A stretch of DNA of 64,000 bases, taken from Planctomycetota bacterium (GTDB lineage Bacteria > Planctomycetota > UBA1135 > GCA-002748355). Of the stretch, positions 1 to 64,000 are shown piece after piece. The stretch spans positions 1-64,000 of the forward strand of contig JALUUL010000076.1 of the NCBI GenBank assembly GCA_027021385.1. Reading direction: 5' to 3'. Every line of letters starts with the position of its first letter. Positions within the stretch are counted from its first letter, which is position 1. Both the position numbers and the translations under genes were made by a program. Under the pieces are notes generated by a model, which did no database searches, was not told the DNA's origin, and saw nothing but the letters and a program-made list of their open reading frames with translations.

Positions 1-127
1 GAAGCTGAAGGGGCGAGCTTTCGGGTACCGCAATCTCGACCGATTCATCCATGCCATCTATTTCCACAAAGGAGGGTTGGACATGCTCCCCGTATCAGCC
101 CGTCCCCACCGGAAACCCTGAAGAGCC
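1..127 (+). mobile_element. Right end of an ISL3-family-like insertion sequence
   Basis: Only the last part of the element is inside the window. A transposase C-terminus ends in TGA at 119-121, and GAAGAGCC follows at 120-127. Read inward from the other strand this is GGCTCTTC, which resembles the start of terminal inverted repeats in the ISL3 family. The adjacent 8 bases (GAAGATCG, 128-135) would be the target duplication if the end is right. The left end lies outside the window, so the repeat pair and duplication cannot be confirmed. Family assignment rests on the transposase tail; the exact boundary is inference. Confidence 0.5.
2..121 (+). CDS. ISL3-type transposase, C-terminal fragment (gene runs off the left edge)
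   Basis: Frame 2 is open from the window edge to TGA at 119-121 and reads K-L-K-G-R-A-F-G-Y-R-N-L-D-R-F, then A-I-Y-F-H-K-G-G-L-D near the stop. This basic, aromatic tail (R-A-F/Y-G-Y/F-R-N) is characteristic of ISL3-family DDE transposases, which usually end a few residues after it. About 39 residues are visible and none of the catalytic core. The stop overlaps the presumed terminal repeat. It is in the same frame as the next gene, 15 bases upstream of that gene's GTG. Confidence 0.65.
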   Translation, partial: KLKGRAFGYRNLDRFIHAIYFHKGGLDMLPVSARPHRKP

Positions 128-136
128 GAAGATCGA

Positions 137-1852
137 GTGGACCCTTCAGTGAGCAAGGAATCGAAATGGAATAGGATGGTTCTCCTAGTGCCATCCCTGG
201 CACTTGCTCTTGTCCTGATTTCATTCCTAGTGCCCTTATTTTGGAATGAAATTAGTCAAGATAATAATGTAGTTATTTCTGGCTCGGAGTATGAAGAAAA
301 TGAATTAAGAAAAAAGAACCCCACCCAAAACTCCGATCTCTCAGTATTAAAGCGTGTCCCTGAACCTGGTCTAGGTCCACCTTCGAGGCCTGGAGTCAAG
401 AAAGATGACTCTACAGCGGAGATGCATTTCCTTGGGCAGGTTCTTGGGCCACAAGGGCCGGTTGAAGGGGCTGTGGTTTATTCTTTGGCTTCTGCTAATC
501 AGAGCGGAGAAGGGAAGGAAACGTTTGCTGTGCTCCCTACCCTTCCGCCTTTGCATGAATGTATCGCAGAAAGCCGCTCTGATTCCCATGGTCTCTTCAA
601 ATTGCCGGTCCCCGGGAAATGGGCTTCGATGCCAATGAATATTATCGCCATCAAGCCTGGTTACCTGCGAGGGTCCGTTTCGGGAATCCGCTGGCAACTT
701 GGAATGCCAAAAATTCGGATTTTTCTTACCCGTGGCATGAGCATCAGTGGGAAGGTCCAGGATCCAACCGGGAAACCTGTTCCAGGTCTGATGGTTATAG
801 CGACGACCGATTTAAGAGCGAGATCAAGGAGCCTACGAGCCAGGAAGAACTATTCAAACCTAATCAATGCTCGACCGAACAGAATAGATTCATTTTTCTT
901 CTCTGAGGCGAAAAGCACTCAGGATGGATCTTTTTCTATCCATGGATTGGCCCCTGGTGAATATATACTCAATGTTGCTGGTGATGCTCCATGGGTTATG
1001 AGGGAACATCCTGCGGTTCTTGCTGGATCCGAGAATCTTCTTGTGATCGTTTCCAGGGCTTGTCGGTTTATGATCGCCGCCAGAGATCACTCTTCTGGAA
1101 AGCCGGTCGGAAGGTTTCAGGTTTTCGTGACTGTCGAGGATGGTTCTGGGGAAAAGACCTCCATAATGCTGACAGGCAAGAACAATGGAATCGATTTCTT
1201 TCATTCCGATCGGAAGAGAACTGAAGGGTCCATATTTTATAAGTTTGAAATTGTCGCCGATGGGTATATTAATGCGCTAGGAACTCTGCAATGTGATAAT
1301 AGAGGAGAAACGCATCGTTTGTCTGTTTTCCTTGAGAAGAAACAAGCAGTCTCGGTGCGATGCACCGTTCTTGATCCGATGGGTCGGAAAATCAAGGATT
1401 ATAGCGTTTGGGTTTCTTCACCAAAAGAGCTTTCCTTTCATCAGGTTCCTGTTGATCATTCACCTTCTGGAGAGGCAATCATTGAGATGGTTCCCGGGGA
1501 TTGGCTTTTGAAAGTACATCCTAAGTATTCCTTTCCCGGTTCCAGATTTACACCCAGGCTACTTCGAATAAAGAAAAGTAACAATGCGAAAGTATCGATC
1601 AAGCTTAGGAGTGAAGCTTCTTTGATCCTTGACATGCAAAGACTTCATATGCAACGAAAAGTTAAGGAGATTACATTTCGATCCAAGCGTGGCCTGCTAC
1701 GCATTCCAAGGCCTGCTGATGCCATGGATGGGATTATTCAGTTTGTATTTGTTACACCCGGAGAATGGGAAGTTGTTATCCAAGGTCCTGGGATGAAGAC
1801 TTTGAGAAAGAATCTGACAATAATGCATGGAGAAAACTACTTGAAGTTCTAA
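137..1852 (+). CDS. Membrane-anchored protein with carboxypeptidase-regulatory-like domains, AT-rich
   Basis: 571 residues from GTG at 137; an ATG at 176 is an equally plausible start and begins just before the membrane segment. A hydrophobic helix at about residues 15-36 is followed by a long outside region with several beta-rich modules. One contains G-K-V-Q-D-P-T-G-K-P-V-P-G (about 205-217), typical of carboxypeptidase regulatory-like (CarboxypepD_reg) domains, and A-P-G-E-Y-I-L lies near residue 270. No catalytic motif is visible, so it is probably a surface or adhesion-type protein. Its base composition is near balanced and rich in AT-ending codons, unlike every other gene here, and it begins within 10 bases of the insertion-element end. 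Both facts suggest recent transfer. The N-terminus may have been altered by the insertion. Function unknown. Confidence 0.7.
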   Translation: MDPSVSKESKWNRMVLLVPSLALALVLISFLVPLFWNEISQDNNVVISGSEYEENELRKKNPTQNSDLSVLKRVPEPGLGPPSRPGVKKDDSTAEMHFLGQVLGPQGPVEGAVVYSLASANQSGEGKETFAVLPTLPPLHECIAESRSDSHGLFKLPVPGKWASMPMNIIAIKPGYLRGSVSGIRWQLGMPKIRIFLTRGMSISGKVQDPTGKPVPGLMVIATTDLRARSRSLRARKNYSNLINARPNRIDSFFFSEAKSTQDGSFSIHGLAPGEYILNVAGDAPWVMREHPAVLAGSENLLVIVSRACRFMIAARDHSSGKPVGRFQVFVTVEDGSGEKTSIMLTGKNNGIDFFHSDRKRTEGSIFYKFEIVADGYINALGTLQCDNRGETHRLSVFLEKKQAVSVRCTVLDPMGRKIKDYSVWVSSPKELSFHQVPVDHSPSGEAIIEMVPGDWLLKVHPKYSFPGSRFTPRLLRIKKSNNAKVSIKLRSEASLILDMQRLHMQRKVKEITFRSKRGLLRIPRPADAMDGIIQFVFVTPGEWEVVIQGPGMKTLRKNLTIMHGENYLKF

Positions 1853-1997
1853 GGTTATGCGTCGATCGCAACGACGTGATGCGTGGATCGTTCTTCAGGA
1901 ACCACATCGAGCATAGGGGGGGCTTCTTCTGTTCGGAGTTTCCCCGACTGAGTATCTTGAAAGAGAACACCAGTGACTGGGACATTACCCCTTCTGA

Positions 1998-2324
1998 ACG
2001 GGGTGGTGGGGCGCTTGCACCGAGATCGAGGTCTGGACGCTTGATCCGCCGGCCTTCTTCTATGTCTTCTTCTCCTTCCAGGAGATGAGGATCCCCTTGA
2101 AATCCGGGGAAGTCTGGTGGCTGAACCCCCTGACGATGGCGATGGGGCCGATGATCCTCTTGATTCGGGGGATGCCCGATCCCTACCACCGCAAGTACTC
2201 CTTCCCCATCCCATACATCCCATCATTGAAAGGGAAGACCCTGTACACCCAGGCCGCCGTCTACACCCCGACGACCGAGGCCCTGGTCCACGTCACCGGC
2301 GTCATGGTCGACAGGATCTGGTGA
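1998..2324 (+). pseudogene. 3' remnant of a GC-rich secreted protein gene (C-terminal beta domain)
   Basis: The frame is open from just after a stop at 1995-1997 to TGA at 2322-2324. It starts with no start codon (TGWWGACTEIEVWTL) and passes through an internal ATG at 2085. The end (L-K-G-K-T-L-Y-T-Q-A-A-V-Y-T-P) matches the pattern of C-terminal domains of planctomycete-type exported proteins, where a G-x-x-L-Y-x-Q-A motif precedes a short strand tail; the 631-residue protein at 60.9-62.8 kb ends in a comparable way. Composition is GC-rich like the chromosome, unlike the gene before it. The 5' part appears lost or replaced, plausibly by the AT-rich insertion. Bases 1853-1997 hold no gene I can support. 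Confidence 0.5.
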
Positions 2325-2373
2325 GCGCATCGGAAGGGAGGAGACCCTATGCTGGGTTCCCGGTATACCCACG

Positions 2374-3198
2374 ATGAAGGGCGAACTCCTACATGTCTTC
2401 CGGAATACCCCCTACGGGCGCGAGATCCTCGAGCGGTCGATCCATGCCTGCAGACTTTCCGGCCGGAAACTGGCGATCTATCTGCCCGAATCCCCGCGCT
2501 TCCTGATGTATTTCGAGGGCGCGATCGCGACCGTGAACCTCGATCGCGAATTCTTGAGGAACCGTGAGGGGGCGCGGGACTACCTCGAGGGGGCTCTCGG
2601 GAGGGAGGGGATCGAGTGGCGGCTTCTCGAAATCCGTTCCTACACCCGTAAGGTCCTTCCCGAGATCCCGACCGATTTCGACTTCATGACCTGCCCGAGG
2701 TCCTTGACGGACCTCTCGACGAGGATCGGGCTGGGATACCTGGGACCCAGGGTTCGGGAAATCGTCGCGCAAGCCTCCTTTCCGGTCTTCATCCCGGGGC
2801 AGACCTCATCCCCCTGGAGGGAGATCGCCTGCTTCTATGGGGGGTCCGAACATTCGGCCCGCGCCCTGAGGATCGCGCTGGATTTGGCGGAGAGGGGGGC
2901 CGTCCCGCTCAGGGTCTGGACCTTGGACGAGGGGCCCGGGGAGGATGGCTACCGGACTCTCCTCGAGAGGCAGGGGCTCCATGCGCCCCTCCACCTCGGA
3001 AGAGGGCGTTGGGGGTTCCTGAGCGGTTCGGACCTCCGGGATTCGTTGAACGTCATCGGGGGCGAGGCTCTCGTCGTTTGCGGGGCCTTCGGACATTCGA
3101 AGGCGCGCGAACTGTTCTTCGGGTCCTTCGCCGAAACTCTCCAGACCGTCCTTCCGAACACGCTCCTCCTCGTCGGCCCGAAGGTCCGGACGAGCTGA
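2374..3198 (+). CDS. Universal stress protein (UspA-like), tandem-domain size
   Basis: 274 residues, about twice the length of a single Usp domain. The C-terminal half ends in A-L-V-V-C-G-A-F-G-H-S-K-A-R-E-L-F-F-G-S, which fits the ATP-binding G-x2-G-x9-G-S/T signature of ATP-binding Usp proteins, followed by a T-L-L-L-V-G strand. The first half (about 1-140) has the size of a degenerate Usp domain without the signature. Start ATG at 2374. A stronger ribosome site (GGAAGGGAGGAG, about 2332-2343) precedes an out-of-frame ATG at 2349, so translation may begin less efficiently here, or a frame error may hide a longer N-terminus. Such proteins bind ATP and act in stress survival. Function by family only. 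Confidence 0.75.
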   Translation: MKGELLHVFRNTPYGREILERSIHACRLSGRKLAIYLPESPRFLMYFEGAIATVNLDREFLRNREGARDYLEGALGREGIEWRLLEIRSYTRKVLPEIPTDFDFMTCPRSLTDLSTRIGLGYLGPRVREIVAQASFPVFIPGQTSSPWREIACFYGGSEHSARALRIALDLAERGAVPLRVWTLDEGPGEDGYRTLLERQGLHAPLHLGRGRWGFLSGSDLRDSLNVIGGEALVVCGAFGHSKARELFFGSFAETLQTVLPNTLLLVGPKVRTS

Positions 3199-3350
3199 GT
3201 CCGGAACCATTGGGCCCGAGGCCGATCTTCCAAGGGTTCTCGTGTTCTCCGGCGCTATGCTCAGGGCGCGCGGGGCGAAGGCCCGCGCTTCCGGGTAGGG
3301 AGCCGGGATCGGGCCCGGCGGGTTCGTTGCGGACGAGGGAGGGCCGAACC

Positions 3351-4571
3351 TTGACGAAGGACGCATGGCGCGTGGAAGGGGGGGGAGAGGCCGCCTTCCT
3401 CGGGCTTCGGTGCAGCGCCTGTTCCGGATTCCTCGAGGCCGATCGTCTCCGGGGGGCCTGCCCCGACTGCGGCTCGCCCCTTCGGGCCGAGTACGACTGC
3501 GGGGCGCTCGCGGGGGCCTTGACGCCGTACACGGTGGCGGCGCGCCCTCGGGGGCTCTGGCGCTGGAGGGAACTCCTGCCCCTTCCCCCGGGGCATGATC
3601 CCGTCACCTTCTCGGAGGGGGACTGCCCCCTCCTCGAACTCCCGGAACTCGCCCGGGATCTCGGGCTCGGGGACGGCAGGCTCCTCGTCCTCGACGAGAG
3701 CCGGAACCCGACCGGGAGCTTCAAGGCGCGGGGGATGAGCGTCGCCGTGTCGATGGCGAAGCATCTCGGGGCGACGGCCCTCTGCGCCCCGACGGCCGGG
3801 AACGCCGGGAGCGCCCTCGCCCTCTACGGGGCCCGCGCGGGTCTGCCGGTCCACCTCGCGATGCCCGCCGACGCCCCCCCTCTCGCCCGACTGGAGGCCG
3901 AACTCTTCGGAGCACGGGTCCGCCTCGTCGAGGGGACGATCGCCGACTGCGGGAAGGCCCTGCGGGGCGAGGCCGAGGCGAAGGGCTGGTTCGACCTCTC
4001 GACCTTGAAGGAGCCTTATCGGCTCGAGGGGAAGAAGACGATGGGCTTCGAGATCGCCGAGGCGCTCGGGTACGACCTTCCCGACGTCGTCCTCTGCCCG
4101 ACGGGGGGCGGGACCGGCCTCCTGGGCATCTGGAAGGCCTTCGACGAACTCCGCCGGCTCGGATGGATCCCCGAGGGGGCGACCCTCCCGAGGATGGTCG
4201 CCGTGCAGACGGAAGGGTGCGCCCCGATCGTCCGGGCCTTTTCCGCGGGCGAAGAGGAGCCCATGCCTCCCCGCGCTCCGCGGACCCGGGCCGCGGGGCT
4301 CAGGGTGCCCGCCCCGGCCGGGGGGAAATGGATCCTCGAGGTTCTCCGGGAGAGCCGGGGCGCGGCGGTCGCGGTCTCCGACGAGGCCCTGCTCGAGGGG
4401 GCGCGGAGGGCCGCGGCCCTCGAGGGCCTGTCGATGGCCCCCGAATCCGGGTCCTTGGTCCCGGCCCTCGCGCGGCTCCTGGAGGAAGGCCTCGTCCGCG
4501 GGGACGAGTGCGTCGTCCTCGTGAACACGGCCGGGGCCCTCAAGACTCCGGAGGTCTGGGCCCCGGTCTGA
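3351..4571 (+). CDS. thrC: Threonine synthase
   Basis: Converts O-phospho-L-homoserine to L-threonine with pyridoxal phosphate, the last step of threonine synthesis. 406 residues from TTG at 3351, chosen because GGGAGGG lies 7 bases upstream; longer upstream readings would overlap the previous gene and lack homology. An N-terminal zinc-ribbon (C21-x2-C24 and C37-x2-C40) is typical of the threonine synthase subtype with a rubredoxin-like knuckle. The PLP lysine is K125 in N-P-T-G-S-F-K-A-R-G. A-P-T-A-G-N-A-G-S binds the cofactor phosphate region, and C-P-T-G-G-G-T-G-L is the glycine loop. Stands alone, 152 bases after the stress protein. Confidence 0.9.
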   Translation: MTKDAWRVEGGGEAAFLGLRCSACSGFLEADRLRGACPDCGSPLRAEYDCGALAGALTPYTVAARPRGLWRWRELLPLPPGHDPVTFSEGDCPLLELPELARDLGLGDGRLLVLDESRNPTGSFKARGMSVAVSMAKHLGATALCAPTAGNAGSALALYGARAGLPVHLAMPADAPPLARLEAELFGARVRLVEGTIADCGKALRGEAEAKGWFDLSTLKEPYRLEGKKTMGFEIAEALGYDLPDVVLCPTGGGTGLLGIWKAFDELRRLGWIPEGATLPRMVAVQTEGCAPIVRAFSAGEEEPMPPRAPRTRAAGLRVPAPAGGKWILEVLRESRGAAVAVSDEALLEGARRAAALEGLSMAPESGSLVPALARLLEEGLVRGDECVVLVNTAGALKTPEVWAPV

Positions 4572-4627
4572 GTCCCCGGTTACATCGGGGAGGGGCCTCG
4601 GGCCGATAGGTCGGCGAGGTCTCCCCG

Positions 4628-4993
4628 ATGCTCTTCCATACCTGGACCTTCGCCGCCTTCGCCCTATTTCTCTACCCCCTCTACTGGATGCTCCGGAGGA
4701 GGGAGCAGAACCTCCTCCTGCTCGGCGCGAGCTGGTTCTTCTACGGGTACTGGGACTGGCGCTTCCTCGGGCTGATCTGGGCCTCGACCCTCGTCGACTA
4801 CTTCGCGGCGATCCGGATCGAGGAGAACCGGGACCCCGGGCGCCGCCGGGTCTGGCTCCTCGCGAGCGTGGGGACGAACCTCGGGATCCTCGGCTTCTTC
4901 AAGTACTGGAACTTCTTCAGCGAGAGCGCCGTCTCCGCCCTCGCCGTCCTCACCCTTCCTGGCGGCCGGGTCTTCCTCTACTTCCAGTTCTGA
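4628..4993 (+). pseudogene. MBOAT (AlgI-type) O-acyltransferase with its middle deleted
   Basis: 121 residues. The first ~105 match the N-terminus of AlgI-like membrane-bound O-acyltransferases: M-L-F-H-T-W-T-F-A-A-F, then W-F-F-Y-G-Y-W-D-W-R-F, D-Y-F-A-A and F-K-Y-W-N-F-F. Family members are about 450-500 residues, with the catalytic histidine in the second half. Here the reading jumps from the N-terminal region to V-F-L-Y-F-Q-F-stop, which resembles the usual C-terminal end of this family (F-I-Y-F-Q-F). This looks like an in-frame internal deletion of about 350 codons that keeps both ends. The protein lacks the catalytic histidine and should be inactive. The SGNH partner follows 6 bases later and is intact. 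Confidence 0.7.
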
Positions 4994-4999
4994 GGCCGC

Positions 5000-6121
5000 A
5001 TGGAGACCCCGCATCGAAGGAAGAACGGACGGCCGGCGGCTCGGCTCTTGAGCTTGGCCCTTTTCGTGCTCGTACCGGCGATCCTGCTCGGCCTGCTCGA
5101 GAGGAGCGCGAGGATGCGCTACGGGGGAGGGCGCCACTGGTATTCGTTGCATGGAGCCGAAGGGCGGGGGAGGGCCCCGGAGGTGATCTTCCTCGGCACG
5201 TCGAGGGTCGCCGGCGCGGTCGATCCCCAGGCCTTCCGGGACCGGATCCGGGAAGTCCGCGGCGAGGAGATCATCGCCTTCAACCTCGCGAGGCCGGGAT
5301 CGACCCTCGAGGAGCACCGCCTGGGCCTGCGCGCCCTCTGCCGGGAACATCCGGGGATCCTCCGGGGAACCGACGTGCTCCTCGAGGCCCCGGGCGGCCT
5401 GCCCGACCGATCGACGCCGCGGGACCTCTGGTTCGTTCCCCAGGCTTCCGGACACCTAGCCCCGCTGCTGCGCTTCGCGGATCTCGGGGACCTCTGGATG
5501 GTAGGCGCGGACCTCGAGACCTTCGCGCGCACGGCCCTGCTCTGGCTCAGTCGGCGCTCCGCGCTCCTCGAGAACCGCCGGCGGATCCGCGCCCGCTTCC
5601 TGTGCGGGGGCGGGAGGGCGACGGCCACGATCCTCGAGGCCTTGCTTCCGGTCCGCCCCGAGGCCCCGCTGCATCCCGACGAGAGCCTGGACCCCGGGGC
5701 GAGGGTCCGCGCCCGGAGGTCGGCCTACGCCTTCGCCCGGAGGAAGCTCCGGGAGGTCGTCGGCGCTCGGATCGCGCGACCGGCTCCTCCGGTCGACTGG
5801 AAGGAGACCTCCCTGGCGCGCCTGGCGGGCTTCCTCGCCTCGGTGGGGGCGCGTCTCGTCCTCTTCCCCATGCCGGTTAGCTCCGTCCAAGCGCGGGAAC
5901 TCGAGGTTCCGGCCCGGAGGACCGAACTCGCGAGTCTTCGATCCGCCCTGAAGCGATGGAAGGTCCCGATGCTGGCATGCAGGTTCGAGGTGAACGACGA
6001 GGACTTCCCCGATCTCTGGCATCTCCGCCTCCAGAGGAGGACGGAGTTCAGCCGAAACCTGGCCGAGGCCTGGATGAAGATCGCCCGCCGGAAGCGGGCG
6101 GCGACCCGCCCGCCGCGTTGA
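5000..6121 (+). CDS. SGNH-hydrolase-like membrane-anchored partner of an MBOAT acyltransferase
   Basis: 373 residues with an N-terminal membrane helix at about 15-32, so the bulk is probably outside the cytoplasmic membrane. G-T-S-R (S68 in F-L-G-T-S-R-V) is the expected nucleophile block, and D-L-W-H near residue 333 is a likely catalytic Asp-His pair, as in AlgX/AlgJ/DltD-like proteins paired with MBOAT acyltransferases. Such pairs acetylate exopolysaccharide or wall polymers. The gene directly follows the deleted MBOAT, so the pair is probably non-functional as a unit. Start ATG at 5000. Confidence 0.65.
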   Translation: METPHRRKNGRPAARLLSLALFVLVPAILLGLLERSARMRYGGGRHWYSLHGAEGRGRAPEVIFLGTSRVAGAVDPQAFRDRIREVRGEEIIAFNLARPGSTLEEHRLGLRALCREHPGILRGTDVLLEAPGGLPDRSTPRDLWFVPQASGHLAPLLRFADLGDLWMVGADLETFARTALLWLSRRSALLENRRRIRARFLCGGGRATATILEALLPVRPEAPLHPDESLDPGARVRARRSAYAFARRKLREVVGARIARPAPPVDWKETSLARLAGFLASVGARLVLFPMPVSSVQARELEVPARRTELASLRSALKRWKVPMLACRFEVNDEDFPDLWHLRLQRRTEFSRNLAEAWMKIARRKRAATRPPR

Positions 6122-6235
6122 ACCGGGAGAACACGATGTCCGCGATACCCCCTCGGCCCTTCCCGGCAAGGTTGGGACGCTTGGAAGAATCTCCGTGCGT
6201 TCGAGGAGCGGTTCTCCTGAAACGGGGGCCTCGGG

Positions 6236-6460
6236 TCAATCCCCGAGAGCCTCGAGGATGCGTGCGTGCTCGGGGAAGCCCGAATCGTCCCGGTTCTTGT
6301 GCCAGATCGTCGTCCCGTCGGCCACGACGATGAAGTCCCCGCCTCCGCCGGGGATCAGCTCGATCTCGGCCTCGGGGTGCCGTTCACGGATCGCGGCGGC
6401 CAGACCAGTCGCCTGCGGTTCATAGTTTCAAGCGCTGCAGTATTCGATCGAGATCTTCAT
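6236..6460 (-). CDS. SelW/Rdx-family selenoprotein with in-frame UGA (Sec)
   Basis: 74 residues when the UGA at 6430-6428 is read as selenocysteine: M-K-I-S-I-E-Y-C-S-A-U-N-Y-E-P-Q-A. This gives the C-x-x-U redox motif (C8, U11) in exactly the place where SelW/Rdx proteins carry C-x-x-U or C-x-x-C. The rest also fits the small thioredoxin-fold family: I-P-G-G-G-G-D-F at 36-43, V-A-D-G at 46-49, I-W-H-K, and G-F-P-E at 61-64. GGAG lies 9 bases before the ATG. A hairpin follows the UGA at the expected distance (see 6393-6416). Conventional gene callers stop at the UGA and miss the gene. Probable thiol redox protein; partner unknown. Same strand as the phosphodiesterase-like gene 103 bases upstream. 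Confidence 0.8.
6393..6416 (-). promoter_or_regulatory. Putative bacterial SECIS hairpin after the Sec UGA
   Basis: In the mRNA, bases +12 to +35 after the UGA can fold as GC(A)GGC-GA...UC-(UG)-GCC-GC around a small loop. U-G-G-U-C-U falls 21-26 bases after the UGA. The E. coli fdhF element has A-G-G-U-C-U in its loop at nearly the same distance. The exact loop register is uncertain and the first two loop bases do not perfectly match the consensus G rule. Fold drawn by hand. Confidence 0.5.
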
Positions 6461-6563
6461 CCTTGGCTCTCCTGCTTGGATCCCCGGTCGGTCGGAAGAC
6501 CAGGGATCCTATCGGGCGCGGCGGGGGAGTGTCGAGAGCCGAGGCGGCCGGGGGAGCGGGGAG

Positions 6564-7736
6564 TCAGGGACCCGGGATGACGGCACCTTTCAGCTGTGGG
6601 GCCGCCCTCGGCTCGAAGCGGGGAAGATCGAGGCCGCAGAGTCCGGCGAGGGTGGCGGCGACCTGGGAGAGCGTGCTCGGAGTCTTGCGCCGTAGGCCCA
6701 GGGGCGGGGTGTCGGGGCCTAGCAGCGCGATCCAGGTCCATTCGCTTCCCCGGACCCGAGCGCCGTGGGAAGTCCATTCCGCTCCTCCCCCCCGGCCGTG
6801 GTCGGATGTGCAGACGAGGGTCGTCGAATCCCGGAGCGAAGGATCGCTCTGAACCTCGTCCCAGAGGAGGCGCAGGAAGCGGTCGGCGCGGTGGACGGCC
6901 TCCAGATGGAGATCGTAGCGCCTCCTGTGCGCCCAGTCGTCGGGCTCCCCGAGGGCGAGCCAGAGGACGCGGGGGCGGAGCGCGCGCAGGCAGGCGCGGG
7001 CCCCCTCGAAGCTGAAGGCGTCGAAACGCTCCCCTGTGCCGAGGGCGGGGGGGAGGGCGGCCGCGAGGTCGTCGAGGAGGCGAAGATCGTGTTCGAGGGT
7101 TGGGCCGATCTTCTTTCCGAGCCTTCCGAAGAACGGGGCCAGCGGACTCCAGCCCGCGTTCACCGGGACCCCGCTCCGCTTCTCGTGCAGGATGAACGGG
7201 AAGACGTCCCAGGAGCCGAAGACGGCCAGGGTCTCCCCGGGACCGTAGGTCCGCCGCAGGAGGTCGAAGACCGTGGGGTTCGGGTTCGGCCGCTTCGCGT
7301 TCGAGTCCAGGGAGAGGTCGACCCAGCCCATCGTCATCTCCGCGTATCCCGGATAGGAGAAGTTCCGGCCGTTCGTCACGCGGCAGGGAGATCCCGAGAG
7401 TCGGTGACCGAAGACCTGTCCGCGTTCGGCGATGGCGGACCAGAAGAACGGAAGGAGCTTCCGCCGGCGCACGACGGGATCGGGGTCGTCCCAGCGCGCA
7501 CGGGCCGCCTTCGCGTCGCGGACTCCCCCCTTCTTCCTGTCGAGGAGGGAGGGGTCTGCGCCCTGGAACAGCTCGGCCGGCCGGAGCCCGTCGATCGTCA
7601 CGAAGAGGACATGCCGTGTCCGGAGGTGGGCGTGGGCCGAGGGGTCCTCCTCGGAGACTCCCGGGGCCCGGCAGGCGGCGGGCGCGAAGGCCGCGAGGAC
7701 GGGAAGAAACCACCTGACTGCGTATCGCCGTTCCAT
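6564..7736 (-). CDS. Alkaline-phosphatase-superfamily lipoprotein (phosphodiesterase/nucleotide pyrophosphatase-like)
   Basis: 390 residues. The N-terminus has a signal with a lipobox-like A-P-A-A-C (C22). V-T-I-D-G-L-R-P (D49) and C-T-S-D-H-G-R-G-G-G near residue 330 are metal-ligand blocks of the alkaline phosphatase/type I phosphodiesterase fold. N-G-R-N-F-S-Y-P-G-Y-A-E near 125-136 is where the nucleophile Ser/Thr would lie. Start ATG at 7736 with GGAGGG 4 bases upstream. Probably hydrolyses a phosphate or sulfate ester in the periplasm; substrate unknown. Confidence 0.7.
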   Translation of the reverse strand: MERRYAVRWFLPVLAAFAPAACRAPGVSEEDPSAHAHLRTRHVLFVTIDGLRPAELFQGADPSLLDRKKGGVRDAKAARARWDDPDPVVRRRKLLPFFWSAIAERGQVFGHRLSGSPCRVTNGRNFSYPGYAEMTMGWVDLSLDSNAKRPNPNPTVFDLLRRTYGPGETLAVFGSWDVFPFILHEKRSGVPVNAGWSPLAPFFGRLGKKIGPTLEHDLRLLDDLAAALPPALGTGERFDAFSFEGARACLRALRPRVLWLALGEPDDWAHRRRYDLHLEAVHRADRFLRLLWDEVQSDPSLRDSTTLVCTSDHGRGGGAEWTSHGARVRGSEWTWIALLGPDTPPLGLRRKTPSTLSQVAATLAGLCGLDLPRFEPRAAPQLKGAVIPGP

Positions 7737-8206
7737 TCGACCCTCCAGGGGAACAGGGCTTCCAAGGACCTCCCGGAGCGCGGGATTCGAGGTTCTCCGG
7801 GAAAGGGGATCCGAAGGGATCCATGAAAGGGGGGGCCGAAGTCGGGATCAAACCTCAAGGGCACCGGGAACTTTGTTTCCGCCCTTCTCATGACCCTTAC
7901 GGCCTGAGTCTGCATGCTCCCGTCGGCCGAGATCCTGGCGGGAGGGATCGCTCTGCTCTTCTGAATCCCGGCCGGTCCTGGAAGAAACCAGGAAAAAGGG
8001 GAAGGGAAATCTTCCTCTCACATCCCGATCTTCCCTTGCCGGGGCCCGCTCTCGAGAGGGAAAGGGGGCGGTCACGACACACAGCGGATATGAAGAGTTT
8101 CTGAGATCGCTTCATTCTCCACTCCGATCGAGCCGATGGGTTCCTCACCAGAGATTGCTTCGAGGGTTCCCTCGGATTCCGGGAGTCAAAAGAGGGGGAA
8201 TGGAGT
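7737..8206. other. 470-base intergenic region between divergent genes
   Basis: Separates the minus-strand phosphodiesterase from the plus-strand histidine kinase and should hold both promoters. I see no coding pattern. A small inverted repeat, TCCTGG(6)CCAGGA at 7976-7993, is followed by an A-run on the plus strand, not a T-run. Just before the kinase start are GGGAGTC (about 8178-8184) and GAGGGGGAAT. No known riboswitch pattern was recognised. Confidence 0.5.
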
Positions 8207-10204
8207 ATGGAGAACGAGATCCCCTTGCCGGAGGAGAGAAGGAATCGACCTTCACGATGGAAGACGGTCCTTCATACAGGCCTTCTCCTTCTCCTCGACT
8301 TCGTCCTTCTCGGTCTCGCGTTCCGGTTCTTGGTCCTGCCCCGGAACGCGGGGATCCCCGCCGGAGACCGAAAGGAGTTCGGAATCTGGATCGCCGCCGC
8401 AGTGCTCCTCGGACTTGTCGGGACCCTTCTTTGCATGCGCTCCTCGTTCCGGGCGAAAAGGGAGGGTCGGAGAGGCTCGGGCCCCGAGGAGTCCGAGAGC
8501 GGATTCTTCGCGGTGTTGAAGGGGGCCCCCGACGGCATCCTGATGACGGACGAGGAAGGACGGATCCTCGTCTGCAACGAGGCGGCGCTCGAAATCTTCC
8601 AAAGGGAACGGGAGGAGGTCGAGGGAGGGGAGATCACCCTCCTCTTCCCCAGGGTCGAACTTTCCGGGGACAGGATCCGGGAATGGGGGGAGACGATCCC
8701 CTGGGAACACGAATCCAGCGGATACCGGGTCTTCCAGAGGGAACTGCTCGGAAAGAAGAAGAGCGGAGAGTATTTCCCCGTCGAGACCTCGATCAGCCGA
8801 TCCGAGGGCGGGGGCCAGCTTAGATATGCCTGGATCTTCCGGGACATCTCCGAGCGCAAGCTGCACGAGGTCGAGAACCAACGGCTCCGCACCGCGGTGG
8901 AGGCGGCACGGGAAGAGATCGTGATCACGGATCGGGCGGGCTTGATCCAGTTCGTGAATCCCGCCTTCGAGAAGGTGAGCGGGTATTCGAAGAGCGAGGT
9001 GGTCGGAAAGCGCCCGAACATCCTGAAGAGTGGAAGGCAGAAGCCGGAATTCTACGAGGAGATGTGGAGGTGCATCACCGAGGGAGAGATCTGGACCGGC
9101 CGCCTCTGGAACCGGCGCAAGAACGGGAACCACTACTTCGAGGAGATGACGATTTCGCCGATCAAGGACGAGTTCGATCGGATCACGAACTTCGTGGCGG
9201 TGAAGAAGGACATCACTGAGCAGACCGAACTCGAGGCCCAGCTCCACCAAGCACAAAAGCTCGAGTCGATCGGCCAGCTCGCCGCCGGGATTGCACACGA
9301 AATCAACACCCCGACCCAGTACGTCGGAGACAACACGCGCTTCCTCCAGGAGTCCTTCGAGGATCTCCTCCCGGTCCTGCAACGTGCGAGGGAATGGATC
9401 GAGCGTGAACTGGAGGAGAAGCCGGAAGCAGAGGAACTCCGTGACCTGGCGAAGGCGTTCGAGGAGGCCGATCTCGAGTATCTCCAGGAGGAAATTCCCA
9501 AGGCTATCGAACAATCGCTGGCCGGGGTGGGACGGGTCTCGAAGATCGTGGCTGCGATGAAATCCTTCTCCCATCCCGGGGTCGAGGACCGTACCTGCAT
9601 CGACATCAACGAATCCATCCGGAGCACCGTGACCGTGGCGACGAACGAGTGGAAATACGTCGCGACCGTCGATCTCGACTTCGACGAGAACCTTCCCCAA
9701 GTTCCCTGTTTCCCCGGGGAGTTCAACCAGGTCATCCTGAATCTCATAGTGAACGCCGCCCACGCGATCGAGGACAAGATCGGGGACGGTTCTAAGGGCA
9801 AGGGAAAGATCACGATCACGACCCTCAAGAAAGAGGACCGGATCGAGATTCGTGTGACGGACACGGGGACCGGGATTCCCGTCGAGGTGCAAGAGCGGGT
9901 CTTCGATCCCTTTTTCACGACGAAGGAGGTCGGGAAGGGAACCGGCCAGGGGCTCAACATCGCCCATAACGTCATAGGAAAGAAGCACGGCGGGATCATC
10001 GATTTCGAAACGAAGCCGGGAGAGGGCACGACCTTCTTCATCCAGCTTCCTCTAGATCCCGAAGCGGTCTTGAAAAAGGACCGGGGACATTCCCCGGAGG
10101 ATTCCGAACCCATGAAGGAGAACCCAGGATCCGGGCCCCATGCGGACGCTCGCTTGACAGCGGAATCGGTTCCGGCGGTTGAAAAGCGGGAGGTAAAAGG
10201 ATGA
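8207..10204 (+). CDS. PAS-domain membrane sensor histidine kinase
   Basis: 665 residues. Two membrane helices (about 21-45 and 57-77) leave only a tiny outside loop, so sensing is probably cytoplasmic. Two PAS domains follow, the first from about residue 100 (F-F-A-V-L-K-G-A-P-D-G-I-L) and the second with a PAC tail (V-N-P-A-F-E-K-V-S-G-Y). The kinase core has A-H-E-I-N-T-P (phospho-acceptor H364), a helical insert of roughly 80 residues, the N box (N-L-I-V-N-A-A-H-A-I), D-T-G-T-G-I-P, F-D-P-F-F-T-T-K and G-T-G-Q-G-L. The long insert between the H box and the ATPase domain is a recognised variant. Its stop overlaps the next start by 4 bases, so it is translationally coupled to three response regulators. 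Confidence 0.9.
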   Translation: MENEIPLPEERRNRPSRWKTVLHTGLLLLLDFVLLGLAFRFLVLPRNAGIPAGDRKEFGIWIAAAVLLGLVGTLLCMRSSFRAKREGRRGSGPEESESGFFAVLKGAPDGILMTDEEGRILVCNEAALEIFQREREEVEGGEITLLFPRVELSGDRIREWGETIPWEHESSGYRVFQRELLGKKKSGEYFPVETSISRSEGGGQLRYAWIFRDISERKLHEVENQRLRTAVEAAREEIVITDRAGLIQFVNPAFEKVSGYSKSEVVGKRPNILKSGRQKPEFYEEMWRCITEGEIWTGRLWNRRKNGNHYFEEMTISPIKDEFDRITNFVAVKKDITEQTELEAQLHQAQKLESIGQLAAGIAHEINTPTQYVGDNTRFLQESFEDLLPVLQRAREWIERELEEKPEAEELRDLAKAFEEADLEYLQEEIPKAIEQSLAGVGRVSKIVAAMKSFSHPGVEDRTCIDINESIRSTVTVATNEWKYVATVDLDFDENLPQVPCFPGEFNQVILNLIVNAAHAIEDKIGDGSKGKGKITITTLKKEDRIEIRVTDTGTGIPVEVQERVFDPFFTTKEVGKGTGQGLNIAHNVIGKKHGGIIDFETKPGEGTTFFIQLPLDPEAVLKKDRGHSPEDSEPMKENPGSGPHADARLTAESVPAVEKREVKG

Positions 10205-11424
10205 AGCGGATTCTGTTCTGTGATGACGAGGTGAAGATCACCGACGGGCTCAGGAGGATGCTCCGGAGACAACGGAAGGAATGGGACATGGTCTTCGTGA
10301 ACAGCGGCCGGGAGGCGCTGGAAGCGATGGCGAAGCAACATTTCGACGTCCTCGTCACCGACATGAGGATGCCGGGCATGGACGGAGCGGAGCTGATGCT
10401 GAAAGTGCAGGCGATGTACCCCGGCACGGTCCGGATCGTCCTTTCCGGATACAGCGAGGTCGAAGCCGCCCTCCGGGCCGTCCCCGTCGCCCACCAGTTC
10501 CTGACGAAACCCTGCGATCCCGAGGTCCTGAAGTCCATCGTCCAGCGGGCCTGCGCCCTGCATGCCCTTCTCGAGGATTCGAAACTGCAGGGGATTCTGG
10601 GGGGAATCGACAGCCTCCCCTCCCTACCGAAGCACTACCACATGCTCACGAAGGCGCTCGCCGATCCGGAGGTGGACGTCGAGGAACTCGCCTCGATCGT
10701 GGAGCAGGATGCAGGCATTTCCCTGAAGATCCTGCAACTCGTGAACTCGAGTTTCTTCGCCTTGTCGCAGACGATCTCCGACATCTCCCAGGCGATCTCC
10801 TATCTCGGGACGAACATGCTCAGGAATCTCGTCCTAGGGGTCGAAGTGTTTCGTGGATTCAAGGAATGCGATCCCAAGGTCGCGGAGGCGATTTCCAAGG
10901 AACAGCAGCATGCGCTCCTGGTCTCCCGGATCGCCCAGAAGATCATGCAAAGGATGGACAAGGACAGGACCCTGAGTGAGCACGCCTTCATCGCCGGCAT
11001 GATGCATGACATCGGAAGGATGATCATGGCCATCCACCTTCCCGAACAGTTCAACGAAACCAATCGGCTCGTCGAGAAGGAGGGCGGTTGGGTCTTCCCT
11101 TACGAGGAGAAGATCATGGGGGTGACCCATGCAGAGGTCGGTGCCTACCTCCTCGGCCTCTGGGGCATGCCTTACCCGGTCGTAGAGGCCGTCGCGAACC
11201 ACCACCATCCCTCCAGGGTCTCCGCGAGGAGGTTCGACGCCCTGGCGGCCGTGCACCTCGCCGACTCCCTCGCCTACGGGATAGAGGGGTCTGATGTGGA
11301 AGTGATAAAGGCCACCCTCCTCGACGGACCGTTCCTCGCGGGCTTCGGGATCGAGGAGGGGTATGAGACCTTTCTCGAGGATGCCTTGTCCGTTCATGAA
11401 ACGATGAGCGCAGGAACCGTTTGA
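10201..11424 (+). CDS. Response regulator with HDOD output domain
   Basis: 407 residues. The receiver domain (1-125) has the acidic pair near residue 8, D54 as phosphorylation site in V-T-D-M-R-M-P-G-M-D-G, and L-T-K-P-C with the conserved lysine. An HDOD domain follows, with L-P-S-L-P-K at its start, a region around V-E-Q-D-A-G-I-S-L-K-I-L-Q-L-V-N-S, and an HD-like section containing G-M-M-H-D-I-G-R-M. HDOD proteins are usually non-catalytic signalling scaffolds, although this one keeps an M-H-D-I-G stretch. The start overlaps the kinase stop (ATGA). Output target unknown. Confidence 0.85.
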   Translation: MKRILFCDDEVKITDGLRRMLRRQRKEWDMVFVNSGREALEAMAKQHFDVLVTDMRMPGMDGAELMLKVQAMYPGTVRIVLSGYSEVEAALRAVPVAHQFLTKPCDPEVLKSIVQRACALHALLEDSKLQGILGGIDSLPSLPKHYHMLTKALADPEVDVEELASIVEQDAGISLKILQLVNSSFFALSQTISDISQAISYLGTNMLRNLVLGVEVFRGFKECDPKVAEAISKEQQHALLVSRIAQKIMQRMDKDRTLSEHAFIAGMMHDIGRMIMAIHLPEQFNETNRLVEKEGGWVFPYEEKIMGVTHAEVGAYLLGLWGMPYPVVEAVANHHHPSRVSARRFDALAAVHLADSLAYGIEGSDVEVIKATLLDGPFLAGFGIEEGYETFLEDALSVHETMSAGTV

Positions 11425-11431
11425 GGGGAAC

Positions 11432-12628
11432 ATGACCGCAACCGCGAGAAAGTCGGCAGGGGAAGAGGCGAGTGAAAGGGCTGGGGATGAAAAGCCCGAG
11501 GAGAGAGTGCTCTTCGTCGACGACGACCGGAATCTCCTGGATTCGATGAAGAGGACCTTCCGGAAGGCCTACAGGCTCTCGGTCGCCTGCGGCGGAGAGC
11601 AGGCCTTGAAGGTCCTCGATCAGGACGGCCCGTTCGCAGTCGTCGTCAGCGACTACAAGATGCCTGGGATGGACGGGATCGAGTTCCTCGCCAAGGTCCG
11701 GGAGGAGCACAGGGACATCGTGAGGATGATGTTGACCGGGAACGCCGATCTCCAGTCGGCGGTGAACGCGGTGAACAAAGGGGAGATCTTCCGTTTCCTC
11801 CTGAAGCCCTGCGCCTCGGAGGACCTGAAGGCTGGCATCGATGCGGCGATCCGGCAATACCGCCTGGTTATGGCCGAGCGTTTCCTTCTGGAGCGCACCC
11901 TGCAAGGGAGCATCCAGGTCCTGGCCGACGTCCTGTCGATGGTGAACCCGATGGCCTTCGGGAGAGCCACGAGGGTGCGGTCCTATGTCCGGCAGATGGC
12001 GGCCGCCTTGGCGCTTCCGAATTCCTGGAAATACGAAACGGCGGCTCTCCTCTCCCAGATCGGAATGGTCGCTGTCCCTTCCGAGGTCCTGGAGAAGCGG
12101 AGCGCGGGCCAGGAGTTGACGGAGGAGCAACAGAGGATGCTCGAACGCCACCCGGAGGTCGGCAGGGAACTCCTCGCCAAGATCCCAAGGCTCGAGAAGG
12201 TCGCGGAGATGATCGGCTGGCAGGCCTATCCGAGGAAACTCGAGACCGTTCCTCTGGACAAGGTCCCGCTCGGAAGCCGGATCCTGAGGATCGCGATGGA
12301 TTTCGATGCCTTGATCTCCCAGGGAAACAGCAGGAACAAGGCCCTGGGAATCCTGGCTTCCAAACCCACGATCTATGACCAGGCCTTCCTGCAGGCGCTC
12401 GACCATGTCGAGATCCCCGGTCAGGACGCGGTCGTCAAGACCCTTGCGATCAGGGATTTCAGGCTGGGGATGATCCTCGATCAGGACATCTGCCACGCCA
12501 ACGGTTCTCTCGTCGTGGCCAAGGGGAACAAGATCACGACGGGAATGCTCGAGAGACTGAGGAATTTCGCAGACCTCGGGGTTATCCGGCAACCGATCCG
12601 GGTCCGTGTACCCCGAGTGCGGAATTGA
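11432..12628 (+). CDS. Response regulator with degenerate HD-GYP-like domain (RpfG-like)
   Basis: 398 residues. A receiver domain follows a 25-residue charged leader, with D74 in V-V-S-D-Y-K-M-P-G-M-D-G and L-L-K-P-C. The following domain aligns in layout with RpfG-type c-di-GMP phosphodiesterases but has lost the metal ligands. Where L-H-D-I-G-K is expected it reads L-L-S-Q-I-G-M-V-A-V-P, and where H-H-E-x-x-D-G-x-G-Y-P is expected it reads I-G-W-Q-A-Y-P. It is therefore probably a non-catalytic regulator or c-di-GMP-binding scaffold. It starts 8 bases after the HDOD gene. Confidence 0.8.
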   Translation: MTATARKSAGEEASERAGDEKPEERVLFVDDDRNLLDSMKRTFRKAYRLSVACGGEQALKVLDQDGPFAVVVSDYKMPGMDGIEFLAKVREEHRDIVRMMLTGNADLQSAVNAVNKGEIFRFLLKPCASEDLKAGIDAAIRQYRLVMAERFLLERTLQGSIQVLADVLSMVNPMAFGRATRVRSYVRQMAAALALPNSWKYETAALLSQIGMVAVPSEVLEKRSAGQELTEEQQRMLERHPEVGRELLAKIPRLEKVAEMIGWQAYPRKLETVPLDKVPLGSRILRIAMDFDALISQGNSRNKALGILASKPTIYDQAFLQALDHVEIPGQDAVVKTLAIRDFRLGMILDQDICHANGSLVVAKGNKITTGMLERLRNFADLGVIRQPIRVRVPRVRN

Positions 12629-12673
12629 TCACCCGGAACCCGGGGAACCCGCCCGAAGGAGAGGAGGAACGGC

Positions 12674-13066
12674 ATGAACGAGGAATCGAATCCGATCACG
12701 GTGCTGATCGCCGATGACGACCTGGACCTGATCCACGGTCTCTGCCGCAGAATGCGGAAGTCCGGCTTCAACCTGATTCTGGCGATGGACGGTTACCAGG
12801 CCGTCTCCCTGACACGGAAGCATGAACCCGATGTCATCGTGCTGGACATCAACATGCCGGCCGGGGACGGGTTCTCCGTCATTGAAAGGGTCCATGAACT
12901 CCAAACGAAGAAGGATGCGCCGATCATCTGCATCACCGGCGAGCGGACCGCCCGCATCATCGATCGATGTGGCGAACTGGGCGCTTACGCCGTTCTCTAC
13001 AAGCCCTTCGACACACAGGATTTGATCGAAACGATTCGTCAAGCGATGGCGGGCCAGGGAGTCTGA
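12674..13066 (+). CDS. Stand-alone response-regulator receiver (CheY-like)
   Basis: 130 residues, a single receiver domain: acidic cluster D14-D16, phospho-acceptor D58 in V-L-D-I-N-M-P-A-G-D-G, T-G-E-R near 95, and K in L-Y-K-P-F near 109. No output domain, so it acts through protein contacts or as a phosphate sink or relay. Fourth gene of the kinase cluster, 45 bases after the previous stop. A-GGAGAGGAGG-like site precedes the ATG (about 12658-12667). Confidence 0.9.
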   Translation: MNEESNPITVLIADDDLDLIHGLCRRMRKSGFNLILAMDGYQAVSLTRKHEPDVIVLDINMPAGDGFSVIERVHELQTKKDAPIICITGERTARIIDRCGELGAYAVLYKPFDTQDLIETIRQAMAGQGV

Positions 13067-13158
13067 CCCTGAGGGCCGGGTCCGAGCGGGTGCCCCGCTT
13101 CCCCCTCCGGGCTAGGATCGCGAAGGAAAAGTCCCTCCCCGGTCGATCGGAAAGAAAC

Positions 13159-14739
13159 ATGACGCTCCTTCAACGGGTGTTCCCGTATCTCTGCCTGGTT
13201 GCTGTCCTTCCGGCCCAGGAACGCAACGTGTTCCCGGGAGACCGGCTGCCCGCGCGGCTGAAACCCTTCTCTCCGGAGCGGAGGGAGGGAGCAGCCGCGA
13301 TCGATTCCGAGACTTTAAGGAAATGGCTGGCGCGGCTCGCTTCCCGGGAGTTCGAAGGCAGGGCGACCGGAACCCCTGGCTATGAGAAGGCCGCGAGGTA
13401 CGTCGCCGGGAAATTCCGGGAGTTCGGGCTCTCCCCGGCCGGAGAAGAGGGTGGTTTTTTCCAGCCCGTTCCCTTCGTCGAGTTGAAGCCCCTCCCGGAG
13501 GAGAGCCGCCTCACGGTCCTCGATGGTGAGGAACGGGAGGTTCTGCGAATCGGCCTCGGTGAGGGGTTTTCGGGGAGGATCAGCTCGGACAGCGACCTCT
13601 CCTTCCGGCCGGTTTTCCTGGTGGCCCGGAAGGGGGAGGATTACAGGGATCTGAGTCTCGAGGGTAAGGCGGTCGTACTCGTGGATCGCGGGCGCAAGAC
13701 GCGGTGGGGGAGTTCCGAGGCCGTGAGCCGGCTCTGGCGGAAGAGAATCGGTTGCCTGTTCCTCGTTGACGAGGAGCGTGCGTCCCTCTCTCCGAAGGAG
13801 GGCGGCCTCATCCGATTCGCCGCCAAGGAGGGCGCTGGTGGACGTAGATCCGCCCGGAACCGGTACTACCTTACGATGGAGACCGCGAAGAGGCTCGCCG
13901 AGGCAGCGGGACTCTCGGGAGCGGCGCTTTCCTCGTCGAAGTCCTGGACGGGCCTGCCGAAACGCCCCGTGACCTTCCACCTGCGGATACGGGTCGAGAG
14001 TAAAAAAGTCTTCGCGGCCAATGTGCTGGGCATCCTCGAGGGGACGGATCCCGAGGCCTCGGCGGAGATCCTCGGCCTGGGCGCACATCTGGATCATCTC
14101 GGTACGAGAGAGGATGGGACGATCTACTATGGCGCCGATGACGACGCCTCCGGAGTAACGGCTCTTCTGGCGGTCGCGAAGGCCTTCACAACGAACCCGA
14201 GAAAGCCGCGGCGTTCAATCCTGTTCATGGCCTTCTGCGGGGAGGAAATGGGCTTGATCGGTTCCGCGTGGTTCACGGATCATCCGGCGGTCCGGCTCGA
14301 CCGGATGGTTGCGGAGTTGCAGATGGAAATGGTCGGGCGCAGGGAGGAGAACCTGCGAACCGGCGAGAAGCCCGAAGACAACCTCAACACGCTCCATCTC
14401 GTGGGTTCCAGGAAGCTTTCGGGCGAACTCCATCGGATCTGCCTCGAACAGAACCGGGCACACATCGGGTTTTCCTTCGAGTTCGACGAGGAAAGGTTGT
14501 TTTCCCGCAGCGATCAACTGAACTTCGCCCGGAAGAACATTCCCGTCGTGTTCTTCTTCGCGGGATTCCATCCACAAAACCACACCCCCCGCGACACGAT
14601 CGACCGGATCGATTTCGCGAAGCTTGTGCGCGTCGCGAAGCTCGTCTACGCCGTCGCCTTCGAGATCGCCGATCGAAAAGAACGCATCGTCCCGGATCGG
14701 ACCTGGAAAGAAGTCATGGGGGGGCGAAGGCGCCGCTGA
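13159..14739 (+). CDS. Secreted M28-family zinc peptidase with PA-type insert
   Basis: 526 residues from ATG at 13159, the start of a signal peptide ending in V-L-P-A-Q (about 20). The zinc residues of the M28 family are visible: G-A-H-L-D-H (H310), G-A-D-D-D-A-S-G, F-C-G-E-E-M-G, E-L-Q-M-E-M, and a terminal H in H-P-Q-N-H-T-P-R-D-T. The region at about 120-270 has the size and position of a protease-associated domain inserted before the catalytic part. Acts outside the cytoplasm as an amino- or carboxypeptidase. A -10-like TAGGAT lies at 13113-13118. Confidence 0.85.
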   Translation: MTLLQRVFPYLCLVAVLPAQERNVFPGDRLPARLKPFSPERREGAAAIDSETLRKWLARLASREFEGRATGTPGYEKAARYVAGKFREFGLSPAGEEGGFFQPVPFVELKPLPEESRLTVLDGEEREVLRIGLGEGFSGRISSDSDLSFRPVFLVARKGEDYRDLSLEGKAVVLVDRGRKTRWGSSEAVSRLWRKRIGCLFLVDEERASLSPKEGGLIRFAAKEGAGGRRSARNRYYLTMETAKRLAEAAGLSGAALSSSKSWTGLPKRPVTFHLRIRVESKKVFAANVLGILEGTDPEASAEILGLGAHLDHLGTREDGTIYYGADDDASGVTALLAVAKAFTTNPRKPRRSILFMAFCGEEMGLIGSAWFTDHPAVRLDRMVAELQMEMVGRREENLRTGEKPEDNLNTLHLVGSRKLSGELHRICLEQNRAHIGFSFEFDEERLFSRSDQLNFARKNIPVVFFFAGFHPQNHTPRDTIDRIDFAKLVRVAKLVYAVAFEIADRKERIVPDRTWKEVMGGRRRR

Positions 14740-14809
14740 AGCGCGACGATCCGCCGCGCCGAATCCCCAGGTCCAGGGCCTACTCCATCCTCAATCAAAG
14801 CCGGGCCCG

Positions 14810-14815
14810 TTATCT
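14810..14815 (+). promoter_or_regulatory. Possible -10 box (TTATCT) for the cysteine synthase gene
   Basis: TTATCT at 14810-14815 lies 42 bases before the preferred ATG at 14857. No good -35 hexamer is visible. If this is the promoter, the upstream TTG at 14815 cannot be the start codon, because it would sit inside the -10 box. Confidence 0.25.
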
Positions 14816-14856
14816 TGGAAAGCTCGTGTCCCGACCCCGTTCCCCCCCTTGCAAAG

Positions 14857-15885
14857 ATGGATCCGAAGCTCTTCCCGCCCGAGAACCCGGTATTCGGCCT
14901 TCTAGCGATGATCGGGAGAACTCCGCTCCTCGAGATCCGCTTTTCCGTCCGGGGGGCACCGCGGAGGATCTTTGCGAAATACGAGTCCATGAACCTTTCG
15001 GGGAGTATCAAGGACCGCATGGCCTTGTATATCCTCGGAAGAGCCTATGAGGAGGGCCGGATCCGCGAGGGCGATGAGATCGTCGAGGTGACCTCGGGGA
15101 ATACCGGCATCTCCTTCTCCGCAGTCGGGAGGGCGCTTGGACATCCCGTCCGGATCTTCATGCCGAACTGGTTGAGCGAGGAGAGGGTCAAGATCCTGCA
15201 AGGTTTCGGAGCCGAGGTCGTGCCCGTCGCGAAGGAGGACGGCGGGTTCCTCGGTGCGATCCGTCTGGCCGAGGAATGGGCTTCGAGAAACGATCGGACC
15301 TTCCTTCCCAAGCAGTTCTCGACGGATTGGAACGTCGAGGCCCATTACCGGGGAACGGGGCCCGAAATCCTCGACGGTCTCCGGAGTCTCGGCCTCCGCC
15401 CCGACGCCTTCGTCGCGGGCGTCGGAACCGGAGGGACGGTGATGGGCGTCGGCCGCTTCCTCAAAGAACGGGTGGAAGGTGTCAAGATCCACCCGATGGA
15501 GCCTTCGAACTCCCCCGTCCTCTCCACCGGCCGGAAGGGGGGAGTGCACCGGATCCAGGGAATCTCCGACGAGTTCGTTCCGGAGATCGTGAAGCTGGAG
15601 GAACTGGACGAGATCGTCTCCGTCGCGGACGGAGATGCGATCTTGATGGCCCAGAGGCTTTCCCGATTCCTGGGATTGGCGGTCGGAATCTCCTCGGGCG
15701 CCAATGTATGCGCGGCCCTGAAGGTCCTGGAGGAACAAGACCCCGAGACGATCGTCGTCACCGTCCTTCCCGACAGCAACAAGAAGTACCTGAGCACGGA
15801 CCTCTTCTCGGACGAACCTGAGCGGAGCGGATATCTCTCTCCCCATGTTCGACCGAAGAGGGTTCGGGCCTTCCGCTGTCCCTGA
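14857..15885 (+). CDS. PLP-dependent cysteine synthase family protein
   Basis: 342 residues from ATG at 14857; an alternative TTG at 14815 adds 14 residues but has no ribosome site. Fold-type II PLP enzyme: lysine K52 in [17 protein letters not shown] phosphate loop, G-V-G-T-G-G-T-V glycine loop, and S-S-G-A-N near the C-terminus. Closest to O-acetylserine sulfhydrylase/cystathionine beta-synthase core proteins, which make cysteine from O-acetylserine and sulfide. The asparagine loop is M-N-L-S-G-S rather than L-N-P-G-S, so the exact substrate (O-acetyl- or O-phosphoserine, homocysteine) is uncertain. It is monocistronic. Confidence 0.8.
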
Positions 15886-15997
15886 AGCCCGGCCGCCGGA
15901 CAGGGGATTCCCCAAAAATCCACGAAATTGGCCGATTTCGCGCAGGGGCTCGTGTCGATAAGAGTCCCGTGACGAAACTCCTTCGGCACCCATAGTC

Positions 15998-17392
15998 ATG
16001 GTTCCTTCCCCAAATCAGCTCCATGAGCGCCGGACTCCGACTCAGGGGACGCGGCGACTTTGCGGCCTCTGGGTCCGTTACACGAAGGCGAAGGCTCTGT
16101 ATCCGCCCTCCAACGGAAGGGTCCGAAGACTGCTCGAGGACTTCCATGCCGGTCTGCGGGAACTCTTCTCCCGCCATGGGCTCGTGCGGGTCGAGTTCCA
16201 TGGGGATCATGCAAGAATCTGCGGGGAGCGGGTCGACGCGGTGGGGGACACGGAACTCCAATGGCTCCAGGAGCGGCTGGATCGCTGCACCCTCGAAGGG
16301 GTGGAGTTCACCCCCGAGGTCGAGACGGAATCACTCGAGCGTTTCACGGAACGTCTGCACGAGAATCTCCGTTCGAGTTCCCCGGCCCGGGGGTTCGAAG
16401 ACTTCTGGCCAGTGACCTATCCGGGCATCCGGCCCTTGGAGCGCCTCTATCTCGGAATCTTCCGGAGCGGGGGGAAGGGGACGGGGGACGAGGAACTCTC
16501 GGCGGGTTCGCCCCAGGGCAGGGTCCTGGCCGAACTCATGGCCTCGAGCACGGTCCTGCGGGAGCAGGTCGCAGAAGTGGAGGAACTCTGCGCGAGGGCG
16601 AGGAGCGGAGAGAGCGGGGACTCGGGCGTCGCCTTCGACCTCACGACCGAACTCATTCAGGTCCTGCCCGCCGAGGCCTTGGCCGACGGCGAGCGACTGG
16701 TTGAAACCGTCAAGATCCTCCTCGAGACTCTCCGGTCCAAACTCCGGGAGGAGGAGGGCCAGGTCGAGGGCGGGGAAGGTGTTCTCGGTCTGATGTACAG
16801 AATCGGGCGAAAGATGTTCCCCCGCGACATGAAGCCTGAAACCCCGAGCTTCTCCAGAGATTCCGGGGGCTGCGCCTCCCTCGAGAGGCGTGTCGCGGAA
16901 GAGGACGGCATCGAGGAGGACCTCGAATCCCTCATCCGGGAGGTCGAACGCTTACCCCGCGGGGAGGAAATCGGGCTGGAACACGACCTGCCGGCCCGCC
17001 TGAGGGAGAGCCTCGGGGTTCACTTGACCTACCTGATGACCCTGGAGGAAGGGGGCGCCCTTTCGAGGATTCCCAATTCCCTGGCAGGGATCCTGAAGCA
17101 CCCGAGGACGGAGGCCGGAGACCTGCTCCGGTCCTTTCTCGAGGCCTCGGAAGACCCCGAACTCTTCCCTCACGGCGACCGGTTGTTGCTGACCCTCTCG
17201 GGGCTCGGCCTCCTTCCTCTGGTGAGGGATTGCGGGTATCTGAAGGAGGAGCGGGTCGAACGTTGTTTCCCAAGTTCTTCCTTGAATACCTCGGGAGCAT
17301 CGATCCGGAATCCCCGGATGAGGTCCGGGAACTCGCGGGGCTCTGTACCAGGATCGGCACGGAGCGGATCCTCGAATCCGCTCCCGTCCTGA
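15998..17392 (+). CDS. Helical signalling-associated protein, N-terminal part of a frame-disrupted gene
   Basis: 464 residues from ATG at 15998, but only about the first 420 look genuine. After E-E-R-V-E-R (about 17262) the frame turns to serine/arginine-rich noise, while the +1-offset frame of the next entry continues with F-P-K-F-F-L-E-Y-L-G. A single missing base near GTTGTTTCCC would restore a ~637-residue protein. The N-terminal region (Y-P-P-S-N-G-R-V-R-R-L-L-E-D) resembles the N-terminus of the HD-GYP protein downstream (Y-W-P-G-H-P-R-V-R-G-S-I-E-N), so the two share an input module. The middle is acidic and helical, with several E-rich segments. Function unknown. Confidence 0.6.
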   Translation: MVPSPNQLHERRTPTQGTRRLCGLWVRYTKAKALYPPSNGRVRRLLEDFHAGLRELFSRHGLVRVEFHGDHARICGERVDAVGDTELQWLQERLDRCTLEGVEFTPEVETESLERFTERLHENLRSSSPARGFEDFWPVTYPGIRPLERLYLGIFRSGGKGTGDEELSAGSPQGRVLAELMASSTVLREQVAEVEELCARARSGESGDSGVAFDLTTELIQVLPAEALADGERLVETVKILLETLRSKLREEEGQVEGGEGVLGLMYRIGRKMFPRDMKPETPSFSRDSGGCASLERRVAEEDGIEEDLESLIREVERLPRGEEIGLEHDLPARLRESLGVHLTYLMTLEEGGALSRIPNSLAGILKHPRTEAGDLLRSFLEASEDPELFPHGDRLLLTLSGLGLLPLVRDCGYLKEERVERCFPSSSLNTSGASIRNPRMRSGNSRGSVPGSARSGSSNPLPS

Positions 17393-17910
17393 TCGGTCGT
17401 GAGAGCGAGGCCTGGAACCGGATCCGCGACCTGCTCCGTTATCCCGAGCCCTCTTTTCTTCCTCTTTTCCACCTCTGTATGCGGAACGATTCCCCTCTCC
17501 CTCGGGGGGAATTCATCGAATGGTTGCAGAAATCGCGAATCGAGGGTCCGGCGATCGGTCTTCTGAAGGTCCTCGATCGACCCGAAGAGCTTCCCGATAA
17601 GTTCTTTCTTTCCCTTTCCTCGTGGACCCGGAATCGGGGCTTTCCGAAGGAACTCGAACGGAAGGTCCAGATCCTCATCGAGGAGTTCCTGGAACTCCAT
17701 GCCTTCGAGAAGGAGACCCTCGATCGCAGGGTCTACCTGATCGGTCTCCTTCTGGAGAATCCGGACCGCTCCTCGGCCCGGATTCTCCGCGATGTCCTCC
17801 GGAAGCGGAGATTCTTCCTGTTCGGGCGGGAGCGGAGGAAGGTTCGGAGAGCCGCGTCCGATGCGCTCCGAGCCCTCGAGAGGAGAGGAAGGGGACGATG
17901 TGTGAAGTAG
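17230..17910 (+). CDS. C-terminal part of the frame-disrupted helical (HEAT-like) protein
   Basis: Open to TAG at 17908-17910. The genuine continuation of the previous entry begins at about 17262; the ATG/GTG starts before that point are probably not used. The region is entirely alpha-helical by composition, and the end (R-K-V-R-R-A-A-S-D-A-L-R-A-L-E) resembles a HEAT-type repeat. It overlaps the HD-GYP start by 13 bases (ATG 17898), so the two genes are coupled. If the shift is real in the genome, this segment is probably not translated by itself. Confidence 0.55.
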   Translation: MRVSEGGAGRTLFPKFFLEYLGSIDPESPDEVRELAGLCTRIGTERILESAPVLIGRESEAWNRIRDLLRYPEPSFLPLFHLCMRNDSPLPRGEFIEWLQKSRIEGPAIGLLKVLDRPEELPDKFFLSLSSWTRNRGFPKELERKVQILIEEFLELHAFEKETLDRRVYLIGLLLENPDRSSARILRDVLRKRRFFLFGRERRKVRRAASDALRALERRGRGRCVK

Positions 17911-19322
17911 GGCCGGCGAAAACCCACCTGTCCGGAGTCGTGGGTTTCGTCGACCAACTGGTCGTCGCAGCGGTCAACAGCCGGATCTATTGGCCCGGAC
18001 ATCCCAGGGTGCGGGGAAGCATCGAGAACCTCCTCGCCCTGATGGACGACTATTGCGTTTCCCGGGAGACCGGCGTTCTCCGGCTAGGGGTCGTCGAGGG
18101 ATACTTGATTCATGACCGCCGTCCTCTTCTGAACGCCAGTCTGTCGGGCCCGAGGATCGTGGAACCCGTGGAGCGTCTGAGGAGTGGAGGGATCGAGTTC
18201 CATTTGGGGATGGAGGAGGAGGAGCTGGCGGCCTTCCTCAAGGCGCTCGTCGCCCGGCCCGGGACCTTCACGGATTGGAGGGAGGCGAACCGGGCGCTCG
18301 AGCAGGAGAGCTGCCGGAGGATTCGCTTCCTTCCGGAGTACCGAACCGGACACGAAGGTGGGGCGGATTCGGCCGAAGAACCCGAGGGCGAAGCCATGGA
18401 ATCGGTCAAGGAGATCCGGTTGCCGGTTCGCACCTACCAGGCGGCGGTCACGCATCTCCAGGATGTCAGCGTCCGGATTTGCCGGGGGGATCAGTTCGCC
18501 CTCGATGAGTCCAGGACCGAGGTGGAGGAGATCCTCACGAGGTTGGACGAGGATCCGGTCGCTATGCTGAACCTCGCGAGATACAACCATTACGACGCCT
18601 TCACGTTCGGACATTCGGTTCGGGTCTCGTTCCTAGCCTTGAACTTCGCCCGCCACCTGACGGCCGATACCGAAATCCGGGAGAGCGTCGGGCTCTCCGC
18701 CATGCTACATGACGTCGGGAAGGCGCGCGTCCCCTTCGAGATCCTGCATTCGAAGGGGCGGTTGAATCCCGAGGAACGGAGGGAGATGGAACGGCATACG
18801 ACCCATGGGGCCGAGATCCTCCTCGAGGTCGAGAAGAGCGATTTCGGGGCGGTCGCGACGGCATTCGGCCATCACCGGACGATCGACGGGGCCGGGTATC
18901 CAGGGGTGGTCGTCGATTTCCCCGTGTCCGCCGTGACGAGGATCGTGAAGATCTGCGACGTCTTCGAGGCCTTGACGGCCGTCCGCCCCTACAAGGCCGC
19001 GATGACCCCCTCGAAGGCCTACAGGATCATGCTCACGATGGAGGGGCATTTCGATTTCCCCCTCTTGCGGCGCTTTGTCGAGATCACGGGGATCTACCCG
19101 ATAGGGACGACCGTTATCCTGGAGAGTGGAGAGCGCGCTCTCGTCCGGAGGCAGACCTCCGACTTGCGTCTGCCCGAGGTCGAGATCCGAACGACCCCGG
19201 ACGGGGACCTCCTGGATCCCGAGGACCGGAGAATCCTCGATCTCCGGCAGGAGGCCGAGGAGAGGGGGGCGAGGATCGCCGCGGGCCCCCTGACCGGAGG
19301 GGAGTCCCTGGCGGCCCTCTGA
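17898..19322 (+). CDS. HD-GYP domain c-di-GMP phosphodiesterase-like protein
   Basis: 474 residues from ATG at 17898, with GGAAGGGG 4 bases upstream. The N-terminal ~160 residues form a module also present in the preceding gene, with G-G-I-E-F-H-L-G-M-E-E-E-E-L-A-A-F-L. The catalytic domain retains all HD-GYP marks: H-S-V-R-V, L-H-D-V-G-K (H271-D272), H-T-T-H-G, G-H-H, D-G-A-G-Y-P-G (about 330-336) and D-V-F-E-A-L-T. It likely hydrolyses c-di-GMP. Unlike the degenerate domain at 11.4-12.6 kb, this one should be active. No membrane segment. Confidence 0.85.
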   Translation: MCEVGPAKTHLSGVVGFVDQLVVAAVNSRIYWPGHPRVRGSIENLLALMDDYCVSRETGVLRLGVVEGYLIHDRRPLLNASLSGPRIVEPVERLRSGGIEFHLGMEEEELAAFLKALVARPGTFTDWREANRALEQESCRRIRFLPEYRTGHEGGADSAEEPEGEAMESVKEIRLPVRTYQAAVTHLQDVSVRICRGDQFALDESRTEVEEILTRLDEDPVAMLNLARYNHYDAFTFGHSVRVSFLALNFARHLTADTEIRESVGLSAMLHDVGKARVPFEILHSKGRLNPEERREMERHTTHGAEILLEVEKSDFGAVATAFGHHRTIDGAGYPGVVVDFPVSAVTRIVKICDVFEALTAVRPYKAAMTPSKAYRIMLTMEGHFDFPLLRRFVEITGIYPIGTTVILESGERALVRRQTSDLRLPEVEIRTTPDGDLLDPEDRRILDLRQEAEERGARIAAGPLTGGESLAAL

Positions 19323-19330
19323 CCGGCCCG

Positions 19331-19350
19331 GGGGCTTTCTCGGGAGCCCC
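19331..19350 (+). terminator. Hairpin after the HD-GYP gene
   Basis: GGGGCT(8)AGCCCC is perfectly paired and begins 9 bases after the stop codon. No T-tract follows, so it would have to act without one or with Rho. A second inverted repeat, CGGGTCC(8)GGACCCG, lies at 19381-19402. Confidence 0.4.
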
Positions 19351-19532
19351 TGGGAAAACCGTGGGCGTCGGGTGCGGTCCCGGGTCCCCTCTTCCGGACC
19401 CGTCCGGGTCCCGACCGGGGAGAGGGGGAGCTGGCTCTGGGACAGAAAACCACACGATCGAATCTCGCTTTCCCCGGCCCTTCTCCTAATCTCTCGGGCT
19501 TCGCAAGCCGTGCACTGGGCCAGGAGGTTGCG

Positions 19533-20687
19533 TTGCAGATCGGAATCCCACGAGAGGCGGACGGGAGCGAGACCCGGGTCGCCGTGTCGCCGGAGGCGGT
19601 CGCCCGGCTCACCAAGAAGGAAGGTGCGAAGGTCCTCATCGAGTCCGGCCTCGGAGAGAAATGCCGCTGGTCGGACGAGGAGTACAGGGAGAAGGGGGCC
19701 GAGGTCGCCCCGAACAGGACCTCCCTGTTGGAAGGGAGCGACCTGATCCTGAGGGTTGGAATGCCACCGAAGGAGGAGATCGGGGCGATGCAGAAGGGGG
19801 CGGTCCACATCAGCCACCTCGACCCCTTCAATCGCCGGGACCTGGTCGAGGCCTTCCGGGAGGCGGATGTCTCCGCGATCAGCATGGAGCTGGTTCCGCG
19901 TTCGACGAGGGCCCAGAAGATGGACTCGTTGAGTTCCCAGCATTCCCTCGCCGGCTATGTAATGGTCCTCGTGGGGGCGGACCTCCTCGACAGGGTCCTG
20001 CCGATGATGATCACCCCCTGCGGAACGGTCGGGCCGGCGCGGGTCTTCGTCATCGGCGCGGGGGTGGCGGGGCTCCAGGCCATCGCGACGGCCAAGCGCC
20101 TGGGGGCGCGGGTCGAGGCCTTCGACACCCGGCCGGTCGTCAAGGAGCAGGTCGAGAGCCTCGGCGCTCGTTTCGTCGAGATCGATCTCGGCGACACCGG
20201 GCAGACCGAGCAGGGATACGCGAAAGAACTCACGGAGGAGCAGAAGCGCCTTCAGCTCGAGGGCATGAAGAAATTCTGCCGGCTCGCGGACCTCGTGATC
20301 ACGACAGCGAAGCTCTTCGGCCGGCCCGCGCCGAGGGTCGTGACGCGCGAGATGCTCGAGGGCATGCGCCCCGGTTCCGTCGTCATCGACTACGCCGCGG
20401 AATCCGGAGGCAACGTCGAGGGCAGCAAGCCGGGTGAAGTCGTCGAGATCGGGGGGGTCCGGGTCGTCGGCTTCACGAACTTCCCCGGAAGAGTGGCCGC
20501 CGACGCCAGCCGGATGTATGCGAACAACCTCTACAACATGATCGACGAGTTCTGGGACGAGGAAAGCGGCCGGATGAAGATCGATCTCGAGGACGAGATC
20601 CTCCGGGACTGCCTCGTCGCGCATCAAGGAGAGATCGTGAGTCCGATCGTCCGGAAAGTCCTCGGAATCGAGGAGGCCGCGTCATGA
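19533..20687 (+). CDS. pntAA: NAD(P) transhydrogenase alpha subunit, part 1
   Basis: 384 residues from TTG at 19533; CAGGAGG at 19521-19527 fixes this start. Forms the NAD(H)-binding domain I of proton-translocating transhydrogenase. Marks are R-E-A-D-G-S-E-T-R-V-A near the N-terminus, S-S-Q-H-S-L-A-G-Y, the nucleotide fold G-A-G-V-A-G-L-Q-A, and F-D-T-R-P. The enzyme couples hydride transfer from NADH to NADP+ to proton re-entry, supplying NADPH. First gene of a three-gene operon; the next start overlaps its stop (ATGA). The split alpha subunit is common in many non-enteric bacteria. Confidence 0.95.
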   Translation: MQIGIPREADGSETRVAVSPEAVARLTKKEGAKVLIESGLGEKCRWSDEEYREKGAEVAPNRTSLLEGSDLILRVGMPPKEEIGAMQKGAVHISHLDPFNRRDLVEAFREADVSAISMELVPRSTRAQKMDSLSSQHSLAGYVMVLVGADLLDRVLPMMITPCGTVGPARVFVIGAGVAGLQAIATAKRLGARVEAFDTRPVVKEQVESLGARFVEIDLGDTGQTEQGYAKELTEEQKRLQLEGMKKFCRLADLVITTAKLFGRPAPRVVTREMLEGMRPGSVVIDYAAESGGNVEGSKPGEVVEIGGVRVVGFTNFPGRVAADASRMYANNLYNMIDEFWDEESGRMKIDLEDEILRDCLVAHQGEIVSPIVRKVLGIEEAAS

Positions 20688-20968
20688 GCTTCGAAGTTCT
20701 CGCCTTCCTGTTCCTTCTTTCGATGTTCCTGGGGCTCGAACTCATCTCGAAGGTCCCGGCCACCCTCCATACCCCTCTGATGTCGGGCTCGAACGCGATC
20801 TCCGGGATCACGCTGATCGGGGCCATGGTGCTCGCCGCGAAGACCGAGGGGAACCTGATGGCCATGATCCTGGCCGCGGTCGCCGTGTTCTTCGCTTCGA
20901 TCAACGTCGTCGGCGGCTACCTCGTCACCGACCGGATGCTCGAGATGTTCAAGAAGAAGGAAAGCTGA
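20684..20968 (+). CDS. pntAB: NAD(P) transhydrogenase alpha subunit, part 2 (membrane)
   Basis: 94 residues with three predicted membrane helices (about 5-20, 36-55, 60-85). This is the short membrane piece that completes the alpha subunit when it is split, and G-Y-L-V-T-D-R-M-L-E-M-F is the family C-terminus. Overlaps pntAA by 4 bases and is followed 13 bases later by pntB. Confidence 0.95.
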   Translation: MSFEVLAFLFLLSMFLGLELISKVPATLHTPLMSGSNAISGITLIGAMVLAAKTEGNLMAMILAAVAVFFASINVVGGYLVTDRMLEMFKKKES

Positions 20969-20981
20969 GGGAGAGACCGCG

Positions 20982-22427
20982 ATGGAAGCCCTGATGACCG
21001 TCCTTCTTCTCTCGGCCGCGGCCTGTTTCATCTTCGGCTTGAAGCTGATGAGCAAGCCCGCGACCGCGCGGAAGGGAAACCTGATTTCGGCCCTCGGCAT
21101 GACGATGGCCGTTCTGGGAACCGGCCTGTTGATCGTCCACGACCACGAACTCGCGGGCCAGGAGCTTGGGTTTGGAACCTTCCTGCCGGTGATCCTGGGG
21201 ATCGCGCTGGGCGCGGTCGTCGGGATCCCCGCCGCCAAGCTCGTCAAGATGACGGCGATGCCGGAAATGGTCGCCCTCTTCAACGGTTTCGGGGGGATCG
21301 CGAGCCTCCTGGTCGGTTGGGCGGAGCTGCACGGCAAGCTCCAGGAGACGAGTCCGGCGGAATGGATCGCGGAGATGGGACATCTGCCCTCCTCCACGAT
21401 CTTCCTCGCGATGTTGATCGGCGGGGTGACCTTCACCGGGAGCCTCGTGGCCTTCGGCAAGCTCGCGGGATACATCACCTCCAAGCCCGTCCTCTACAAG
21501 GGGCAGAACTTCGTCAACGGGTTGATCGTCCTCCTCATGCTCGGGGGGGGGATCTGGTTCACGATGGATCCGGGCCAATATTGGATCTTCCTCGTGGCCG
21601 CCGTGATCTCCCTGGGCCTCGGAATCGCGGTCGTCATCCCGATCGGCGGGGCGGACATGCCGGTCGTGATCTCCCTCCTGAACAGTTATTCGGGATTGGC
21701 CGCCTGCGCGGCGGGCTTCGCGGTCAACAACGTGCTCCTGATCATCACAGGAGCCCTGGTCGGCGCCTCGGGGATCATCCTGACGAACATCATGTGCAAG
21801 GCGATGAACCGGAGCCTCGCGAACGTGCTCTTCTCCGGCTTCGGCGCGGCCGAGGGATCGACGGCCGCGGGGGGAGGCAAGGACCGGGGCGAAGCCAAGA
21901 GCAAGTCCCCGGAGGACGCCTACTACGTCCTCGAGGCCGCGCGAAGCGTCGTCTTCATCCCCGGTTACGGCATGGCGGTAGCGCAGGCCCAGCACGCCGT
22001 CCGGGAACTCGCCGAGATCCTGGAAGACAACGGGGCGGAGGTGAGTTTCGCCGTCCACCCCGTGGCCGGACGCATGCCGGGGCACATGAACGTGCTCTTA
22101 GCGGAGGCCAATGTCAGCTATGACAAGCTGATCGGGATGGAGGACATCAATCCGATCATGGACACGATCGACGTCGCGATCGTGATCGGGGCGAACGACG
22201 TCGTGAATCCGGCCGCGCGGGACGAACCCGACTGCCCGATCTACGGCATGCCGATCATCGAGGCGGACAAGGCCAGGACGGTCTTCATCCTGAAGCGCTC
22301 GATGGCCTCGGGCTTTGCGGGGATCGAGAACCCTCTCTTCTTCAACGACAACAGCTACATGGTCTTCGGGGACGCGAAGCGGACGATCGAGGCCTTCGTC
22401 GCCGAGTTCAAGGACGCGGCCTCCTGA
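20982..22427 (+). CDS. pntB: NAD(P) transhydrogenase beta subunit
   Basis: 481 residues. The N-terminal two-thirds carries about eight to nine membrane helices of the proton channel (for example L-G-M-T-M-A-V-L-G-T-G-L, G-A-V-V-G-I-P-A-A). The C-terminal domain III binds NADP(H), with V-F-I-P-G-Y-G-M-A-V-A-Q-A-Q and H-P-V-A-G-R-M-P-G-H-M-N-V-L-L-A-E-A. Completes the transhydrogenase operon. Just upstream of superoxide dismutase but separated by 190 bases with its own promoter-like sequence. Confidence 0.95.
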   Translation: MEALMTVLLLSAAACFIFGLKLMSKPATARKGNLISALGMTMAVLGTGLLIVHDHELAGQELGFGTFLPVILGIALGAVVGIPAAKLVKMTAMPEMVALFNGFGGIASLLVGWAELHGKLQETSPAEWIAEMGHLPSSTIFLAMLIGGVTFTGSLVAFGKLAGYITSKPVLYKGQNFVNGLIVLLMLGGGIWFTMDPGQYWIFLVAAVISLGLGIAVVIPIGGADMPVVISLLNSYSGLAACAAGFAVNNVLLIITGALVGASGIILTNIMCKAMNRSLANVLFSGFGAAEGSTAAGGGKDRGEAKSKSPEDAYYVLEAARSVVFIPGYGMAVAQAQHAVRELAEILEDNGAEVSFAVHPVAGRMPGHMNVLLAEANVSYDKLIGMEDINPIMDTIDVAIVIGANDVVNPAARDEPDCPIYGMPIIEADKARTVFILKRSMASGFAGIENPLFFNDNSYMVFGDAKRTIEAFVAEFKDAAS

Positions 22428-22492
22428 TCCAAGGGGGGGGGCCGCCTCCGGCGGCTCCCGGGCCAGGAAAGACCGGGGAGCCTGCCGCTTCC

Positions 22493-22520
22493 TTGGTCCC
22501 CACCGGTTCCGTCCTATATT
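22493..22520 (+). promoter_or_regulatory. Probable promoter of sodB
   Basis: TTGGTC at 22493-22498 and TATATT at 22515-22520 are separated by 16 bases and lie about 98 bases before the sodB ATG. This is the best sigma-70-like pair I see in the window. Confidence 0.45.
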
Positions 22521-22617
22521 GACTCCCGCCGTGCGCGGACGGACCGGCATGGCGCCGCGAGGGGCGGTTCCGCCCCGGAAGAGAACCTCGATCGATCATC
22601 CAAAGGAGTCCCGAAAC

Positions 22618-23193
22618 ATGGCCTTAGAACTTCCGAAACTCCCTTACGCCATGGATGCGCTGACCCCGCATCTTTCGATGGAGACCCTCGAATACCATTA
22701 CGGCAAGCACCATCAGGCCTATGTCAACAACCTCAACAAGCTCGTCGCGGGTACGGAGCACGAGGGGAAGAGCCTCGAGGACCTGATTCGGACGACCTCC
22801 GGAGGGCTCTTCAACAACGCCGCTCAGACTTGGAACCACAGCTTCTACTGGAACTGCTTGAGCCCCGACGGAGGGGGGGAACCCGGCGGCCCCCTGGGGG
22901 AGGCGATCGCTTCCGCCTTCGGCTCCTTCGCTTCGTTCAAGGAGGCCTTCACGAAGGCCGCGGCCACGAACTTCGGGTCCGGATGGACCTGGCTCGTCAA
23001 GGACGGGAGCGGCACCCTCGAGATCGTTTCGACCGGGAACGCGGGGAATCCGATGACCGAGGGGAAGACCCCGATCCTGACGATCGACGTCTGGGAGCAC
23101 GCCTATTACATCGATTACCGGAACGCCAGGCCGAAGTACATCGAGGCCTTCTGGAACCTCGTGAACTTCGAGTTCGCGGCCTCCAATCTCTGA
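22618..23193 (+). CDS. sodB: Superoxide dismutase, iron type
   Basis: 191 residues, no signal peptide, so cytoplasmic. Metal ligands are H27, H74, D157 and H161. Q70 in N-A-A-Q-T-W-N-H-S-F places the second-shell glutamine as in iron enzymes rather than manganese ones. Removes superoxide produced by respiration. The ribosome site AAAGGAGTC precedes the ATG by 8 bases. Its placement next to transhydrogenase (NADPH supply) suits oxidative-stress defence; this is inference, and a separate promoter is likely. Confidence 0.95.
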   Translation: MALELPKLPYAMDALTPHLSMETLEYHYGKHHQAYVNNLNKLVAGTEHEGKSLEDLIRTTSGGLFNNAAQTWNHSFYWNCLSPDGGGEPGGPLGEAIASAFGSFASFKEAFTKAAATNFGSGWTWLVKDGSGTLEIVSTGNAGNPMTEGKTPILTIDVWEHAYYIDYRNARPKYIEAFWNLVNFEFAASNL

Positions 23194-23264
23194 AAGGCCT
23201 CCGGGCCCGATTGACGGAGGCGGGGGAGGGGGGCAGGATGCCTTCCCCCGACCCTGGAGGTTCG

Positions 23265-24107
23265 ATGGACATGCGCGCACTCTGCATCCTTTCCCCGCTC
23301 CTCCTGACCCTCTCCTGTTCGACCTGGTCCCTGCCCTCCCGAACGAGGGCCGAGGCGGGGCGCCTGGGGCCGGACGGCTCGATCGAGATGGCCTTGGCGA
23401 AGGACGGGCGCATCCTGGAGATCGAGTACCATCTTCCCCCCTCCGCCCTACCCCTCGAAATCCGCGAGGCCGCGGATCGGGTCATGGGGCAAGGCCCGGT
23501 CGTCGGCATCGAGAAGGAACTGGCCGGGGGAGAACTCTTCTGGGAGGTCGTCAAGGAGATCCGCGGCAAGAAGTGGGAGGTCCTCTTCTCCCGGGAAGGG
23601 AAGGTCGTGAACTGGGAGATCGAGATCGAGGTCGCGGAGGTCCCCCAGGCCGTCCTTGCCGTCGCGGACGCCTTCGCGGGCGGGGGAACCCGGACCTCTC
23701 ACGAGAAGATCCTCGATGCGAACAAGAACCTCCTGAGCTACCACGTCAAGAAGGTCGTTGGAGGGGTGAAGGTCAAGCTCGCGATCTCCCCCGACGGGAA
23801 GCTTCTCGGCGCGTGGCGGGAGGTCCCAGCCGAGGTCGAGGTCCCCTTCTGGGTCCGCGGGGAGGATTTCCCCGGGCCGGTTCCTCCACGTCCGGACGGA
23901 CCTGTAGGCACTTCCCGGGTCGAGGCCTGCGGGAGCCTAGCGTCCGATCGTCGCCGCTCCCCCGAAGCTCAAGGTCATGCCCAGGCCGTTGGCCTTCGGG
24001 TCCGCGACGATCCACTGCTGGTAGAACTTGAGGCCGATCAGGGAAGTGCGGTTCGGGATCGGAAAGCCCATCAGGGCCTTTCCGGCCTTGTCCGCGACGA
24101 CCGGTAG
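23265..24107 (+). CDS. Lipoprotein with PepSY-like repeats; C-terminus uncertain
   Basis: 280 residues from ATG at 23265, chosen for GGAGG 5 bases upstream. The N-terminus has L-L-L-T-L-S-C (lipobox). The following region has two similar modules of about 80 residues (G-R-I-L-E-I-E-Y-H..., W-E-V-L-F-S-R-E-G-K, then S-Y-H-V-K-K..., V-K-L-A-I-S-P-D-G-K), as in PepSY-like putative inhibitor/chaperone domains. After about residue 215 the sequence becomes low quality and overlaps the convergent gene by 171 bases. A single-base frame change near 23880-23905 would end it before the overlap, so the true C-terminus may be shorter. Confidence 0.6.
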   Translation: MDMRALCILSPLLLTLSCSTWSLPSRTRAEAGRLGPDGSIEMALAKDGRILEIEYHLPPSALPLEIREAADRVMGQGPVVGIEKELAGGELFWEVVKEIRGKKWEVLFSREGKVVNWEIEIEVAEVPQAVLAVADAFAGGGTRTSHEKILDANKNLLSYHVKKVVGGVKVKLAISPDGKLLGAWREVPAEVEVPFWVRGEDFPGPVPPRPDGPVGTSRVEACGSLASDRRRSPEAQGHAQAVGLRVRDDPLLVELEADQGSAVRDRKAHQGLSGLVRDDR

Positions 24108-24908
24108 GGCGAGGTCGTAGGAGGCCAGCAGGTCGCAGGCGCCGGCTCCGACGGCCGCGAGATTCAGGGGAAGGGTGTAGGGACCCCACTTCGTGTTCGA
24201 AACCCCGGTGATCAGGAGGGCCGGCGCCAAGGAAGGGGCCTGGAGGAGACGGATCTTCATCGTCAGGCGCAGACGGGGGGGCGTCTGGGCCTCGAGCCAG
24301 GGGGCGACGGGGCCGAGGCCCAGGACCCGGAAGACCCAGGGAGCCGAACCGGGCTTCGCGCCCCAGGCCCCGGTCGAGCCGGCCTTCCTCGTGTAATGGC
24401 GGGCCTTCATGCCGTTCAGGGTCTTCGGGGCGAAGATCGAGGGGCGGCGGGAGGAGGGAACGGACCAGGACAGGAAGAACGGGCCTCTCCCCGTGACGAC
24501 GGGCTTCGCGAAGGTCGCGTGGAACCAGCCGGTCTTCGGGGAGGCGGTCAGGTTCGCGACGGCCGCGGGAGTCGGGAGGGGGCGGCCGGTCTTGTCCGCC
24601 AGGAAGAGACGCGCCTGGATCGTGACCGGGGTCGAGCGGGCGCTCTTGGTCAGGATCTCGAAGCCGAGAACGACCGGGGACGAGGACCAACGGACCTCGA
24701 TCGCGTACTCGGGGTTGAGGAACGAGAGCAGCGGGGAGAGCCTCGATGCATCGGCGTTGTTCGAGGCGGTGAATCCGCCGCCGGTGCCCGGGCAGCCCCG
24801 GCCGTAGGTTTGGTACTTCGCGAGCTGGGCCGGGAGGGCGGCCGCGAGGAGGGCGCAGAGGGAGGGGACGAGGAGGAGAGGTAGCGGGGTTCGCGGAGAT
24901 CTCGACAT
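23937..24908 (-). CDS. Secreted protein of unknown function
   Basis: 323 residues with a clear signal peptide ending in A-A-A-L-P-A-Q (about 28). The mature part begins with K-Y-Q-T-Y-G-R-G-C-P-G-T-G-G-G-F, a pattern I associate with planctomycete-type exported proteins, and consists of beta-strand-like segments with no catalytic motif. GAGGAGTCCCC precedes the ATG. A -10-like TATCCT lies on the minus strand at 24948-24943. It is convergent with the lipoprotein and divergent from the TPR gene. Not recognised further. Confidence 0.75.
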   Translation of the reverse strand: MSRSPRTPLPLLLVPSLCALLAAALPAQLAKYQTYGRGCPGTGGGFTASNNADASRLSPLLSFLNPEYAIEVRWSSSPVVLGFEILTKSARSTPVTIQARLFLADKTGRPLPTPAAVANLTASPKTGWFHATFAKPVVTGRGPFFLSWSVPSSRRPSIFAPKTLNGMKARHYTRKAGSTGAWGAKPGSAPWVFRVLGLGPVAPWLEAQTPPRLRLTMKIRLLQAPSLAPALLITGVSNTKWGPYTLPLNLAAVGAGACDLLASYDLALPVVADKAGKALMGFPIPNRTSLIGLKFYQQWIVADPKANGLGMTLSFGGAATIGR

Positions 24909-25030
24909 GTGGGGACTCCTCGGGAAGGGGACGTCTTTCCCGAGGATAGTCCGGACGAAACCGCCCCATAGGCCCCCTGCCCCCCCCTTGGAAGGAATCC
25001 CGGGGAAGTCCGCCGGGAAGGGGGGCTAGG

Positions 25031-28000
25031 ATGGAAGGGATGGTGTGCGGCCCAGGGGGATTTCGGATCGGAGCGGTTCTGCTCCTTCTTTCGATGAGCG
25101 GGTTGGAGAAAGCGGCGTGGGTCGCAGCTCCCCCACAGGCCGGAGATCAAGGCGGAAGGTGGCGGACCGGAGGAGAAGGGGAGGCCGCGCCGAGGACTCT
25201 CCGCGACTTCCGGGGGGGGGAGTATGCGGAGGATCTCGAGGAGGCCGAGCAGTGGTTCCGGAAGGGGAGGCGCCACCGGGCCCGGAACCTCTGGGAGGAG
25301 ATCCTGGACGCTTTCGAGGAGGAGGAGGGGGAGGATAGGCCCGCCCCCGGGGAGGCCGCCGCCGCCCGTTACGGACTCGCCCGGATCTTCGTCACGACCG
25401 GCAGATACGAGGAGGCCCTCGTCGAACTGACCCAGGGGCGTCGGCTCCTGGATTTCGCGGAGTTCACGCTCCTCGAGGCCCGGATCCGCTTGCGGACCGG
25501 CCGTCCCGAACGCGCGCTCGAACTCCTCGAACCCCTGTGGCGGCAGAAGGGCGACCGCGAACTCGCGCTCGAGGCCGGGATCCTTCTCGCGGCCGCGAAG
25601 GAGCGCATCGGGAGGGCGCCGGAGGCGGGCCGGATCCGCGCTCGAATCGAGGACCTCGGGAAGCGCGAGATTCTGCGCTCCCCCCGCGCAAAGCTCGCCT
25701 ATGCCCGGGCCCTGATCGGGCTCGGCGGCGGCGAACGACTCCAGGAAGCCTCGGCCCTCCTGATCGAGATCACGAAGCAGGATCCGCTCGAGGCGGAGGC
25801 CTACGTCGAACGAGGGAAACTCCTCTATGCGGTCTATCGGGAAGCTCGCGGGTACCCGAGCGGCGAGAGCGAGTTCCAGCGTGCGCTCGAGAACTGCGGG
25901 GAGGTCGAGGAAGCCCTCGTCCAGCTCTTCCTGACCCGCAAGGACAACTACCTCCTCGACTATACGAAGACCCTTTCCTATCTCGAACGCGCCCTCGCCC
26001 TCAATCCCCGCTCCGTTCCCGCGCTCCGGGCGAAGGCCGCCCGCAGGATGGACGATCGGGCCTTCGAGGCAGCTCGACGCCTCCTTCTGAAGGCCCTGGC
26101 GGTCGATCCGAAGGATCCCGGAACCCTCGCCGAAATGGCCGCCGTCTCCGCCCTGCTTGCCCGGAAGGAGGAGGAGGACCGCTACCGGGCGCGCGTCGCC
26201 GCGGTTTCCGGAGGGCGTCCCCTCGCCGACCTCGTCCTCGGTCGACATCTGATCGCCCTCTACCGCTTCCTCGATGCAGTGCCGGTCCTTGCCCGAGCCT
26301 ACGCCGCTGCCGGGGAGGACCCCGAAATCTGCCTCTCCTACGGAAAGGCCCTGATCTACGCCGGAAGGGGGGAGGAGGGTGCGGCCCTTCTCGCGGAGGT
26401 GCGGCGACTCCGGCCCGGCTTCGTCGATCCCTGGAGGGAGAACCAGCTCCTCCTGCAGGAACGTCTCGCGAAGGAATACGAGACGATCGAGCGCGGGAAC
26501 TTCGTCTTCGTGCTGCACCCCGAGGAGCGGGGAGTCCTGCTTCCCTACCTCTCCCGGACCTACGAGGAAGCCTGGCGGGAACTCGGCGTCAAGTACGGGA
26601 CCTTCCCCGACTGCAAGATACGAGTCGAGAACTTCGCCCGTTTCGGGGATTTCTCGGTCCGGACGATCGGCTACCAGGGCTTCGGGGCCCTCGGGGCCTG
26701 TTTCGGCTGCTTCATCACCTCGGTCTCCCCAGCCGCCGCCGAACTGCGGGCGCAGTTCTCGTGGAAGGTCACCGCCTGGCACGAGTTCTCGCACGTACTC
26801 CACCTCAAGCTCTCCCGGGCGCGGGTTCCCCGTTGGCTGACCGAGGGCATGGCCGTCTACGAGGAGATCTCGCTCGACCGCAGCTACGACCGGCGCATGG
26901 AGCGGGAGCTGTATTCCGCGTGGCGTAACAGCGAACTCCTCCCGGTCGCCCGCCTGAACCAGGCCTTCCGGGGATCCCGGATCCTGTTCGGGTATTACCA
27001 GGGCGGGTTGATCGTGAGGCACATCGCGCGGGACTTCGGCTTCCCCAAGTGCGTCGAGATGCTGAAGGCCTACGGGAAGGACAAATCGACGACCGAGGTC
27101 TTCCGGGAGGTCCTGGGGCTCAGTCCGGCCGCCTACGACCGGAGGTTCCTGCGTTACGTCGAGGAGAAGGTCGGGGGGATGCGGATGATCCCCAGGATCG
27201 GAGATGCCTGGCTCTCCCGGCTTCTCCGCAAGGTCGAGGCCGACCCCAGGGACGTCGAGGCTCGTCTCCTCCTCGGGCACGCCTTCCGGCAGCGCGGGGC
27301 GGCGGTGGACGCGGGCGCCCAGGTAGCGGCGATTGCGAAACTCGCCCCCGAACATCCGGGCCTCCTCCTGCTTCGTGGATTCCTCGCCCTCGACCGCAAG
27401 GACCTTCGGAGGGCGCGGGACTTCCTGACCCGGGCCCTGGACGCGGGTCAAAGGGACTTCGACGGGGCGATGGCCCTGGGTTCACTCCTGGAGAAGGCCG
27501 GCCGCCTGGACGAGGCCCTCGCGGTCTACGACCTCGCCGCCGGTTGCTGGCCGACCTGCGCCCGACCCGGACCGGAGAACCCCTATCTCGCGAAGGTCCG
27601 GATCCTGAAGAAACAGGACAAACCGGACGCGGCCGCCAAGGTCCTCGAAGGCTACGTCGCCCTGAACGGCCGCGACTACAGGGCCCGGCTCCTGCTTGCG
27701 GCCCGCGCCCGCGTGAAGGGGGACGCGCCTGCCGAACTCCATCACCTCGAGATGGCCCGGGACATCGATCCCTTCGACCGGCGTCTCCATTTCCGCCTGG
27801 GAAGGCTCTATGCCGAGCAGGGAAAGCGCGAGCGTGCCATCCGGGCGCTCCGGATCTGCCTGGCGACGCCCGGCTCCAAGGACCGCGGGGCGCGCAAGGG
27901 CGCGTCGGCCCTCGAGGGCATCGAACGGGTCGGAAAGAAGGAGCCGGAGGCCCTCTTCCTGGCCCGGGTCAGGGTCCTCCTCGCCGAGCAGTTGGCCGCC

Positions 28001-28102
28001 TCCGGCGATCGCGCCGCGGCCGGGGAGGAAGCCCGGGCCGCCCTCGAGGCGGGGGTCCCCCTGCCCCGGGATCTCGAGGCCCGCGCGAGACGACTTCGTT
28101 GA
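25031..28102 (+). CDS. Exported TPR protein with peptidase MA-like (gluzincin) domain
   Basis: 1023 residues; start ATG at 25031 or 25040, with a hydrophobic signal-like segment at about 14-30. Multiple TPR-like helix pairs occupy about 60-470. Then comes a metallopeptidase module with H-E-F-S-H (H584-H588) and the third ligand E605 in W-L-T-E-G-M-A, as in the peptidase MA/gluzincin family. A second set of TPR-like repeats fills about 730-1015 (for example P-E-H-P-G-L-L-L-L-R-G-F-L-A-L-D). It probably works in the periplasm or at the envelope, with repeats binding a partner protein. Substrate unknown. 52 bases before the tRNA pair and on the opposite strand from it. Confidence 0.8.
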   Translation: MEGMVCGPGGFRIGAVLLLLSMSGLEKAAWVAAPPQAGDQGGRWRTGGEGEAAPRTLRDFRGGEYAEDLEEAEQWFRKGRRHRARNLWEEILDAFEEEEGEDRPAPGEAAAARYGLARIFVTTGRYEEALVELTQGRRLLDFAEFTLLEARIRLRTGRPERALELLEPLWRQKGDRELALEAGILLAAAKERIGRAPEAGRIRARIEDLGKREILRSPRAKLAYARALIGLGGGERLQEASALLIEITKQDPLEAEAYVERGKLLYAVYREARGYPSGESEFQRALENCGEVEEALVQLFLTRKDNYLLDYTKTLSYLERALALNPRSVPALRAKAARRMDDRAFEAARRLLLKALAVDPKDPGTLAEMAAVSALLARKEEEDRYRARVAAVSGGRPLADLVLGRHLIALYRFLDAVPVLARAYAAAGEDPEICLSYGKALIYAGRGEEGAALLAEVRRLRPGFVDPWRENQLLLQERLAKEYETIERGNFVFVLHPEERGVLLPYLSRTYEEAWRELGVKYGTFPDCKIRVENFARFGDFSVRTIGYQGFGALGACFGCFITSVSPAAAELRAQFSWKVTAWHEFSHVLHLKLSRARVPRWLTEGMAVYEEISLDRSYDRRMERELYSAWRNSELLPVARLNQAFRGSRILFGYYQGGLIVRHIARDFGFPKCVEMLKAYGKDKSTTEVFREVLGLSPAAYDRRFLRYVEEKVGGMRMIPRIGDAWLSRLLRKVEADPRDVEARLLLGHAFRQRGAAVDAGAQVAAIAKLAPEHPGLLLLRGFLALDRKDLRRARDFLTRALDAGQRDFDGAMALGSLLEKAGRLDEALAVYDLAAGCWPTCARPGPENPYLAKVRILKKQDKPDAAAKVLEGYVALNGRDYRARLLLAARARVKGDAPAELHHLEMARDIDPFDRRLHFRLGRLYAEQGKRERAIRALRICLATPGSKDRGARKGASALEGIERVGKKEPEALFLARVRVLLAEQLAASGDRAAAGEEARAALEAGVPLPRDLEARARRLR

Positions 28103-28154
28103 CCGGAAGCGCCTGCCGGTGTCCCGGTCGGCCCCGGGGCGCGTCGCGGAAGGG

Positions 28155-28229
28155 TGGCTACCCGGCCTGGACTCGAACCAGAACTAGGAGTACCAAAAAC
28201 TCCTGTGCTACCGCTTACACCACCGGGTA
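28155..28229 (-). tRNA. tRNA-Gln (anticodon UUG)
   Basis: 75 nt including an encoded CCA. Acceptor stem UACCCGG/CCGGGUA with U1-A72 as usual for tRNA-Gln, discriminator G, and anticodon stem GGAGU/ACUCC around loop UUUUGGU, giving UUG. T-arm contains GGUUCGAGUCC. It shares about 20 identical bases of the T-arm region with the neighbouring tRNA-Gln, so one arose from the other by duplication. Confidence 0.93.
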
Positions 28230-28273
28230 TCGGCCGGAGGCGCCCGGGCGGAGGGCGCGCCTGCGGGCGATGC

Positions 28274-28302
28274 GGCCGGCGCCGCGGGGAGCGGCGCCGG
28301 CC
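28274..28302 (-). repeat. Perfect 12-bp hairpin between the two tRNA-Gln genes
   Basis: Arms GGCCGGCGCCGC and GCGGCGCCGGCC with a 5-base loop (28286-28290). It begins one base after the CCA end of the upstream tRNA-Gln. No T-run follows. It could be a 3' processing or anti-readthrough structure, or simply a very stable hairpin. Confidence 0.6.
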
Positions 28303-28303
28303 C

Positions 28304-28378
28304 TGGTTACCCCGCCTGGACTCGAACCAGAACTAGAAGAACCAGAATCTTCTGTGCTACCGATTACACCACGGGGTA
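28304..28378 (-). tRNA. tRNA-Gln (anticodon CUG)
   Basis: 75 nt with encoded CCA. Acceptor stem UACCCCG/CGGGGUA, discriminator A, and anticodon stem GAAGA/UCUUC around loop UUCUGGU, giving CUG. First of the two tRNA-Gln genes in transcription order; 74 bases separate it from the UUG gene. The pair covers both glutamine codons, with CUG matching the CAG codon favoured by this GC-rich genome. Confidence 0.93.
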
Positions 28379-28495
28379 TCGGGTCTCCTGCCCGCCTGGG
28401 GGCGAGGAACGGCGCGGAACCCTAGGCAAGCCCCGCTTCCGGGTCAAGCCCGCGACCCCCGGGCCTCCCGGGGGCATACGATTGCGGATTCCGGG

Positions 28496-29209
28496 TCAGC
28501 GGCCGAAGAGAGCGAGCCATTCCTCGGGAGATCCCGGCTTGAAGACGTAGTTGAGGCGTCGGGTCTCGCCCATCGTGGCCTTCGGCTCGGCTGAGTAGAG
28601 ATGTCCGGGGAAGAGGACGGCCTCGTCGGGCACCTTCGCCAGGCGCTGCGTCAGGGAGAAGTAGAGTTCCTTCGGATCGCCTCCGGGGAGGTCGGTGCGG
28701 CCGCAGCCCTCGAGGAAGAGCGTATCGCCCGCCACGAGGCGGTTCTCGACGAGGAAGCACTGGCTTCCGGGCGTGTGCCCCGGCGTATGGATGCAGCGCA
28801 GCGGAATCTCGCCGATCCGGATCTCGTCCCCGCTGTCGTGCAGGGCGAGGTCGGTCTTCGAGAGCCCGGTGACCTCGAGGATCCAGGGCTCCTCGTTCCG
28901 CTGGCAGTGGACCTTGACCCCCCTAAGTTCGAGGAGTTCGCGGACTCCCTGGATCCCGTGCCCGAAGAGGTCGCCGCCGACGTGGTCGGGATGGAAGTGG
29001 GTCGCGAGGACTCCGGTCAGTTCGAGCCCGTCGGCCTCGACGAGGTCGAGGATCGACGGGACGTCGTAGGCGGGGTCCACGACCATGCACTCCCCGGTCT
29101 TCCGATCCCCGATCAGGTAGGAGAAGTTGACCATGTCGCGGGCGATCGGGTCCCCGGTCGCGAAGTCCCGGCCCGAGAGGAGCTGGCGGAAATAGAGTCG
29201 GTCTTCCAT
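28496..29209 (-). CDS. MBL-fold metallo-hydrolase (glyoxalase II/persulfide dioxygenase-like)
   Basis: 237 residues, no signal. T-H-F-H-P-D-H (H71, H73, D75, H76) is the metal-binding signature, followed by H-T-P-G-H-T-P-G-S (about 141-149), A-G-D-T-L-F and P-G-H-L-Y near the C-terminus. The arrangement suits glyoxalase II-like or persulfide-dioxygenase-like hydrolases. Substrate not determined by sequence. Cytoplasmic. The next gene downstream on the strand is over 100 bases away past the tRNAs. Confidence 0.8.
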   Translation of the reverse strand: MEDRLYFRQLLSGRDFATGDPIARDMVNFSYLIGDRKTGECMVVDPAYDVPSILDLVEADGLELTGVLATHFHPDHVGGDLFGHGIQGVRELLELRGVKVHCQRNEEPWILEVTGLSKTDLALHDSGDEIRIGEIPLRCIHTPGHTPGSQCFLVENRLVAGDTLFLEGCGRTDLPGGDPKELYFSLTQRLAKVPDEAVLFPGHLYSAEPKATMGETRRLNYVFKPGSPEEWLALFGR

Positions 29210-29295
29210 GCCCGGATCCTAGGCGGGGAGAGCCCGCCATCCATCCTCCTCCGGAGGAGGAAGGGGAAGGCTCTCCCGTTGGATCAAAAAAAGGG

Positions 29296-31401
29296 TCAGC
29301 GGAACCGGAGGCTCACGGGGTTCGAGGGGGTCCCCGAGAGGCCGGGTCCGTCGAAGACATAGGCCGCGCACTCGAGGCTCCGTCCCCGGAGGACCGTGGG
29401 CAGGGGGCCCCCCAGGACCGACCAGACGACGCGGGGGGCGGCCTCGCCCCGGGCGTCCAGCACCGAGACGAAGCCCGGCAGGAAGGGGCTGTTCGCGAGG
29501 GAGATGAAGACCCAGGTCGAGGCGTCGGGCTTGACCGGGAGGGTGCCGCCCGGGAGGGGGAGGCCGGGGGCCCTTCCGGAGAGGCCGAGCAGGCAGAGCG
29601 CGACCTTGCCGGCGCGCGCGGCCCCGCCGCGGATCCCGAGTGTCCAGGTCAGGGGCTTGCTCGTGAAGACGTTCACCCGGTCCGCGACGAGTCCCACGCC
29701 GCGCCGCGCCCGCACCGGGAGTTCGAGCCAGGACGCGGTCGTTCCCGAGCCGTGGGCGATCGAAAGGGAGCCGGAGACGAAGTAGGGGGCTGTCACGATC
29801 CTCTTCTGGTTCGGGTATTCCCGGATCCAGTGATTCTGGACCTCGAGTTCGAGTACCGTCTTCTTCGGGAGGACGCAGGCGATCGGGGACAGGGTGATCG
29901 CGACCCGCTCCCCGACCCTCGGTGTCCGGCCCAGGAGCCCCCTGGCCCAACCGGCGAGGAACATGCGCTTCGTCGAACCTGGAACGGTCGCGAAGAGCTG
30001 GCCGTGGATCGTGTAGCGGTTCGTCGTGGGGGTGACGTGGAGCGAAAGGCGGGGGTTGCCGCAGAGTTCGATCTCGGACGCGAGGGGGGCCGTCTTGAAG
30101 ATCCGTCTAGAGAGGGGGATCTTCGAGAGGATCACGCTGTCGGTGCGCCGGCTCTTCGAGGAGAGGAAGACCGAGGGCGTGTACCCCGGGGTGACCTTGT
30201 GCGTCAGGATCGTCGGGGATCCGGGGGTCGGAGGTTTCCAGACCAGGCCGCCCGCGGCGGAGAGGAAGACGCGGGCGGGCTTGACGTCCTTCGGCGGGAA
30301 CGCCGAATCGTAGCGGTGGGACCAGAGGGTCCGAACCGAGGACCAGGCCGCGGGAAGGAGGGGCATGATCCCCGGCGTCGACCGCGCCTCGAGCTCGACC
30401 CCGTTGCGGATTCCCCATAGGTAGCGGTCCAGGAAACGGAGCCGTTCCTCGGAGACGAGAAGGGATTCCATCCAGTTCCCGGGGGAGCCGTGGCCCCCCG
30501 TCGAAAGAGTCATCGTGGTCAGGCTCTTCCGCTGCTGGACGATGTGCACGAGTTCGTGCGGGGTCTGGATCCCGTCGGTGTAGGCCATGTGGACCCGGAC
30601 GGGGACCGTGCTCTGGAGGAGATAGGGGGTGACCGCCCGATCGGGATCCGTCGTCAACCACTTGTACAGGGAGATCGGGTCCTGGTTCACGAAGGCCGTC
30701 CGGATGCGGGTCTTGAGGCTCGGATCCAGGACGGCGGAGGTGAAGGTGAGGAAGCGCTCGAGGGCGTCCATCGAGAAGAGCGTGCCTCCCCGCAGCATGT
30801 GGTCGATGGCGTCGGGAATGAAGGCCCGCGGAACCGCGCAGTCGACCTTCGGGAAGGCGATCGTGCCCCTTCCCTTGATCGTGATCGTGCGGCCCGAATA
30901 GGCGGCGGCGAACCAGGAATGGATGCCTCCCTGGCTTCCTCCGGTGACCGCGAGCTTGTTGGGGTCCACGAGGCCCCGCCATTTCTTTCGGACGAAGGCG
31001 ACGACTTCGGCGAGATCGTATTTCTCGGTCGCGCCGTAGAAGGTCATGCCCATCGTGGGAGGATTCAGTTTTTTCGCGTCGCCTTGGCCCCGCACGTCGA
31101 AGGTCGCGACCGCGAAACCCTGCGAGGCGAGACCCCGCTGGATCGAACGCTTGCCGCTGTAGCCGTGCACGAAGACGACGAGCGGCCAACCGCAGGCGGG
31201 CTTCCCCGTCGTCGGCCAGGTCAGGTTCACGAGGGTCTTGTAGCCGTCCGCGTAGGTCAGGGGGTTGTCGATCGAGTAGGTCGTGGGGAAGCCGAGCGAA
31301 GGCGGGACGGGCTTCGCGCACTGGGCGCGGAGTCCGGTCGTGGAGAGGAGGACGGCCCCCGGGAGGACCCGGAGGAGGGGAGAGAGGGGAATCGTGCGCA
31401 T
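29296..31401 (-). CDS. Secreted alpha/beta hydrolase, CocE/X-Pro dipeptidyl-peptidase type
   Basis: 701 residues. Signal peptide ends near G-L-R-A-Q (about 27). The catalytic domain has V-V-F-V-H-G-Y-S-G near the oxyanion region, the nucleophile in T-G-G-S-Q-G-G, and a possible acid/His pair near A-Y-T-D-G and T-G-G-H-G-S. A beta-rich domain at about 370-560 resembles the jelly-roll C-terminal domain of CocE/PepX hydrolases, and a further lineage-type beta domain follows to the end. It likely hydrolyses peptides or esters outside the membrane. It follows the propeller gene on the same strand, with a strong hairpin between. Confidence 0.75.
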   Translation of the reverse strand: MRTIPLSPLLRVLPGAVLLSTTGLRAQCAKPVPPSLGFPTTYSIDNPLTYADGYKTLVNLTWPTTGKPACGWPLVVFVHGYSGKRSIQRGLASQGFAVATFDVRGQGDAKKLNPPTMGMTFYGATEKYDLAEVVAFVRKKWRGLVDPNKLAVTGGSQGGIHSWFAAAYSGRTITIKGRGTIAFPKVDCAVPRAFIPDAIDHMLRGGTLFSMDALERFLTFTSAVLDPSLKTRIRTAFVNQDPISLYKWLTTDPDRAVTPYLLQSTVPVRVHMAYTDGIQTPHELVHIVQQRKSLTTMTLSTGGHGSPGNWMESLLVSEERLRFLDRYLWGIRNGVELEARSTPGIMPLLPAAWSSVRTLWSHRYDSAFPPKDVKPARVFLSAAGGLVWKPPTPGSPTILTHKVTPGYTPSVFLSSKSRRTDSVILSKIPLSRRIFKTAPLASEIELCGNPRLSLHVTPTTNRYTIHGQLFATVPGSTKRMFLAGWARGLLGRTPRVGERVAITLSPIACVLPKKTVLELEVQNHWIREYPNQKRIVTAPYFVSGSLSIAHGSGTTASWLELPVRARRGVGLVADRVNVFTSKPLTWTLGIRGGAARAGKVALCLLGLSGRAPGLPLPGGTLPVKPDASTWVFISLANSPFLPGFVSVLDARGEAAPRVVWSVLGGPLPTVLRGRSLECAAYVFDGPGLSGTPSNPVSLRFR

Positions 31402-31484
31402 GACGGGGACTCGGTTTTGGGAAGGGATGGGGAGAAGGGAAACTACCGGCGATTGTACGGCGATTCCCCTTCCCCATGGGCCGT

Positions 31485-31516
31485 CCCGGTCCCGAAAACC
31501 AAAGCCCGGGACCGGG
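31485..31516 (-). terminator. Strong hairpin between the propeller and hydrolase genes
   Basis: CCCGGTCCCG at 31485-31494 and CGGGACCGGG at 31507-31516 form a perfect 10-bp stem around a 12-base loop. It starts 10 bases after the propeller stop codon on the minus strand. No T-run follows. A terminator or mRNA-end structure is likely, which would make the propeller gene a single-gene unit under the riboswitch. Confidence 0.45.
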
Positions 31517-31525
31517 TCCTCCCAG

Positions 31526-32893
31526 CTACCGCACCTGGACCGTCGTGGGCGTGCTCGTGAACCAGGGTGAGGGGGGCGTTCCTCCGGGCAAGCCCCGGAG
31601 CGGGCCGGCCAGAACCTGCGTCGTCCAGCGGATTCCCCTCGTGGACGGTGCCTTCACGGAAAAGCGGGCAACCCCCAGGGCGTTCACACGCCCGACGACG
31701 ACGAGGAGGGGCAGGGTCGGCACGATGCCGAAATCGGGGAACGCGAGCCCTCCCGCCCCGAGAGGTGCGAAGGCCATCTCCGGGGTCCGGCCGGTTCCGA
31801 ACATCCAGACGGCGAGACCCGCCCCTTTCATCCCCGAGGCCGTGAAGGTGAGAGCCCGGCCGGGCGCGGGCGTGGAGGAGGGAACGACCGAGAGAGCGGG
31901 GCGGGCGGGCTCGAACACGACGAGGAGGTTCGTTCCCGTGTAGTTCCCGGCCAGTGCGAAGATCCGGGATCCGGGGGAGCCGAAACGCTCGAAGGGCCGG
32001 GTCCCCTCCGAGAAGGCGATTCCGCTCAGCGAGAGCCCGGGCAGGGAGAGGAGTCCCTTCGCAAAACTCCCGCCCTTCGGGCCGACCTCGAGAAGGCTCG
32101 AAGTCTTCGAAGTCCCGTCGGTCAGGTAGAAGGTTCCCTGGCCGTCGATCACGAAGTCGCGGGCGTTGTCGAAGGCCTTCACGAAGAGGCGGGCTTCCTT
32201 CTCCCGGAGGACGCCGGGGCCGATGGCTCCGAGGACCTTCGCGGCAGGCCAGCGGAGCACGCGCCCGAGTCCGGGTTTTCCGAAACTCAGCGGTGCCGGG
32301 GCGGTGTAGAGGTTTCCCCGGTGGTCGAAGGCCAGAGGTCCGGACCATCCGGTCTCCTCGGCGATCAGGTCCGTGCCGCCCGTCAGGGTGTCGATGCGGT
32401 AGACCTGCGTCCGGCTCCCGGTGTTGGGTTTCGCGGTCGCGTACAGGAAGCGTTCCCCCTCGATCGGGTGGAAGGCGAGGTCGTAGTGGAGCTGGAGGCG
32501 GGCGAAGCGTCTGAGGCTCTTGCGTGCGAGGTCGAAGGCGTACAGAGCGCCGGTGCTGGATTCCCCGAAATAAAGGACGCGCTTCGAGGGGCCCAGGACG
32601 ATCGACGTGCCCCAGGCGGCGGCCGAGAGGCGGACCAGGGTCTGGACGATCCTTCCGGTCGAAGGGTCGAGGGCGAGGAGGTTCTGTCCGTCGAAGAGGG
32701 CGATCCTCCCGTCGGGGAGGACCTCGGGCCCGGTCCAGGACTTGGTCGGCTTGGGCAGGGTGATGGTGCGGGCCCGGAACCCGGGAACTACGGAGGGACT
32801 CTGGGCGGGAACGGAGGCGGCGGGCAGGACGATCGCGGCGAGGACCGCGGGAAGGGTGCGACCGCGGTGCGCGGTGCGTGCGTGCGACTTCAT
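31526..32893 (-). CDS. Secreted propeller-like protein under cobalamin riboswitch control
   Basis: 455 residues. Long signal peptide ending in S-V-P-A-Q (about 31). Repeated blade-like units follow: V-L-P-D-G-R-I-A-L-F-D-G, V-L-Y-F-G-E-S-S-T-G-A-L-Y-A-F-D, A-F-D-H-R-G-N-L-Y, F-V-I-D-G-Q-G-T-F-Y-L-T-D-G, as in NHL/SMP30-type propellers. A C-terminal beta domain (about 350-455) is of the lineage type seen in other exported proteins here. No catalytic motif. A cobalamin riboswitch ends about 45 bases before the ATG, so expression should depend on B12. The simplest reading is a surface or periplasmic B12-capture protein analogous to Bacteroides BtuG, also a propeller. That role is inferred from regulation and fold only. 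Confidence 0.7.
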   Translation of the reverse strand: MKSHARTAHRGRTLPAVLAAIVLPAASVPAQSPSVVPGFRARTITLPKPTKSWTGPEVLPDGRIALFDGQNLLALDPSTGRIVQTLVRLSAAAWGTSIVLGPSKRVLYFGESSTGALYAFDLARKSLRRFARLQLHYDLAFHPIEGERFLYATAKPNTGSRTQVYRIDTLTGGTDLIAEETGWSGPLAFDHRGNLYTAPAPLSFGKPGLGRVLRWPAAKVLGAIGPGVLREKEARLFVKAFDNARDFVIDGQGTFYLTDGTSKTSSLLEVGPKGGSFAKGLLSLPGLSLSGIAFSEGTRPFERFGSPGSRIFALAGNYTGTNLLVVFEPARPALSVVPSSTPAPGRALTFTASGMKGAGLAVWMFGTGRTPEMAFAPLGAGGLAFPDFGIVPTLPLLVVVGRVNALGVARFSVKAPSTRGIRWTTQVLAGPLRGLPGGTPPSPWFTSTPTTVQVR

Positions 32894-32937
32894 TTCCTTC
32901 TCCTCGGGAAATGGGTTGCGGCGTCGCGGAAGTCCCG

Positions 32938-33105
32938 ACGGGGTGTTCTGGCTCGCGATTCATCCTCCACGGGCGGCCTTCCCGGGCTCCTTCCTCCGAG
33001 GAAATCGCCCAGTGGCGGGCCTGTAGGGGCCCCACCCGTTTCGTCCTCGCTCACAGCGGCGGGCCCGCGCCGGATTCACACCGGACTTCCCACCGATCGA
33101 GCTTC
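32938..33105 (-). promoter_or_regulatory. Cobalamin riboswitch
   Basis: On the minus strand the conserved core appears in order: GGUGGGAAGUCCGGUG (about 33094-33079), GAAUCCGG, GCGGGCCCGCCGCUGUGA (about 33068-33051), GCCACUGG (about 33017-33010), CGGGAAGGC (about 32983-32975), GGAUGAAUC (about 32966-32958) and the B12 box AGCCAGAACACC (about 32953-32942). These match the adenosyl/hydroxocobalamin riboswitch family point by point. Usual effect: repression of the downstream gene when cobalamin is bound. The sequence between it and the ATG contains GGGACTTCC, which can pair with GGAAGTCC at the 5' side, a possible switching helix, plus GAGGAGAAGGAA as ribosome site. Confidence 0.95.
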
Positions 33106-33188
33106 CGTAGTCTGTAGAGATCGAAGCGCGCATCCTGGCGGCGGAGAGGGCTCCCATCAAGGAGGAAAGCCCCGGAGGCCGGACGGAC

Positions 33189-33266
33189 TGGTCGGGCAGC
33201 GGGGATTCGAACCCCGGACCTTCGGCTCCCAAAGCCGACGCGCTAGCCAAGCTGCGCCACTGCCCG
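33189..33266 (-). tRNA. tRNA-Pro (anticodon UGG)
   Basis: 78 nt including an encoded CCA. Acceptor stem CGGGCAG/CUGCCCG with discriminator A; anticodon stem UCGGC/GCCGA around loop UUUGGGA, giving UGG; T-arm GGGGUUCGAAUCCCC. It sits upstream of the riboswitch on the same strand. Confidence 0.95.
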
Positions 33267-33551
33267 ATCGGGGTGTCGGGGTCGGGCAGAGGATGCCGTC
33301 GGCACCGCTCGATGCAAGCCGTGGCCTTCCGGCGGGGACCTTTCGGGCTTCTTGTGATGTTTTCCGCGGATGAAATCCTCCAGGAAACCGAAGCGTTCCC
33401 GGTCCTCGGGAAGGCCCTCGAACACGATGTCGAAACTGTGTCCGCGGAGGGGACGGACCGATCGGGGCGAGGGAGGTTCCGGGACGAAAGACGGGGGGAG
33501 CTCAGGGCGGAGAATGCGGGACTCCGGGACGGGAGGGCGGTCCGGACCCCC
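33267..33551. other. Intergenic region between ileS and tRNA-Pro, with a possible short reading frame
   Basis: Directly after the ileS TAA the same frame stays open for about 100 codons on the minus strand to a stop inside the tRNA. Its second part reads R-G-H-S-F-D-I-V-F-E-G-L-P-E-D, then D-F-I-R-G-K-H-H-K-K-P-E, with GC-rich third positions. The only ordinary start is a GTG at 33425, which would give 60 residues running into the tRNA gene. I could not assign it and would not call it without homologues. Confidence 0.3.
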
Positions 33552-36500
33552 TTAGACCCGTTCGAGTCCGTAGCGGAGGGTTCCTCCGGCGAGTTCCACC
33601 GAGCGGACTCCGTCCTCGGGTGCTCCACGACGGAGTTCGAGGCAGAGGGTCTGCTCGCGGATCCAGGCCTCGTGCCGCTCGAGGACCGGAAGGAGACCCT
33701 CAGGAGGATCCAGCGTCAGGCGGATCCGGTCGCCCACCGCGAAGCCGGCCTCCTTGCGCGCCTGCTGGATCAGCCGGACCAGGTCCCGGGCGAGTCCCTC
33801 GAGTTCGAGGTCCTCGTCGATGTCCGCATCGAGGATGACGAGGGTGCGGTTGCCCGGGAGGGCCTGGCAGAGGACCCCTTCCTTCGGGTCGAGCCGGATC
33901 TCGGACTCCCCTTCCTCGAGGACCCGCCCCCCGACCTCGATCCTTCCGTCGTCCCGTTTCCTCCAGTCGCCGCGCTTCGCGGCTGCGAGGACGGATTTCA
34001 TGTCCTTGCCGAGCCTGGGGCCCGCGACCTTCGCGTGGACCGCGAGGCGGAAATGGGCGTAGGGCTCGAACTCCGAATCTAGGCGAACCTCCTTGACGTT
34101 GACCTCGTCGCGGATCAGATCGAGGAAGGCTTCGAGCCCCTCGAGATCGTGTCCGGCGACGGTCAGGAGGGACAGGGGTTGGCGGACCCGGATGTCGGAC
34201 TTGCGCCGGAGGGCGAGGCCCGCCGAGCAGACCGCGCGGACGCGGTCCATACCTTCGACGAGGAGCGGATCCTCGGGAAGATCCGAAACCTCCGGCCAGT
34301 CGGCGAGGTGCACGCTACGTTCTCCGGTCAGGCCGCGGTAGACCTCCTCCGCGAGGAAGGGGAGGAAGGGGGCAGCGACCTTGCACAGGGTTACGAGGAC
34401 GGTGAAGAGGGTGTCGAAGGCGTCCCGGTCCGGTTCGCCCCCCTCTTCGTTCCAGAACCGCCCGCGGCTCCGGCGCACGTACCAGTTGTTCAAGGCGTCC
34501 AGGAAGGAGGCCAGGCGTTCGCAGGCGGCGGGTATGTCGTAGCGGTCGAGTTCCGTTTCGACCTCGAGGACCAGGTTTTTCGTCTTGCAGAGGATGTAGC
34601 GGTCGAGGACCGCCTCCGAATCGCCGCGGAACGCGGCCTTCACGCCGTCCGCGTTCGCGTACAGCGTGAAGAAGTAGTAGGCGTTCCAGATCGGGTTCAG
34701 GACCCTTCGAAGGGATTCTCCGATGGCCTTCCCCTCGTGGTCGATCTGGAGGTCGTTCCCCTTGAGGATCGGAGAGGACATCAGGAACCAGCGCAGCGCG
34801 TCCGAGCCCTTCGTCGCGAAGACTTCCTCGGGGCTCGGGTAGTTCTTGAGCCTCTTGCTCAGTTTCTGGCCGTTCTCGTCGAGGACGACTCCGTGGCAGA
34901 TGACGTTGCGGAAAGGCGGCCGATCGAAGAGGGCGGTGGCGAGCACCATCATCGTGTAGAACCAGCCGCGCGTCTGGGCCTGGTACTCGACGATGAAGTC
35001 GGCCGGAAAGTGGTTCTCGAACCATTCCCGGTTCTCGACCGGATAGTGGACCTGGGCGTAGGGCATTGATCCCGACTCGAACCAGCAATCGAGCACGTCT
35101 GGGATCCTCCGCATCCTGCTCTTGCCGGAAGGGTCGTCGGGGTTCGGCCTGGTGAGTTCGTCGATGGCCGGTCTGTGGAGGTCCTTGGGCCGGACTCCGA
35201 AGTCCCGCTCGATCTCGTCCAGGCTCCCGTAGACGTCGACCCTCGGAAACTCGGGATCGTCGCTCTTCCAGACCGGGATCGGCGCCCCCCAGAAGCGATT
35301 TCGGCTGATCGACCAGTCCCGAGCGCCCTCGAGCCATTTCCCGAAGAGTCCGTCCCGGACGTGCGCGGGAATCCAACGGATCCCCCGATTGAGTTCCACC
35401 ATCCGGTCGCGGATGGCCGTCACCTTGACGTACCAGGAGCTCATCGCCTTGTAGATCAGGGGCTGGTCCGTGCGCCAGCAGTGCGGGTAGCTGTGGACGT
35501 AGGTCTCGTGGCGGAGTATGCGGCCCTCTTCCTTCAGGTCCCGGATGATCTGCTTGTTCGCGTCGAAGACGAGCATGCCGGCGTAGGGAGGGACCTCGCC
35601 GGTGAATTTCCCCGTGCGGTCGACTGGGCAGACGACATCGATCCCGTGCGCCTTGCACAGCTCCATGTCGTCCTCGCCGAATCCGGGGGCCATGTGGACG
35701 ATTCCGGTGCCGTCCTCGGTCGTCACGAAATCCCCGGCGAGGACGACGAAGGCCCCTTCGCGGCCGGCGAAGAACGGGAAGAGGGGGGCGTATCGACGTC
35801 CGGCCAGGTCGCGGCCCTTGCAGGAGCCTACGCGCCGCGCGCCGTCCAGTTCCCGGTCGTAGCGGGCGACCGCCTCCTCCGCGAGGACGAGGCGGCGGTC
35901 GTCCTTCTCGAGGATCGCGTAGTCGATGTCCGGTCCGACCGCGAGGGCGAGGTTGGAGGGCAGGGTCCACGGCGTCGTCGTCCAGGCGAGGAGATCGAGG
36001 GGGCCGCCGTCGCCCTCCCTGGGTTCGAGCGAGAAACGGACGGTCAAGGCCGGGTCCTGCCTGTCCCGGTAGGAGTCGTCGAGGCGGGTCTCGAAGTTGG
36101 AGAGCGGGGTTTCGGCCGCCCAGGAATACGGCAGGACGCGGGTACCCTCGTAGAGGAGGCCCTTGTCCCAGAGGGCCTTGAAGGCCCACATGACGCTCTC
36201 CATGTAGGAGAGGTCCATCGTCTTGTAATCGTGTTCGAAATCGACCCAGCGCGCCTGCCGGGTGACGAAGCGTTTCCACTCCTGCGTGTACTTGAGTACG
36301 GATTTCCGGCAGAAGTCGTTGAAGCGGTCGAGACCGTAGGCGGCGATCTCGGCGTGGCCCGAGATTCCGAGTTCGCGTTCGGCCTCCATCTCGGCCGGAA
36401 GGCCGTGGCAGTCCCAGCCGAAGCGCCGCTCGACGCGGCGGCCCTTCATCGTCTGGTACCTGGGGATCAGGTCCTTGACGTAGCCGGTCAGGAGGTGGCC

Positions 36501-36704
36501 GTAGTGGGGAAGGCCGTTCGCGAACGGAGGCCCGTCGTAGAAGACGAACTCGTTCCCGCCGCCCTCTCCGGCCGGCCGTCCCTCGACCGAGGCGCGGAAG
36601 GTCCCGTCCCGTTCCCAGGAATCGAGGATCCGGGCCTCGATCTCTGGGTAGTCCGGCTGCTGGGGGACTTCGGGATAGGGGCGTTCCTCGTCGTTTCCGG
36701 TCAT
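33552..36704 (-). CDS. ileS: Isoleucine-tRNA ligase, type 2 (eukaryote-like)
   Basis: 1050 residues from ATG at 36704, with GGAG 8-9 bases upstream. Charges tRNA-Ile. Class I marks: P-P-F-A-N-G-L-P-H-Y-G-H (HIGH-type, 59-70) and K-L-S-K-R (614-618), followed by L-K-N-Y-P-S-P. The editing domain (CP1) has T-T-P-W-T-L-P-S-N. The C-terminus lacks the zinc-binding cysteines of type 1 bacterial enzymes, and the length and K-L-S-K-R-L-K-N-Y-P signature fit the type 2 form associated with resistance to mupirocin. A longer upstream reading adds only low-complexity residues. Confidence 0.95.
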   Translation of the reverse strand: MTGNDEERPYPEVPQQPDYPEIEARILDSWERDGTFRASVEGRPAGEGGGNEFVFYDGPPFANGLPHYGHLLTGYVKDLIPRYQTMKGRRVERRFGWDCHGLPAEMEAERELGISGHAEIAAYGLDRFNDFCRKSVLKYTQEWKRFVTRQARWVDFEHDYKTMDLSYMESVMWAFKALWDKGLLYEGTRVLPYSWAAETPLSNFETRLDDSYRDRQDPALTVRFSLEPREGDGGPLDLLAWTTTPWTLPSNLALAVGPDIDYAILEKDDRRLVLAEEAVARYDRELDGARRVGSCKGRDLAGRRYAPLFPFFAGREGAFVVLAGDFVTTEDGTGIVHMAPGFGEDDMELCKAHGIDVVCPVDRTGKFTGEVPPYAGMLVFDANKQIIRDLKEEGRILRHETYVHSYPHCWRTDQPLIYKAMSSWYVKVTAIRDRMVELNRGIRWIPAHVRDGLFGKWLEGARDWSISRNRFWGAPIPVWKSDDPEFPRVDVYGSLDEIERDFGVRPKDLHRPAIDELTRPNPDDPSGKSRMRRIPDVLDCWFESGSMPYAQVHYPVENREWFENHFPADFIVEYQAQTRGWFYTMMVLATALFDRPPFRNVICHGVVLDENGQKLSKRLKNYPSPEEVFATKGSDALRWFLMSSPILKGNDLQIDHEGKAIGESLRRVLNPIWNAYYFFTLYANADGVKAAFRGDSEAVLDRYILCKTKNLVLEVETELDRYDIPAACERLASFLDALNNWYVRRSRGRFWNEEGGEPDRDAFDTLFTVLVTLCKVAAPFLPFLAEEVYRGLTGERSVHLADWPEVSDLPEDPLLVEGMDRVRAVCSAGLALRRKSDIRVRQPLSLLTVAGHDLEGLEAFLDLIRDEVNVKEVRLDSEFEPYAHFRLAVHAKVAGPRLGKDMKSVLAAAKRGDWRKRDDGRIEVGGRVLEEGESEIRLDPKEGVLCQALPGNRTLVILDADIDEDLELEGLARDLVRLIQQARKEAGFAVGDRIRLTLDPPEGLLPVLERHEAWIREQTLCLELRRGAPEDGVRSVELAGGTLRYGLERV

Positions 36705-36939
36705 CACGAGACTCCGGGCAATGGATTCCGCCGGCGTTAAGGGCCGCCGCCCGGGGGGACCCCGCGGGCGAAGGGGAAGGATCGTAGCGGGGGACCGGCT
36801 CCTTCCAAAGGTCCGGGAGGCCGCGCCGGTCCGTGGCGGGAGCGGAGCCGGCCGTTCCTCCATGGCCCGCGGGGCCGATTCCGGCTATGAATCCCGGGTC
36901 GGATCCGTGTCTGGATCCGGTTTCGAGAGGGAGGTCGAC

Positions 36940-38223
36940 TTGGAGGTCCTGGTCATCGGCTCGGGAGGGCGGGAACACGCCCTCGTCTGGAAACTGGCGC
37001 GTTCGCCCGAGGTCTCGAAGGTCTGGTGTGCGCCCGGAAACGGAGGCATCTCGACGCATGGAGAATGCGTGCCGATCCCGGTCGACGATTCCGACGGTCT
37101 GCTCGCCTTCGCGAAGGAGAAAAAAATCGGGCTCACGGTCGTGGGTCCCGAGAAACCTCTGTGCGACGGCCTCGTCGACCGATTCCGGAAGGCCGGGCTC
37201 CTCGCCTTCGGCCCGAGCCGGAAGGCCGCGCGAATCGAGGGGAGCAAGGCGTGGTGCCGGGAACTCTGCGCGCGCCATCATATCCCTTCTCCCCAATCGT
37301 GGACTTTCCACGACATCGCGAAGGCCAATGCCTTTCTCGAGAACTACCAGGAACCGCGTCTGGTCGTGAAGGCCTCGGGGCTCGCCGCGGGGAAGGGCGT
37401 TACGATCTGCAAGTCGAAGGCCGAAGCGCGCAAGGCCGTTTCCGACTGCCTCGAGGGGGCAAGCTTCGGCGAAGCGGGACGCACGGTCGTGCTCGAACAG
37501 TTCCTCGAGGGCGAGGAGCTTTCGATGCTCGCCCTTACCGATGGACAGACGATCGTGCCCCTCGAGACCGCGAAGGACCACAAGGCCGCCTTCGAGGGAG
37601 ACAAGGGTCCGAACACCGGCGGCATGGGTGCGGTCTCTCCCGCTCCTGCGGCAAATGCGCGCACCTTGAAGCAGGTTGAGAGCCAGGTTCTCGTGCAGGG
37701 GATCCATGCCCTCGGGATGGAAGGCGCTCCGTATCAGGGAGTTCTCTACGCCGGTTTGATGGTCACGCCGCTCGGTCCCAGAGTCCTCGAGTTCAACTGC
37801 CGTTTCGGAGATCCCGAGGCCCAGGTTCTTCTCTTTCGCTTGGAATCCGACCTTCTTCCGTACCTTGTCGCGGCGGCCGAAAACCGCCTCGAATCGATGA
37901 ATGAAGGGGTTTCCTGGGATCCGCGGCCCGCGGCCACGGTCGTCGCCGTCGCCGACGACTACCCCGGGAACTACCGCAAGGGCCAGCGGATCCACGGTCT
38001 CGAACTCTGCCCCGAGGAGGAGGATTTCGTGATCTTCCATTCGGGGACGCGGCGCGGCCCCGAGGGGAATCTGTTCACGAACGGAGGCCGGGTCTTCGCG
38101 GTCACCGCCAAGGCCGCGACGATGGATGCCGCCTTGGGTCGTTGCTACGAGGCCCTGGAGAAAGTACGGTTTCCGGGTATGCGGTTTCGCCGCGATATCG
38201 GAAAGCGGAAGTGGGAAGCATGA
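36940..38223 (+). CDS. purD: Phosphoribosylamine-glycine ligase
   Basis: 427 residues from TTG at 36940, with GAGAGGGAGG about 5-6 bases upstream; longer upstream readings are low complexity. Joins glycine to phosphoribosylamine with ATP, the second step of purine synthesis. Marks: V-I-G-S-G-G-R-E-H-A-L at the N-terminus, V-V-G-P-E-K-P-L, the ATP-grasp segment V-V-K-A-S-G-L-A-A-G-K-G-V, G-P-N-T-G-G-M-G-A and F-N-C-R-F-G-D-P-E. Divergent from ileS. Its stop overlaps the fur start (ATGA). Confidence 0.95.
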   Translation: MEVLVIGSGGREHALVWKLARSPEVSKVWCAPGNGGISTHGECVPIPVDDSDGLLAFAKEKKIGLTVVGPEKPLCDGLVDRFRKAGLLAFGPSRKAARIEGSKAWCRELCARHHIPSPQSWTFHDIAKANAFLENYQEPRLVVKASGLAAGKGVTICKSKAEARKAVSDCLEGASFGEAGRTVVLEQFLEGEELSMLALTDGQTIVPLETAKDHKAAFEGDKGPNTGGMGAVSPAPAANARTLKQVESQVLVQGIHALGMEGAPYQGVLYAGLMVTPLGPRVLEFNCRFGDPEAQVLLFRLESDLLPYLVAAAENRLESMNEGVSWDPRPAATVVAVADDYPGNYRKGQRIHGLELCPEEEDFVIFHSGTRRGPEGNLFTNGGRVFAVTAKAATMDAALGRCYEALEKVRFPGMRFRRDIGKRKWEA

Positions 38224-38711
38224 CCCGGATTCATGGAATCGAACGTGAGATCGACGCGATCAAAGCTCACTTCAAGAAGTCCGGACTCCGCTGGACGCAG
38301 CAGCGGCAGATGATCGTAGAACAGGCCTTCATGACCCATTCCCATTTCTCGGCCGAGGATCTCCATCGGATGCTTCGGTCGCAGATGGGGGAGCAGAAGG
38401 TCCACCTGGCGACGGTCTACCGGACCTTGCAGGTCCTCGAGGAAGGCGGCTTCATCGAGGGGCTCGAGGTCGGAAAGGGCGGGCGGCTCTTCGAACACAT
38501 TCTCGGCCACGAGCATCACGACCATATCATCTGCATGGATTGCGGCGCGATTCTCGAGTTCCACGACGATCCGATGGAGGAACGGAAGCGGAAAGCGGCC
38601 GAGCGCATGGGCTTCGACATGGTCAGCCACAGTCTCCAGATCTACGGTCGCTGCCACGCTCGGCAGAGCGAGGAAGGATGCCCGCGTTACCGGGAGCGGA
38701 TGCGGGACTGA
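38220..38711 (+). CDS. Fur-family metal-dependent transcriptional regulator
   Basis: 163 residues from ATG at 38220 overlapping the purD stop by 4 bases. N-terminal winged helix with G-L-R-W-T-Q-Q-R and H-L-A-T-V-Y-R-T-L-Q-V-L. Metal-binding region has H-I-L-G-H-E-H-H-D-H and C-M-D-C, and later H near S-H-S-L-Q-I-Y-G-R-C. The second structural zinc pair is spaced C-x8-C rather than the more common C-x2-C/C-x4-C. Members sense iron, zinc, manganese or peroxide; which one cannot be decided. Coupling to purD is unusual. Confidence 0.85.
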   Translation: MTRIHGIEREIDAIKAHFKKSGLRWTQQRQMIVEQAFMTHSHFSAEDLHRMLRSQMGEQKVHLATVYRTLQVLEEGGFIEGLEVGKGGRLFEHILGHEHHDHIICMDCGAILEFHDDPMEERKRKAAERMGFDMVSHSLQIYGRCHARQSEEGCPRYRERMRD

Positions 38712-38748
38712 AGCTGAACGATCGCTTCGCAGGAAGGCCCGCAGGCCG

Positions 38749-38754
38749 TAGAAT
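38749..38754 (+). promoter_or_regulatory. -10 box candidate (TAGAAT) of the DUF1800 operon
   Basis: TAGAAT lies 31 bases before the ATG at 38785 and 38 bases after the fur stop. No strong -35 hexamer is visible. Confidence 0.35.
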
Positions 38755-38784
38755 GCGGACTCCCTTCGTTCTCGGGAGTCCGCG

Positions 38785-40422
38785 ATGCGACCGACGACCG
38801 TCCTCCTGTTCTCCATCCTGATCGCCCCGCCTCTCGCAGCCCAGGCGGCCGGGGGGGAAGATCCGACCCCTCTGAACGAGACGCAGCGCATCCGCCATGT
38901 CCTCAGCCGTTTCGCCTTCGGGCCGACGCCGGGACTCGTCGCGAGGGTGAGGCGCCAGGGGCTCGAGAGTTGGTTCGAGGAGCAACTCACGAAGGATCTC
39001 CAGGATCCGGAGGGGTTGCGCCGCCTCCTCGCCCCGCTCGACGCCCTGGAATCCTCCCCGGGCGCCCTTCTGCAGGAGGTCCGCCGGCTTTCCCGTGATC
39101 TCGGCCCCGATCGATCCCCGAAGGCGCAGCGAAGGCTCAACCTCCTCCGGAACAAGGCGCGGATGCAGTTGCGCGACGCCGTGCTCTTCCGCGCCGTCTA
39201 CGGAAGGCGGCAGGTCCTCGAGACGATGGTGGATTTCCTCAGGAACCACTTCAACGTCTCCGTGAACAAGGGGAACGTCCGCTACTACGCGCCGGAATAC
39301 GAATTCGGCGTTCTCAGGAAATACGCCTTCGGGAGTTTCGGCGATCTTCTCGAGCGGACCGCCAAGCATCCGGCCATGCTCTACTACCTGGACAACTATC
39401 TTTCGAGGAGACCTCCCTCGAAGCAGGAGTTGAAGGCAATCGCCCGCAGCGTGCGCCGGAAGACCGGTTCGAAATCCAGGGCCGAGGAACAGGTCGAGAT
39501 CGCGAAGCAGCGGGGCCTGAACGAGAATTACGCCCGGGAACTCCTCGAGTTGCATACGCTCGGAGTCGACAACTTCTACACCCAGAGGGACGTGATCGAG
39601 GTCGCGAAGTGCCTGACCGGTTGGACGATCCTGACGGACATGAAGAAAGGCGTCGTCTCCTTCCTCTTCCGACCCGACATGCATGTCAAGGGTCCCAAGC
39701 GTTTCCTCGGGCGACTGATCCCCGAGAATCGGAAGAACCCCCTGGCCGAGGGGGAGACCGTCCTGCGCCGTCTGATCGCCCACAAGGGGACGGCCCGATT
39801 CCTGGCATGGAAACTCTGCCGATACTTCGTGGACGACGATCCCCCGGATCCCCTCGTCAAGAGGGTCGCCGCCGTCTTCAAGAAGACGAAAGGCGACTTG
39901 AAGAGCGTGCTGCGCGCGATCTTCCGCGACCCGGAGTTCTGGAACCCGCGACACTTCCAAAGAAAGTTCAAGCGTCCCTTCGAGTTCGTCGTCTCCGCCC
40001 TTCGGGTCACGGGGGCGGAGATCTCCTCGACGCGAGGCCTGCATCGCGCGCTGCAGGCCCTCAGCGAGCCGATCTACGAATGCGAGGATCCGACCGGATA
40101 CTACGATCAGGCGGAAGCTTGGAACGATCCCGGCGTCATGGCGATCCGCTGGGATTTCGCGATGAAGCTCGCGCGGAACAAGATCCCGGGGGTTCGGGTC
40201 CCCGATTCGTTCTTCGAGAGCCTGCACCCCAGGCTTCCCCAGGTCTGGAAGAACCAGCTCGCGGTCCGGCTGCTTCCGGCCGGGATGGGGAGAAGGACCG
40301 AGGCGGTCCTTGATCGGGTGATCCGCGCGCATCTCGCCGAGAATCCGAAAGCGAAGAGGAAGGTCCTCGCGCCCCTTCTCCTCGGATTGCTGCTCGGCTC
40401 TCCCGAGTTCCAACGTCAATGA
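38785..40422 (+). CDS. DUF1800 family exported protein
   Basis: 545 residues. Signal peptide ends near P-P-L-A-A-Q (about 20). Family marks: R-F-A-F-G-P-T-P-G near residue 50, N-H-F-N-V-S near 153, and N-E-N-Y-A-R-E-L-L-E-L-H-T-L-G-V near 250. DUF1800 proteins are widespread in planctomycetes and marine bacteria, almost always with a DUF1501 partner, as here. Function unknown. The ribosome site GGGAGTC precedes the ATG. A second gene follows with a 9-base gap. Confidence 0.9.
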   Translation: MRPTTVLLFSILIAPPLAAQAAGGEDPTPLNETQRIRHVLSRFAFGPTPGLVARVRRQGLESWFEEQLTKDLQDPEGLRRLLAPLDALESSPGALLQEVRRLSRDLGPDRSPKAQRRLNLLRNKARMQLRDAVLFRAVYGRRQVLETMVDFLRNHFNVSVNKGNVRYYAPEYEFGVLRKYAFGSFGDLLERTAKHPAMLYYLDNYLSRRPPSKQELKAIARSVRRKTGSKSRAEEQVEIAKQRGLNENYARELLELHTLGVDNFYTQRDVIEVAKCLTGWTILTDMKKGVVSFLFRPDMHVKGPKRFLGRLIPENRKNPLAEGETVLRRLIAHKGTARFLAWKLCRYFVDDDPPDPLVKRVAAVFKKTKGDLKSVLRAIFRDPEFWNPRHFQRKFKRPFEFVVSALRVTGAEISSTRGLHRALQALSEPIYECEDPTGYYDQAEAWNDPGVMAIRWDFAMKLARNKIPGVRVPDSFFESLHPRLPQVWKNQLAVRLLPAGMGRRTEAVLDRVIRAHLAENPKAKRKVLAPLLLGLLLGSPEFQRQ

Positions 40423-40430
40423 GGTGGACG

Positions 40431-41726
40431 ATGACTTTCTTCACGATGAAGCGCCGTGAGTTCCTGCGCCTGAGCGGAGCGGGCGCCCTGGCGCTGGGGG
40501 CGCCCTTCCCCCTCCGCCACGGCCTTTCGACCCTCTCCCGGGCTCCGAAGCCAGGTCCGATCCTGGTCGTGATCTATCTGCGCGGGGGACAAGACCCGCT
40601 CAACGTCGTCGTCCCCTACAAGGACGAGAACTACTACAAGATCCGGCCGACGATCGCGATTCCGGCCGGGAAGACGGAGGGAGAGGCCTCGGTCCTTCCA
40701 CTCGACAAGAAGTTCGGGCTGCATCCGGCACTGGCCCCGCTGGTTCCGCTTTTCAAATCCAAGCGATTCGCCCCGATTCTCGCGGTCGGATCTCCGCACC
40801 CGACGAGGAGCCATTTCGACGCCCAGGACTTCATGGAATACGCGGCTCCGGGCATCCGCACGATCCGCCAGGGCTGGCTGAACCGCTACCTGGAGGCCAC
40901 GGCGAACCGCAACGGGAAGGATTCCGAACTCCGCGCCCTGGCATTCCAGGGGCTCCTGCCCCGCTCCCTTCGGGGGCCCTACCCCGTGTTGGCGGCCGGC
41001 GGTCGGAGCGCGGATGCGAAGGTTCTCGACCTCTTCGGGGAGCTCTACGGTGAAGGGGAGGATGCCGGGGCGATGGGAGGCGATCCGGGCGCCGGCGGTA
41101 TGAGGAAGCGGGAGGACGAGACCGACAAGGTGCTCGAGACCGGCCGAGCGACCGTCACGACCCTGCGCAGGCTCCAGGAAGTCCTCGCCAAGGCGCCGCC
41201 GAGCCGGGTCCGCTATCCCCGAGGGGTCCTGGGTTCCAAGCTCGAGGGCATCGCCAGGGTCATCCGGGCCGGGGTTCCGCTGGAGGTGGCCTGCGCCGAT
41301 TGGAACGGTTGGGACCATCACGCGCGCGAGGGAGGGCTCGACGGCACGATGAACCGCATGTTGACCGAACTCGGAGGATCCCTCCGCGCATTCCTCGAGG
41401 ACCTCGGCCCGCACGCGGACCGGACTCTCGTCCTGACGATGACCGAGTTCGGAAGGACCGCCCGGGAGAACGGGAACACCGGCACCGATCACGGCCATGC
41501 GGGCCTGATGCTCGCCGTGGGCGGGAAGATCAAGGGCGGCCGCATTCTCGGCAAGTGGCCGGGGCTCGACGAGAAATCCCTCTACCAGGGCCGGGATCTG
41601 GCGGTGACGACCGATTTCCGGGACGTCTTCGCCGAGGTCCTTCGCAAGCACATGGGGTGGCGCCGGATGCCGCGGGATTTCTTCCCCGAGTACCGTCCGG
41701 GCCGGGGCCCGGGACTCTGCTCCTGA
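40431..41726 (+). CDS. DUF1501 family exported protein with Tat-like signal
   Basis: 431 residues from ATG at 40431, chosen because GAGGTGG lies just upstream; an ATG at 40419 overlapping the previous stop and another at 40446 are possible. M-K-R-R-E-F-L-R-L-S-G-A is a twin-arginine signal motif, so it is exported folded. The body is the sulfatase/alkaline-phosphatase-like DUF1501 fold with H-F-D-A-Q-D-F, D-W-N-G-W-D-H-H-A and T-D-H-G-H-A-G. Forms an operon with the DUF1800 gene. Biochemical role unknown. Confidence 0.9.
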   Translation: MTFFTMKRREFLRLSGAGALALGAPFPLRHGLSTLSRAPKPGPILVVIYLRGGQDPLNVVVPYKDENYYKIRPTIAIPAGKTEGEASVLPLDKKFGLHPALAPLVPLFKSKRFAPILAVGSPHPTRSHFDAQDFMEYAAPGIRTIRQGWLNRYLEATANRNGKDSELRALAFQGLLPRSLRGPYPVLAAGGRSADAKVLDLFGELYGEGEDAGAMGGDPGAGGMRKREDETDKVLETGRATVTTLRRLQEVLAKAPPSRVRYPRGVLGSKLEGIARVIRAGVPLEVACADWNGWDHHAREGGLDGTMNRMLTELGGSLRAFLEDLGPHADRTLVLTMTEFGRTARENGNTGTDHGHAGLMLAVGGKIKGGRILGKWPGLDEKSLYQGRDLAVTTDFRDVFAEVLRKHMGWRRMPRDFFPEYRPGRGPGLCS

Positions 41727-41862
41727 GAGCGGTTCCGGGGTCGGACCTTCGAGCCCGGCGGCGATGGGAGGGATTCGTTCCCCCGTTCCTTTCTCGATCT
41801 CCGATCCGGCCCGCCCCCGCGGGGATTTCGGGCCGCGCGATTCCCCTTCCTCGAGGGGCTGC

Positions 41863-41868
41863 TAGCAT
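41863..41868 (+). promoter_or_regulatory. Weak -10 candidate (TAGCAT) before the peptide-transport operon
   Basis: TAGCAT (overlapping CATATT) lies 42 bases before the GTG at 41910 in a 183-base gap. The matching -35 position (ATTCCC, 17 bases upstream) is poor. Confidence 0.25.
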
Positions 41869-41909
41869 ATTCCGCCCTCAACCGCATTCCCGAACCGGAG
41901 TCGAGATCC

Positions 41910-43643
41910 GTGACCCCACGTTTCCGCGTCTTGCCCGCCCTTCTCCTGCCGGTCGCCCTCCTCATGGCCCCCGCCTGTTCGGACAAGGGGGAGGAGGCGA
42001 CCCCCGGACCGGCCGCCGCCTCGAAACCTGCCCCCTCGGGCCGCGGGAGCGGGGACGAGGTCCGCCGGCCCCACTGGGAGGACCGGGGCGATTCCCTCGT
42101 CGTCGCGGTCTCCGCCGACGCCGACGGATTCCTCCCGATCGTAAACCAGCAGGCGACCGGAGGGGCGATCATGGATCTGATCATGCCCTCGATGACGGAT
42201 TCCGCCTTCGAGGACGGTCACCTGAAGGCCCTTCCCTCGGTCGCGGAGCGTTTCGAGTTCAGCGCGGACAAGAAGCACCTGACCTATTACATGCGGAAGG
42301 ATCTCGCCTGGACGGACGGCGAGCCGATCACCGCCCATGACATGGCCTTCACCTACGAACTCGTCCGGGACCCGGTCGTCGCGAGTCCCCGCCGGCCCTT
42401 CACCGACAACATGGATCCCGAGGAGCCCTGGACCGTCCTCGACGACTATACGATCCGGTTCAACTTCCGCTTCGGATACAACACGGAGACGATGCTGGCC
42501 CACGCGGGCCTGAACCTCTGTCCCAAGCACCTCCTGATCCATGAGGATCGGGCGAAGCTCAGGTCGAGCCCCCTCCATATCCGCAAGCCCGTTGGGCATG
42601 GGCCCTTCGTCCTGACCTCCTGGAAGCGGAACCAGGAGATCGTCATTTCGAGGAACAGCCGCTGCAAGGTAAAGCCCGTCCCCTATCTGAAGCGGGTCAT
42701 CTTCAAGATCATCCCCGAATACGAGACCCAACTCACGGAACTCGAAACAGGGAAGATCGACATGATGGAGACGATCCAGGAAAAAGACTTCAAGAAGGTC
42801 CGGGCCTGGGGGCACATCAAGCTCTACAAGAGGGGATACCGGTTTCTCGATTACATCGCCTGGAACGAACAGAAACCCTTGTTCAAGGACCGCCGGGTCC
42901 GCCGGGCCCTGACGATGGCGATCGACATCAAGAAACTGATTCGGACCCTCCTGACCTTCGACGGCAAGACCTTCGGAATCCAGGCCTATTCGACCTTCAC
43001 CCCCGAGTTGAAGGATTACTACGACCCCTCCTTCGAACTGCTTCCCTACGATCCGGAAAAGGCCAGGGCGCTGCTGGCGGAGGTGGGTTGGGAGGACCAT
43101 GACGGGGACGGGGTCCTCGACAAGGACGGTAAGCCCTTCGCGTTCACCCTGGTGACGAACACCGGCAATCCGCGTCGCGCGGAAGCGGTCGTCCTGATCG
43201 AGAGGGACCTGGAGAAGATCGGCGTCAAGGCGAACCTCGATTACCGCGAGGCGGTGACCTTCTTCGACGAACTCCGGAACAAGAACTACGAGGCGGCGCT
43301 CTCCGGTTGGTCCGCCGGCCTTTTCCCCGACCCCTCCGATATCTGGATGAGCGAGACGAAGGAGAAGCCGCGTCCGTTCAACTTCACGGCCTACAGCAAT
43401 CCCGAGGTCGACGCGATCATCGAGAAGGGGCTTCGGGAGCCCGATCCCGAGAAGGAAGCGGCGCTCTGGCGGAGACTCCACCGGATCATCTATGACGACC
43501 AGCCCTATACCTTCCTCTACTGGAAAACCGTCCACTTCGGTCTCCACAAGCGCTTCCGTGACGTGAAGCCGAACGTGCTCAGCGTCTTCTACAGGATTCG
43601 GGATTGGTGGGTCCCGAAAGCCGAGCACAAGGTCAAGTTCTGA
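41910..43643 (+). CDS. Peptide ABC transporter, substrate-binding lipoprotein
   Basis: 577 residues from GTG at 41910, with GGAGTC upstream. Lipobox in L-L-M-A-P-A-C (about 23). Extracellular solute-binding protein family 5: L-T-Y-Y-M-R-K-D-L-A-W-T-D-G-E-P-I-T-A near 130, F-K-D-R-R-V-R-R-A-L-T-M-A-I-D near 330, and D-G-D-G-V-L-D-K-D-G-K-P near 395, where such proteins often bear a calcium-loop-like motif. Binds peptides in the periplasm and delivers them to the permease. First gene of a five-gene transport operon, plus a peptidase. Confidence 0.95.
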   Translation: MTPRFRVLPALLLPVALLMAPACSDKGEEATPGPAAASKPAPSGRGSGDEVRRPHWEDRGDSLVVAVSADADGFLPIVNQQATGGAIMDLIMPSMTDSAFEDGHLKALPSVAERFEFSADKKHLTYYMRKDLAWTDGEPITAHDMAFTYELVRDPVVASPRRPFTDNMDPEEPWTVLDDYTIRFNFRFGYNTETMLAHAGLNLCPKHLLIHEDRAKLRSSPLHIRKPVGHGPFVLTSWKRNQEIVISRNSRCKVKPVPYLKRVIFKIIPEYETQLTELETGKIDMMETIQEKDFKKVRAWGHIKLYKRGYRFLDYIAWNEQKPLFKDRRVRRALTMAIDIKKLIRTLLTFDGKTFGIQAYSTFTPELKDYYDPSFELLPYDPEKARALLAEVGWEDHDGDGVLDKDGKPFAFTLVTNTGNPRRAEAVVLIERDLEKIGVKANLDYREAVTFFDELRNKNYEAALSGWSAGLFPDPSDIWMSETKEKPRPFNFTAYSNPEVDAIIEKGLREPDPEKEAALWRRLHRIIYDDQPYTFLYWKTVHFGLHKRFRDVKPNVLSVFYRIRDWWVPKAEHKVKF

Positions 43644-43677
43644 ACCTGCCGTCGGAACGGGCGGGAAGATTGCGGAG

Positions 43678-44697
43678 ATGTTGACCTATCTCTTCCGGCG
43701 GTTGCTGGTCAGTCTCCCCCTGCTCCTCCTGATCGCCCTGGAGTTGAACCTCCTCGTGCACATGGTGCCGGGCGACCCTACGGCGGTCTTCATCGATCCG
43801 CGCTTCCCCCCGGAATACATCGAGCAGATCAAGGTTTCGCTTGGGCTCGACCGACCTCTCCACGTCCAGATCGCGAAGTGGTTCGCGAACATCCTCCAAC
43901 TCGACTTCGGGATCTCGTTCTTCCACCAGCGTCCCGTTTCCGAGATGATCCTGGACGCCCTGCCGAACACCCTCCTCCTGTCGGCGGTCTCGATGGTCCT
44001 CATCTTCCTGCTCGGGACCTCCGTCGGGATCTACTCGGCGGTCCGACAGTATTCCTGGAAGGACCAGGTCGTCACGGTCTCCTCGCTGTTCTTCTATTCG
44101 ATGCCCTCCTTCTGGCTGTCCCTGATGCTGATCCTCCTGGCCGCCGTCGTCGCGCCCCACTGGCCGAGTTCGGGGATGGTCGGGGAGACGATCATGCTGA
44201 AGGAGGCGGCCATCGCGGAGGCCCTGCAGATGGGGGAAGCCCCCGAGGTCACGATCGGGTTCTTCGAACGCCTGTTCGATCTGCTGCAACACCTCCTGCT
44301 GCCCGCGATCGCGCTCGGGGTCGCCCCCGCCGCGGGGGTCGCGCGCTACACGAGGTCCGCGATGCTCGAGGTCGTTCGGCAGGACTACATCCGGACGGCC
44401 CGCGCCAAGGGAGTGCCGGGCAGGCGCGTCATCGTCAAGCACGCCTTGCGCAACGCCCTGATCCCGGTCATCACCCTGCTCGGGCTCTATCTCCCGTTCC
44501 TGATCTCCGGGGCGGTCCTCGTAGAGACGATCTTCGCCTGGCCGGGCATGGGACGCTTGATCGTCGAGGGGGTCTTCCAGAGGGACTACCCCGTGATCCT
44601 GGGAACGGGGCTCCTGCTCGCCGTCATGGTCGTGATCGGCAACCTCGTCGCCGACATCCTCTACTCGGCCGTCGATCCGAGAATCCGCTATGGCTGA
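43678..44697 (+). CDS. Peptide ABC transporter permease, OppB/DppB type
   Basis: 339 residues with six predicted membrane helices. The N-terminus is M-L-T-Y-L-F-R-R-L-L, followed by V-P-G-D-P-T-A-V and L-G-L-D-R-P-L as in DppB/OppB. The EAA loop reads R-T-A-R-A-K-G-V-P near residue 240. Forms a heterodimer with the next gene. Its stop overlaps the next start by 8 bases. Confidence 0.93.
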   Translation: MLTYLFRRLLVSLPLLLLIALELNLLVHMVPGDPTAVFIDPRFPPEYIEQIKVSLGLDRPLHVQIAKWFANILQLDFGISFFHQRPVSEMILDALPNTLLLSAVSMVLIFLLGTSVGIYSAVRQYSWKDQVVTVSSLFFYSMPSFWLSLMLILLAAVVAPHWPSSGMVGETIMLKEAAIAEALQMGEAPEVTIGFFERLFDLLQHLLLPAIALGVAPAAGVARYTRSAMLEVVRQDYIRTARAKGVPGRRVIVKHALRNALIPVITLLGLYLPFLISGAVLVETIFAWPGMGRLIVEGVFQRDYPVILGTGLLLAVMVVIGNLVADILYSAVDPRIRYG

Positions 44698-46030
44698 GCG
44701 AGATCGAGTCTGGAAGCCCGACTTCCCCGCGGATCTGCCTGGGATCTGGCAGTTCCGGCGGGGATTGCCGGTGTTCGGGGCGTTGATCCTCTGCGTCTGC
44801 CTCCTGAGTCTCGGGGTCCTCGTCCTCGTCCCCGGACGGGTCCTCGAGTCCCTCGAACGGGCCGGAGGTTTCGGGAACCTCCTCCAGGGGCTGGTCGTCC
44901 TGACCTCGGTCCTCGGAATGTTCCACAAACCCTGGCTGGCGGTCGGCGTCCTCTTTCTCGCCTTCCTCGCCGCCCTGTTCGGGCTGGGAAAGGACTGGTT
45001 GGCGCCGCAGGTCCTCGTCCTGGCTCCGATCCTTGCCCTCTATCTGGGCCGACGCCGTCCCCCGAGACCCCGGTGGGGCAAGAGCCAATGGACGCTCGTG
45101 CAGGAGCGCTTCCTCCATTCGAGCCTCGCACAGGTCGGCCTCGCGGGGGTCGTGCTCCTCTACCTCGCGACCTTCCTGGCCCCCTATCTCGCTCCCTTCG
45201 ATCCCCTGGCCCAGCCCGATCCCTCGGGGCTCAAGTTGGCCGCCCCCCTCACGCACGGATACCTTCTGGGGGCCGACCAGTTCTCCCGGGACGTCCTTTC
45301 GCGGATCCTGCACGGGGCCTGGATCAGCATGACGATCGGGCTCTTCGCCGTTCTCCTCTCGGCTTCCCTCGGGATGTTCTTCGGCCTGGTCGCGGGCTGG
45401 TTCGGAGGATGGATCGACGGATTGATCTCGAGACTCCTGATCGACAACCTCCTCAGCATTCCGAGGCTCCCGCTCCTGCTGGTCTTCATGGCCCTCTTCA
45501 AGGACGCCTTTCCTCCCCAGTACAGGATCTACGTCATCATCCTGATCCTCGGAGCGACGGGTTGGATGGGGACCGCGCGCCTCGTCAGGGGCGAGGTGCT
45601 GACCGTGCGGGAGCGGGACTTCGTCCAGGCCGGAAGGGCTCTCGGCCTCTCCCAGGGGACCCTGCTGTTCAAGCATGTCGCCCCCAATTGCTTGGCCCCG
45701 GTGCTAGTCTCGGCGACTTTGGGGATCGGGGGGACGATCCTCGTCGAGGCCGCCCTGTCCTTCCTCTCGCTCGGGGTTCCGCCGCCGACCCCGTCCTGGG
45801 GGGCCATGGTCAACGACGGCCGGCAGTTCCTGACGAAGGCCTGGTGGATCTCCACCTTCCCCGGGCTCGTGATCGTCGTCGCCGTGACCTGCTTCAATCT
45901 CCTCGGGGACGGCCTTCGCGACGCCCTCGACCCCAAACTGATCGGCCGCGAGCGCAGGAGCGCCCCGGACGATGAGGACGAAACCGAAGGAGAATCCTCC
46001 GAAACCCTCGAAGCGAGGACCGCCTCATGA
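44690..46030 (+). CDS. Peptide ABC transporter permease, OppC/DppC type, with N-terminal extension
   Basis: 446 residues, about 150 longer than usual. The core (about 150-420) has the OppC membrane set, [13 protein letters not shown] and the EAA loop [10 protein letters not shown]. The extension has extra hydrophobic helices at roughly 25-47 and 85-125 and a short basic loop before the core, so the protein has two to four more membrane segments than E. coli OppC. The C-terminal tail is acidic. Overlaps the ATPase gene by 4 bases. Confidence 0.9.
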
Positions 46031-47034
46031 GCGACTCCGAAAGAGCCCCTCTCTGCGAAGTCCGGAACCTGAAGACCTGGTTCTTCACGGACGAGGGCAC
46101 GGCGAAGGCCGTGGACGACGTCTCCTACACGATCCACGAGGGGGAGGTTCTCGGGGTCGTCGGGGAGTCGGGCTGCGGGAAATCGGTCACTTCCCTCTCG
46201 ATCATGCGCCTGATCCCCGATCCTCCGGGGAGGATCGTCTCCGGGGAGATCCTCTTCCAGGGGAAGAACCTGCTCGAACTCCCGGAGGAACGGATGCGGC
46301 GGGTCCGGGGGAACGAGATCTCGATGATCTTCCAGGAACCGATGACTTCCCTGAACCCCGTCTTCACGGTCGGCGACCAGATCATCGAGGCCGTCCTCCT
46401 GCACCAGGACAAGACGAAGGCGGAGGCGAGGGAACTGGCGATCGAGATGCTCGGCAAGGTCGGGATCCCGTCCCCGGCCGCCCGGGTCGACGAATACCCG
46501 CATCAGATGTCGGGGGGGATGCGGCAGAGGGTCATGATCGCCATGGCGCTCTCGTGCAATCCCTCCCTCCTGATCGCGGATGAGCCGACGACGGCCCTGG
46601 ACGTGACGATCCAGGCGCAGATCCTGGACCTGATGCGCAAGCTCCAGGAAGAGACAAGAATGGGGGTGCTCCTGATCACGCACGACCTGGGAGTCATCGC
46701 GGAGATGGCGCATCGCGTCGTCGTCATGTACGCGGGCAAGGTCGTCGAGTCCGCGGAGGTCCTGACCCTGTTCGACCGGCACCTCCATCCCTATACCGAG
46801 GGGTTGTTCGGAAGCCTTCCGAGTCTCGAGGGGGGGGAACGTCGCCTGCAGGCGATCGAGGGAAACGTCCCGACCGCGTACGAGTTTCCGAGCGGATGCC
46901 GGTTCCGCGATCGCTGCCCTCTGGCCGAGGATCGTTGCGCCCGTTCCGAGCCGCCCCTCGTCGAGATCGGTCCGGGTCACGAGGTCGCCTGTCACGTCCG
47001 CGCGGAAGCCCCCGCGGTCGAGGAGAAACGATGA
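46027..47034 (+). CDS. Peptide ABC transporter ATP-binding protein, OppD/DppD type
   Basis: 335 residues. Walker A G-E-S-G-C-G-K-S (about 45-52), ABC signature M-S-G-G-M-R-Q-R, and Walker [13 protein letters not shown]. The oligopeptide-type C-terminal extension carries a four-cysteine cluster ([14 protein letters not shown]), probably an iron-sulfur or zinc site as in OppD/DppD. Works with the next protein as an ATPase heterodimer. ATGA overlaps on both sides. Confidence 0.95.
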
Positions 47035-48080
47035 TGGACAAGCGGAACGGAACCCTCGTCGAGGTCCTCGGCCTGACGAAGCATTTCCCGATCCGGCGGG
47101 GTCTGTTCTCCCGCGTCGTCGGGCAGGTCCAGGCCGTAACGAACGTCAGTTTTGAGATCGGAGTCGGGGAGACCCTGGGTCTCGTCGGAGAATCGGGCTG
47201 CGGAAAGACGACGGTCGGCCGCACGATGCTGAAACTGATCGAACCCACCGCGGGGTCGGTCCGCTTCGAGGGCACCGAGGTCTTCTCCCTCAAGGGGGAG
47301 GCCATGCGGGCCATGCGGCGGAACATGCAGATCATCTTCCAGGATCCGTATTCCTCCCTGAATCCGCGGATGACGGTCGCGGCCATCGTCGGGGAGGCCC
47401 TTCTCGTGCACGGCCTCTGCAAGAACCGGGCGGAGATGAAGGACCGCGTCTCCGAACTCCTCGATCGCGTCGGCTTGAGTCCGCGATACGTGAACCGCTA
47501 CCCCCACGAGTTCTCGGGCGGACAGCGGCAGAGGATCGGGATCGCCCGCGCTCTCGCCCTGAACCCCCGCTTCCTCGTCTGCGACGAGGCCGTATCGGCC
47601 CTCGACGTCTCGATCCAGGCGCAGATCCTGAACATCATGATGGATCTGCAGGACGAGCTGCGTCTCAGCTATCTCTTCATCGCCCACGACCTCTCCGTCG
47701 TGCGCCACATCAGCCGCCGGATCGCGGTCATGTATCTCGGACAGATCGTCGAACTCGCGGAGGCGGAGACCCTGTTCCGGGAACCCGCGCACCCCTACAC
47801 GAGAGCCCTGCTCTCCGCGATCCCCGTGCCCGATCCCAAGCGCAGGCCGCAGCGCATCCTCCTGAAGGGGGACGTTCCGACCCCGATCCATCCGCCCCCG
47901 GGCTGCCGCTTCCATACCCGGTGCCCCGAGGTCCTCGACCGGTGCAGGTCGGAGGTTCCCCCGACCTACGATCTCGGGGGAGGCCACCGCTGCGCCTGCT
48001 GGCTTCTCGAGGGGCAAGCTCCCGCCCTCGAGGCTTCGAGGACCGTCGGGTCGGCCTCGCTTCCCGGGGAGTCCCCGTGA
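47031..48080 (+). CDS. Peptide ABC transporter ATP-binding protein, OppF/DppF type
   Basis: 349 residues from ATG at 47031 (a second ATG at 47034). Walker A G-E-S-G-C-G-K-T, signature F-S-G-G-Q-R-Q-R, and Walker [12 protein letters not shown], where alanine replaces the more usual proline after the glutamate. The C-terminal cysteine cluster ([14 protein letters not shown]) is present. GAGGAG precedes the start. Last transport gene; the peptidase gene starts inside its stop (GTGA). Confidence 0.95.
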
Positions 48081-49429
48081 GGAGGACCCTCTCCTTCTCG
48101 GTCCTCCTCCTTGCGGCGGCGCTCCCCGCCCAGGGGAGCAAGAGCCTCCGCCTGCCTTCCGGCCTCGAACTCCGCCTGGAACGGGTCGAGGGGTCCCGGG
48201 GGCTCGCGCTCATGCTCTTCGTGAAGACCGGCTTCGCCGAGGACCCGCCGGAGCGGACCGGGCTCGCGCACCTCCTGGAGCACATGGTCATGACCTCGGG
48301 CACTCCTTCCCGGCCCGGGGGATGGAGTTACGAGCGCTGGAGGAGGGAGAGGACCGAAGGGGCGAACGCGATGACCCGTCCCCGGTGGACCGTGTTCTAC
48401 AGTCTCGGGACCCGGGAGGAATGCGCGGCGGACGCGCGATGGATGGGGGAGGTCCTGGCCGGGAAGGCCCGCTTCGAACCGGAGGCCCTCGAGCGCGAGC
48501 GGAGGAGGATGCTGGCCGAGATCGAACGTATGACCCGGGTCGTGCCCGGCGGCATCCTCCAGTGGAGGGCCCGGGCGCGCATCCTCCGGGACCGGCCGGA
48601 AGGACGGATCGGCATCGGGATCCCGGCCGAGGTCCGGGCGATCGAGATCGCGGAGCTCGAGGCCCTCTACCGCGCCCGCTACCGGAACGGGAACGCCCTC
48701 CTCGTCGCGGTCGGAGAGGTCGATCCGGAAGGCGACGCGGCCTTCTTCAAGGAGGTCTTCGGGGCGGAACGTGGAGGCGGGGAGGCCGGCGCGGAGGGGG
48801 TCGAAGCTCCGCCCCGGACGAAGGGCGCCCCCGTTCCGTCCGCAGAGGACCTCCCTCCCGCGGTCGGGTCCTGCCCCAGGATCGGAGGGGTGTTTCGGAC
48901 CTTCGTGTTCCGGACGCCCTCGCCTCAGGATCCGGATTATCCCGCCTTCCTCCTGGCCGCGTTCTGGATGGCGCGCAAGGCGCGGATGAGCTTCCGCCCG
49001 CGGGGCGGGGAGGCGGCCGCCTTCTTCCTTCCCGCCCTCTTCCCCCTTCTCGAGGCTCCCGAACTCTTCTTCCTGAACCGAAGAGGGGAATCCGGAGCGA
49101 CGGTCGAGGAGGTCGACCGCGAACTCGAGACCTGGCTCGGAAACGCGCTTCGAGCCGCGATCCCGAAAGCCGCCCTGACCTGGATCCGACAGGACCTGGA
49201 GGGCCTCCTGCATCCCCTGCCCCGGAGCGAAACGAGGCGGCGCATGCTCGCCAAGAGCCCCCGTCTCCTCTACGCGCTCGCCCTGGCCCGAGGGGTCGCC
49301 GAGCTGCGGGCTTTCCCCGGAGATCTCTGGAAGCGGATCCAGGGGACCACCGCCGCGGAGGTCATTAAGGCCCGCGCGCGCTGGTTCGCGCCCGGGCGGG
49401 CGCACCGGCTCGCCCTCGTCCCCCGCTGA
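48077..49429 (+). CDS. Secreted M16-family zinc peptidase
   Basis: 450 residues from GTG at 48077, overlapping the previous stop by 4 bases. Signal peptide ends in A-A-L-P-A-Q (about 16). H-L-L-E-H (H65-H69) is the inverted zinc motif of M16 peptidases, with the third ligand expected in [12 protein letters not shown] about 80 residues later. M16 enzymes cut small peptides inside a closed chamber. Being coupled to a peptide importer suggests it trims peptides before uptake; that is inference. The protein is half the length of two-domain M16 enzymes. Confidence 0.85.
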
Positions 49430-49726
49430 GCGGCCGCGGGATCCGAGGTCCGCGCGAGGCTTTCGATCCTCGATGCGATCGGGACTTCGGGGACGGAGGG
49501 TTTGCGAAATCGGCCGGGCTTTGGCATCCTGGGCGGCAAGGGAGGGGATGCTGGCGTCGAGGAGGATCGAGGCCGCGTCCCGATCGGGACGAGTGGCGGG
49601 ATGCGCGTCCACCCATGAACGATCGAGGGCCCGGAAACCCGACTCCGGCCGCCCCGCTCGAAGACCCGGGCGGTTTCCGGGCGGATGCCGCGCGGACCTC
49701 GTTCTTCGTATTTCGGGTGGCACGCC
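49430..49726. other. 297-base gap before the alpha-2-macroglobulin gene
   Basis: No coding pattern that I trust. Contains CCCGATCGGGAC-like palindromes at about 49578-49590. An ATG at 49685 is in frame with the next gene but without a ribosome site. Confidence 0.4.
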
Positions 49727-52700
49727 ATGGAACGCCGGTTTTTCGATGTGCAGGTCTTCCTGCTGTTCGTCCTCCTGGTCCTGATCTTCCGCAGCGGCGG
49801 GCCCCAAGGATTCTGGAATCCCGTCGAGGCGAAGACCGGAGGGACGGAACTCCCCCGGCTCCTGTTCGGCGCCCTGCCCCCCTCGGACCTGGATGCGCGG
49901 GGATTCGAGGCCCTCGAAGGGACGGCCGCCTGTCGAAGCGGCGGCCTCGCGTCCCTCCCGCGGGAAGCGCGGTGGGGGCCTCTCTACCTGGTCTTCGACG
50001 AGGACCGGGTTCCCGAGGACGACCTCGGACGCCCCCTGGGGGGCGCGAAGCTCCGCCTCGAACCCGAGGTCCCGGTCCGCGCGGTCTGGACCGGGAAGAG
50101 GGCCCTCGCCCTCCATTTCCCGAAGGGGCTTCCCGAGGATCGCGAGTTTCTCCTCTCCGTCGATCCCGACCTCGGGCGCGCCCGGCCGCTCCCCGCCCCG
50201 GCGCGTTTCCGCCTGCGCACCCCTCCTCTCGAATGCCGGGGCTACCGGCTCTGGGATTCCGCCTCTAAGGGGAAGGGAAAGGAGTCCGAGGGCTTCGGGT
50301 TGGACCTCGAGTTCTCGATGCCCGTCGAAGGGGAAGCGCTCGCGAAGGCTCTCGTCCTGCGAAGCGAGAAGGACGGACGCCCGGTCTCCTTCGAAGTCCG
50401 CGGCGACCCGCATACCGGAAAGAAGGTCTCGAGGACCTTGCGGGTCCGGCTCGCGCCCGGCGCCTGGCCGCCGGATTCGAAGGAGGCGTGCAGGGTCGAG
50501 CTGCGCGAGGGTTTGAAGAGCGCGGGAGGCAGCCTCGGGTTGCCCGCCCCCTGGGTCGAGCGGGTCCGCTTCCTCCGGGAACTCAGGCTCGTTCGGGTCG
50601 CGGTCACCTCCACGGGAATCCGCCTGCGGTTCTCGCACGACTTCCCCCTTCCGGAGACCGGGGCCTTCCGGCTCGAACCGGACCTTCCCTTCCTCGCCGT
50701 CCGCGATTCCTGGGGGATCGAACTGAAGGGGGACTTCCCCCCTGGAAGGGTCGTGCGGCTCATCCTCGAGCAGGGGTTTCCGTTCCGCGGACGGCATCGC
50801 CTGGGCCGTGCGCTCCGGCGCTCGTTCCTGATCCCGGATCGGACCCCGAGGATCGAGTTCGCGGACGTGGGCGAGATCCTCTCGGCCCGGGCCCGACCCG
50901 AGGTCGAGATCCGCGGCGTGAACATGGCGGAGTACGGTCTCGCGGCGCGCCGTCTCCGGGAGCGGAACGCGGTCTTCGCGGCCGCGAACCGCCTCCGGTC
51001 CGCGATCGCCGACCAGGTCTTCGGCCCCGTCCGGAGGATCCGCCGCCGGGTCGCCGCCTCCCGGAACGCGGTCTGGTCCGACCGCGTGGATCTCGAGGAA
51101 CTCCTCGGGGCCCGCCCCCGGGGCGTCTTCGAGCTGACCCTGACGGAGGGGACCCATGGCCGGGTCCGCGCGCGCAGGATCCTCCAGATCACGGACCTCG
51201 GGGCCCGCTTCCGGGTCCTGGACCGCGCGGTCCTCGTCCAGGTCTCGAGCCTCGCGGACGGGACGCCCCTGAAGGGCGCGCTCGTACGCCTGCTCGGGCG
51301 GACGAACCGCGTCCTCGGTTTCGGGGTGACCGGCGAGGGAGGGCTGCTCGAGATTCCGTACCGGGCGGCGCGGGGCGAGGGGCCCTTCCTCCTCGAGGTC
51401 TCCCGGGAAGGAGATCGGGCCTTCCTCGACCTCAGGAACCACGCCGCGCGGGTCCGGGGAACGGGGCTTCGTGGGCGGCCCTTCCTCTGCGAGGGGGAAC
51501 GGGAGGCCTGGGTCTACGTCGACCAGGGGGTCGTCCGTCCCGGAAAGACGGTCCATGGCTGCGCGGTCGTTCGGGACCTCGAGGGCCGCGCCCCGTACGG
51601 GACCGAGGTCGAGGTCCGCTGGATCGAGTCCTCGGGGCGGACGCGGAAACGGGAGGTCGTGAAGCTTCCGCCCAGCGCGATGCTGGCCGCGGACCTCCGT
51701 CTCCTGCCGGAGGACCCCGGAGGGCTCTGGCGGCTCGAGATCCGCGATCTCGAGGGGAGGGTCCTCGGCTCCCGGACCTTCCGGGTCGAGGCCTTCCTTC
51801 CCGACCGGATCGCCGCGCGCTTCCTCGGGGAGCCCGAGGGGAGACTCGGGGGGCCCCTGGCCGTGCGGGTCGAGGCCCGCTGGCTGGACGGGCGACCCGC
51901 CGATGGCCTGCGGTCCTCCCTTCGGGCCTCCCTCCTGCCCCTCGCGCAGGGAGTCCCCGGCTTCGAGACCTATTCGTTCCGAGGTCCGGGGAAGCCGGAG
52001 CGGGGCTTCCTGCGGCAGGTCCGGACGCGTCTCGACCCCAAGGGGCGGTCGGCCTTCCGCCTGGCCCTCCCTCGTGGGGAGGAGAGCGTGCAGGGCGCCC
52101 GTGTCCGGCTCGAGGCCGAGGTCCTGGCCCCGTCGGGGAGGCCGCTCGCCTTCGGGCGCGAGACCCTCGTCGCCGCCGGACCCGGGCTCCTCGGGGTGAA
52201 GGTCGCCCCGCGCGACGGAGGGCGCGGTCTCAGGGCCTCCCTCGTGCTCGTCGACCCGAAGGGCCGGCCGGTCGAGGGGCCGGAAAGGGTCGAACTCCGA
52301 CTCGAGGGGCGGTCCTGGTCCCGGGAGGGCGACCCCTTCCGCTGGGGATCCGGGATCCGGAAGCTCCGCCGCCGCGTGCTCGCGCAGAGTTCGTTCCGCC
52401 TCGCCGGCGGCCGGGGCGCCGTCGATCTCGAGGTCCCGGATTCCTGGAGAACGCCTCCCCAGGGGACCTGGCTGGCCGTCGTCGCCCGCTGGCGCTTCGG
52501 GACGGTCGAGAGTTCGCTGCACTCCACCGGCGAAGGGGGACGGCGTCTCGTCCTCCGCCGGATCGGTCCGGCTCCCGTTCCCGGGGGGGAGGTCGTCCTC
52601 GAGGCCGACTGTCCGTTTCCGGGCTCCCTCCTCGTGACCCTCGAGGACCGGGGCTTCGTCGCGCGCCGCCTGCTCGAGGTCGCGGCCGGGAAGAACCGCG

Positions 52701-55138
52701 TGTCGCTCCGCGTTCCGGAGGGTTTCCGAGGCGCCTGGCTGCACGCGGTCGGGATGCTCCAGAGCCGCCGCCTTCGCGAGGGAGGACCAGGGCCCTTCTT
52801 CCTGGCCGCGGCCACGGGCATGCCCGTTCCCCGTCCCGAGGACCGCCTGGAGACGCGGCTCGAGGCGCCCGGACGCGCCCTTCCCGGAACGCGGGTCGTC
52901 GCCCGGATCACGGCGCCGGGGGCGAGAAAGGCCCGGATCTTCCTCGTCGACGAGGGCATCCTCCAGCGGACCCTCCATCCCTCTCCCGATCCCCTTCGAC
53001 TCTTCCTCGGACCACGCCGGATCGCGGGGCGCGGGGCGGCCGCGGCCGCGGCTCTGCGCTCGGGGCAGCGCTTCCCCGAGGTCGTCGACCAGGGGGGAGG
53101 AAAGGACCAAAACGGCGGCGCGCTTAGGCTCAGGGGGAGCATCAGCCCCAGCATCGAGGCGATCGCCCTGGCCTCGTCCCTCCTCGACCTGGATGAACGC
53201 GGGCGGGGAAGCTGGACCCTCCGCCTCCCGGAGACCGAGGGGGGCTATCGGTGGATGGCCGTCGCCGCCGGTCCGCGGGGGGTCGGGGCCGCCGCCGGAC
53301 CCTGCGAGGTGCGCCATCCCCTCGGGGTCCACCTGGAGACCCCCCGCCGTCTCGCCCCCGGGGATCGTTGCCGTCTCGCTCTCGAGATCCGCGCGCCCGA
53401 AGGAGCCTCAGGCCCGGTCGAGATCCGGGCCGCGGGCCGGGGCGGGCTCGTCCTCGAGGGGAAGTCCTCGCTCCGGCTTTCTCTCCCCTCGACCGGAAGG
53501 CTCCCCCTCGGCCTGGAGGTTCGAGCCGGGCCCCGGGAGGGGCTCCAGGCCCTCGTCCTCGAGATCTCCCTCGGGGGGCGCGAACGGCGGGTCGAGGCGT
53601 CCTTCGAGGTCCGGAGTCCCTCCGCCCACCAGGTCCGGCGCCTGGGCCTGGGCCTTCGGGCGGGCCGCAACGAGGCGCCGATCCCCGAGGGTTGGATCCG
53701 CGAAAGGATGAAGTGCCGGCTCGTCCGCGGGGCTTCCTCCGCGACCCGCCTCCTTCCGGCCCTCCGCGCCCTCACCGGCTATCCGTACGGCTGCGTCGAG
53801 CAGACGAGTTCGAAGGGGCTCGCCCTCCTGCACGCCGGTCCACTCCTCGAGGGGCTCACCGGGGGAGAGGGCGGGGCCCCCCACGAGGATCTCGTGCGGC
53901 TGGCGATCGACCGGATCTTCGCGATGCAACTTCGGAACGGGGGGCTCTCGACCTGGATCGGTGGGGAATGGATGGACCCCTTCGGGTCGATCTACGCCCT
54001 CTCCTTCCTGCTCGAGGCCGAGGAGAGGGGGTTCGAGCTTCCGGGGCCCGAGCGGGAGGCCCTCGTCGGGGCCGTGCAGGGGTCCCTGGCGCGGTTGCGG
54101 AGTCCGGACCTCCAGGCGATGGCCGTCGCGGTCCTCGCCCGGGCCGGGAGGCCGATGGGGGGCTGGCTCGAACTCTTGAAGGACGAGGAACTCGGGCCCG
54201 AGGGCCGGGCGCGGCTCGCCCTGGCGCTCGCCCGGGTCGGGCGGGACGGGGAAGCGCGCGCCTTCCTCGAGGGGCTCGGGGCGGCGGACTGCGCCTCGGT
54301 GCCGCGGAGGGGCACGGGTTCCCTGGCCTCCCCCCTGCGGGCGAAGGCCCTGCTCGCCCTCGCGCGGCTCGCCCTAGGGGAACGGGACGGAGAGCTGGCC
54401 ACCCTGATCCGGGACCTCGAGGAGGCCCTTTGCGAACCCGACCGCCTGACGACGCAGGAGCAGGCGGTCCTCCTCTCGGCCCTCGCCGCCTGGGACCGCG
54501 TGAACGGACGGGAGGAGGCCGAGGGCGTCCTCCTCCTGCGCGGGGAGAAGGGGTCCATGAAAATCCCTCCCCGCGTCGAGGTCGAGGTCGCGCCCCCCGC
54601 CGAGGGGCCGCTCGTCTTCGAGGCCACCGCCCCCTGCTGGGTGCTCCTCGAGTTCGAGGGGTTGCGGCGTCTCTCCGCCAAGGACCGGAAGGCGGGCGCG
54701 GAACTCGCGGAACTCAGGCCGAGGCTGCTTCCGGAGAGGGGGGACCGGGGGAAGGAGGCCGGCCGGGAGACTCCCTGCAAGTCCGGGGAGAGATACCGTT
54801 ACGAACTCACCGTCAGGATTAGGAGGAGGGTTCCCGATCCCTGCCTGAGTCTCTTCCTGCCGGGCGGCCTGGAACCCGATTCGGGACCGCTCCGCTTCGA
54901 AACCCTGGATTCGCTCGCGGGACGGCGGAAAAAGATCGAGGCGCGGATCGCGGTCCGGGACGACCGGGTGCTCTGCTTCCCGGGAACCCTCGCTCCGGGC
55001 CGCTACCGGCTCTCGGTTCCGGTCCGGGCGACGATGCCGGGGACCTACGCGCGTCCGGCCCCGCTCCTGGAGGCGATGTACGATCCCGGGTCTAGGGCGA
55101 GGGGACCGGACCTCCCCCCCCTGGTCGTCGAGGATTGA
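49727..55138 (+). CDS. Bacterial alpha-2-macroglobulin family protein
   Basis: 1803 residues from ATG at 49727, which begins at the membrane anchor (about 5-22); an ATG at 49685 adds 14 residues. The thioester motif is G-C-V-E-Q (C1356, Q1359) preceded by Y-P-Y. Many beta macroglobulin-like domains lie before it, and an alpha/alpha toroid follows. The N-terminus is a membrane helix rather than the lipobox of E. coli YfhM. Thought to trap invading proteases in the periplasm. The next gene, one base after the stop, is penicillin-binding protein 1C, its usual companion, linking the trap to wall repair. Confidence 0.93.
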   Translation: MERRFFDVQVFLLFVLLVLIFRSGGPQGFWNPVEAKTGGTELPRLLFGALPPSDLDARGFEALEGTAACRSGGLASLPREARWGPLYLVFDEDRVPEDDLGRPLGGAKLRLEPEVPVRAVWTGKRALALHFPKGLPEDREFLLSVDPDLGRARPLPAPARFRLRTPPLECRGYRLWDSASKGKGKESEGFGLDLEFSMPVEGEALAKALVLRSEKDGRPVSFEVRGDPHTGKKVSRTLRVRLAPGAWPPDSKEACRVELREGLKSAGGSLGLPAPWVERVRFLRELRLVRVAVTSTGIRLRFSHDFPLPETGAFRLEPDLPFLAVRDSWGIELKGDFPPGRVVRLILEQGFPFRGRHRLGRALRRSFLIPDRTPRIEFADVGEILSARARPEVEIRGVNMAEYGLAARRLRERNAVFAAANRLRSAIADQVFGPVRRIRRRVAASRNAVWSDRVDLEELLGARPRGVFELTLTEGTHGRVRARRILQITDLGARFRVLDRAVLVQVSSLADGTPLKGALVRLLGRTNRVLGFGVTGEGGLLEIPYRAARGEGPFLLEVSREGDRAFLDLRNHAARVRGTGLRGRPFLCEGEREAWVYVDQGVVRPGKTVHGCAVVRDLEGRAPYGTEVEVRWIESSGRTRKREVVKLPPSAMLAADLRLLPEDPGGLWRLEIRDLEGRVLGSRTFRVEAFLPDRIAARFLGEPEGRLGGPLAVRVEARWLDGRPADGLRSSLRASLLPLAQGVPGFETYSFRGPGKPERGFLRQVRTRLDPKGRSAFRLALPRGEESVQGARVRLEAEVLAPSGRPLAFGRETLVAAGPGLLGVKVAPRDGGRGLRASLVLVDPKGRPVEGPERVELRLEGRSWSREGDPFRWGSGIRKLRRRVLAQSSFRLAGGRGAVDLEVPDSWRTPPQGTWLAVVARWRFGTVESSLHSTGEGGRRLVLRRIGPAPVPGGEVVLEADCPFPGSLLVTLEDRGFVARRLLEVAAGKNRVSLRVPEGFRGAWLHAVGMLQSRRLREGGPGPFFLAAATGMPVPRPEDRLETRLEAPGRALPGTRVVARITAPGARKARIFLVDEGILQRTLHPSPDPLRLFLGPRRIAGRGAAAAAALRSGQRFPEVVDQGGGKDQNGGALRLRGSISPSIEAIALASSLLDLDERGRGSWTLRLPETEGGYRWMAVAAGPRGVGAAAGPCEVRHPLGVHLETPRRLAPGDRCRLALEIRAPEGASGPVEIRAAGRGGLVLEGKSSLRLSLPSTGRLPLGLEVRAGPREGLQALVLEISLGGRERRVEASFEVRSPSAHQVRRLGLGLRAGRNEAPIPEGWIRERMKCRLVRGASSATRLLPALRALTGYPYGCVEQTSSKGLALLHAGPLLEGLTGGEGGAPHEDLVRLAIDRIFAMQLRNGGLSTWIGGEWMDPFGSIYALSFLLEAEERGFELPGPEREALVGAVQGSLARLRSPDLQAMAVAVLARAGRPMGGWLELLKDEELGPEGRARLALALARVGRDGEARAFLEGLGAADCASVPRRGTGSLASPLRAKALLALARLALGERDGELATLIRDLEEALCEPDRLTTQEQAVLLSALAAWDRVNGREEAEGVLLLRGEKGSMKIPPRVEVEVAPPAEGPLVFEATAPCWVLLEFEGLRRLSAKDRKAGAELAELRPRLLPERGDRGKEAGRETPCKSGERYRYELTVRIRRRVPDPCLSLFLPGGLEPDSGPLRFETLDSLAGRRKKIEARIAVRDDRVLCFPGTLAPGRYRLSVPVRATMPGTYARPAPLLEAMYDPGSRARGPDLPPLVVED

Positions 55139-55139
55139 C

Positions 55140-57056
55140 GTGGGGGAGGGGCCCGGAAGCCGCCGGCGGGGTTCGAGGAGGGGACGGCTCCTCGCGGTCC
55201 TGGTCCTCGGGTTCGCCGGGGGACTCGTCCTGGAACCCGCCCTCGACCTCCTCTGGCCCCTCCCGGACCTGGAGGGGGGGGCCGGGTTCAGTCCGGTGAT
55301 CCGGGCCCGGGGAGGCGAGACCCTGAGGGTCCTGACGAACCGGGACGGAGAGCGCTGCTTTCCCCTTCCGGTCGGAGAGGCCGGGCCCTGGTTGCCCAGG
55401 GCGCTGCTCGCGGCGGAGGACCGGCGGTTCTACGAGCACTCGGGGGTCGACTTCCTCGCCCTCTGCCGGGCGGCCGGCCAGTTCCTCCTCGCGGGGCGGG
55501 TCGTCTCCGGCGCTTCGACCCTCACGATGCAATGCGTCCGGCTTCTCGAACCGAGGCCGCGCACCCTCCTCTCCAAGTTCCTCGAGATCCTGCGGGCCCG
55601 CCAGCTCGAGCGCCGCCTGGACAAGAAGCGGATCCTCCGCCTCTACCTCGAACGCGCGCCTCTGGGGGGGCTTTGCCGGGGATTCGAGGCGGCGGCGCGC
55701 TACTGGTTCGGGAAGCCCACGGGGCGTCTCGGTCCGGCCGAGGCGGCGACCCTCGTCGGCATGCTGCCCGCTCCGACCCGCCGGCGTCCGACCCGGCGTC
55801 CCGACCTGTGCCGGAAGGCCCGGAACCGGGTCCTCCTCCGGATGGTCGAGCAGGGCTTCCTCGACGAGGAACGGGGGCGCCGGCTCCGGGCCGCCCCCCT
55901 CGGCGCGCGGCCGCATCCCTGGCCCTTCCGGGCCCCGTTCTTCTGCGACCGCGTGGTCGTCTCGAGGTCCCGCCTCGAGGGGGAGCTGCGGACGAGCCTC
56001 GATCTCCCGCTCCAGGAGCGATGCGAGGAATGGCTGGCGCGGAACGCCCCCCCGGTCGACGGGGCCGCCCTCCTGGTTCTCGAACGCCGGAGCGGGGCCG
56101 TGCGGGTCTGGATCGGCGGACCCGACTGGCGGCGTTCGAAGCTCGACGTCCTCGTCCGACCCCGGATGGTCGGGAGCACCCTCAAGCCCTTTCTCTTCGC
56201 CCTCGCCCGGCGGGAACTCCTGGCCGGCGGGTCCTCCCCCGTCGTGGACCTGCCCGGGCGCTTCGGGAACTGGGAGCCGTCCAACTTCGACGACCGCCAC
56301 GCCGGGCGCCTGCCGGCGGACCGGGCCCTCCGGCTCTCGCGCAATCTCCCGGCCGTCCGCCTCTGCCGCGCCCTCGGGCTCCGGCGCTTCGTGGGCTTGC
56401 TCGAAGCAGAGGGCCTTCGCCTTCCGCGGCCCGGTCCGGGGCTCGATCTCGTCCTCGGCACGGCCTCCTGGTCCCCTCGGGACCTGGCCGAGGCCTGGCG
56501 GCGCTTCGCGGACCCCAAGGCCCTCCCCGACCTTCCCTGGGCGCATCGGAAGGCCGTCCTGCGCGCCCTCCTCCGCCGGGGCGGGACGCTCCCCTCGGCT
56601 TGCCTGGCCCTCAAGACCGGGACCTCCTCCTGGCGGCGGGATTCCTGGTGCGTCGGGGTCACCCGCGCGCATGTCCTCGTCGCCTGGTTCGGCCGTCTTT
56701 CGGGGGCCCCCGCTCCCTTCCTCGTCGGCGCGGGTCCCGCCGCGGCCTTCTGCCGGGCGGCGGCGGCGATGCTTCCCGAACTCCGCGCCGGTCTTCCCCT
56801 CTTCCGGGACGGGGGCGGTCCCCCCGCGGAGGAGAGGCTGAGCGGACTTGGAGATCGCGGGCGGGACGGAGGGGGCCCCGGAGGCCGGGGAGGGCGCTCA
56901 ACGATGACGACCGGGATCCCCGAAGCCGAGCAGGAAGCCGGCGAGCACGAGGAGGAGGGGAAGGCCGAGAGCCAGTACGGTGCTCCAGGGGAAGGGCCGG
57001 GGGCGGTCCCGCTGCGGTTCGAGGACCTGACCCTCGACGACCTCGGCGGGTCTTGA
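55140..57056 (+). CDS. pbpC: Penicillin-binding protein 1C-like bifunctional glycosyltransferase/transpeptidase
   Basis: 638 residues from GTG at 55140. N-terminal membrane helix (about 18-38). GT51 domain: A-A-E-D-R-R-F (catalytic E93) and G-A-S-T-L-T-M-Q. Transpeptidase domain: S-T-L-K (S346-K349), S-R-N near 400 and K-T-G (492-494). Length is shorter than E. coli PbpC (about 770) and no extra C-terminal BiPBP domain is visible. The last ~60 residues are low-complexity and overlap the opposite-strand chelatase gene by 159 bases; the active parts lie well before. Coupled to the macroglobulin gene. Confidence 0.92.
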   Translation: MGEGPGSRRRGSRRGRLLAVLVLGFAGGLVLEPALDLLWPLPDLEGGAGFSPVIRARGGETLRVLTNRDGERCFPLPVGEAGPWLPRALLAAEDRRFYEHSGVDFLALCRAAGQFLLAGRVVSGASTLTMQCVRLLEPRPRTLLSKFLEILRARQLERRLDKKRILRLYLERAPLGGLCRGFEAAARYWFGKPTGRLGPAEAATLVGMLPAPTRRRPTRRPDLCRKARNRVLLRMVEQGFLDEERGRRLRAAPLGARPHPWPFRAPFFCDRVVVSRSRLEGELRTSLDLPLQERCEEWLARNAPPVDGAALLVLERRSGAVRVWIGGPDWRRSKLDVLVRPRMVGSTLKPFLFALARRELLAGGSSPVVDLPGRFGNWEPSNFDDRHAGRLPADRALRLSRNLPAVRLCRALGLRRFVGLLEAEGLRLPRPGPGLDLVLGTASWSPRDLAEAWRRFADPKALPDLPWAHRKAVLRALLRRGGTLPSACLALKTGTSSWRRDSWCVGVTRAHVLVAWFGRLSGAPAPFLVGAGPAAAFCRAAAAMLPELRAGLPLFRDGGGPPAEERLSGLGDRGRDGGGPGGRGGRSTMTTGIPEAEQEAGEHEEEGKAESQYGAPGEGPGAVPLRFEDLTLDDLGGS

Positions 57057-60000
57057 AGTCCGCGCCGGCCTCTCCACGGGTTCCGGGCCTTTAGGGCGGG
57101 CGCTGGCCTCTGCGGTTCCGGGCGTTCCGGCATATTCCCCGACGAAGGCCTTCAGCTTCTCGTTGCCGCCGCCGAGGATCCCCCCGCTCTCGCCGTGCTC
57201 GCGGACCGAGCGGGCGAAGGCCCGGGCCAACTCGCGCACGGTCTCCTCGTCCGCCTTCCAGTAACCCTTGCGGATCGTCTCGAGCAGGACCTCGGCGATC
57301 TCCTGGAACGCGTAGGGGTTCTCGCGCTCGAACCATTCCCGGATTCCGAGCCGCTTCGAGTCCCGGACGAAGACGTCGACGATCCGCTCGAAGAGGTCGG
57401 CGGAGACCGCGCCGGGCCGCATGATCTTCCAGCCGTAGGCGTTCGAGACGTGCTTCGCGATCAGGTCCGCGCCGGCGTAGCCCTCGCGCATCATCCCCTC
57501 GATCCACTTGCGGTTGAACAGCCGCACGCGGAAGTCCTTGCGCAGCGCGTCCTCGGCCCGCACGAGGCCTGTCCGGTCGGGGTCGCGCACGTCGGAGAAG
57601 AACCACTCCGGTTCCTCGCCGGTCACGTACTTGATCGCCATCGAGAGGCTGCCGCCCTTGTACCAGTCGTACTTGTTGGAGAGGGGGCTGCGCGTGCGGT
57701 CGGACCAGTTCCGGAGCAGGACCTCCGCCCCGTCGAGCTGGCGTTCGAAGGCGGGCCTCGCCTCGGCGCCCCAGAGCCCCTCGGTGTAGACGTAGCACGA
57801 GTGCTCGATGTAGGTCTCCATGAGCTCGGCCCGCGTGTCCCAGTCGCCGGAGCGCTCGACGAGGTAGTAGTAGGAGCCGCCGCCCATGTCGCCCGGCGCC
57901 CGCCCGAAGATCCGCCCGCGCGCGAGCTTCGCGGCCTTCTCCGCCGGGATCCCCCGCGCGGCGAGTTCGCGCCGGATCCGCTCGCTGTGCCGGCGGACGA
58001 AGTTGCGCGGGTCTAAGTCGCCGTGCACGAGGCGGATCGCCTTGTCGAGCAGGCGCATCCGGCTCGGCAGCATGTCCCGGTAGTAGCCCACGACCGAGAG
58101 GAAGACGTCGATCCGCGGGCGGCCGAGTTCCTCGATCGGCACGAGTTCGAGGTCGGCGACGAGGTTGCGCTCGTCCCAGACGGGCCGGACGCCGAGCGCC
58201 CGGAGGATCTGGGCCTCCATGACGCCGTAGTCCTGGAAGGTCGCGAAGGAGTTGAGGGTGAAGGCGATCCGCTTCGGGTAGCGCCCCTTCCGCTTCTTGA
58301 AGTCGGCGAGGAGCCGGTCGACGAGGGCCCTGCCGATCTCCCAGGAGGGCCGGGTCGGGACCTCCTCGGGGTTCAGGAGGTACATGTTGCGGCCGGTTGG
58401 GAGGACGGCCGGGTTGCGGTCGGGACTGTTCGAGGGCCCCGGCGGAACGAAGCCTCCGTCGAGGGCCTTCAGCAGGTTGTCGATCTCGGCTCCCGCCCCG
58501 GCGAAGCCGAGCGCCAATTCCCTCGCGGTCTCGAAGCCCCGCCGGAGCTTTTCCGGCAGCCCTCCTTCCGGCGGTTCGACGCCCGCAGCTTTCAGGGCGG
58601 CCTTCGGGTCGAGCTTCCGGTCGAGGAAGGCGCCGATCGCGGTCTCGGCGGTCCGGCGGAGGTACTTCTCCCGGTCGCCCGGCGTCAGCGACTCCCCGGC
58701 CGGAACCTCGACGATCGCGCCGAGCCCGTCGAGGAAGGGCTTGCGCAGGCAGGTCACGATCCACGGGACGAGGAGTTTCTTCGGCGGGGGACTGCCGAGG
58801 ACGTGGAGGCTCACCGGCGTCGTCTCGTTGTGGATCTCGTGCAGGTAGGCGAGCAGACCGCGGACCTGTTCCGGCGAAAGGAGGCCGCCGTCCTCCGGTT
58901 CGAAATGGAGATCCTTCTCGAGGCTGAGGGCGAGGAACTGCTCGGTGATCCTCTTGCGGAACTCCTTCTTCAGCGCCCCTCCCTCGAGGGTGAACCACTT
59001 GTCGATGTCCCCGTGCAGGTTGGCGAGTTCGTCCGAGAGACCGGCCTGGACGCTCGGGGGCACGAGGTGGTCGACGAGGACCGCGTAGGCCCGCCGGCGG
59101 ACCGGCGAGGATTCCCCGAGGTTGTTGATGATCCAGGGGTTCACGTTCGGCATCGTCCCGAGCAGCACGTCCGGCCAATCGGCCTCCGAGAGCCCGGCCG
59201 GCTTCGCCGGAAACAGGAACTCGGTCCCGTGCGTGCCGAAATGGACGACGGCATCGGCCCGGAATCCCTCCTGAAGCCAGAAGTAGGTCGCGAGGTAGTT
59301 GTGCGGCGGCGGAATCGTCTTGTCGTGGACCCTCGAGGAATCGTGGGCCTCGCCCTTCAAGGGCTGCGGCAGCAGGACGACGTTGCCGAGCCGGATCCGG
59401 GGGACGACGATGAAGGGCCGCCCGCGGCCGTCGCGCCAGACGAGGAAACGGCCGGGGGGCTCGCCCCACTTCGCGAGGACCTCCTTCCGGGCGCGCGGCG
59501 GCACCTTCGTCTCGAACCAGCGGCGATAGGCCTCGACCGGGATCAGCAGGGCCTCGCCGCTGCGGGCGAGGCGGTCGAGGACTTCGGGTGCCCAGATCCC
59601 GATCTGGCGCCCACGCTCCATCATCCAGGAGACGAGTTCCTCCTCGTCCTTCGGGAGGGGATCGATCCGATACCCCTCGGCCTTCATCCGGCGGAGCAGG
59701 GCGACGAGGCTTTTCGGGCCGTTCAGGTGCATGCCGGTCGCGCTGCCACGCATGAGTTCGCCCTTGCCCATCTCGCGGTCCCAGTAGATGACCGCGATCC
59801 GCTTCTCGGCCTTAGGTTTCCGCCGGAGCCGGATCCAGGCGGCGACGCGGTCCGCGAGGTGGTCGACCCGTTCCGGGATCGGGATTTGCGCCTCACCGCC
59901 CCCGCCGAGTTCGGTTCCCGAGGCGACGAGGGGTTCGATCGTCCCGAGCGGTTCCTGCGCCGTGAGCTGGAAGGCCATCTCGTTGGGGGCGAGACCCTCG

Positions 60001-60875
60001 ACCGACACCTTCCAGTCCCGGATCGCCTGCTTCCTGAAGTAGACGCTCTGGACGTGGAGGGCGCCGAGCTTTGCGCGGAACTCGACCGACTCTCGCGCAT
60101 GACAGTCGTGGACGACGACGTCGGGCGCGAAGTCCTCCAGGCGTTTCTCGTAGGCCTTCGAGTAGTCGACGAAGGCGGCGGCGAGCATACCCCGTTTCTC
60201 GAAGGCCCGGATCAGGGCGTCTACGACCGCCCCGGACTGGAAGGAGAGGTGTTTCTCGTGGACCGCGACCGCCACGCGCGGCCGCCGGTCGAGGTCCGGC
60301 ATCGAGGAGTGGCGCCAGGCGAGGAAATCCCCGACCTTGTCGAAACGCTCTGGGGCCCTGGGGTGGTGGATCCCGGCGCGGGGCTGCGGGAGGGGGGGGG
60401 GAACCTCGCCGCTCCGCCCGAGGTAGCGGACCGCGAGGTAACGCAGCAGGCGGCCGAGGTTCCCGGCGGGGGGGCCGTAGTAGGCCTTCGCGCGGGGATC
60501 CTTGACGAGGATCCCCTCCCGCGCGAGGTCGGGTAGCCTCCGGCTCGCGAGGCCCGAGAGATCGAGGAAGGCGGTCTCCTTCCGGCGCTTCCTCGCGTCT
60601 CGGATCAGGGCGCGGTAATGATCCCGGTCCTCGGAGCGCACGTGCTGGAGGACGACGAGACCGAAGGAGGCGAAGTCCGCCTTCTCCTCTTGGATCTCCG
60701 CGTCGCCCAGGTAGACCACCTCGAGGTCGAGGCTCGCGGCCTGCTCCTCGAGCGTTTCGAACACCCCGCCGTGGAGTCCGATGAAGGCGATGCGCGGCCT
60801 TCCCGGGGCCTGTCCCTGCAGAGGGGAGAGAACCGGGACCAGCCCGAGGAGCCATCCGAGGAGGATGCGGATCAT
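56898..60875 (-). CDS. Exported, membrane-anchored CobN-like chelatase homologue
   Basis: 1325 residues. N-terminal signal peptide (M-I-R-I-L-L-G-W-L-L-G...Q-G-Q, about 1-22) and a C-terminal membrane helix (about 1298-1318). CobN/BchH family marks are plain: H-F-G-T-H-G-T-E-F-L-F-P-A-K, M-P-N-V-N-P-W-I-I-N-N-L-G-E, and Y-K-G-G-S-L-S-M-A. CobN inserts cobalt into the corrin ring in the cytoplasm, but this form is outside. It therefore resembles the HmuS type, a CobN-like protein linked to haem breakdown, more than cobalamin synthesis. No CobS/CobT or ChlI/D partner is in the window. Follows the propeller gene by 70 bases; that gene is upstream in the same direction. Confidence 0.8.
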   Translation of the reverse strand: MIRILLGWLLGLVPVLSPLQGQAPGRPRIAFIGLHGGVFETLEEQAASLDLEVVYLGDAEIQEEKADFASFGLVVLQHVRSEDRDHYRALIRDARKRRKETAFLDLSGLASRRLPDLAREGILVKDPRAKAYYGPPAGNLGRLLRYLAVRYLGRSGEVPPPLPQPRAGIHHPRAPERFDKVGDFLAWRHSSMPDLDRRPRVAVAVHEKHLSFQSGAVVDALIRAFEKRGMLAAAFVDYSKAYEKRLEDFAPDVVVHDCHARESVEFRAKLGALHVQSVYFRKQAIRDWKVSVEGLAPNEMAFQLTAQEPLGTIEPLVASGTELGGGGEAQIPIPERVDHLADRVAAWIRLRRKPKAEKRIAVIYWDREMGKGELMRGSATGMHLNGPKSLVALLRRMKAEGYRIDPLPKDEEELVSWMMERGRQIGIWAPEVLDRLARSGEALLIPVEAYRRWFETKVPPRARKEVLAKWGEPPGRFLVWRDGRGRPFIVVPRIRLGNVVLLPQPLKGEAHDSSRVHDKTIPPPHNYLATYFWLQEGFRADAVVHFGTHGTEFLFPAKPAGLSEADWPDVLLGTMPNVNPWIINNLGESSPVRRRAYAVLVDHLVPPSVQAGLSDELANLHGDIDKWFTLEGGALKKEFRKRITEQFLALSLEKDLHFEPEDGGLLSPEQVRGLLAYLHEIHNETTPVSLHVLGSPPPKKLLVPWIVTCLRKPFLDGLGAIVEVPAGESLTPGDREKYLRRTAETAIGAFLDRKLDPKAALKAAGVEPPEGGLPEKLRRGFETARELALGFAGAGAEIDNLLKALDGGFVPPGPSNSPDRNPAVLPTGRNMYLLNPEEVPTRPSWEIGRALVDRLLADFKKRKGRYPKRIAFTLNSFATFQDYGVMEAQILRALGVRPVWDERNLVADLELVPIEELGRPRIDVFLSVVGYYRDMLPSRMRLLDKAIRLVHGDLDPRNFVRRHSERIRRELAARGIPAEKAAKLARGRIFGRAPGDMGGGSYYYLVERSGDWDTRAELMETYIEHSCYVYTEGLWGAEARPAFERQLDGAEVLLRNWSDRTRSPLSNKYDWYKGGSLSMAIKYVTGEEPEWFFSDVRDPDRTGLVRAEDALRKDFRVRLFNRKWIEGMMREGYAGADLIAKHVSNAYGWKIMRPGAVSADLFERIVDVFVRDSKRLGIREWFERENPYAFQEIAEVLLETIRKGYWKADEETVRELARAFARSVREHGESGGILGGGNEKLKAFVGEYAGTPGTAEASARPKGPEPVERPARTSRPAEVVEGQVLEPQRDRPRPFPWSTVLALGLPLLLVLAGFLLGFGDPGRHR

Positions 60876-60945
60876 GCGAGGGGACGATGGGGCCGGCGCG
60901 TCCCCGGCGCAAGGACGCGCTGGGGAGCGCCGGCCGCGTCCGGAC

Positions 60946-62841
60946 TCAGGAGATGACCGGGACGACGCTGTTCGTCAGGTAGATGCGGTTCGACGGCGGC
61001 ACGATCAGGTTCTGCAGGTGCAGGGCCTTGCCGCCGAGGGTCGGGTCGCCGGGGATCGGAATCGTGTAGTCGAGGCGCCCGTCGGAGGGCACGATCCGGG
61101 CCCCGAGCACGAAGATCGGCTTGAAGGGGTCGAGATGCAGCGTTCCGAGCGGGGTCGCGACCGAGCCCGGCCCGCTCCCGAGCAGGGTCACGGCCACGCT
61201 GTTCCCGGCGGCCGCCTGGATCAGGCGCATGTTCCGGCCGCGGAGCTGGAAGCGCGAGAACTCGGGGAAGCGCGAGATCCGGGAGAACGAACCATGCGCC
61301 GAGTAGGTGTGGAGATGCTTCGTCGTCTGGACGAAGCCGATCGACGAGTTCGCGACGATCGCCAGGACTTTCTCCTGCAGCGGAACCGATTCCCAGCGGT
61401 TGTTGAAGAGGGAGAAGCCGTAGGCGTTCGCGCCGTCCTCGGCCAGCGCGACGAGGCGGTAGAGCGCGAAGCTGCGGGTCGTTCCGGTCCGCACGCTCAC
61501 CCAGCGCGCGTACTTGCTGTCCCAGGCGTGCAGCTTCGCCCCGTCGACGACGAGCAGGGTCGCGCCCCGTCCCCGCCGCGGAAGTTGCAGGGTCGCCGAG
61601 CCGGAGGCCGCGAGCCGGACCCAGCGGGGTTCGCGCGAGGCGAAGGCCGTGAAGCCGCCGCTGCGCTTCAGGACGACCGCGTCCCGGAGCATCGTGACGC
61701 CGCTCACCGACGAGCTGAGTTCGGGGGACTTGATCCACCGATCCAGGATCGGACTGTAGCCGTAGGCGAAGGGCGTCGCCGAGGCGTAGGCGACCGATTC
61801 GTTCAGGCTTACGGTGAAGGTTCCCGAGAGGGCCGGGCTGAAACGTCCGGTCACCCCGGAGAAGCCGAGCACCTTCTTGTCGGTCGTCGAACTCAGGATC
61901 GCGAGTTCGGAGTTCACCTGGACCGTGGGGCCGGTCAGCTTGACCGTGCGGAAGACACCCTGCGTCGCCGCGTAGCAGGCCAGGGTATCGCCGTCAGCGA
62001 CCACGGCGACGTGCCGGCCGGTATTCACGGACGGAACGGCGGAAGCCTTGTGGGTCGCGAAGGTCCCGAGATGGCCGCTGAAGGCGGTCACGACGTTCCC
62101 GTTCTTCCAGAGCACGTATCCGCGTCCCCAGATCGGATTCGCCGTGCTCGTGAGCGTCGTCGAGGCCCATCTGTCGGCCCCGGCGGCGAAGGCGAAGACA
62201 CGGGTCGCGTCGGTGAGGATTCCGACGTTGCCGGCGGCGGCCGCGGTCGTCGTCGTGCCCGGGGCGGTCGTCGTCGTCCAGGTCCCCGATCCCGCGCCGA
62301 AGCCGTATGCCCTGACTCCGTCGTGAACGACGGCCCCGACGTGTCCGACGGCGATCGCAGGAGTCGACTTGAGGACCGTGAGGGGCACGAAACGGCCCCG
62401 GAATCCTGAGAACCCCCAGATCTTTCTCCCGTCGTGGACGATGGTGACCCAGTTCGCGGAAAGCGGTCCGGGAATGACCTTGCGGGTGGCCGTGACCGTG
62501 ATCGTATCGACGGTTCCCTGCCGCGAGGACCAGCCGTAGACCTTCGTGCCGTCCTCGACGATCGCGTAGGCGTTGTGGGTCGTGACGATCGCGTTGGAAG
62601 TGATCGGGATCGAGGTCCAACGCTTCAGGATCCCCGAGTAGAAGAGGACTTCGTTCGTCTTCCGGACGGTCAGCGAGGTACCGCGGGCCTGGATTTGACC
62701 CTGGCCCGTGGCGAGGGGGATCGTGTTCCAGGCGGAGTCGGCCGGACTCTGCGCCGTCGCCGCGGATGCGGCGACGAGGCATCCGGCGAGCACGGTAAGG
62801 ACACGGCCTGCCCGGCCGGGGGAGAGGGGATTCGATCGCAT
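60946..62841 (-). CDS. Secreted repeat protein, propeller-like
   Basis: 631 residues. Signal peptide ends in A-A-T-A-Q (about 31). The mature part consists of roughly ten units of about 48 residues with a shared plan: short strands, V/A-I-V-x-D-G-x-K-V-Y-G-W/F-x, then W/R-x-x-x-P-L. This suggests a propeller or strand-rich repeat fold. The C-terminal domain (G-K-A-L-H-L-Q-N-L-I-V-P-P) is the lineage type also seen in the remnant at 2 kb. CAGGAGTCCC precedes the ATG, and a TATCCT -10-like box lies at 62877-62872. Same strand as and 70 bases before the CobN-like gene, so probably co-transcribed. Confidence 0.75.
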   Translation of the reverse strand: MRSNPLSPGRAGRVLTVLAGCLVAASAATAQSPADSAWNTIPLATGQGQIQARGTSLTVRKTNEVLFYSGILKRWTSIPITSNAIVTTHNAYAIVEDGTKVYGWSSRQGTVDTITVTATRKVIPGPLSANWVTIVHDGRKIWGFSGFRGRFVPLTVLKSTPAIAVGHVGAVVHDGVRAYGFGAGSGTWTTTTAPGTTTTAAAAGNVGILTDATRVFAFAAGADRWASTTLTSTANPIWGRGYVLWKNGNVVTAFSGHLGTFATHKASAVPSVNTGRHVAVVADGDTLACYAATQGVFRTVKLTGPTVQVNSELAILSSTTDKKVLGFSGVTGRFSPALSGTFTVSLNESVAYASATPFAYGYSPILDRWIKSPELSSSVSGVTMLRDAVVLKRSGGFTAFASREPRWVRLAASGSATLQLPRRGRGATLLVVDGAKLHAWDSKYARWVSVRTGTTRSFALYRLVALAEDGANAYGFSLFNNRWESVPLQEKVLAIVANSSIGFVQTTKHLHTYSAHGSFSRISRFPEFSRFQLRGRNMRLIQAAAGNSVAVTLLGSGPGSVATPLGTLHLDPFKPIFVLGARIVPSDGRLDYTIPIPGDPTLGGKALHLQNLIVPPSNRIYLTNSVVPVIS

Positions 62842-63196
62842 CGAGGGACTCCTGTTCTTTCTTCGGAAATTAGGATAGTACGGTAGGTCGGAACCGGTCG
62901 GGGTCCTGCGGGAATGGTTTTCCGAGTCCTTCCTCCTTCCCCCGGAAGCCGGTTGGCTCGGCTCTCCCTTCCCGAGGGAGGGGGTTGCAGCCCTTGACCC
63001 CCGTCCCGGGTCGCTCCTGGTGCGAAGGTTCCAGGGAACGGGGCTGCCGGGGATCGGTTCATCGATTCGTCCGAAATCTTTCCCGCCTTCCCGCGGAGTC
63101 CGCCCTCGGGCCGTTCCCCCCTTCCCGGTTCAGCGTCATTTCCCCGAGAGGGTGAAGGCGCCCGTTTTGTCTAGGGGGGCGCCGGACCAGGCCCGC
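62842..63196. other. 355-base intergenic region upstream of the propeller-CobN-like operon
   Basis: Separates fdx (ending at 63197) and the propeller start (62841), both on the minus strand. Contains TATCCT on the minus strand (62877-62872) as a possible -10. I looked for a second cobalamin riboswitch and do not find one: a partial AGCCA-ACCGGC near 62948-62958 lacks the rest of the box. Nothing else recognised. Confidence 0.45.
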
Positions 63197-63613
63197 TCAG
63201 GGGTTCTCGGAGCCCTCGCGGACGAGGTTCACGTTCCAATCCGGGATTTCGACGGCGATCCGGCCCCTCGCGCCCTCGAGGATGCGGGCCTGGCAGGCCA
63301 GGCGGGAATGCAGGGAGACGTCGCGGGCCTCGTCGAGCTGGTCCTCCTCGTCCTCCTCCGCGGGGCTCAGGAGCGCCTCGCCCTCCCGGACCTTGACGTG
63401 GCAGGTCGAGCAGGCGCAGACGCCTCCGCAGGCGTGGTCGAGGTGGACGTCGTGTTCGAGCGCGACCTCCAGCAGGCTCTGCCCGGGCCGGGCCCGGACG
63501 CGCTTGCCCTCGTCGAGGAAGTCGACCTCGACCGGCGCGGGGGGGGCGGCCGGGCCGCCGTCCGGAAGATCCCGGGGATCGGGAAGGTCGCCGCTTCCCT
63601 CAGGCCGGTCCAT
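63197..63613 (-). CDS. fdx: 2Fe-2S ferredoxin, ISC type
   Basis: 138 residues. Cluster cysteines C62, C68, C71 and C107 in A-C-G-G-V-C-A-C-S-T-C and L-A-C-Q, the arrangement of ISC ferredoxin. D-H-A-C-G-G sets the first ligand region; an extra cysteine at 66 is present. Supplies electrons in iron-sulfur cluster assembly. A proline-rich N-terminal extension of about 25 residues is unusual. Overlaps the hscA stop by 14 bases, as in isc operons. Confidence 0.9.
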   Translation of the reverse strand: MDRPEGSGDLPDPRDLPDGGPAAPPAPVEVDFLDEGKRVRARPGQSLLEVALEHDVHLDHACGGVCACSTCHVKVREGEALLSPAEEDEEDQLDEARDVSLHSRLACQARILEGARGRIAVEIPDWNVNLVREGSENP

Positions 63614-64000
63614 GCTCGTCCTCCTTCGGGGCTTCGCGAAGGGCCTTCGTCACCGCCGCGCCGATCAGGTCGTCGGCGAGCTGGCCGGTCAGGCCCGAGA
63701 GTCGATCGAGGGCCTCGCGCAGGTCCTCGGTGCTCGGGTTCTCGAGGGCGCAGAGCTTCTCGAGCCGGGTAAGGGCCTTCCGGAGGGCGTAGGCCTGTTC
63801 GGGGGCGAGGCCCTCGCCCCCCTCGGCGAGGGCCGCCTTCGCCCCGCGAAGGACGGACTCCGCCTTGGTCCTCAAGTCCACCGCCTCCCGCGCGGCCATG
63901 TCCTCCCCGGCGTGCTCGATGGATTCGGCGACGAGCCTGCGGACCTCCGCCTCCTCGAGGCCGGCGGTCGGACGCACCTCGACGGCGGCGTTCGTTCCCG
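63600..64000 (-). CDS. hscA: HscA-like Hsp70 chaperone, C-terminal fragment (runs off the right edge)
   Basis: About 133 residues visible. The helical C-terminal region starts with V-R-P-T-A-G-L and continues through E-A-E-V-R-R-L-V-A-E-S-I-E-H-A-G-E-D, as in the lid of HscA/DnaK proteins. The pairing with fdx identifies it as the ISC chaperone rather than general DnaK. The ATPase domain is beyond the edge. Its stop lies inside the fdx start region. Confidence 0.8.
   Translation of the reverse strand, partial: GTNAAVEVRPTAGLEEAEVRRLVAESIEHAGEDMAAREAVDLRTKAESVLRGAKAALAEGGEGLAPEQAYALRKALTRLEKLCALENPSTEDLREALDRLSGLTGQLADDLIGAAVTKALREAPKEDEHGPA

Follow-up and report, generated by a model that had tools for sequence, protein, structure and literature searches.

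A SelW-like selenoprotein gene with an in-frame UGA codon and a putative bacterial SECIS hairpin in a Planctomycetota genome

A short gene on the minus strand of the window (the whole 64,000-nucleotide stretch of DNA that was analyzed) is almost certainly the gene of a small SelW/Rdx-family redox protein that has a thioredoxin fold and a Cys-x-x-Sec motif, in which the UGA at codon 11 would be decoded as selenocysteine (Sec) by means of SelB and a hairpin. A preliminary description made from the sequence letters had proposed this reading, and it is supported here by the family match, by covariation in the bacterial SECIS (bSECIS) hairpin, by the presence of the Sec machinery and by homologues that continue through the UGA. 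SelW-like selenoproteins are an established and abundant bacterial family, known since 2005, and the gene described here is an ordinary member of it.

The selW-like gene occupies positions 6236-6460 (minus strand) and comprises 74 codons, with ATG as the start at 6460 and TGA as the stop at 6238-6236, as assigned from its translation and from matches to Pfam Rdx and NCBIfam TIGR02174. A single internal TGA is present in the frame (6430-6428, minus strand); it is codon 11 and, according to the translation and the alignment of homologues, corresponds to the U of the motif C8-S-A-U11. Translation thus bore out both the 74-codon minus-strand frame with one UGA and the placement of this UGA at the U of C-x-x-U, as they had been described before. 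With U for Sec, the predicted protein reads MKISIEYCSAUNYEPQATGLAAAIRERHPEAEIELIPGGGGDFIVVADGTTIWHKNRDDSGFPEHARILEALGD. A ribosome-binding site, AGGAG, is visible in the sequence 8 nt upstream of the ATG (6469-6473, minus strand). Further upstream, a sigma-70-like promoter candidate scoring 9/12 (6506-6535, minus strand) is a match to the consensus only, shuffled sequences giving a mean of 0.0.

When Cys was substituted for Sec, the protein matched Pfam Rdx with an E-value of 1.9e-17 and 63.7 bits (cut-off 22.6) over residues 2-72 of 74, in agreement with the whole-length SelW/Rdx similarity claimed for it earlier. The Rdx match is also obtained with just the 63-residue part that follows the UGA (E-value 4.9e-10), and therefore the assignment is not created by the start of the frame. 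The NCBIfam model TIGR02174 (SelT/SelW/SelH) was also passed, with 7.1e-13 and 48.6 bits against a cut-off of 34.2. The score to NF041051, the SelTWH_Campy equivalog whose model is named '(seleno)protein', was 82.3 bits, narrowly under the curated cut-off of 88, and for this reason the protein was not filed under that model. An AlphaFold2 model built from 31 sequences (mean pLDDT 92) has a thioredoxin-like Rdx fold, with the CxxU motif closing strand 1 and preceding helix 1. Its best PDB matches are the SelW-related proteins 2fa8, 2obk and 2oka, at a TM-score of about 0.9, and the solved Rdx relatives found by sequence include 2fa8 and 2ljk. Both the fold and the position of the redox motif are shared with mammalian SelW (mouse SelW 2npb, TM-score 0.79) and with MIEN1, also known as C17orf37 (2ljk, TM-score 0.77). 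However, MIEN1 carries Cys at the motif in the alignment where the present gene carries UGA, and the SECIS of eukaryotic SelW lies in the 3' UTR, according to a passage of PMC1088965, whereas here it would lie inside the coding frame. The same source, in the part that treats the SelW-like family, attributes to it a redox activity and a link to glutathione. By analogy with the family, the protein would act in thiol/selenol redox chemistry, its partner being probably glutathione or thioredoxin.

Homologues of the gene were collected from a scan of GTDB genomes, in which 80 of the 90 loci that passed were taken; among these 80 the closest named relatives are Planctomycetota MAGs with 69% and 64% identity. 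Within the same class, an Rdx match was found in 120 of 151 genomes. A total of 143 class-wide matches were counted by eye, and 139 of them have at least one in-frame TGA, the position of which was mostly not located; the remaining four consist of three sequences that have TGC at the site and no TGA, and one fragment that stops short of this codon. An alignment of 123 sequences was then assembled from the window, the 80 GTDB loci, the best-scoring 30 of the 143 class matches and 12 hand-picked class matches, the latter already known to contain one TGA. Since some loci repeat, 116 of the 123 sequences are distinct over a 95-base stretch. The aligned sequences have UGA at codon 11 in 120 of 123 cases and UGC in three, and all of them continue past this codon, contrary to what would be seen if the homologues ended there. 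In the 80 GTDB loci, which were not selected by codon 11, the codon is UGA in every case (80/80). Downstream of the UGA, the changes that separate the gene from its near relatives pile up at third codon positions; for instance, comparison with the nearest relative gave 8, 6 and 21 differences at positions 1, 2 and 3, respectively.

These data bear directly on the possibility of a Cys-type Rdx gene broken at the TGA, either by a nonsense mutation or through a sequencing error. A single change from TGC to TGA would suffice to produce such a broken gene, and TGC is indeed the codon in the three exceptional relatives. However, a UGA shared by 120 of 123 sequences from several phyla, a frame that stays conserved beyond it with differences biased to third positions, and a covarying hairpin (see below) all stand against this explanation; the conserved UGA refutes it for practical purposes and leaves it next to no probability.

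Among the class genomes, second copies were also recorded. In 23 of the 120 genomes with an Rdx match (counted by eye) there is a second match, often longer and lower-scoring, with an in-frame TGA. A Cys-form Rdx gene with a largely lost hairpin occurs in three genomes of one genus, each of which also has a second Rdx match containing TGA; a Sec-to-Cys switch after duplication is a possible origin of this Cys-form gene. For the genomic context of the selW-like gene no conservation was found: searches with four surrounding window genes in 122 relative loci returned one weak histidine-kinase match (35.6% identity over 73 aa) at one locus, and evidence for an operon is therefore absent. A search of a phage collection gave no match.

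The hairpin described previously downstream of the UGA is present. Its core (6395-6413, minus strand), supported by the fold and by third-position covariation, is formed by a 7-position stem that joins 6413-6407 to 6401-6395 and closes on the small apical loop GGUCU (6406-6402). Six of the seven positions are paired in the window, and the remaining one is an A-C mismatch. The minimum-energy fold of the window sequence alone adds an outer extension of three more pairs (6392-6417, minus strand), the complete hairpin being CGC-A-GGCG-A-CU, loop GGUCU, GG-C-CGCC-GCG. The folding energy of this single sequence was unremarkable when compared to dinucleotide shuffles (z = 0.71), with 156 of 200 shuffles folding equally well or better, and the stability of the hairpin in one sequence was accordingly rejected as evidence. 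An Rfam search of the stretch gave no SECIS match and three hits at chance level.

Support for the hairpin is derived from comparison across relatives rather than from the single-sequence fold. In 113 relatives that carry the UGA, standard pairs fill 86.6% of the cells for the seven core pairs; with one side of the stem shifted by 1 to 4 bases the figure is 26-53%. Three of the stem pairs join third codon positions. Codons were swapped solely between sequences that share the amino acid in question, which leaves all proteins unchanged. The observed pairing total in the 113 relatives was 685, against 607 (sd 6) in these shuffles and 625 (sd 5) when the swaps were confined to strata of similar GC content; none of 1000 shuffles reached the observed value in either case. 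When all 153 third-position pairs within codons 1-19 after the UGA were ranked, the three hairpin pairs took ranks 1, 2 and 3 (z 11.3, 5.1 and 3.9), with an sd of 1.16 for all pairs except the top two. The strongest of them, pair 20-32, is standard in 107 of 113 relatives, where about 63 are expected from GC-stratified synonymous shuffles. In a thinned set of 58 sequences with less than 75% DNA identity this pair is formed in 54, by the types CG, GC, TA, AT, TG and GT. These controls do not fully remove kinship, though kinship acts on other third-position pairs too. Position 2 of the loop is G in 97% of the 116 sequences. Little of the stem is left in the three TGC sequences, as expected if it serves Sec insertion. 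The bSECIS check proposed earlier thus gave a positive result through synonymous covariation; the structure is selected beyond the protein code, which points to a bacterial SECIS, and it has the form of a hairpin right after the UGA whose small apical loop contains G.

A further point of comparison is the bSECIS of E. coli fdhF, where a UGA is likewise followed by a hairpin with the identical loop bases GGUCU, in a protein unrelated to SelW. The spacing, previously described as that of fdhF, was found to differ by one codon: the GGU of the loop begins 24 nt after the first base of the UGA here and 21 nt after it in fdhF, the sequence used for the comparison being a 100% match to fdhF. It is conceivable, though rather unlikely, that the Sec form of the SelW family is all but fixed in this class and that the bSECIS covariation is enough to define a SelB recognition rule (a loop that is mostly [A/G]GUYU and one codon further than in fdhF), which would be a geometry particular to the family or lineage, unlike that of E. 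coli.

The genome that contains the window (86 contigs, 93% complete) encodes the full set of factors for Sec decoding. All four genes that had been named for checking were found: selA (465 bits), selD (349 bits), selB (283 bits, or 308.9 with neighbours in its frame) and selC, the gene for tRNA-Sec (78 bits, anticodon TCA, that is, UCA). The genes selA and selD adjoin each other on one contig. At least five further genes of the genome carry UGA at a catalytic-type position, one of which is selD; the SelD protein is itself a selenoprotein candidate, its motif CAGU containing the single in-frame TGA of the selD match, which lies directly beside selA. A search for UGA in five more families (formate dehydrogenase, AhpC-TSA, CMD, Thioredoxin_2 and OsmC) added four matches with one TGA each. 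These candidates are a peroxiredoxin with the motif TPTU, a thioredoxin-like protein with WUGPC, an AhpD-like protein with CFYU, and a second thioredoxin-like protein with UANC, the match of which is below the family cut-off. In each of the four the UGA replaces what we take to be the catalytic Cys. The view that SelW is the only Sec gene besides selD was rejected in light of these four genes. None of the eight formate dehydrogenase matches contains an in-frame stop, and by this stop count the formate dehydrogenase of the genome would not be a Sec protein; no match to OsmC was obtained in the same genome.

The content of the genome also allows a general code change to be weighed, in which UGA would be read as another amino acid, such as Trp, instead of Sec. 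The frame of the selW-like gene opens under such a code as well. However, the genome has a tRNA-Sec with anticodon TCA along with selA, selB and selD, the selW-like frame itself terminates at a TGA, and the in-frame UGAs of the genome fall at Cys-equivalent catalytic sites and not at Trp sites, so that reassignment of the codon appears extremely improbable.

The third alternative is a regulated stop, where the UGA mainly yields a 10-residue peptide or acts as a switch that follows the selenium supply. Bacterial Sec insertion has a low efficiency and depends on the supply of selenium, and for this reason some truncated product must exist. However, downstream of the UGA the gene is constrained at the level of the protein, which requires regular full-length translation, and the probability of this third alternative is minimal. 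Decoding of the UGA as Sec, in contrast, would proceed along the known bacterial pathway, on which SelB binding to the hairpin and the insertion step are modelled here. SelD would supply selenophosphate, which SelA would use to make Sec-tRNA(Sec). Once the ribosome reaches the UGA at codon 11 of the selW-like frame, SelB carrying Sec-tRNA(Sec) would bind the hairpin just downstream, with its GGUCU loop, and deliver selenocysteine; the remaining 63 codons would then be translated, and the final UGA would keep its normal meaning as a stop.

In all essential respects the gene resembles known bacterial SelW-like selenoproteins (PF10262 Rdx; TIGR02174, NF041051), with which it shares the family over its whole length, a CxxU motif with UGA at the U and an in-frame bSECIS candidate with G in a small loop; no essential difference from them was noted for this member, 69% identical to the closest listed Planctomycetota MAG. 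According to passages of PMC1088965, SelW-like proteins outnumbered all other bacterial selenoprotein families in the Sargasso Sea set, where 48 such genes, along with bacterial SECIS elements, were described. Similarly, the relevant portion of PMC2398784 places them among the most abundant families in the Global Ocean Sampling set, with 427 selenoproteins versus 56 Cys homologues, and an excerpt of PMC1794560 notes that Cys homologues of the family are few or lacking in organisms that use Sec. SelW-like proteins appear as predicted with high confidence in a 2026 review (PMC13188914), and selenoproteins in Planctomycetes are described in part of PMC4807772. The present analysis brings one more SelW-like selenoprotein to light, from a genome in which Sec is apparently used in at least five other genes, and it illustrates that reading of the raw sequence alone can correctly identify a recoded gene. 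For annotation purposes, the selW-like frame has to be kept whole across codon 11.

Several other RNA features were noted in the window. A cobalamin riboswitch (Rfam RF00174, 66.3 bits) was found at 32942-33091 on the minus strand, with a tRNA-Pro gene (33189-33266) some 100 bases away, and two adjoining tRNA-Gln genes with TTG and CTG anticodons are located at 28155-28378 on the minus strand.

Follow-up and report, generated by a model that had tools for sequence, protein, structure and literature searches.

Cobalamin-riboswitch control of an exported propeller protein in a planctomycete order: a candidate corrinoid-capture component

B12 capture in B12-dependent bacteria outside Bacteroides and Proteobacteria is poorly known. 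Among the described systems, BtuG is a seven-bladed propeller (PMC6143338, PMC10404256), and BtuG2 of Bacteroides thetaiotaomicron (PDB 3DSM) is a surface lipoprotein that adjoins btuB and is reported only from Bacteroidetes (PMC6143338, PMC10404256). Binders of a second type are represented by BtuH and the H-domain of BtuG1 (PDB 7BIZ, 8BLW; PMC8941943, PMC10404256), and the BtuJ/DUF4465 proteins are accessory extracytoplasmic B12 binders that are riboswitch-regulated in B. thetaiotaomicron (PMC13398666). In the open-licence literature, we found no paper joining cobalamin riboswitches, propellers of the kind described below and planctomycetes. Here, we analyze a locus in a 64-kb stretch of planctomycete DNA (the window, 64,000 nucleotides in all) and compare it with its counterparts in the 61 genomes of its order and beyond.

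A cobalamin riboswitch in front of an exported propeller gene

A preliminary description of this DNA had placed a cobalamin riboswitch about 45 bases before an exported protein with propeller-like repeats. A covariance search of the 64-kb window bore out the riboswitch, with an RF00174 match at 32942-33091 on the minus strand (66.3 bits, gathering score 31.5, E 3.6e-14). The distance from the aptamer end to the ATG of a 455-aa ORF is 48 nt, so the closeness of the two elements stood while the exact figure did not. The B12 box reads GAGCCAGAACACC, and the conserved core, this box included, lies on the coding strand, upstream of the propeller gene. The features of the locus are as follows.

32942..33091, minus strand: cobalamin riboswitch aptamer, RF00174 model positions 46-168; the same element precedes homologues
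32894..32941, minus strand: leader of 48 nt from aptamer to start codon, containing the Shine-Dalgarno sequence GAGGAG (32905-32900)
32884..32927, minus strand: candidate hairpin that would mask the ribosome site, GCGAC (32927-32923) being complementary to GTCGC (32888-32884, codons 2-4)
31526..32893, minus strand: gene of the exported 455-aa protein (P0001), ATG start; signal peptide, propeller and C-terminal beta domain
31506..31525, minus strand: weak terminator-like stem directly after the propeller stop codon (3 such stems found, 1.6 expected by chance)

Folding energies of the RNA at the locus were no better than those of shuffled sequences; we therefore dropped folding energy as evidence, leaving the covariance model as the basis of the riboswitch call. 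The aptamer match also covers none of the outer model positions (1-45 and 169-189). Together with the non-significant folding z-score, this could be read as a degenerate relic, or as a riboswitch that serves another gene with the propeller as a passenger. Such readings are highly improbable: the match reaches 66 bits and its B12 box is intact, a start codon with a good Shine-Dalgarno sequence follows on the same strand after 48 nt, and the riboswitch-propeller pair is conserved, whereas the relatives examined do not keep the downstream gene next to the propeller. That gene (29296-31401, minus strand) encodes an exported alpha/beta-hydrolase with a PepX_C-like part; it was rejected as a member of the unit because it does not adjoin the propeller in other loci examined, and no C-terminal domain common to P0001 and the hydrolase was detected. 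Upstream of the riboswitch lie a tRNA-Pro gene (33189-33266) and then ileS (33552-36863). Elsewhere in the window, two tRNA-Gln genes (ttg and ctg) adjoin each other on the minus strand (28155-28229 and 28304-28378).

Within the leader, GAGGAG lies 6 nt before the ATG, and no terminator-like site was found on the coding strand of these 48 nt, which hints that translational control is the likelier mode for this riboswitch. The candidate hairpin encloses both the Shine-Dalgarno sequence and the ATG, and its pairing might mask the ribosome site. The GCGAC/GTCGC pair occurs in 5 of the 7 leaders aligned (the window leader among them) and is invariant where present, so that no covariation signal is possible; its folding z-score is 0.60, so energy alone gives no support. 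The weak stem after the stop codon is compatible with a single-gene transcript.

The N-terminus of P0001, MKSHARTAHRGRTLPAVLAAIVLPAASVPAQS, reads as a signal peptide (approximately residues 1-31), and its sequence shows no lipobox cysteine after this peptide. P0001 matched nothing in Pfam, NCBIfam or the PDB sequences, and a Pfam search across 46 aligned family members gave a single weak match, a propeller repeat, in one member. AlphaFold2 with the 46-member alignment yielded a beta-propeller (approximately residues 39-337) followed by a C-terminal beta domain (approximately 340-455), with pLDDT 90.1 and pTM 0.87. This model, and best Foldseek matches that are themselves propellers, agree with the propeller-like repeats noted before. 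DSSP lists 24 propeller strands, from 39-45 to 322-329, and we read this strand list, rather than the coordinates, as six predicted blades of four strands, in which the first strand completes the last blade. The best PDB folds found by Foldseek were six-bladed (strictosidine synthase, the RPA3624 lactonase, SMP30 and Drp35; TM on target mostly 0.62-0.69), while the seven-bladed YncE scored lower (0.52-0.55).

Several of these six-bladed folds belong to enzymes, and DFPase and Drp35 are weak matches of the family profile, raising the possibility that the propeller is not a capture protein and acts instead as a secreted corrinoid enzyme or chaperone (for example, a hydrolase or a remodelling factor for cobamides or B12-carrier complexes). 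We consider this unlikely, as Pfam gave no SGL or related match in the 46 members beyond the one weak propeller hit; conserved residues, which include G182, S184, G185, P186 and D250, were not seen to reproduce a metal tetrad; and, in sequence, the family lies no further from six-bladed NHL/LRP propellers, which are pure ligand binders, than from these enzymes. Membership of the SGL/SMP30 family was itself rejected, with no Pfam SGL match in either P0001 or the 46 members.

Taken alone, the C-terminal region (profile positions 320-434) finds further proteins of the phylum, and some family members, for example in G172 or G122, match over the propeller part only; the C-terminal beta domain is thus likely a separable envelope module. 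Its occurrence in other proteins of the phylum points to a general build of exported proteins, as would be expected if P0001 had a structural or adhesive role in the envelope, being made in a B12-sparing response and never coming into contact with corrinoids. This is still less probable than an enzyme, since riboswitch control is kept across very divergent members, their operons hold btuCDF or BtuH homologues, and the other riboswitch targets checked are mostly B12 transport or salvage genes, as set out below.

Conservation of the pairing and its operon partners

The preliminary description had proposed a survey of whether homologues keep the riboswitch upstream, and they do. Single-sequence searches identified propeller homologues in 30 of the 61 genomes, an unbiased set found by protein alone, and RF00174 lies upstream in 29 of these 30. 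Adding profile hits in riboswitch loci, which were found by looking behind riboswitches, brought the count to 39 genomes, 38 of which carry RF00174 upstream on the same strand (within 400 nt in 34), a few of these elements scoring below gathering. Random placement would give this pairing in 0.003 genomes, a figure to be read with the genomes being related and hence non-independent; the pairing recurs in several of the order's families, with propeller identities of 20-30%. In the sole exception within the order (G009), the stretch from the contig end to the propeller is taken up by a BtuH-like gene. Outside the order, in a survey across the phylum, RF00174 lies directly upstream of the propeller, or upstream of a two-gene operon, at 21 of the 26 loci examined, and four of the remaining five loci are cut by a contig end. 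A second propeller copy in G252 (L158) lacks a riboswitch, and here the absence is real. It is nearly certain that the window protein is an exported propeller belonging to the B12 regulon.

Operon partners of the propeller tie it to known B12 uptake genes. One operon (G045) reads on a single strand as riboswitch, FecCD permease (btuC), ABC ATPase (btuD), BtuF-type binding protein and propeller, and the same layout of riboswitch-btuC-btuD-btuF-propeller, which belongs to a single genus, was found in G021 and G027. In G356, the propeller is followed by two BtuF-type proteins. In G341, from another lineage, the order is riboswitch, propeller and then a BtuH homologue, for which the PDB search at E <= 0.01 gave 8blw (BtuG1 H-domain, E 3.2e-20) and 7biz (BtuH2, E 2.5e-12) and no other entry. 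This protein belongs to an order-wide family (family B, alignment A2) by a non-iterated profile at E 1.4e-19, and the order-level family-B profile in turn reaches 8blw at E 1.6e-5, indicating by sequence that family B is related to BtuH and the BtuG1 H-domain. A Foldseek search with the family-B model did not return 7biz or 8blw (BtuH, BtuG1) among the first 50 matches. Family B is present in 12 of the 61 genomes, with RF00174 in front in all except G009, where the contig ends; it shares operons with the propeller in three loci (L037, L154 and L162) and is adjacent to it in three more (L051, L150 and L151).

Further observations concern the neighbourhoods of the propeller. Two family-B proteins (L150:3-908 and L151:3216-3881) end in a PEP-CTERM-like tail, with a PEP motif, a hydrophobic stretch and a basic end, pointing to possible envelope anchoring. 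Two loci (L141:9344-13597 and L143:1625-6061) encode a giant exported protein of approximately 1400 aa directly behind riboswitch and propeller; in this giant protein, a YVTN-type propeller and a PKD domain are joined to a C-terminal family-B (BtuH-like) domain, an arrangement that recalls BtuG1. In one family (f6; L052:2259-3887, L033:7250-8161), in which the propeller neighbourhood is conserved, a BtuF-like protein seemingly without a signal peptide is encoded near the propeller on the opposite strand, and a 1000-aa protein with CarboxypepD_reg repeats (by Pfam on the L033 copy) follows the propeller; L052 also encodes a protein reading like QueG near the propeller, again on the opposite strand.

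The B12 regulon and a proposed role for the propeller

The genome that holds the window (G000; 3.69 Mb, 93% complete) contains two RF00174 elements. The second scores 31.5 bits, at the threshold, and precedes btuF, btuC and btuD on contig C8; this btuFCD operon is the only other cobalamin-riboswitch target found in the genome, and no FecCD permease other than its btuC was found there. As the preliminary description had stated, the surroundings of the window locus showed neither btuB nor btuFCD, and the TonB-receptor and FecCD hits of the genome lie on other contigs; the partner transporter that it had expected elsewhere corresponds to the C8 operon. Three TonB-dependent receptors were found in the genome; their scores against the BtuB model TIGR01779 are sub-threshold, and none is clearly BtuB. 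Across the 61 genomes, no TonB-dependent receptor (TonB plug) was found near any RF00174 element, and no family-B gene was detected in G000 itself. B12-binding domains are present in G000. CbiC, which we chose as the marker for de novo corrin (B12) synthesis, was found in 0 of the 61 genomes and in 7 of 14 controls, as one marker rather than a test of the full pathway.

The remaining RF00174 targets of the order whose Pfam class was checked are mostly BtuF-type proteins, cobalamin adenosyltransferase and a COG2102-type ATPase with DUF6580; a link of COG2102 to B12 salvage has been reported (PMC3541065). A DUF6580 membrane protein and/or a COG2102-type ATPase (Diphthami_syn_2) lies under riboswitch control at L085:5271-6551, L090:4114-4845 and L092:5131-6500, once with a BtuF-type protein following, and DUF6580 may be a membrane component of corrinoid salvage. 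In other families of the order, the place behind the riboswitch is taken by a YVTN-type propeller (family C, alignment A3), which in PDB sequence searches comes nearest to a surface-layer protein (1l0q), hydrazine synthase beta and YncE. Family C members (L070:5158-6567, L072:4739-6208, L077:4984-6660 and others) occur in relatives in which no window-family gene was found behind the riboswitches. Pfam matches of another target, the 832-aa protein L089 of G008, are confined to DUF7948 and a propeller repeat.

The riboswitch, its conservation, the export signal, the propeller fold, the shared operons with btuCDF and BtuH homologues and the absence of CbiC are all computed features of this system. 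With these in hand, a role for the window propeller in B12 capture or uptake is probable. We hold with similar confidence that it would be produced under B12 scarcity to capture corrinoids outside the cytoplasm, acting like BtuG or BtuH through a different propeller family. That the propeller itself binds corrinoids is a reasonable, though less secure, expectation. Cobalamin riboswitches of B12-uptake genes are generally off switches, and the window riboswitch is presumably one as well.

We infer that the locus would work as a one-gene B12-scavenging unit. When cobalamin is plentiful in the cell, the leader riboswitch would bind it and shut off expression, probably at translation. When B12 is scarce, the cell would make and export the six-bladed propeller, and its C-terminal beta domain may hold it at the cell envelope, perhaps at the cell surface. 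There the propeller would catch corrinoids outside the inner membrane, presumably by direct binding, and pass them into an uptake route ending at BtuF-BtuCD, with a TonB-dependent receptor encoded elsewhere taking the corrinoid from it. A broader version of this proposal, which we favor only slightly, is that the undescribed six-bladed family is a main extracytoplasmic corrinoid catcher of a large group of B12 auxotrophs, having evolved independently of BtuG and working with BtuH-type binders and BtuFCD, while its outer-membrane transporter would not belong to the riboswitch regulon.

Across the order, CbiC was not detected, and almost all genomes found to carry the uncharacterized exported propeller have it under a B12 switch. 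Should the propeller bind corrinoids, B12 capture by propellers would have more than one origin, with six blades here and seven in Bacteroides, and the range of BtuH-type binders would reach well past gut Bacteroidetes.

Comparison with known propellers and B12 binders

In predicted fold and blade number, the window protein resembles the six-bladed SMP30, gluconolactonase, Drp35 and NHL propellers; unlike them, it has no sequence-family match, and its regulation and partners are B12-related. The BtuJ/DUF4465 proteins have a jelly-roll fold in contrast to the propeller of the window protein, which has no DUF4465 match. By sequence, family B is homologous to BtuH and the BtuG1 H-domain, and it is riboswitch-controlled in this order; the window protein itself is not BtuH.

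BtuG was absent from the PDB matches of P0001, which had none, and from the 60 best matches of the family profile, and membership of BtuG was rejected on blade number, sequence, lipobox and btuB neighbour. The window protein differs in having six blades by strand count and a C-terminal beta domain, with no lipobox and no TonB receptor nearby; since it has no lipobox, surface anchoring of the BtuG type does not apply. The B12-capture role first suggested for this protein is supported, with one correction: the riboswitch is real and kept by nearly all homologues, and the protein is not a BtuG homologue and falls in another, six-bladed family. What BtuG and the window family do have in common is a link to btuCDF in some relatives and hosts that, in our reading, import B12, and the window protein shares with BtuG the form of an exported beta-propeller placed under B12 riboswitch control.
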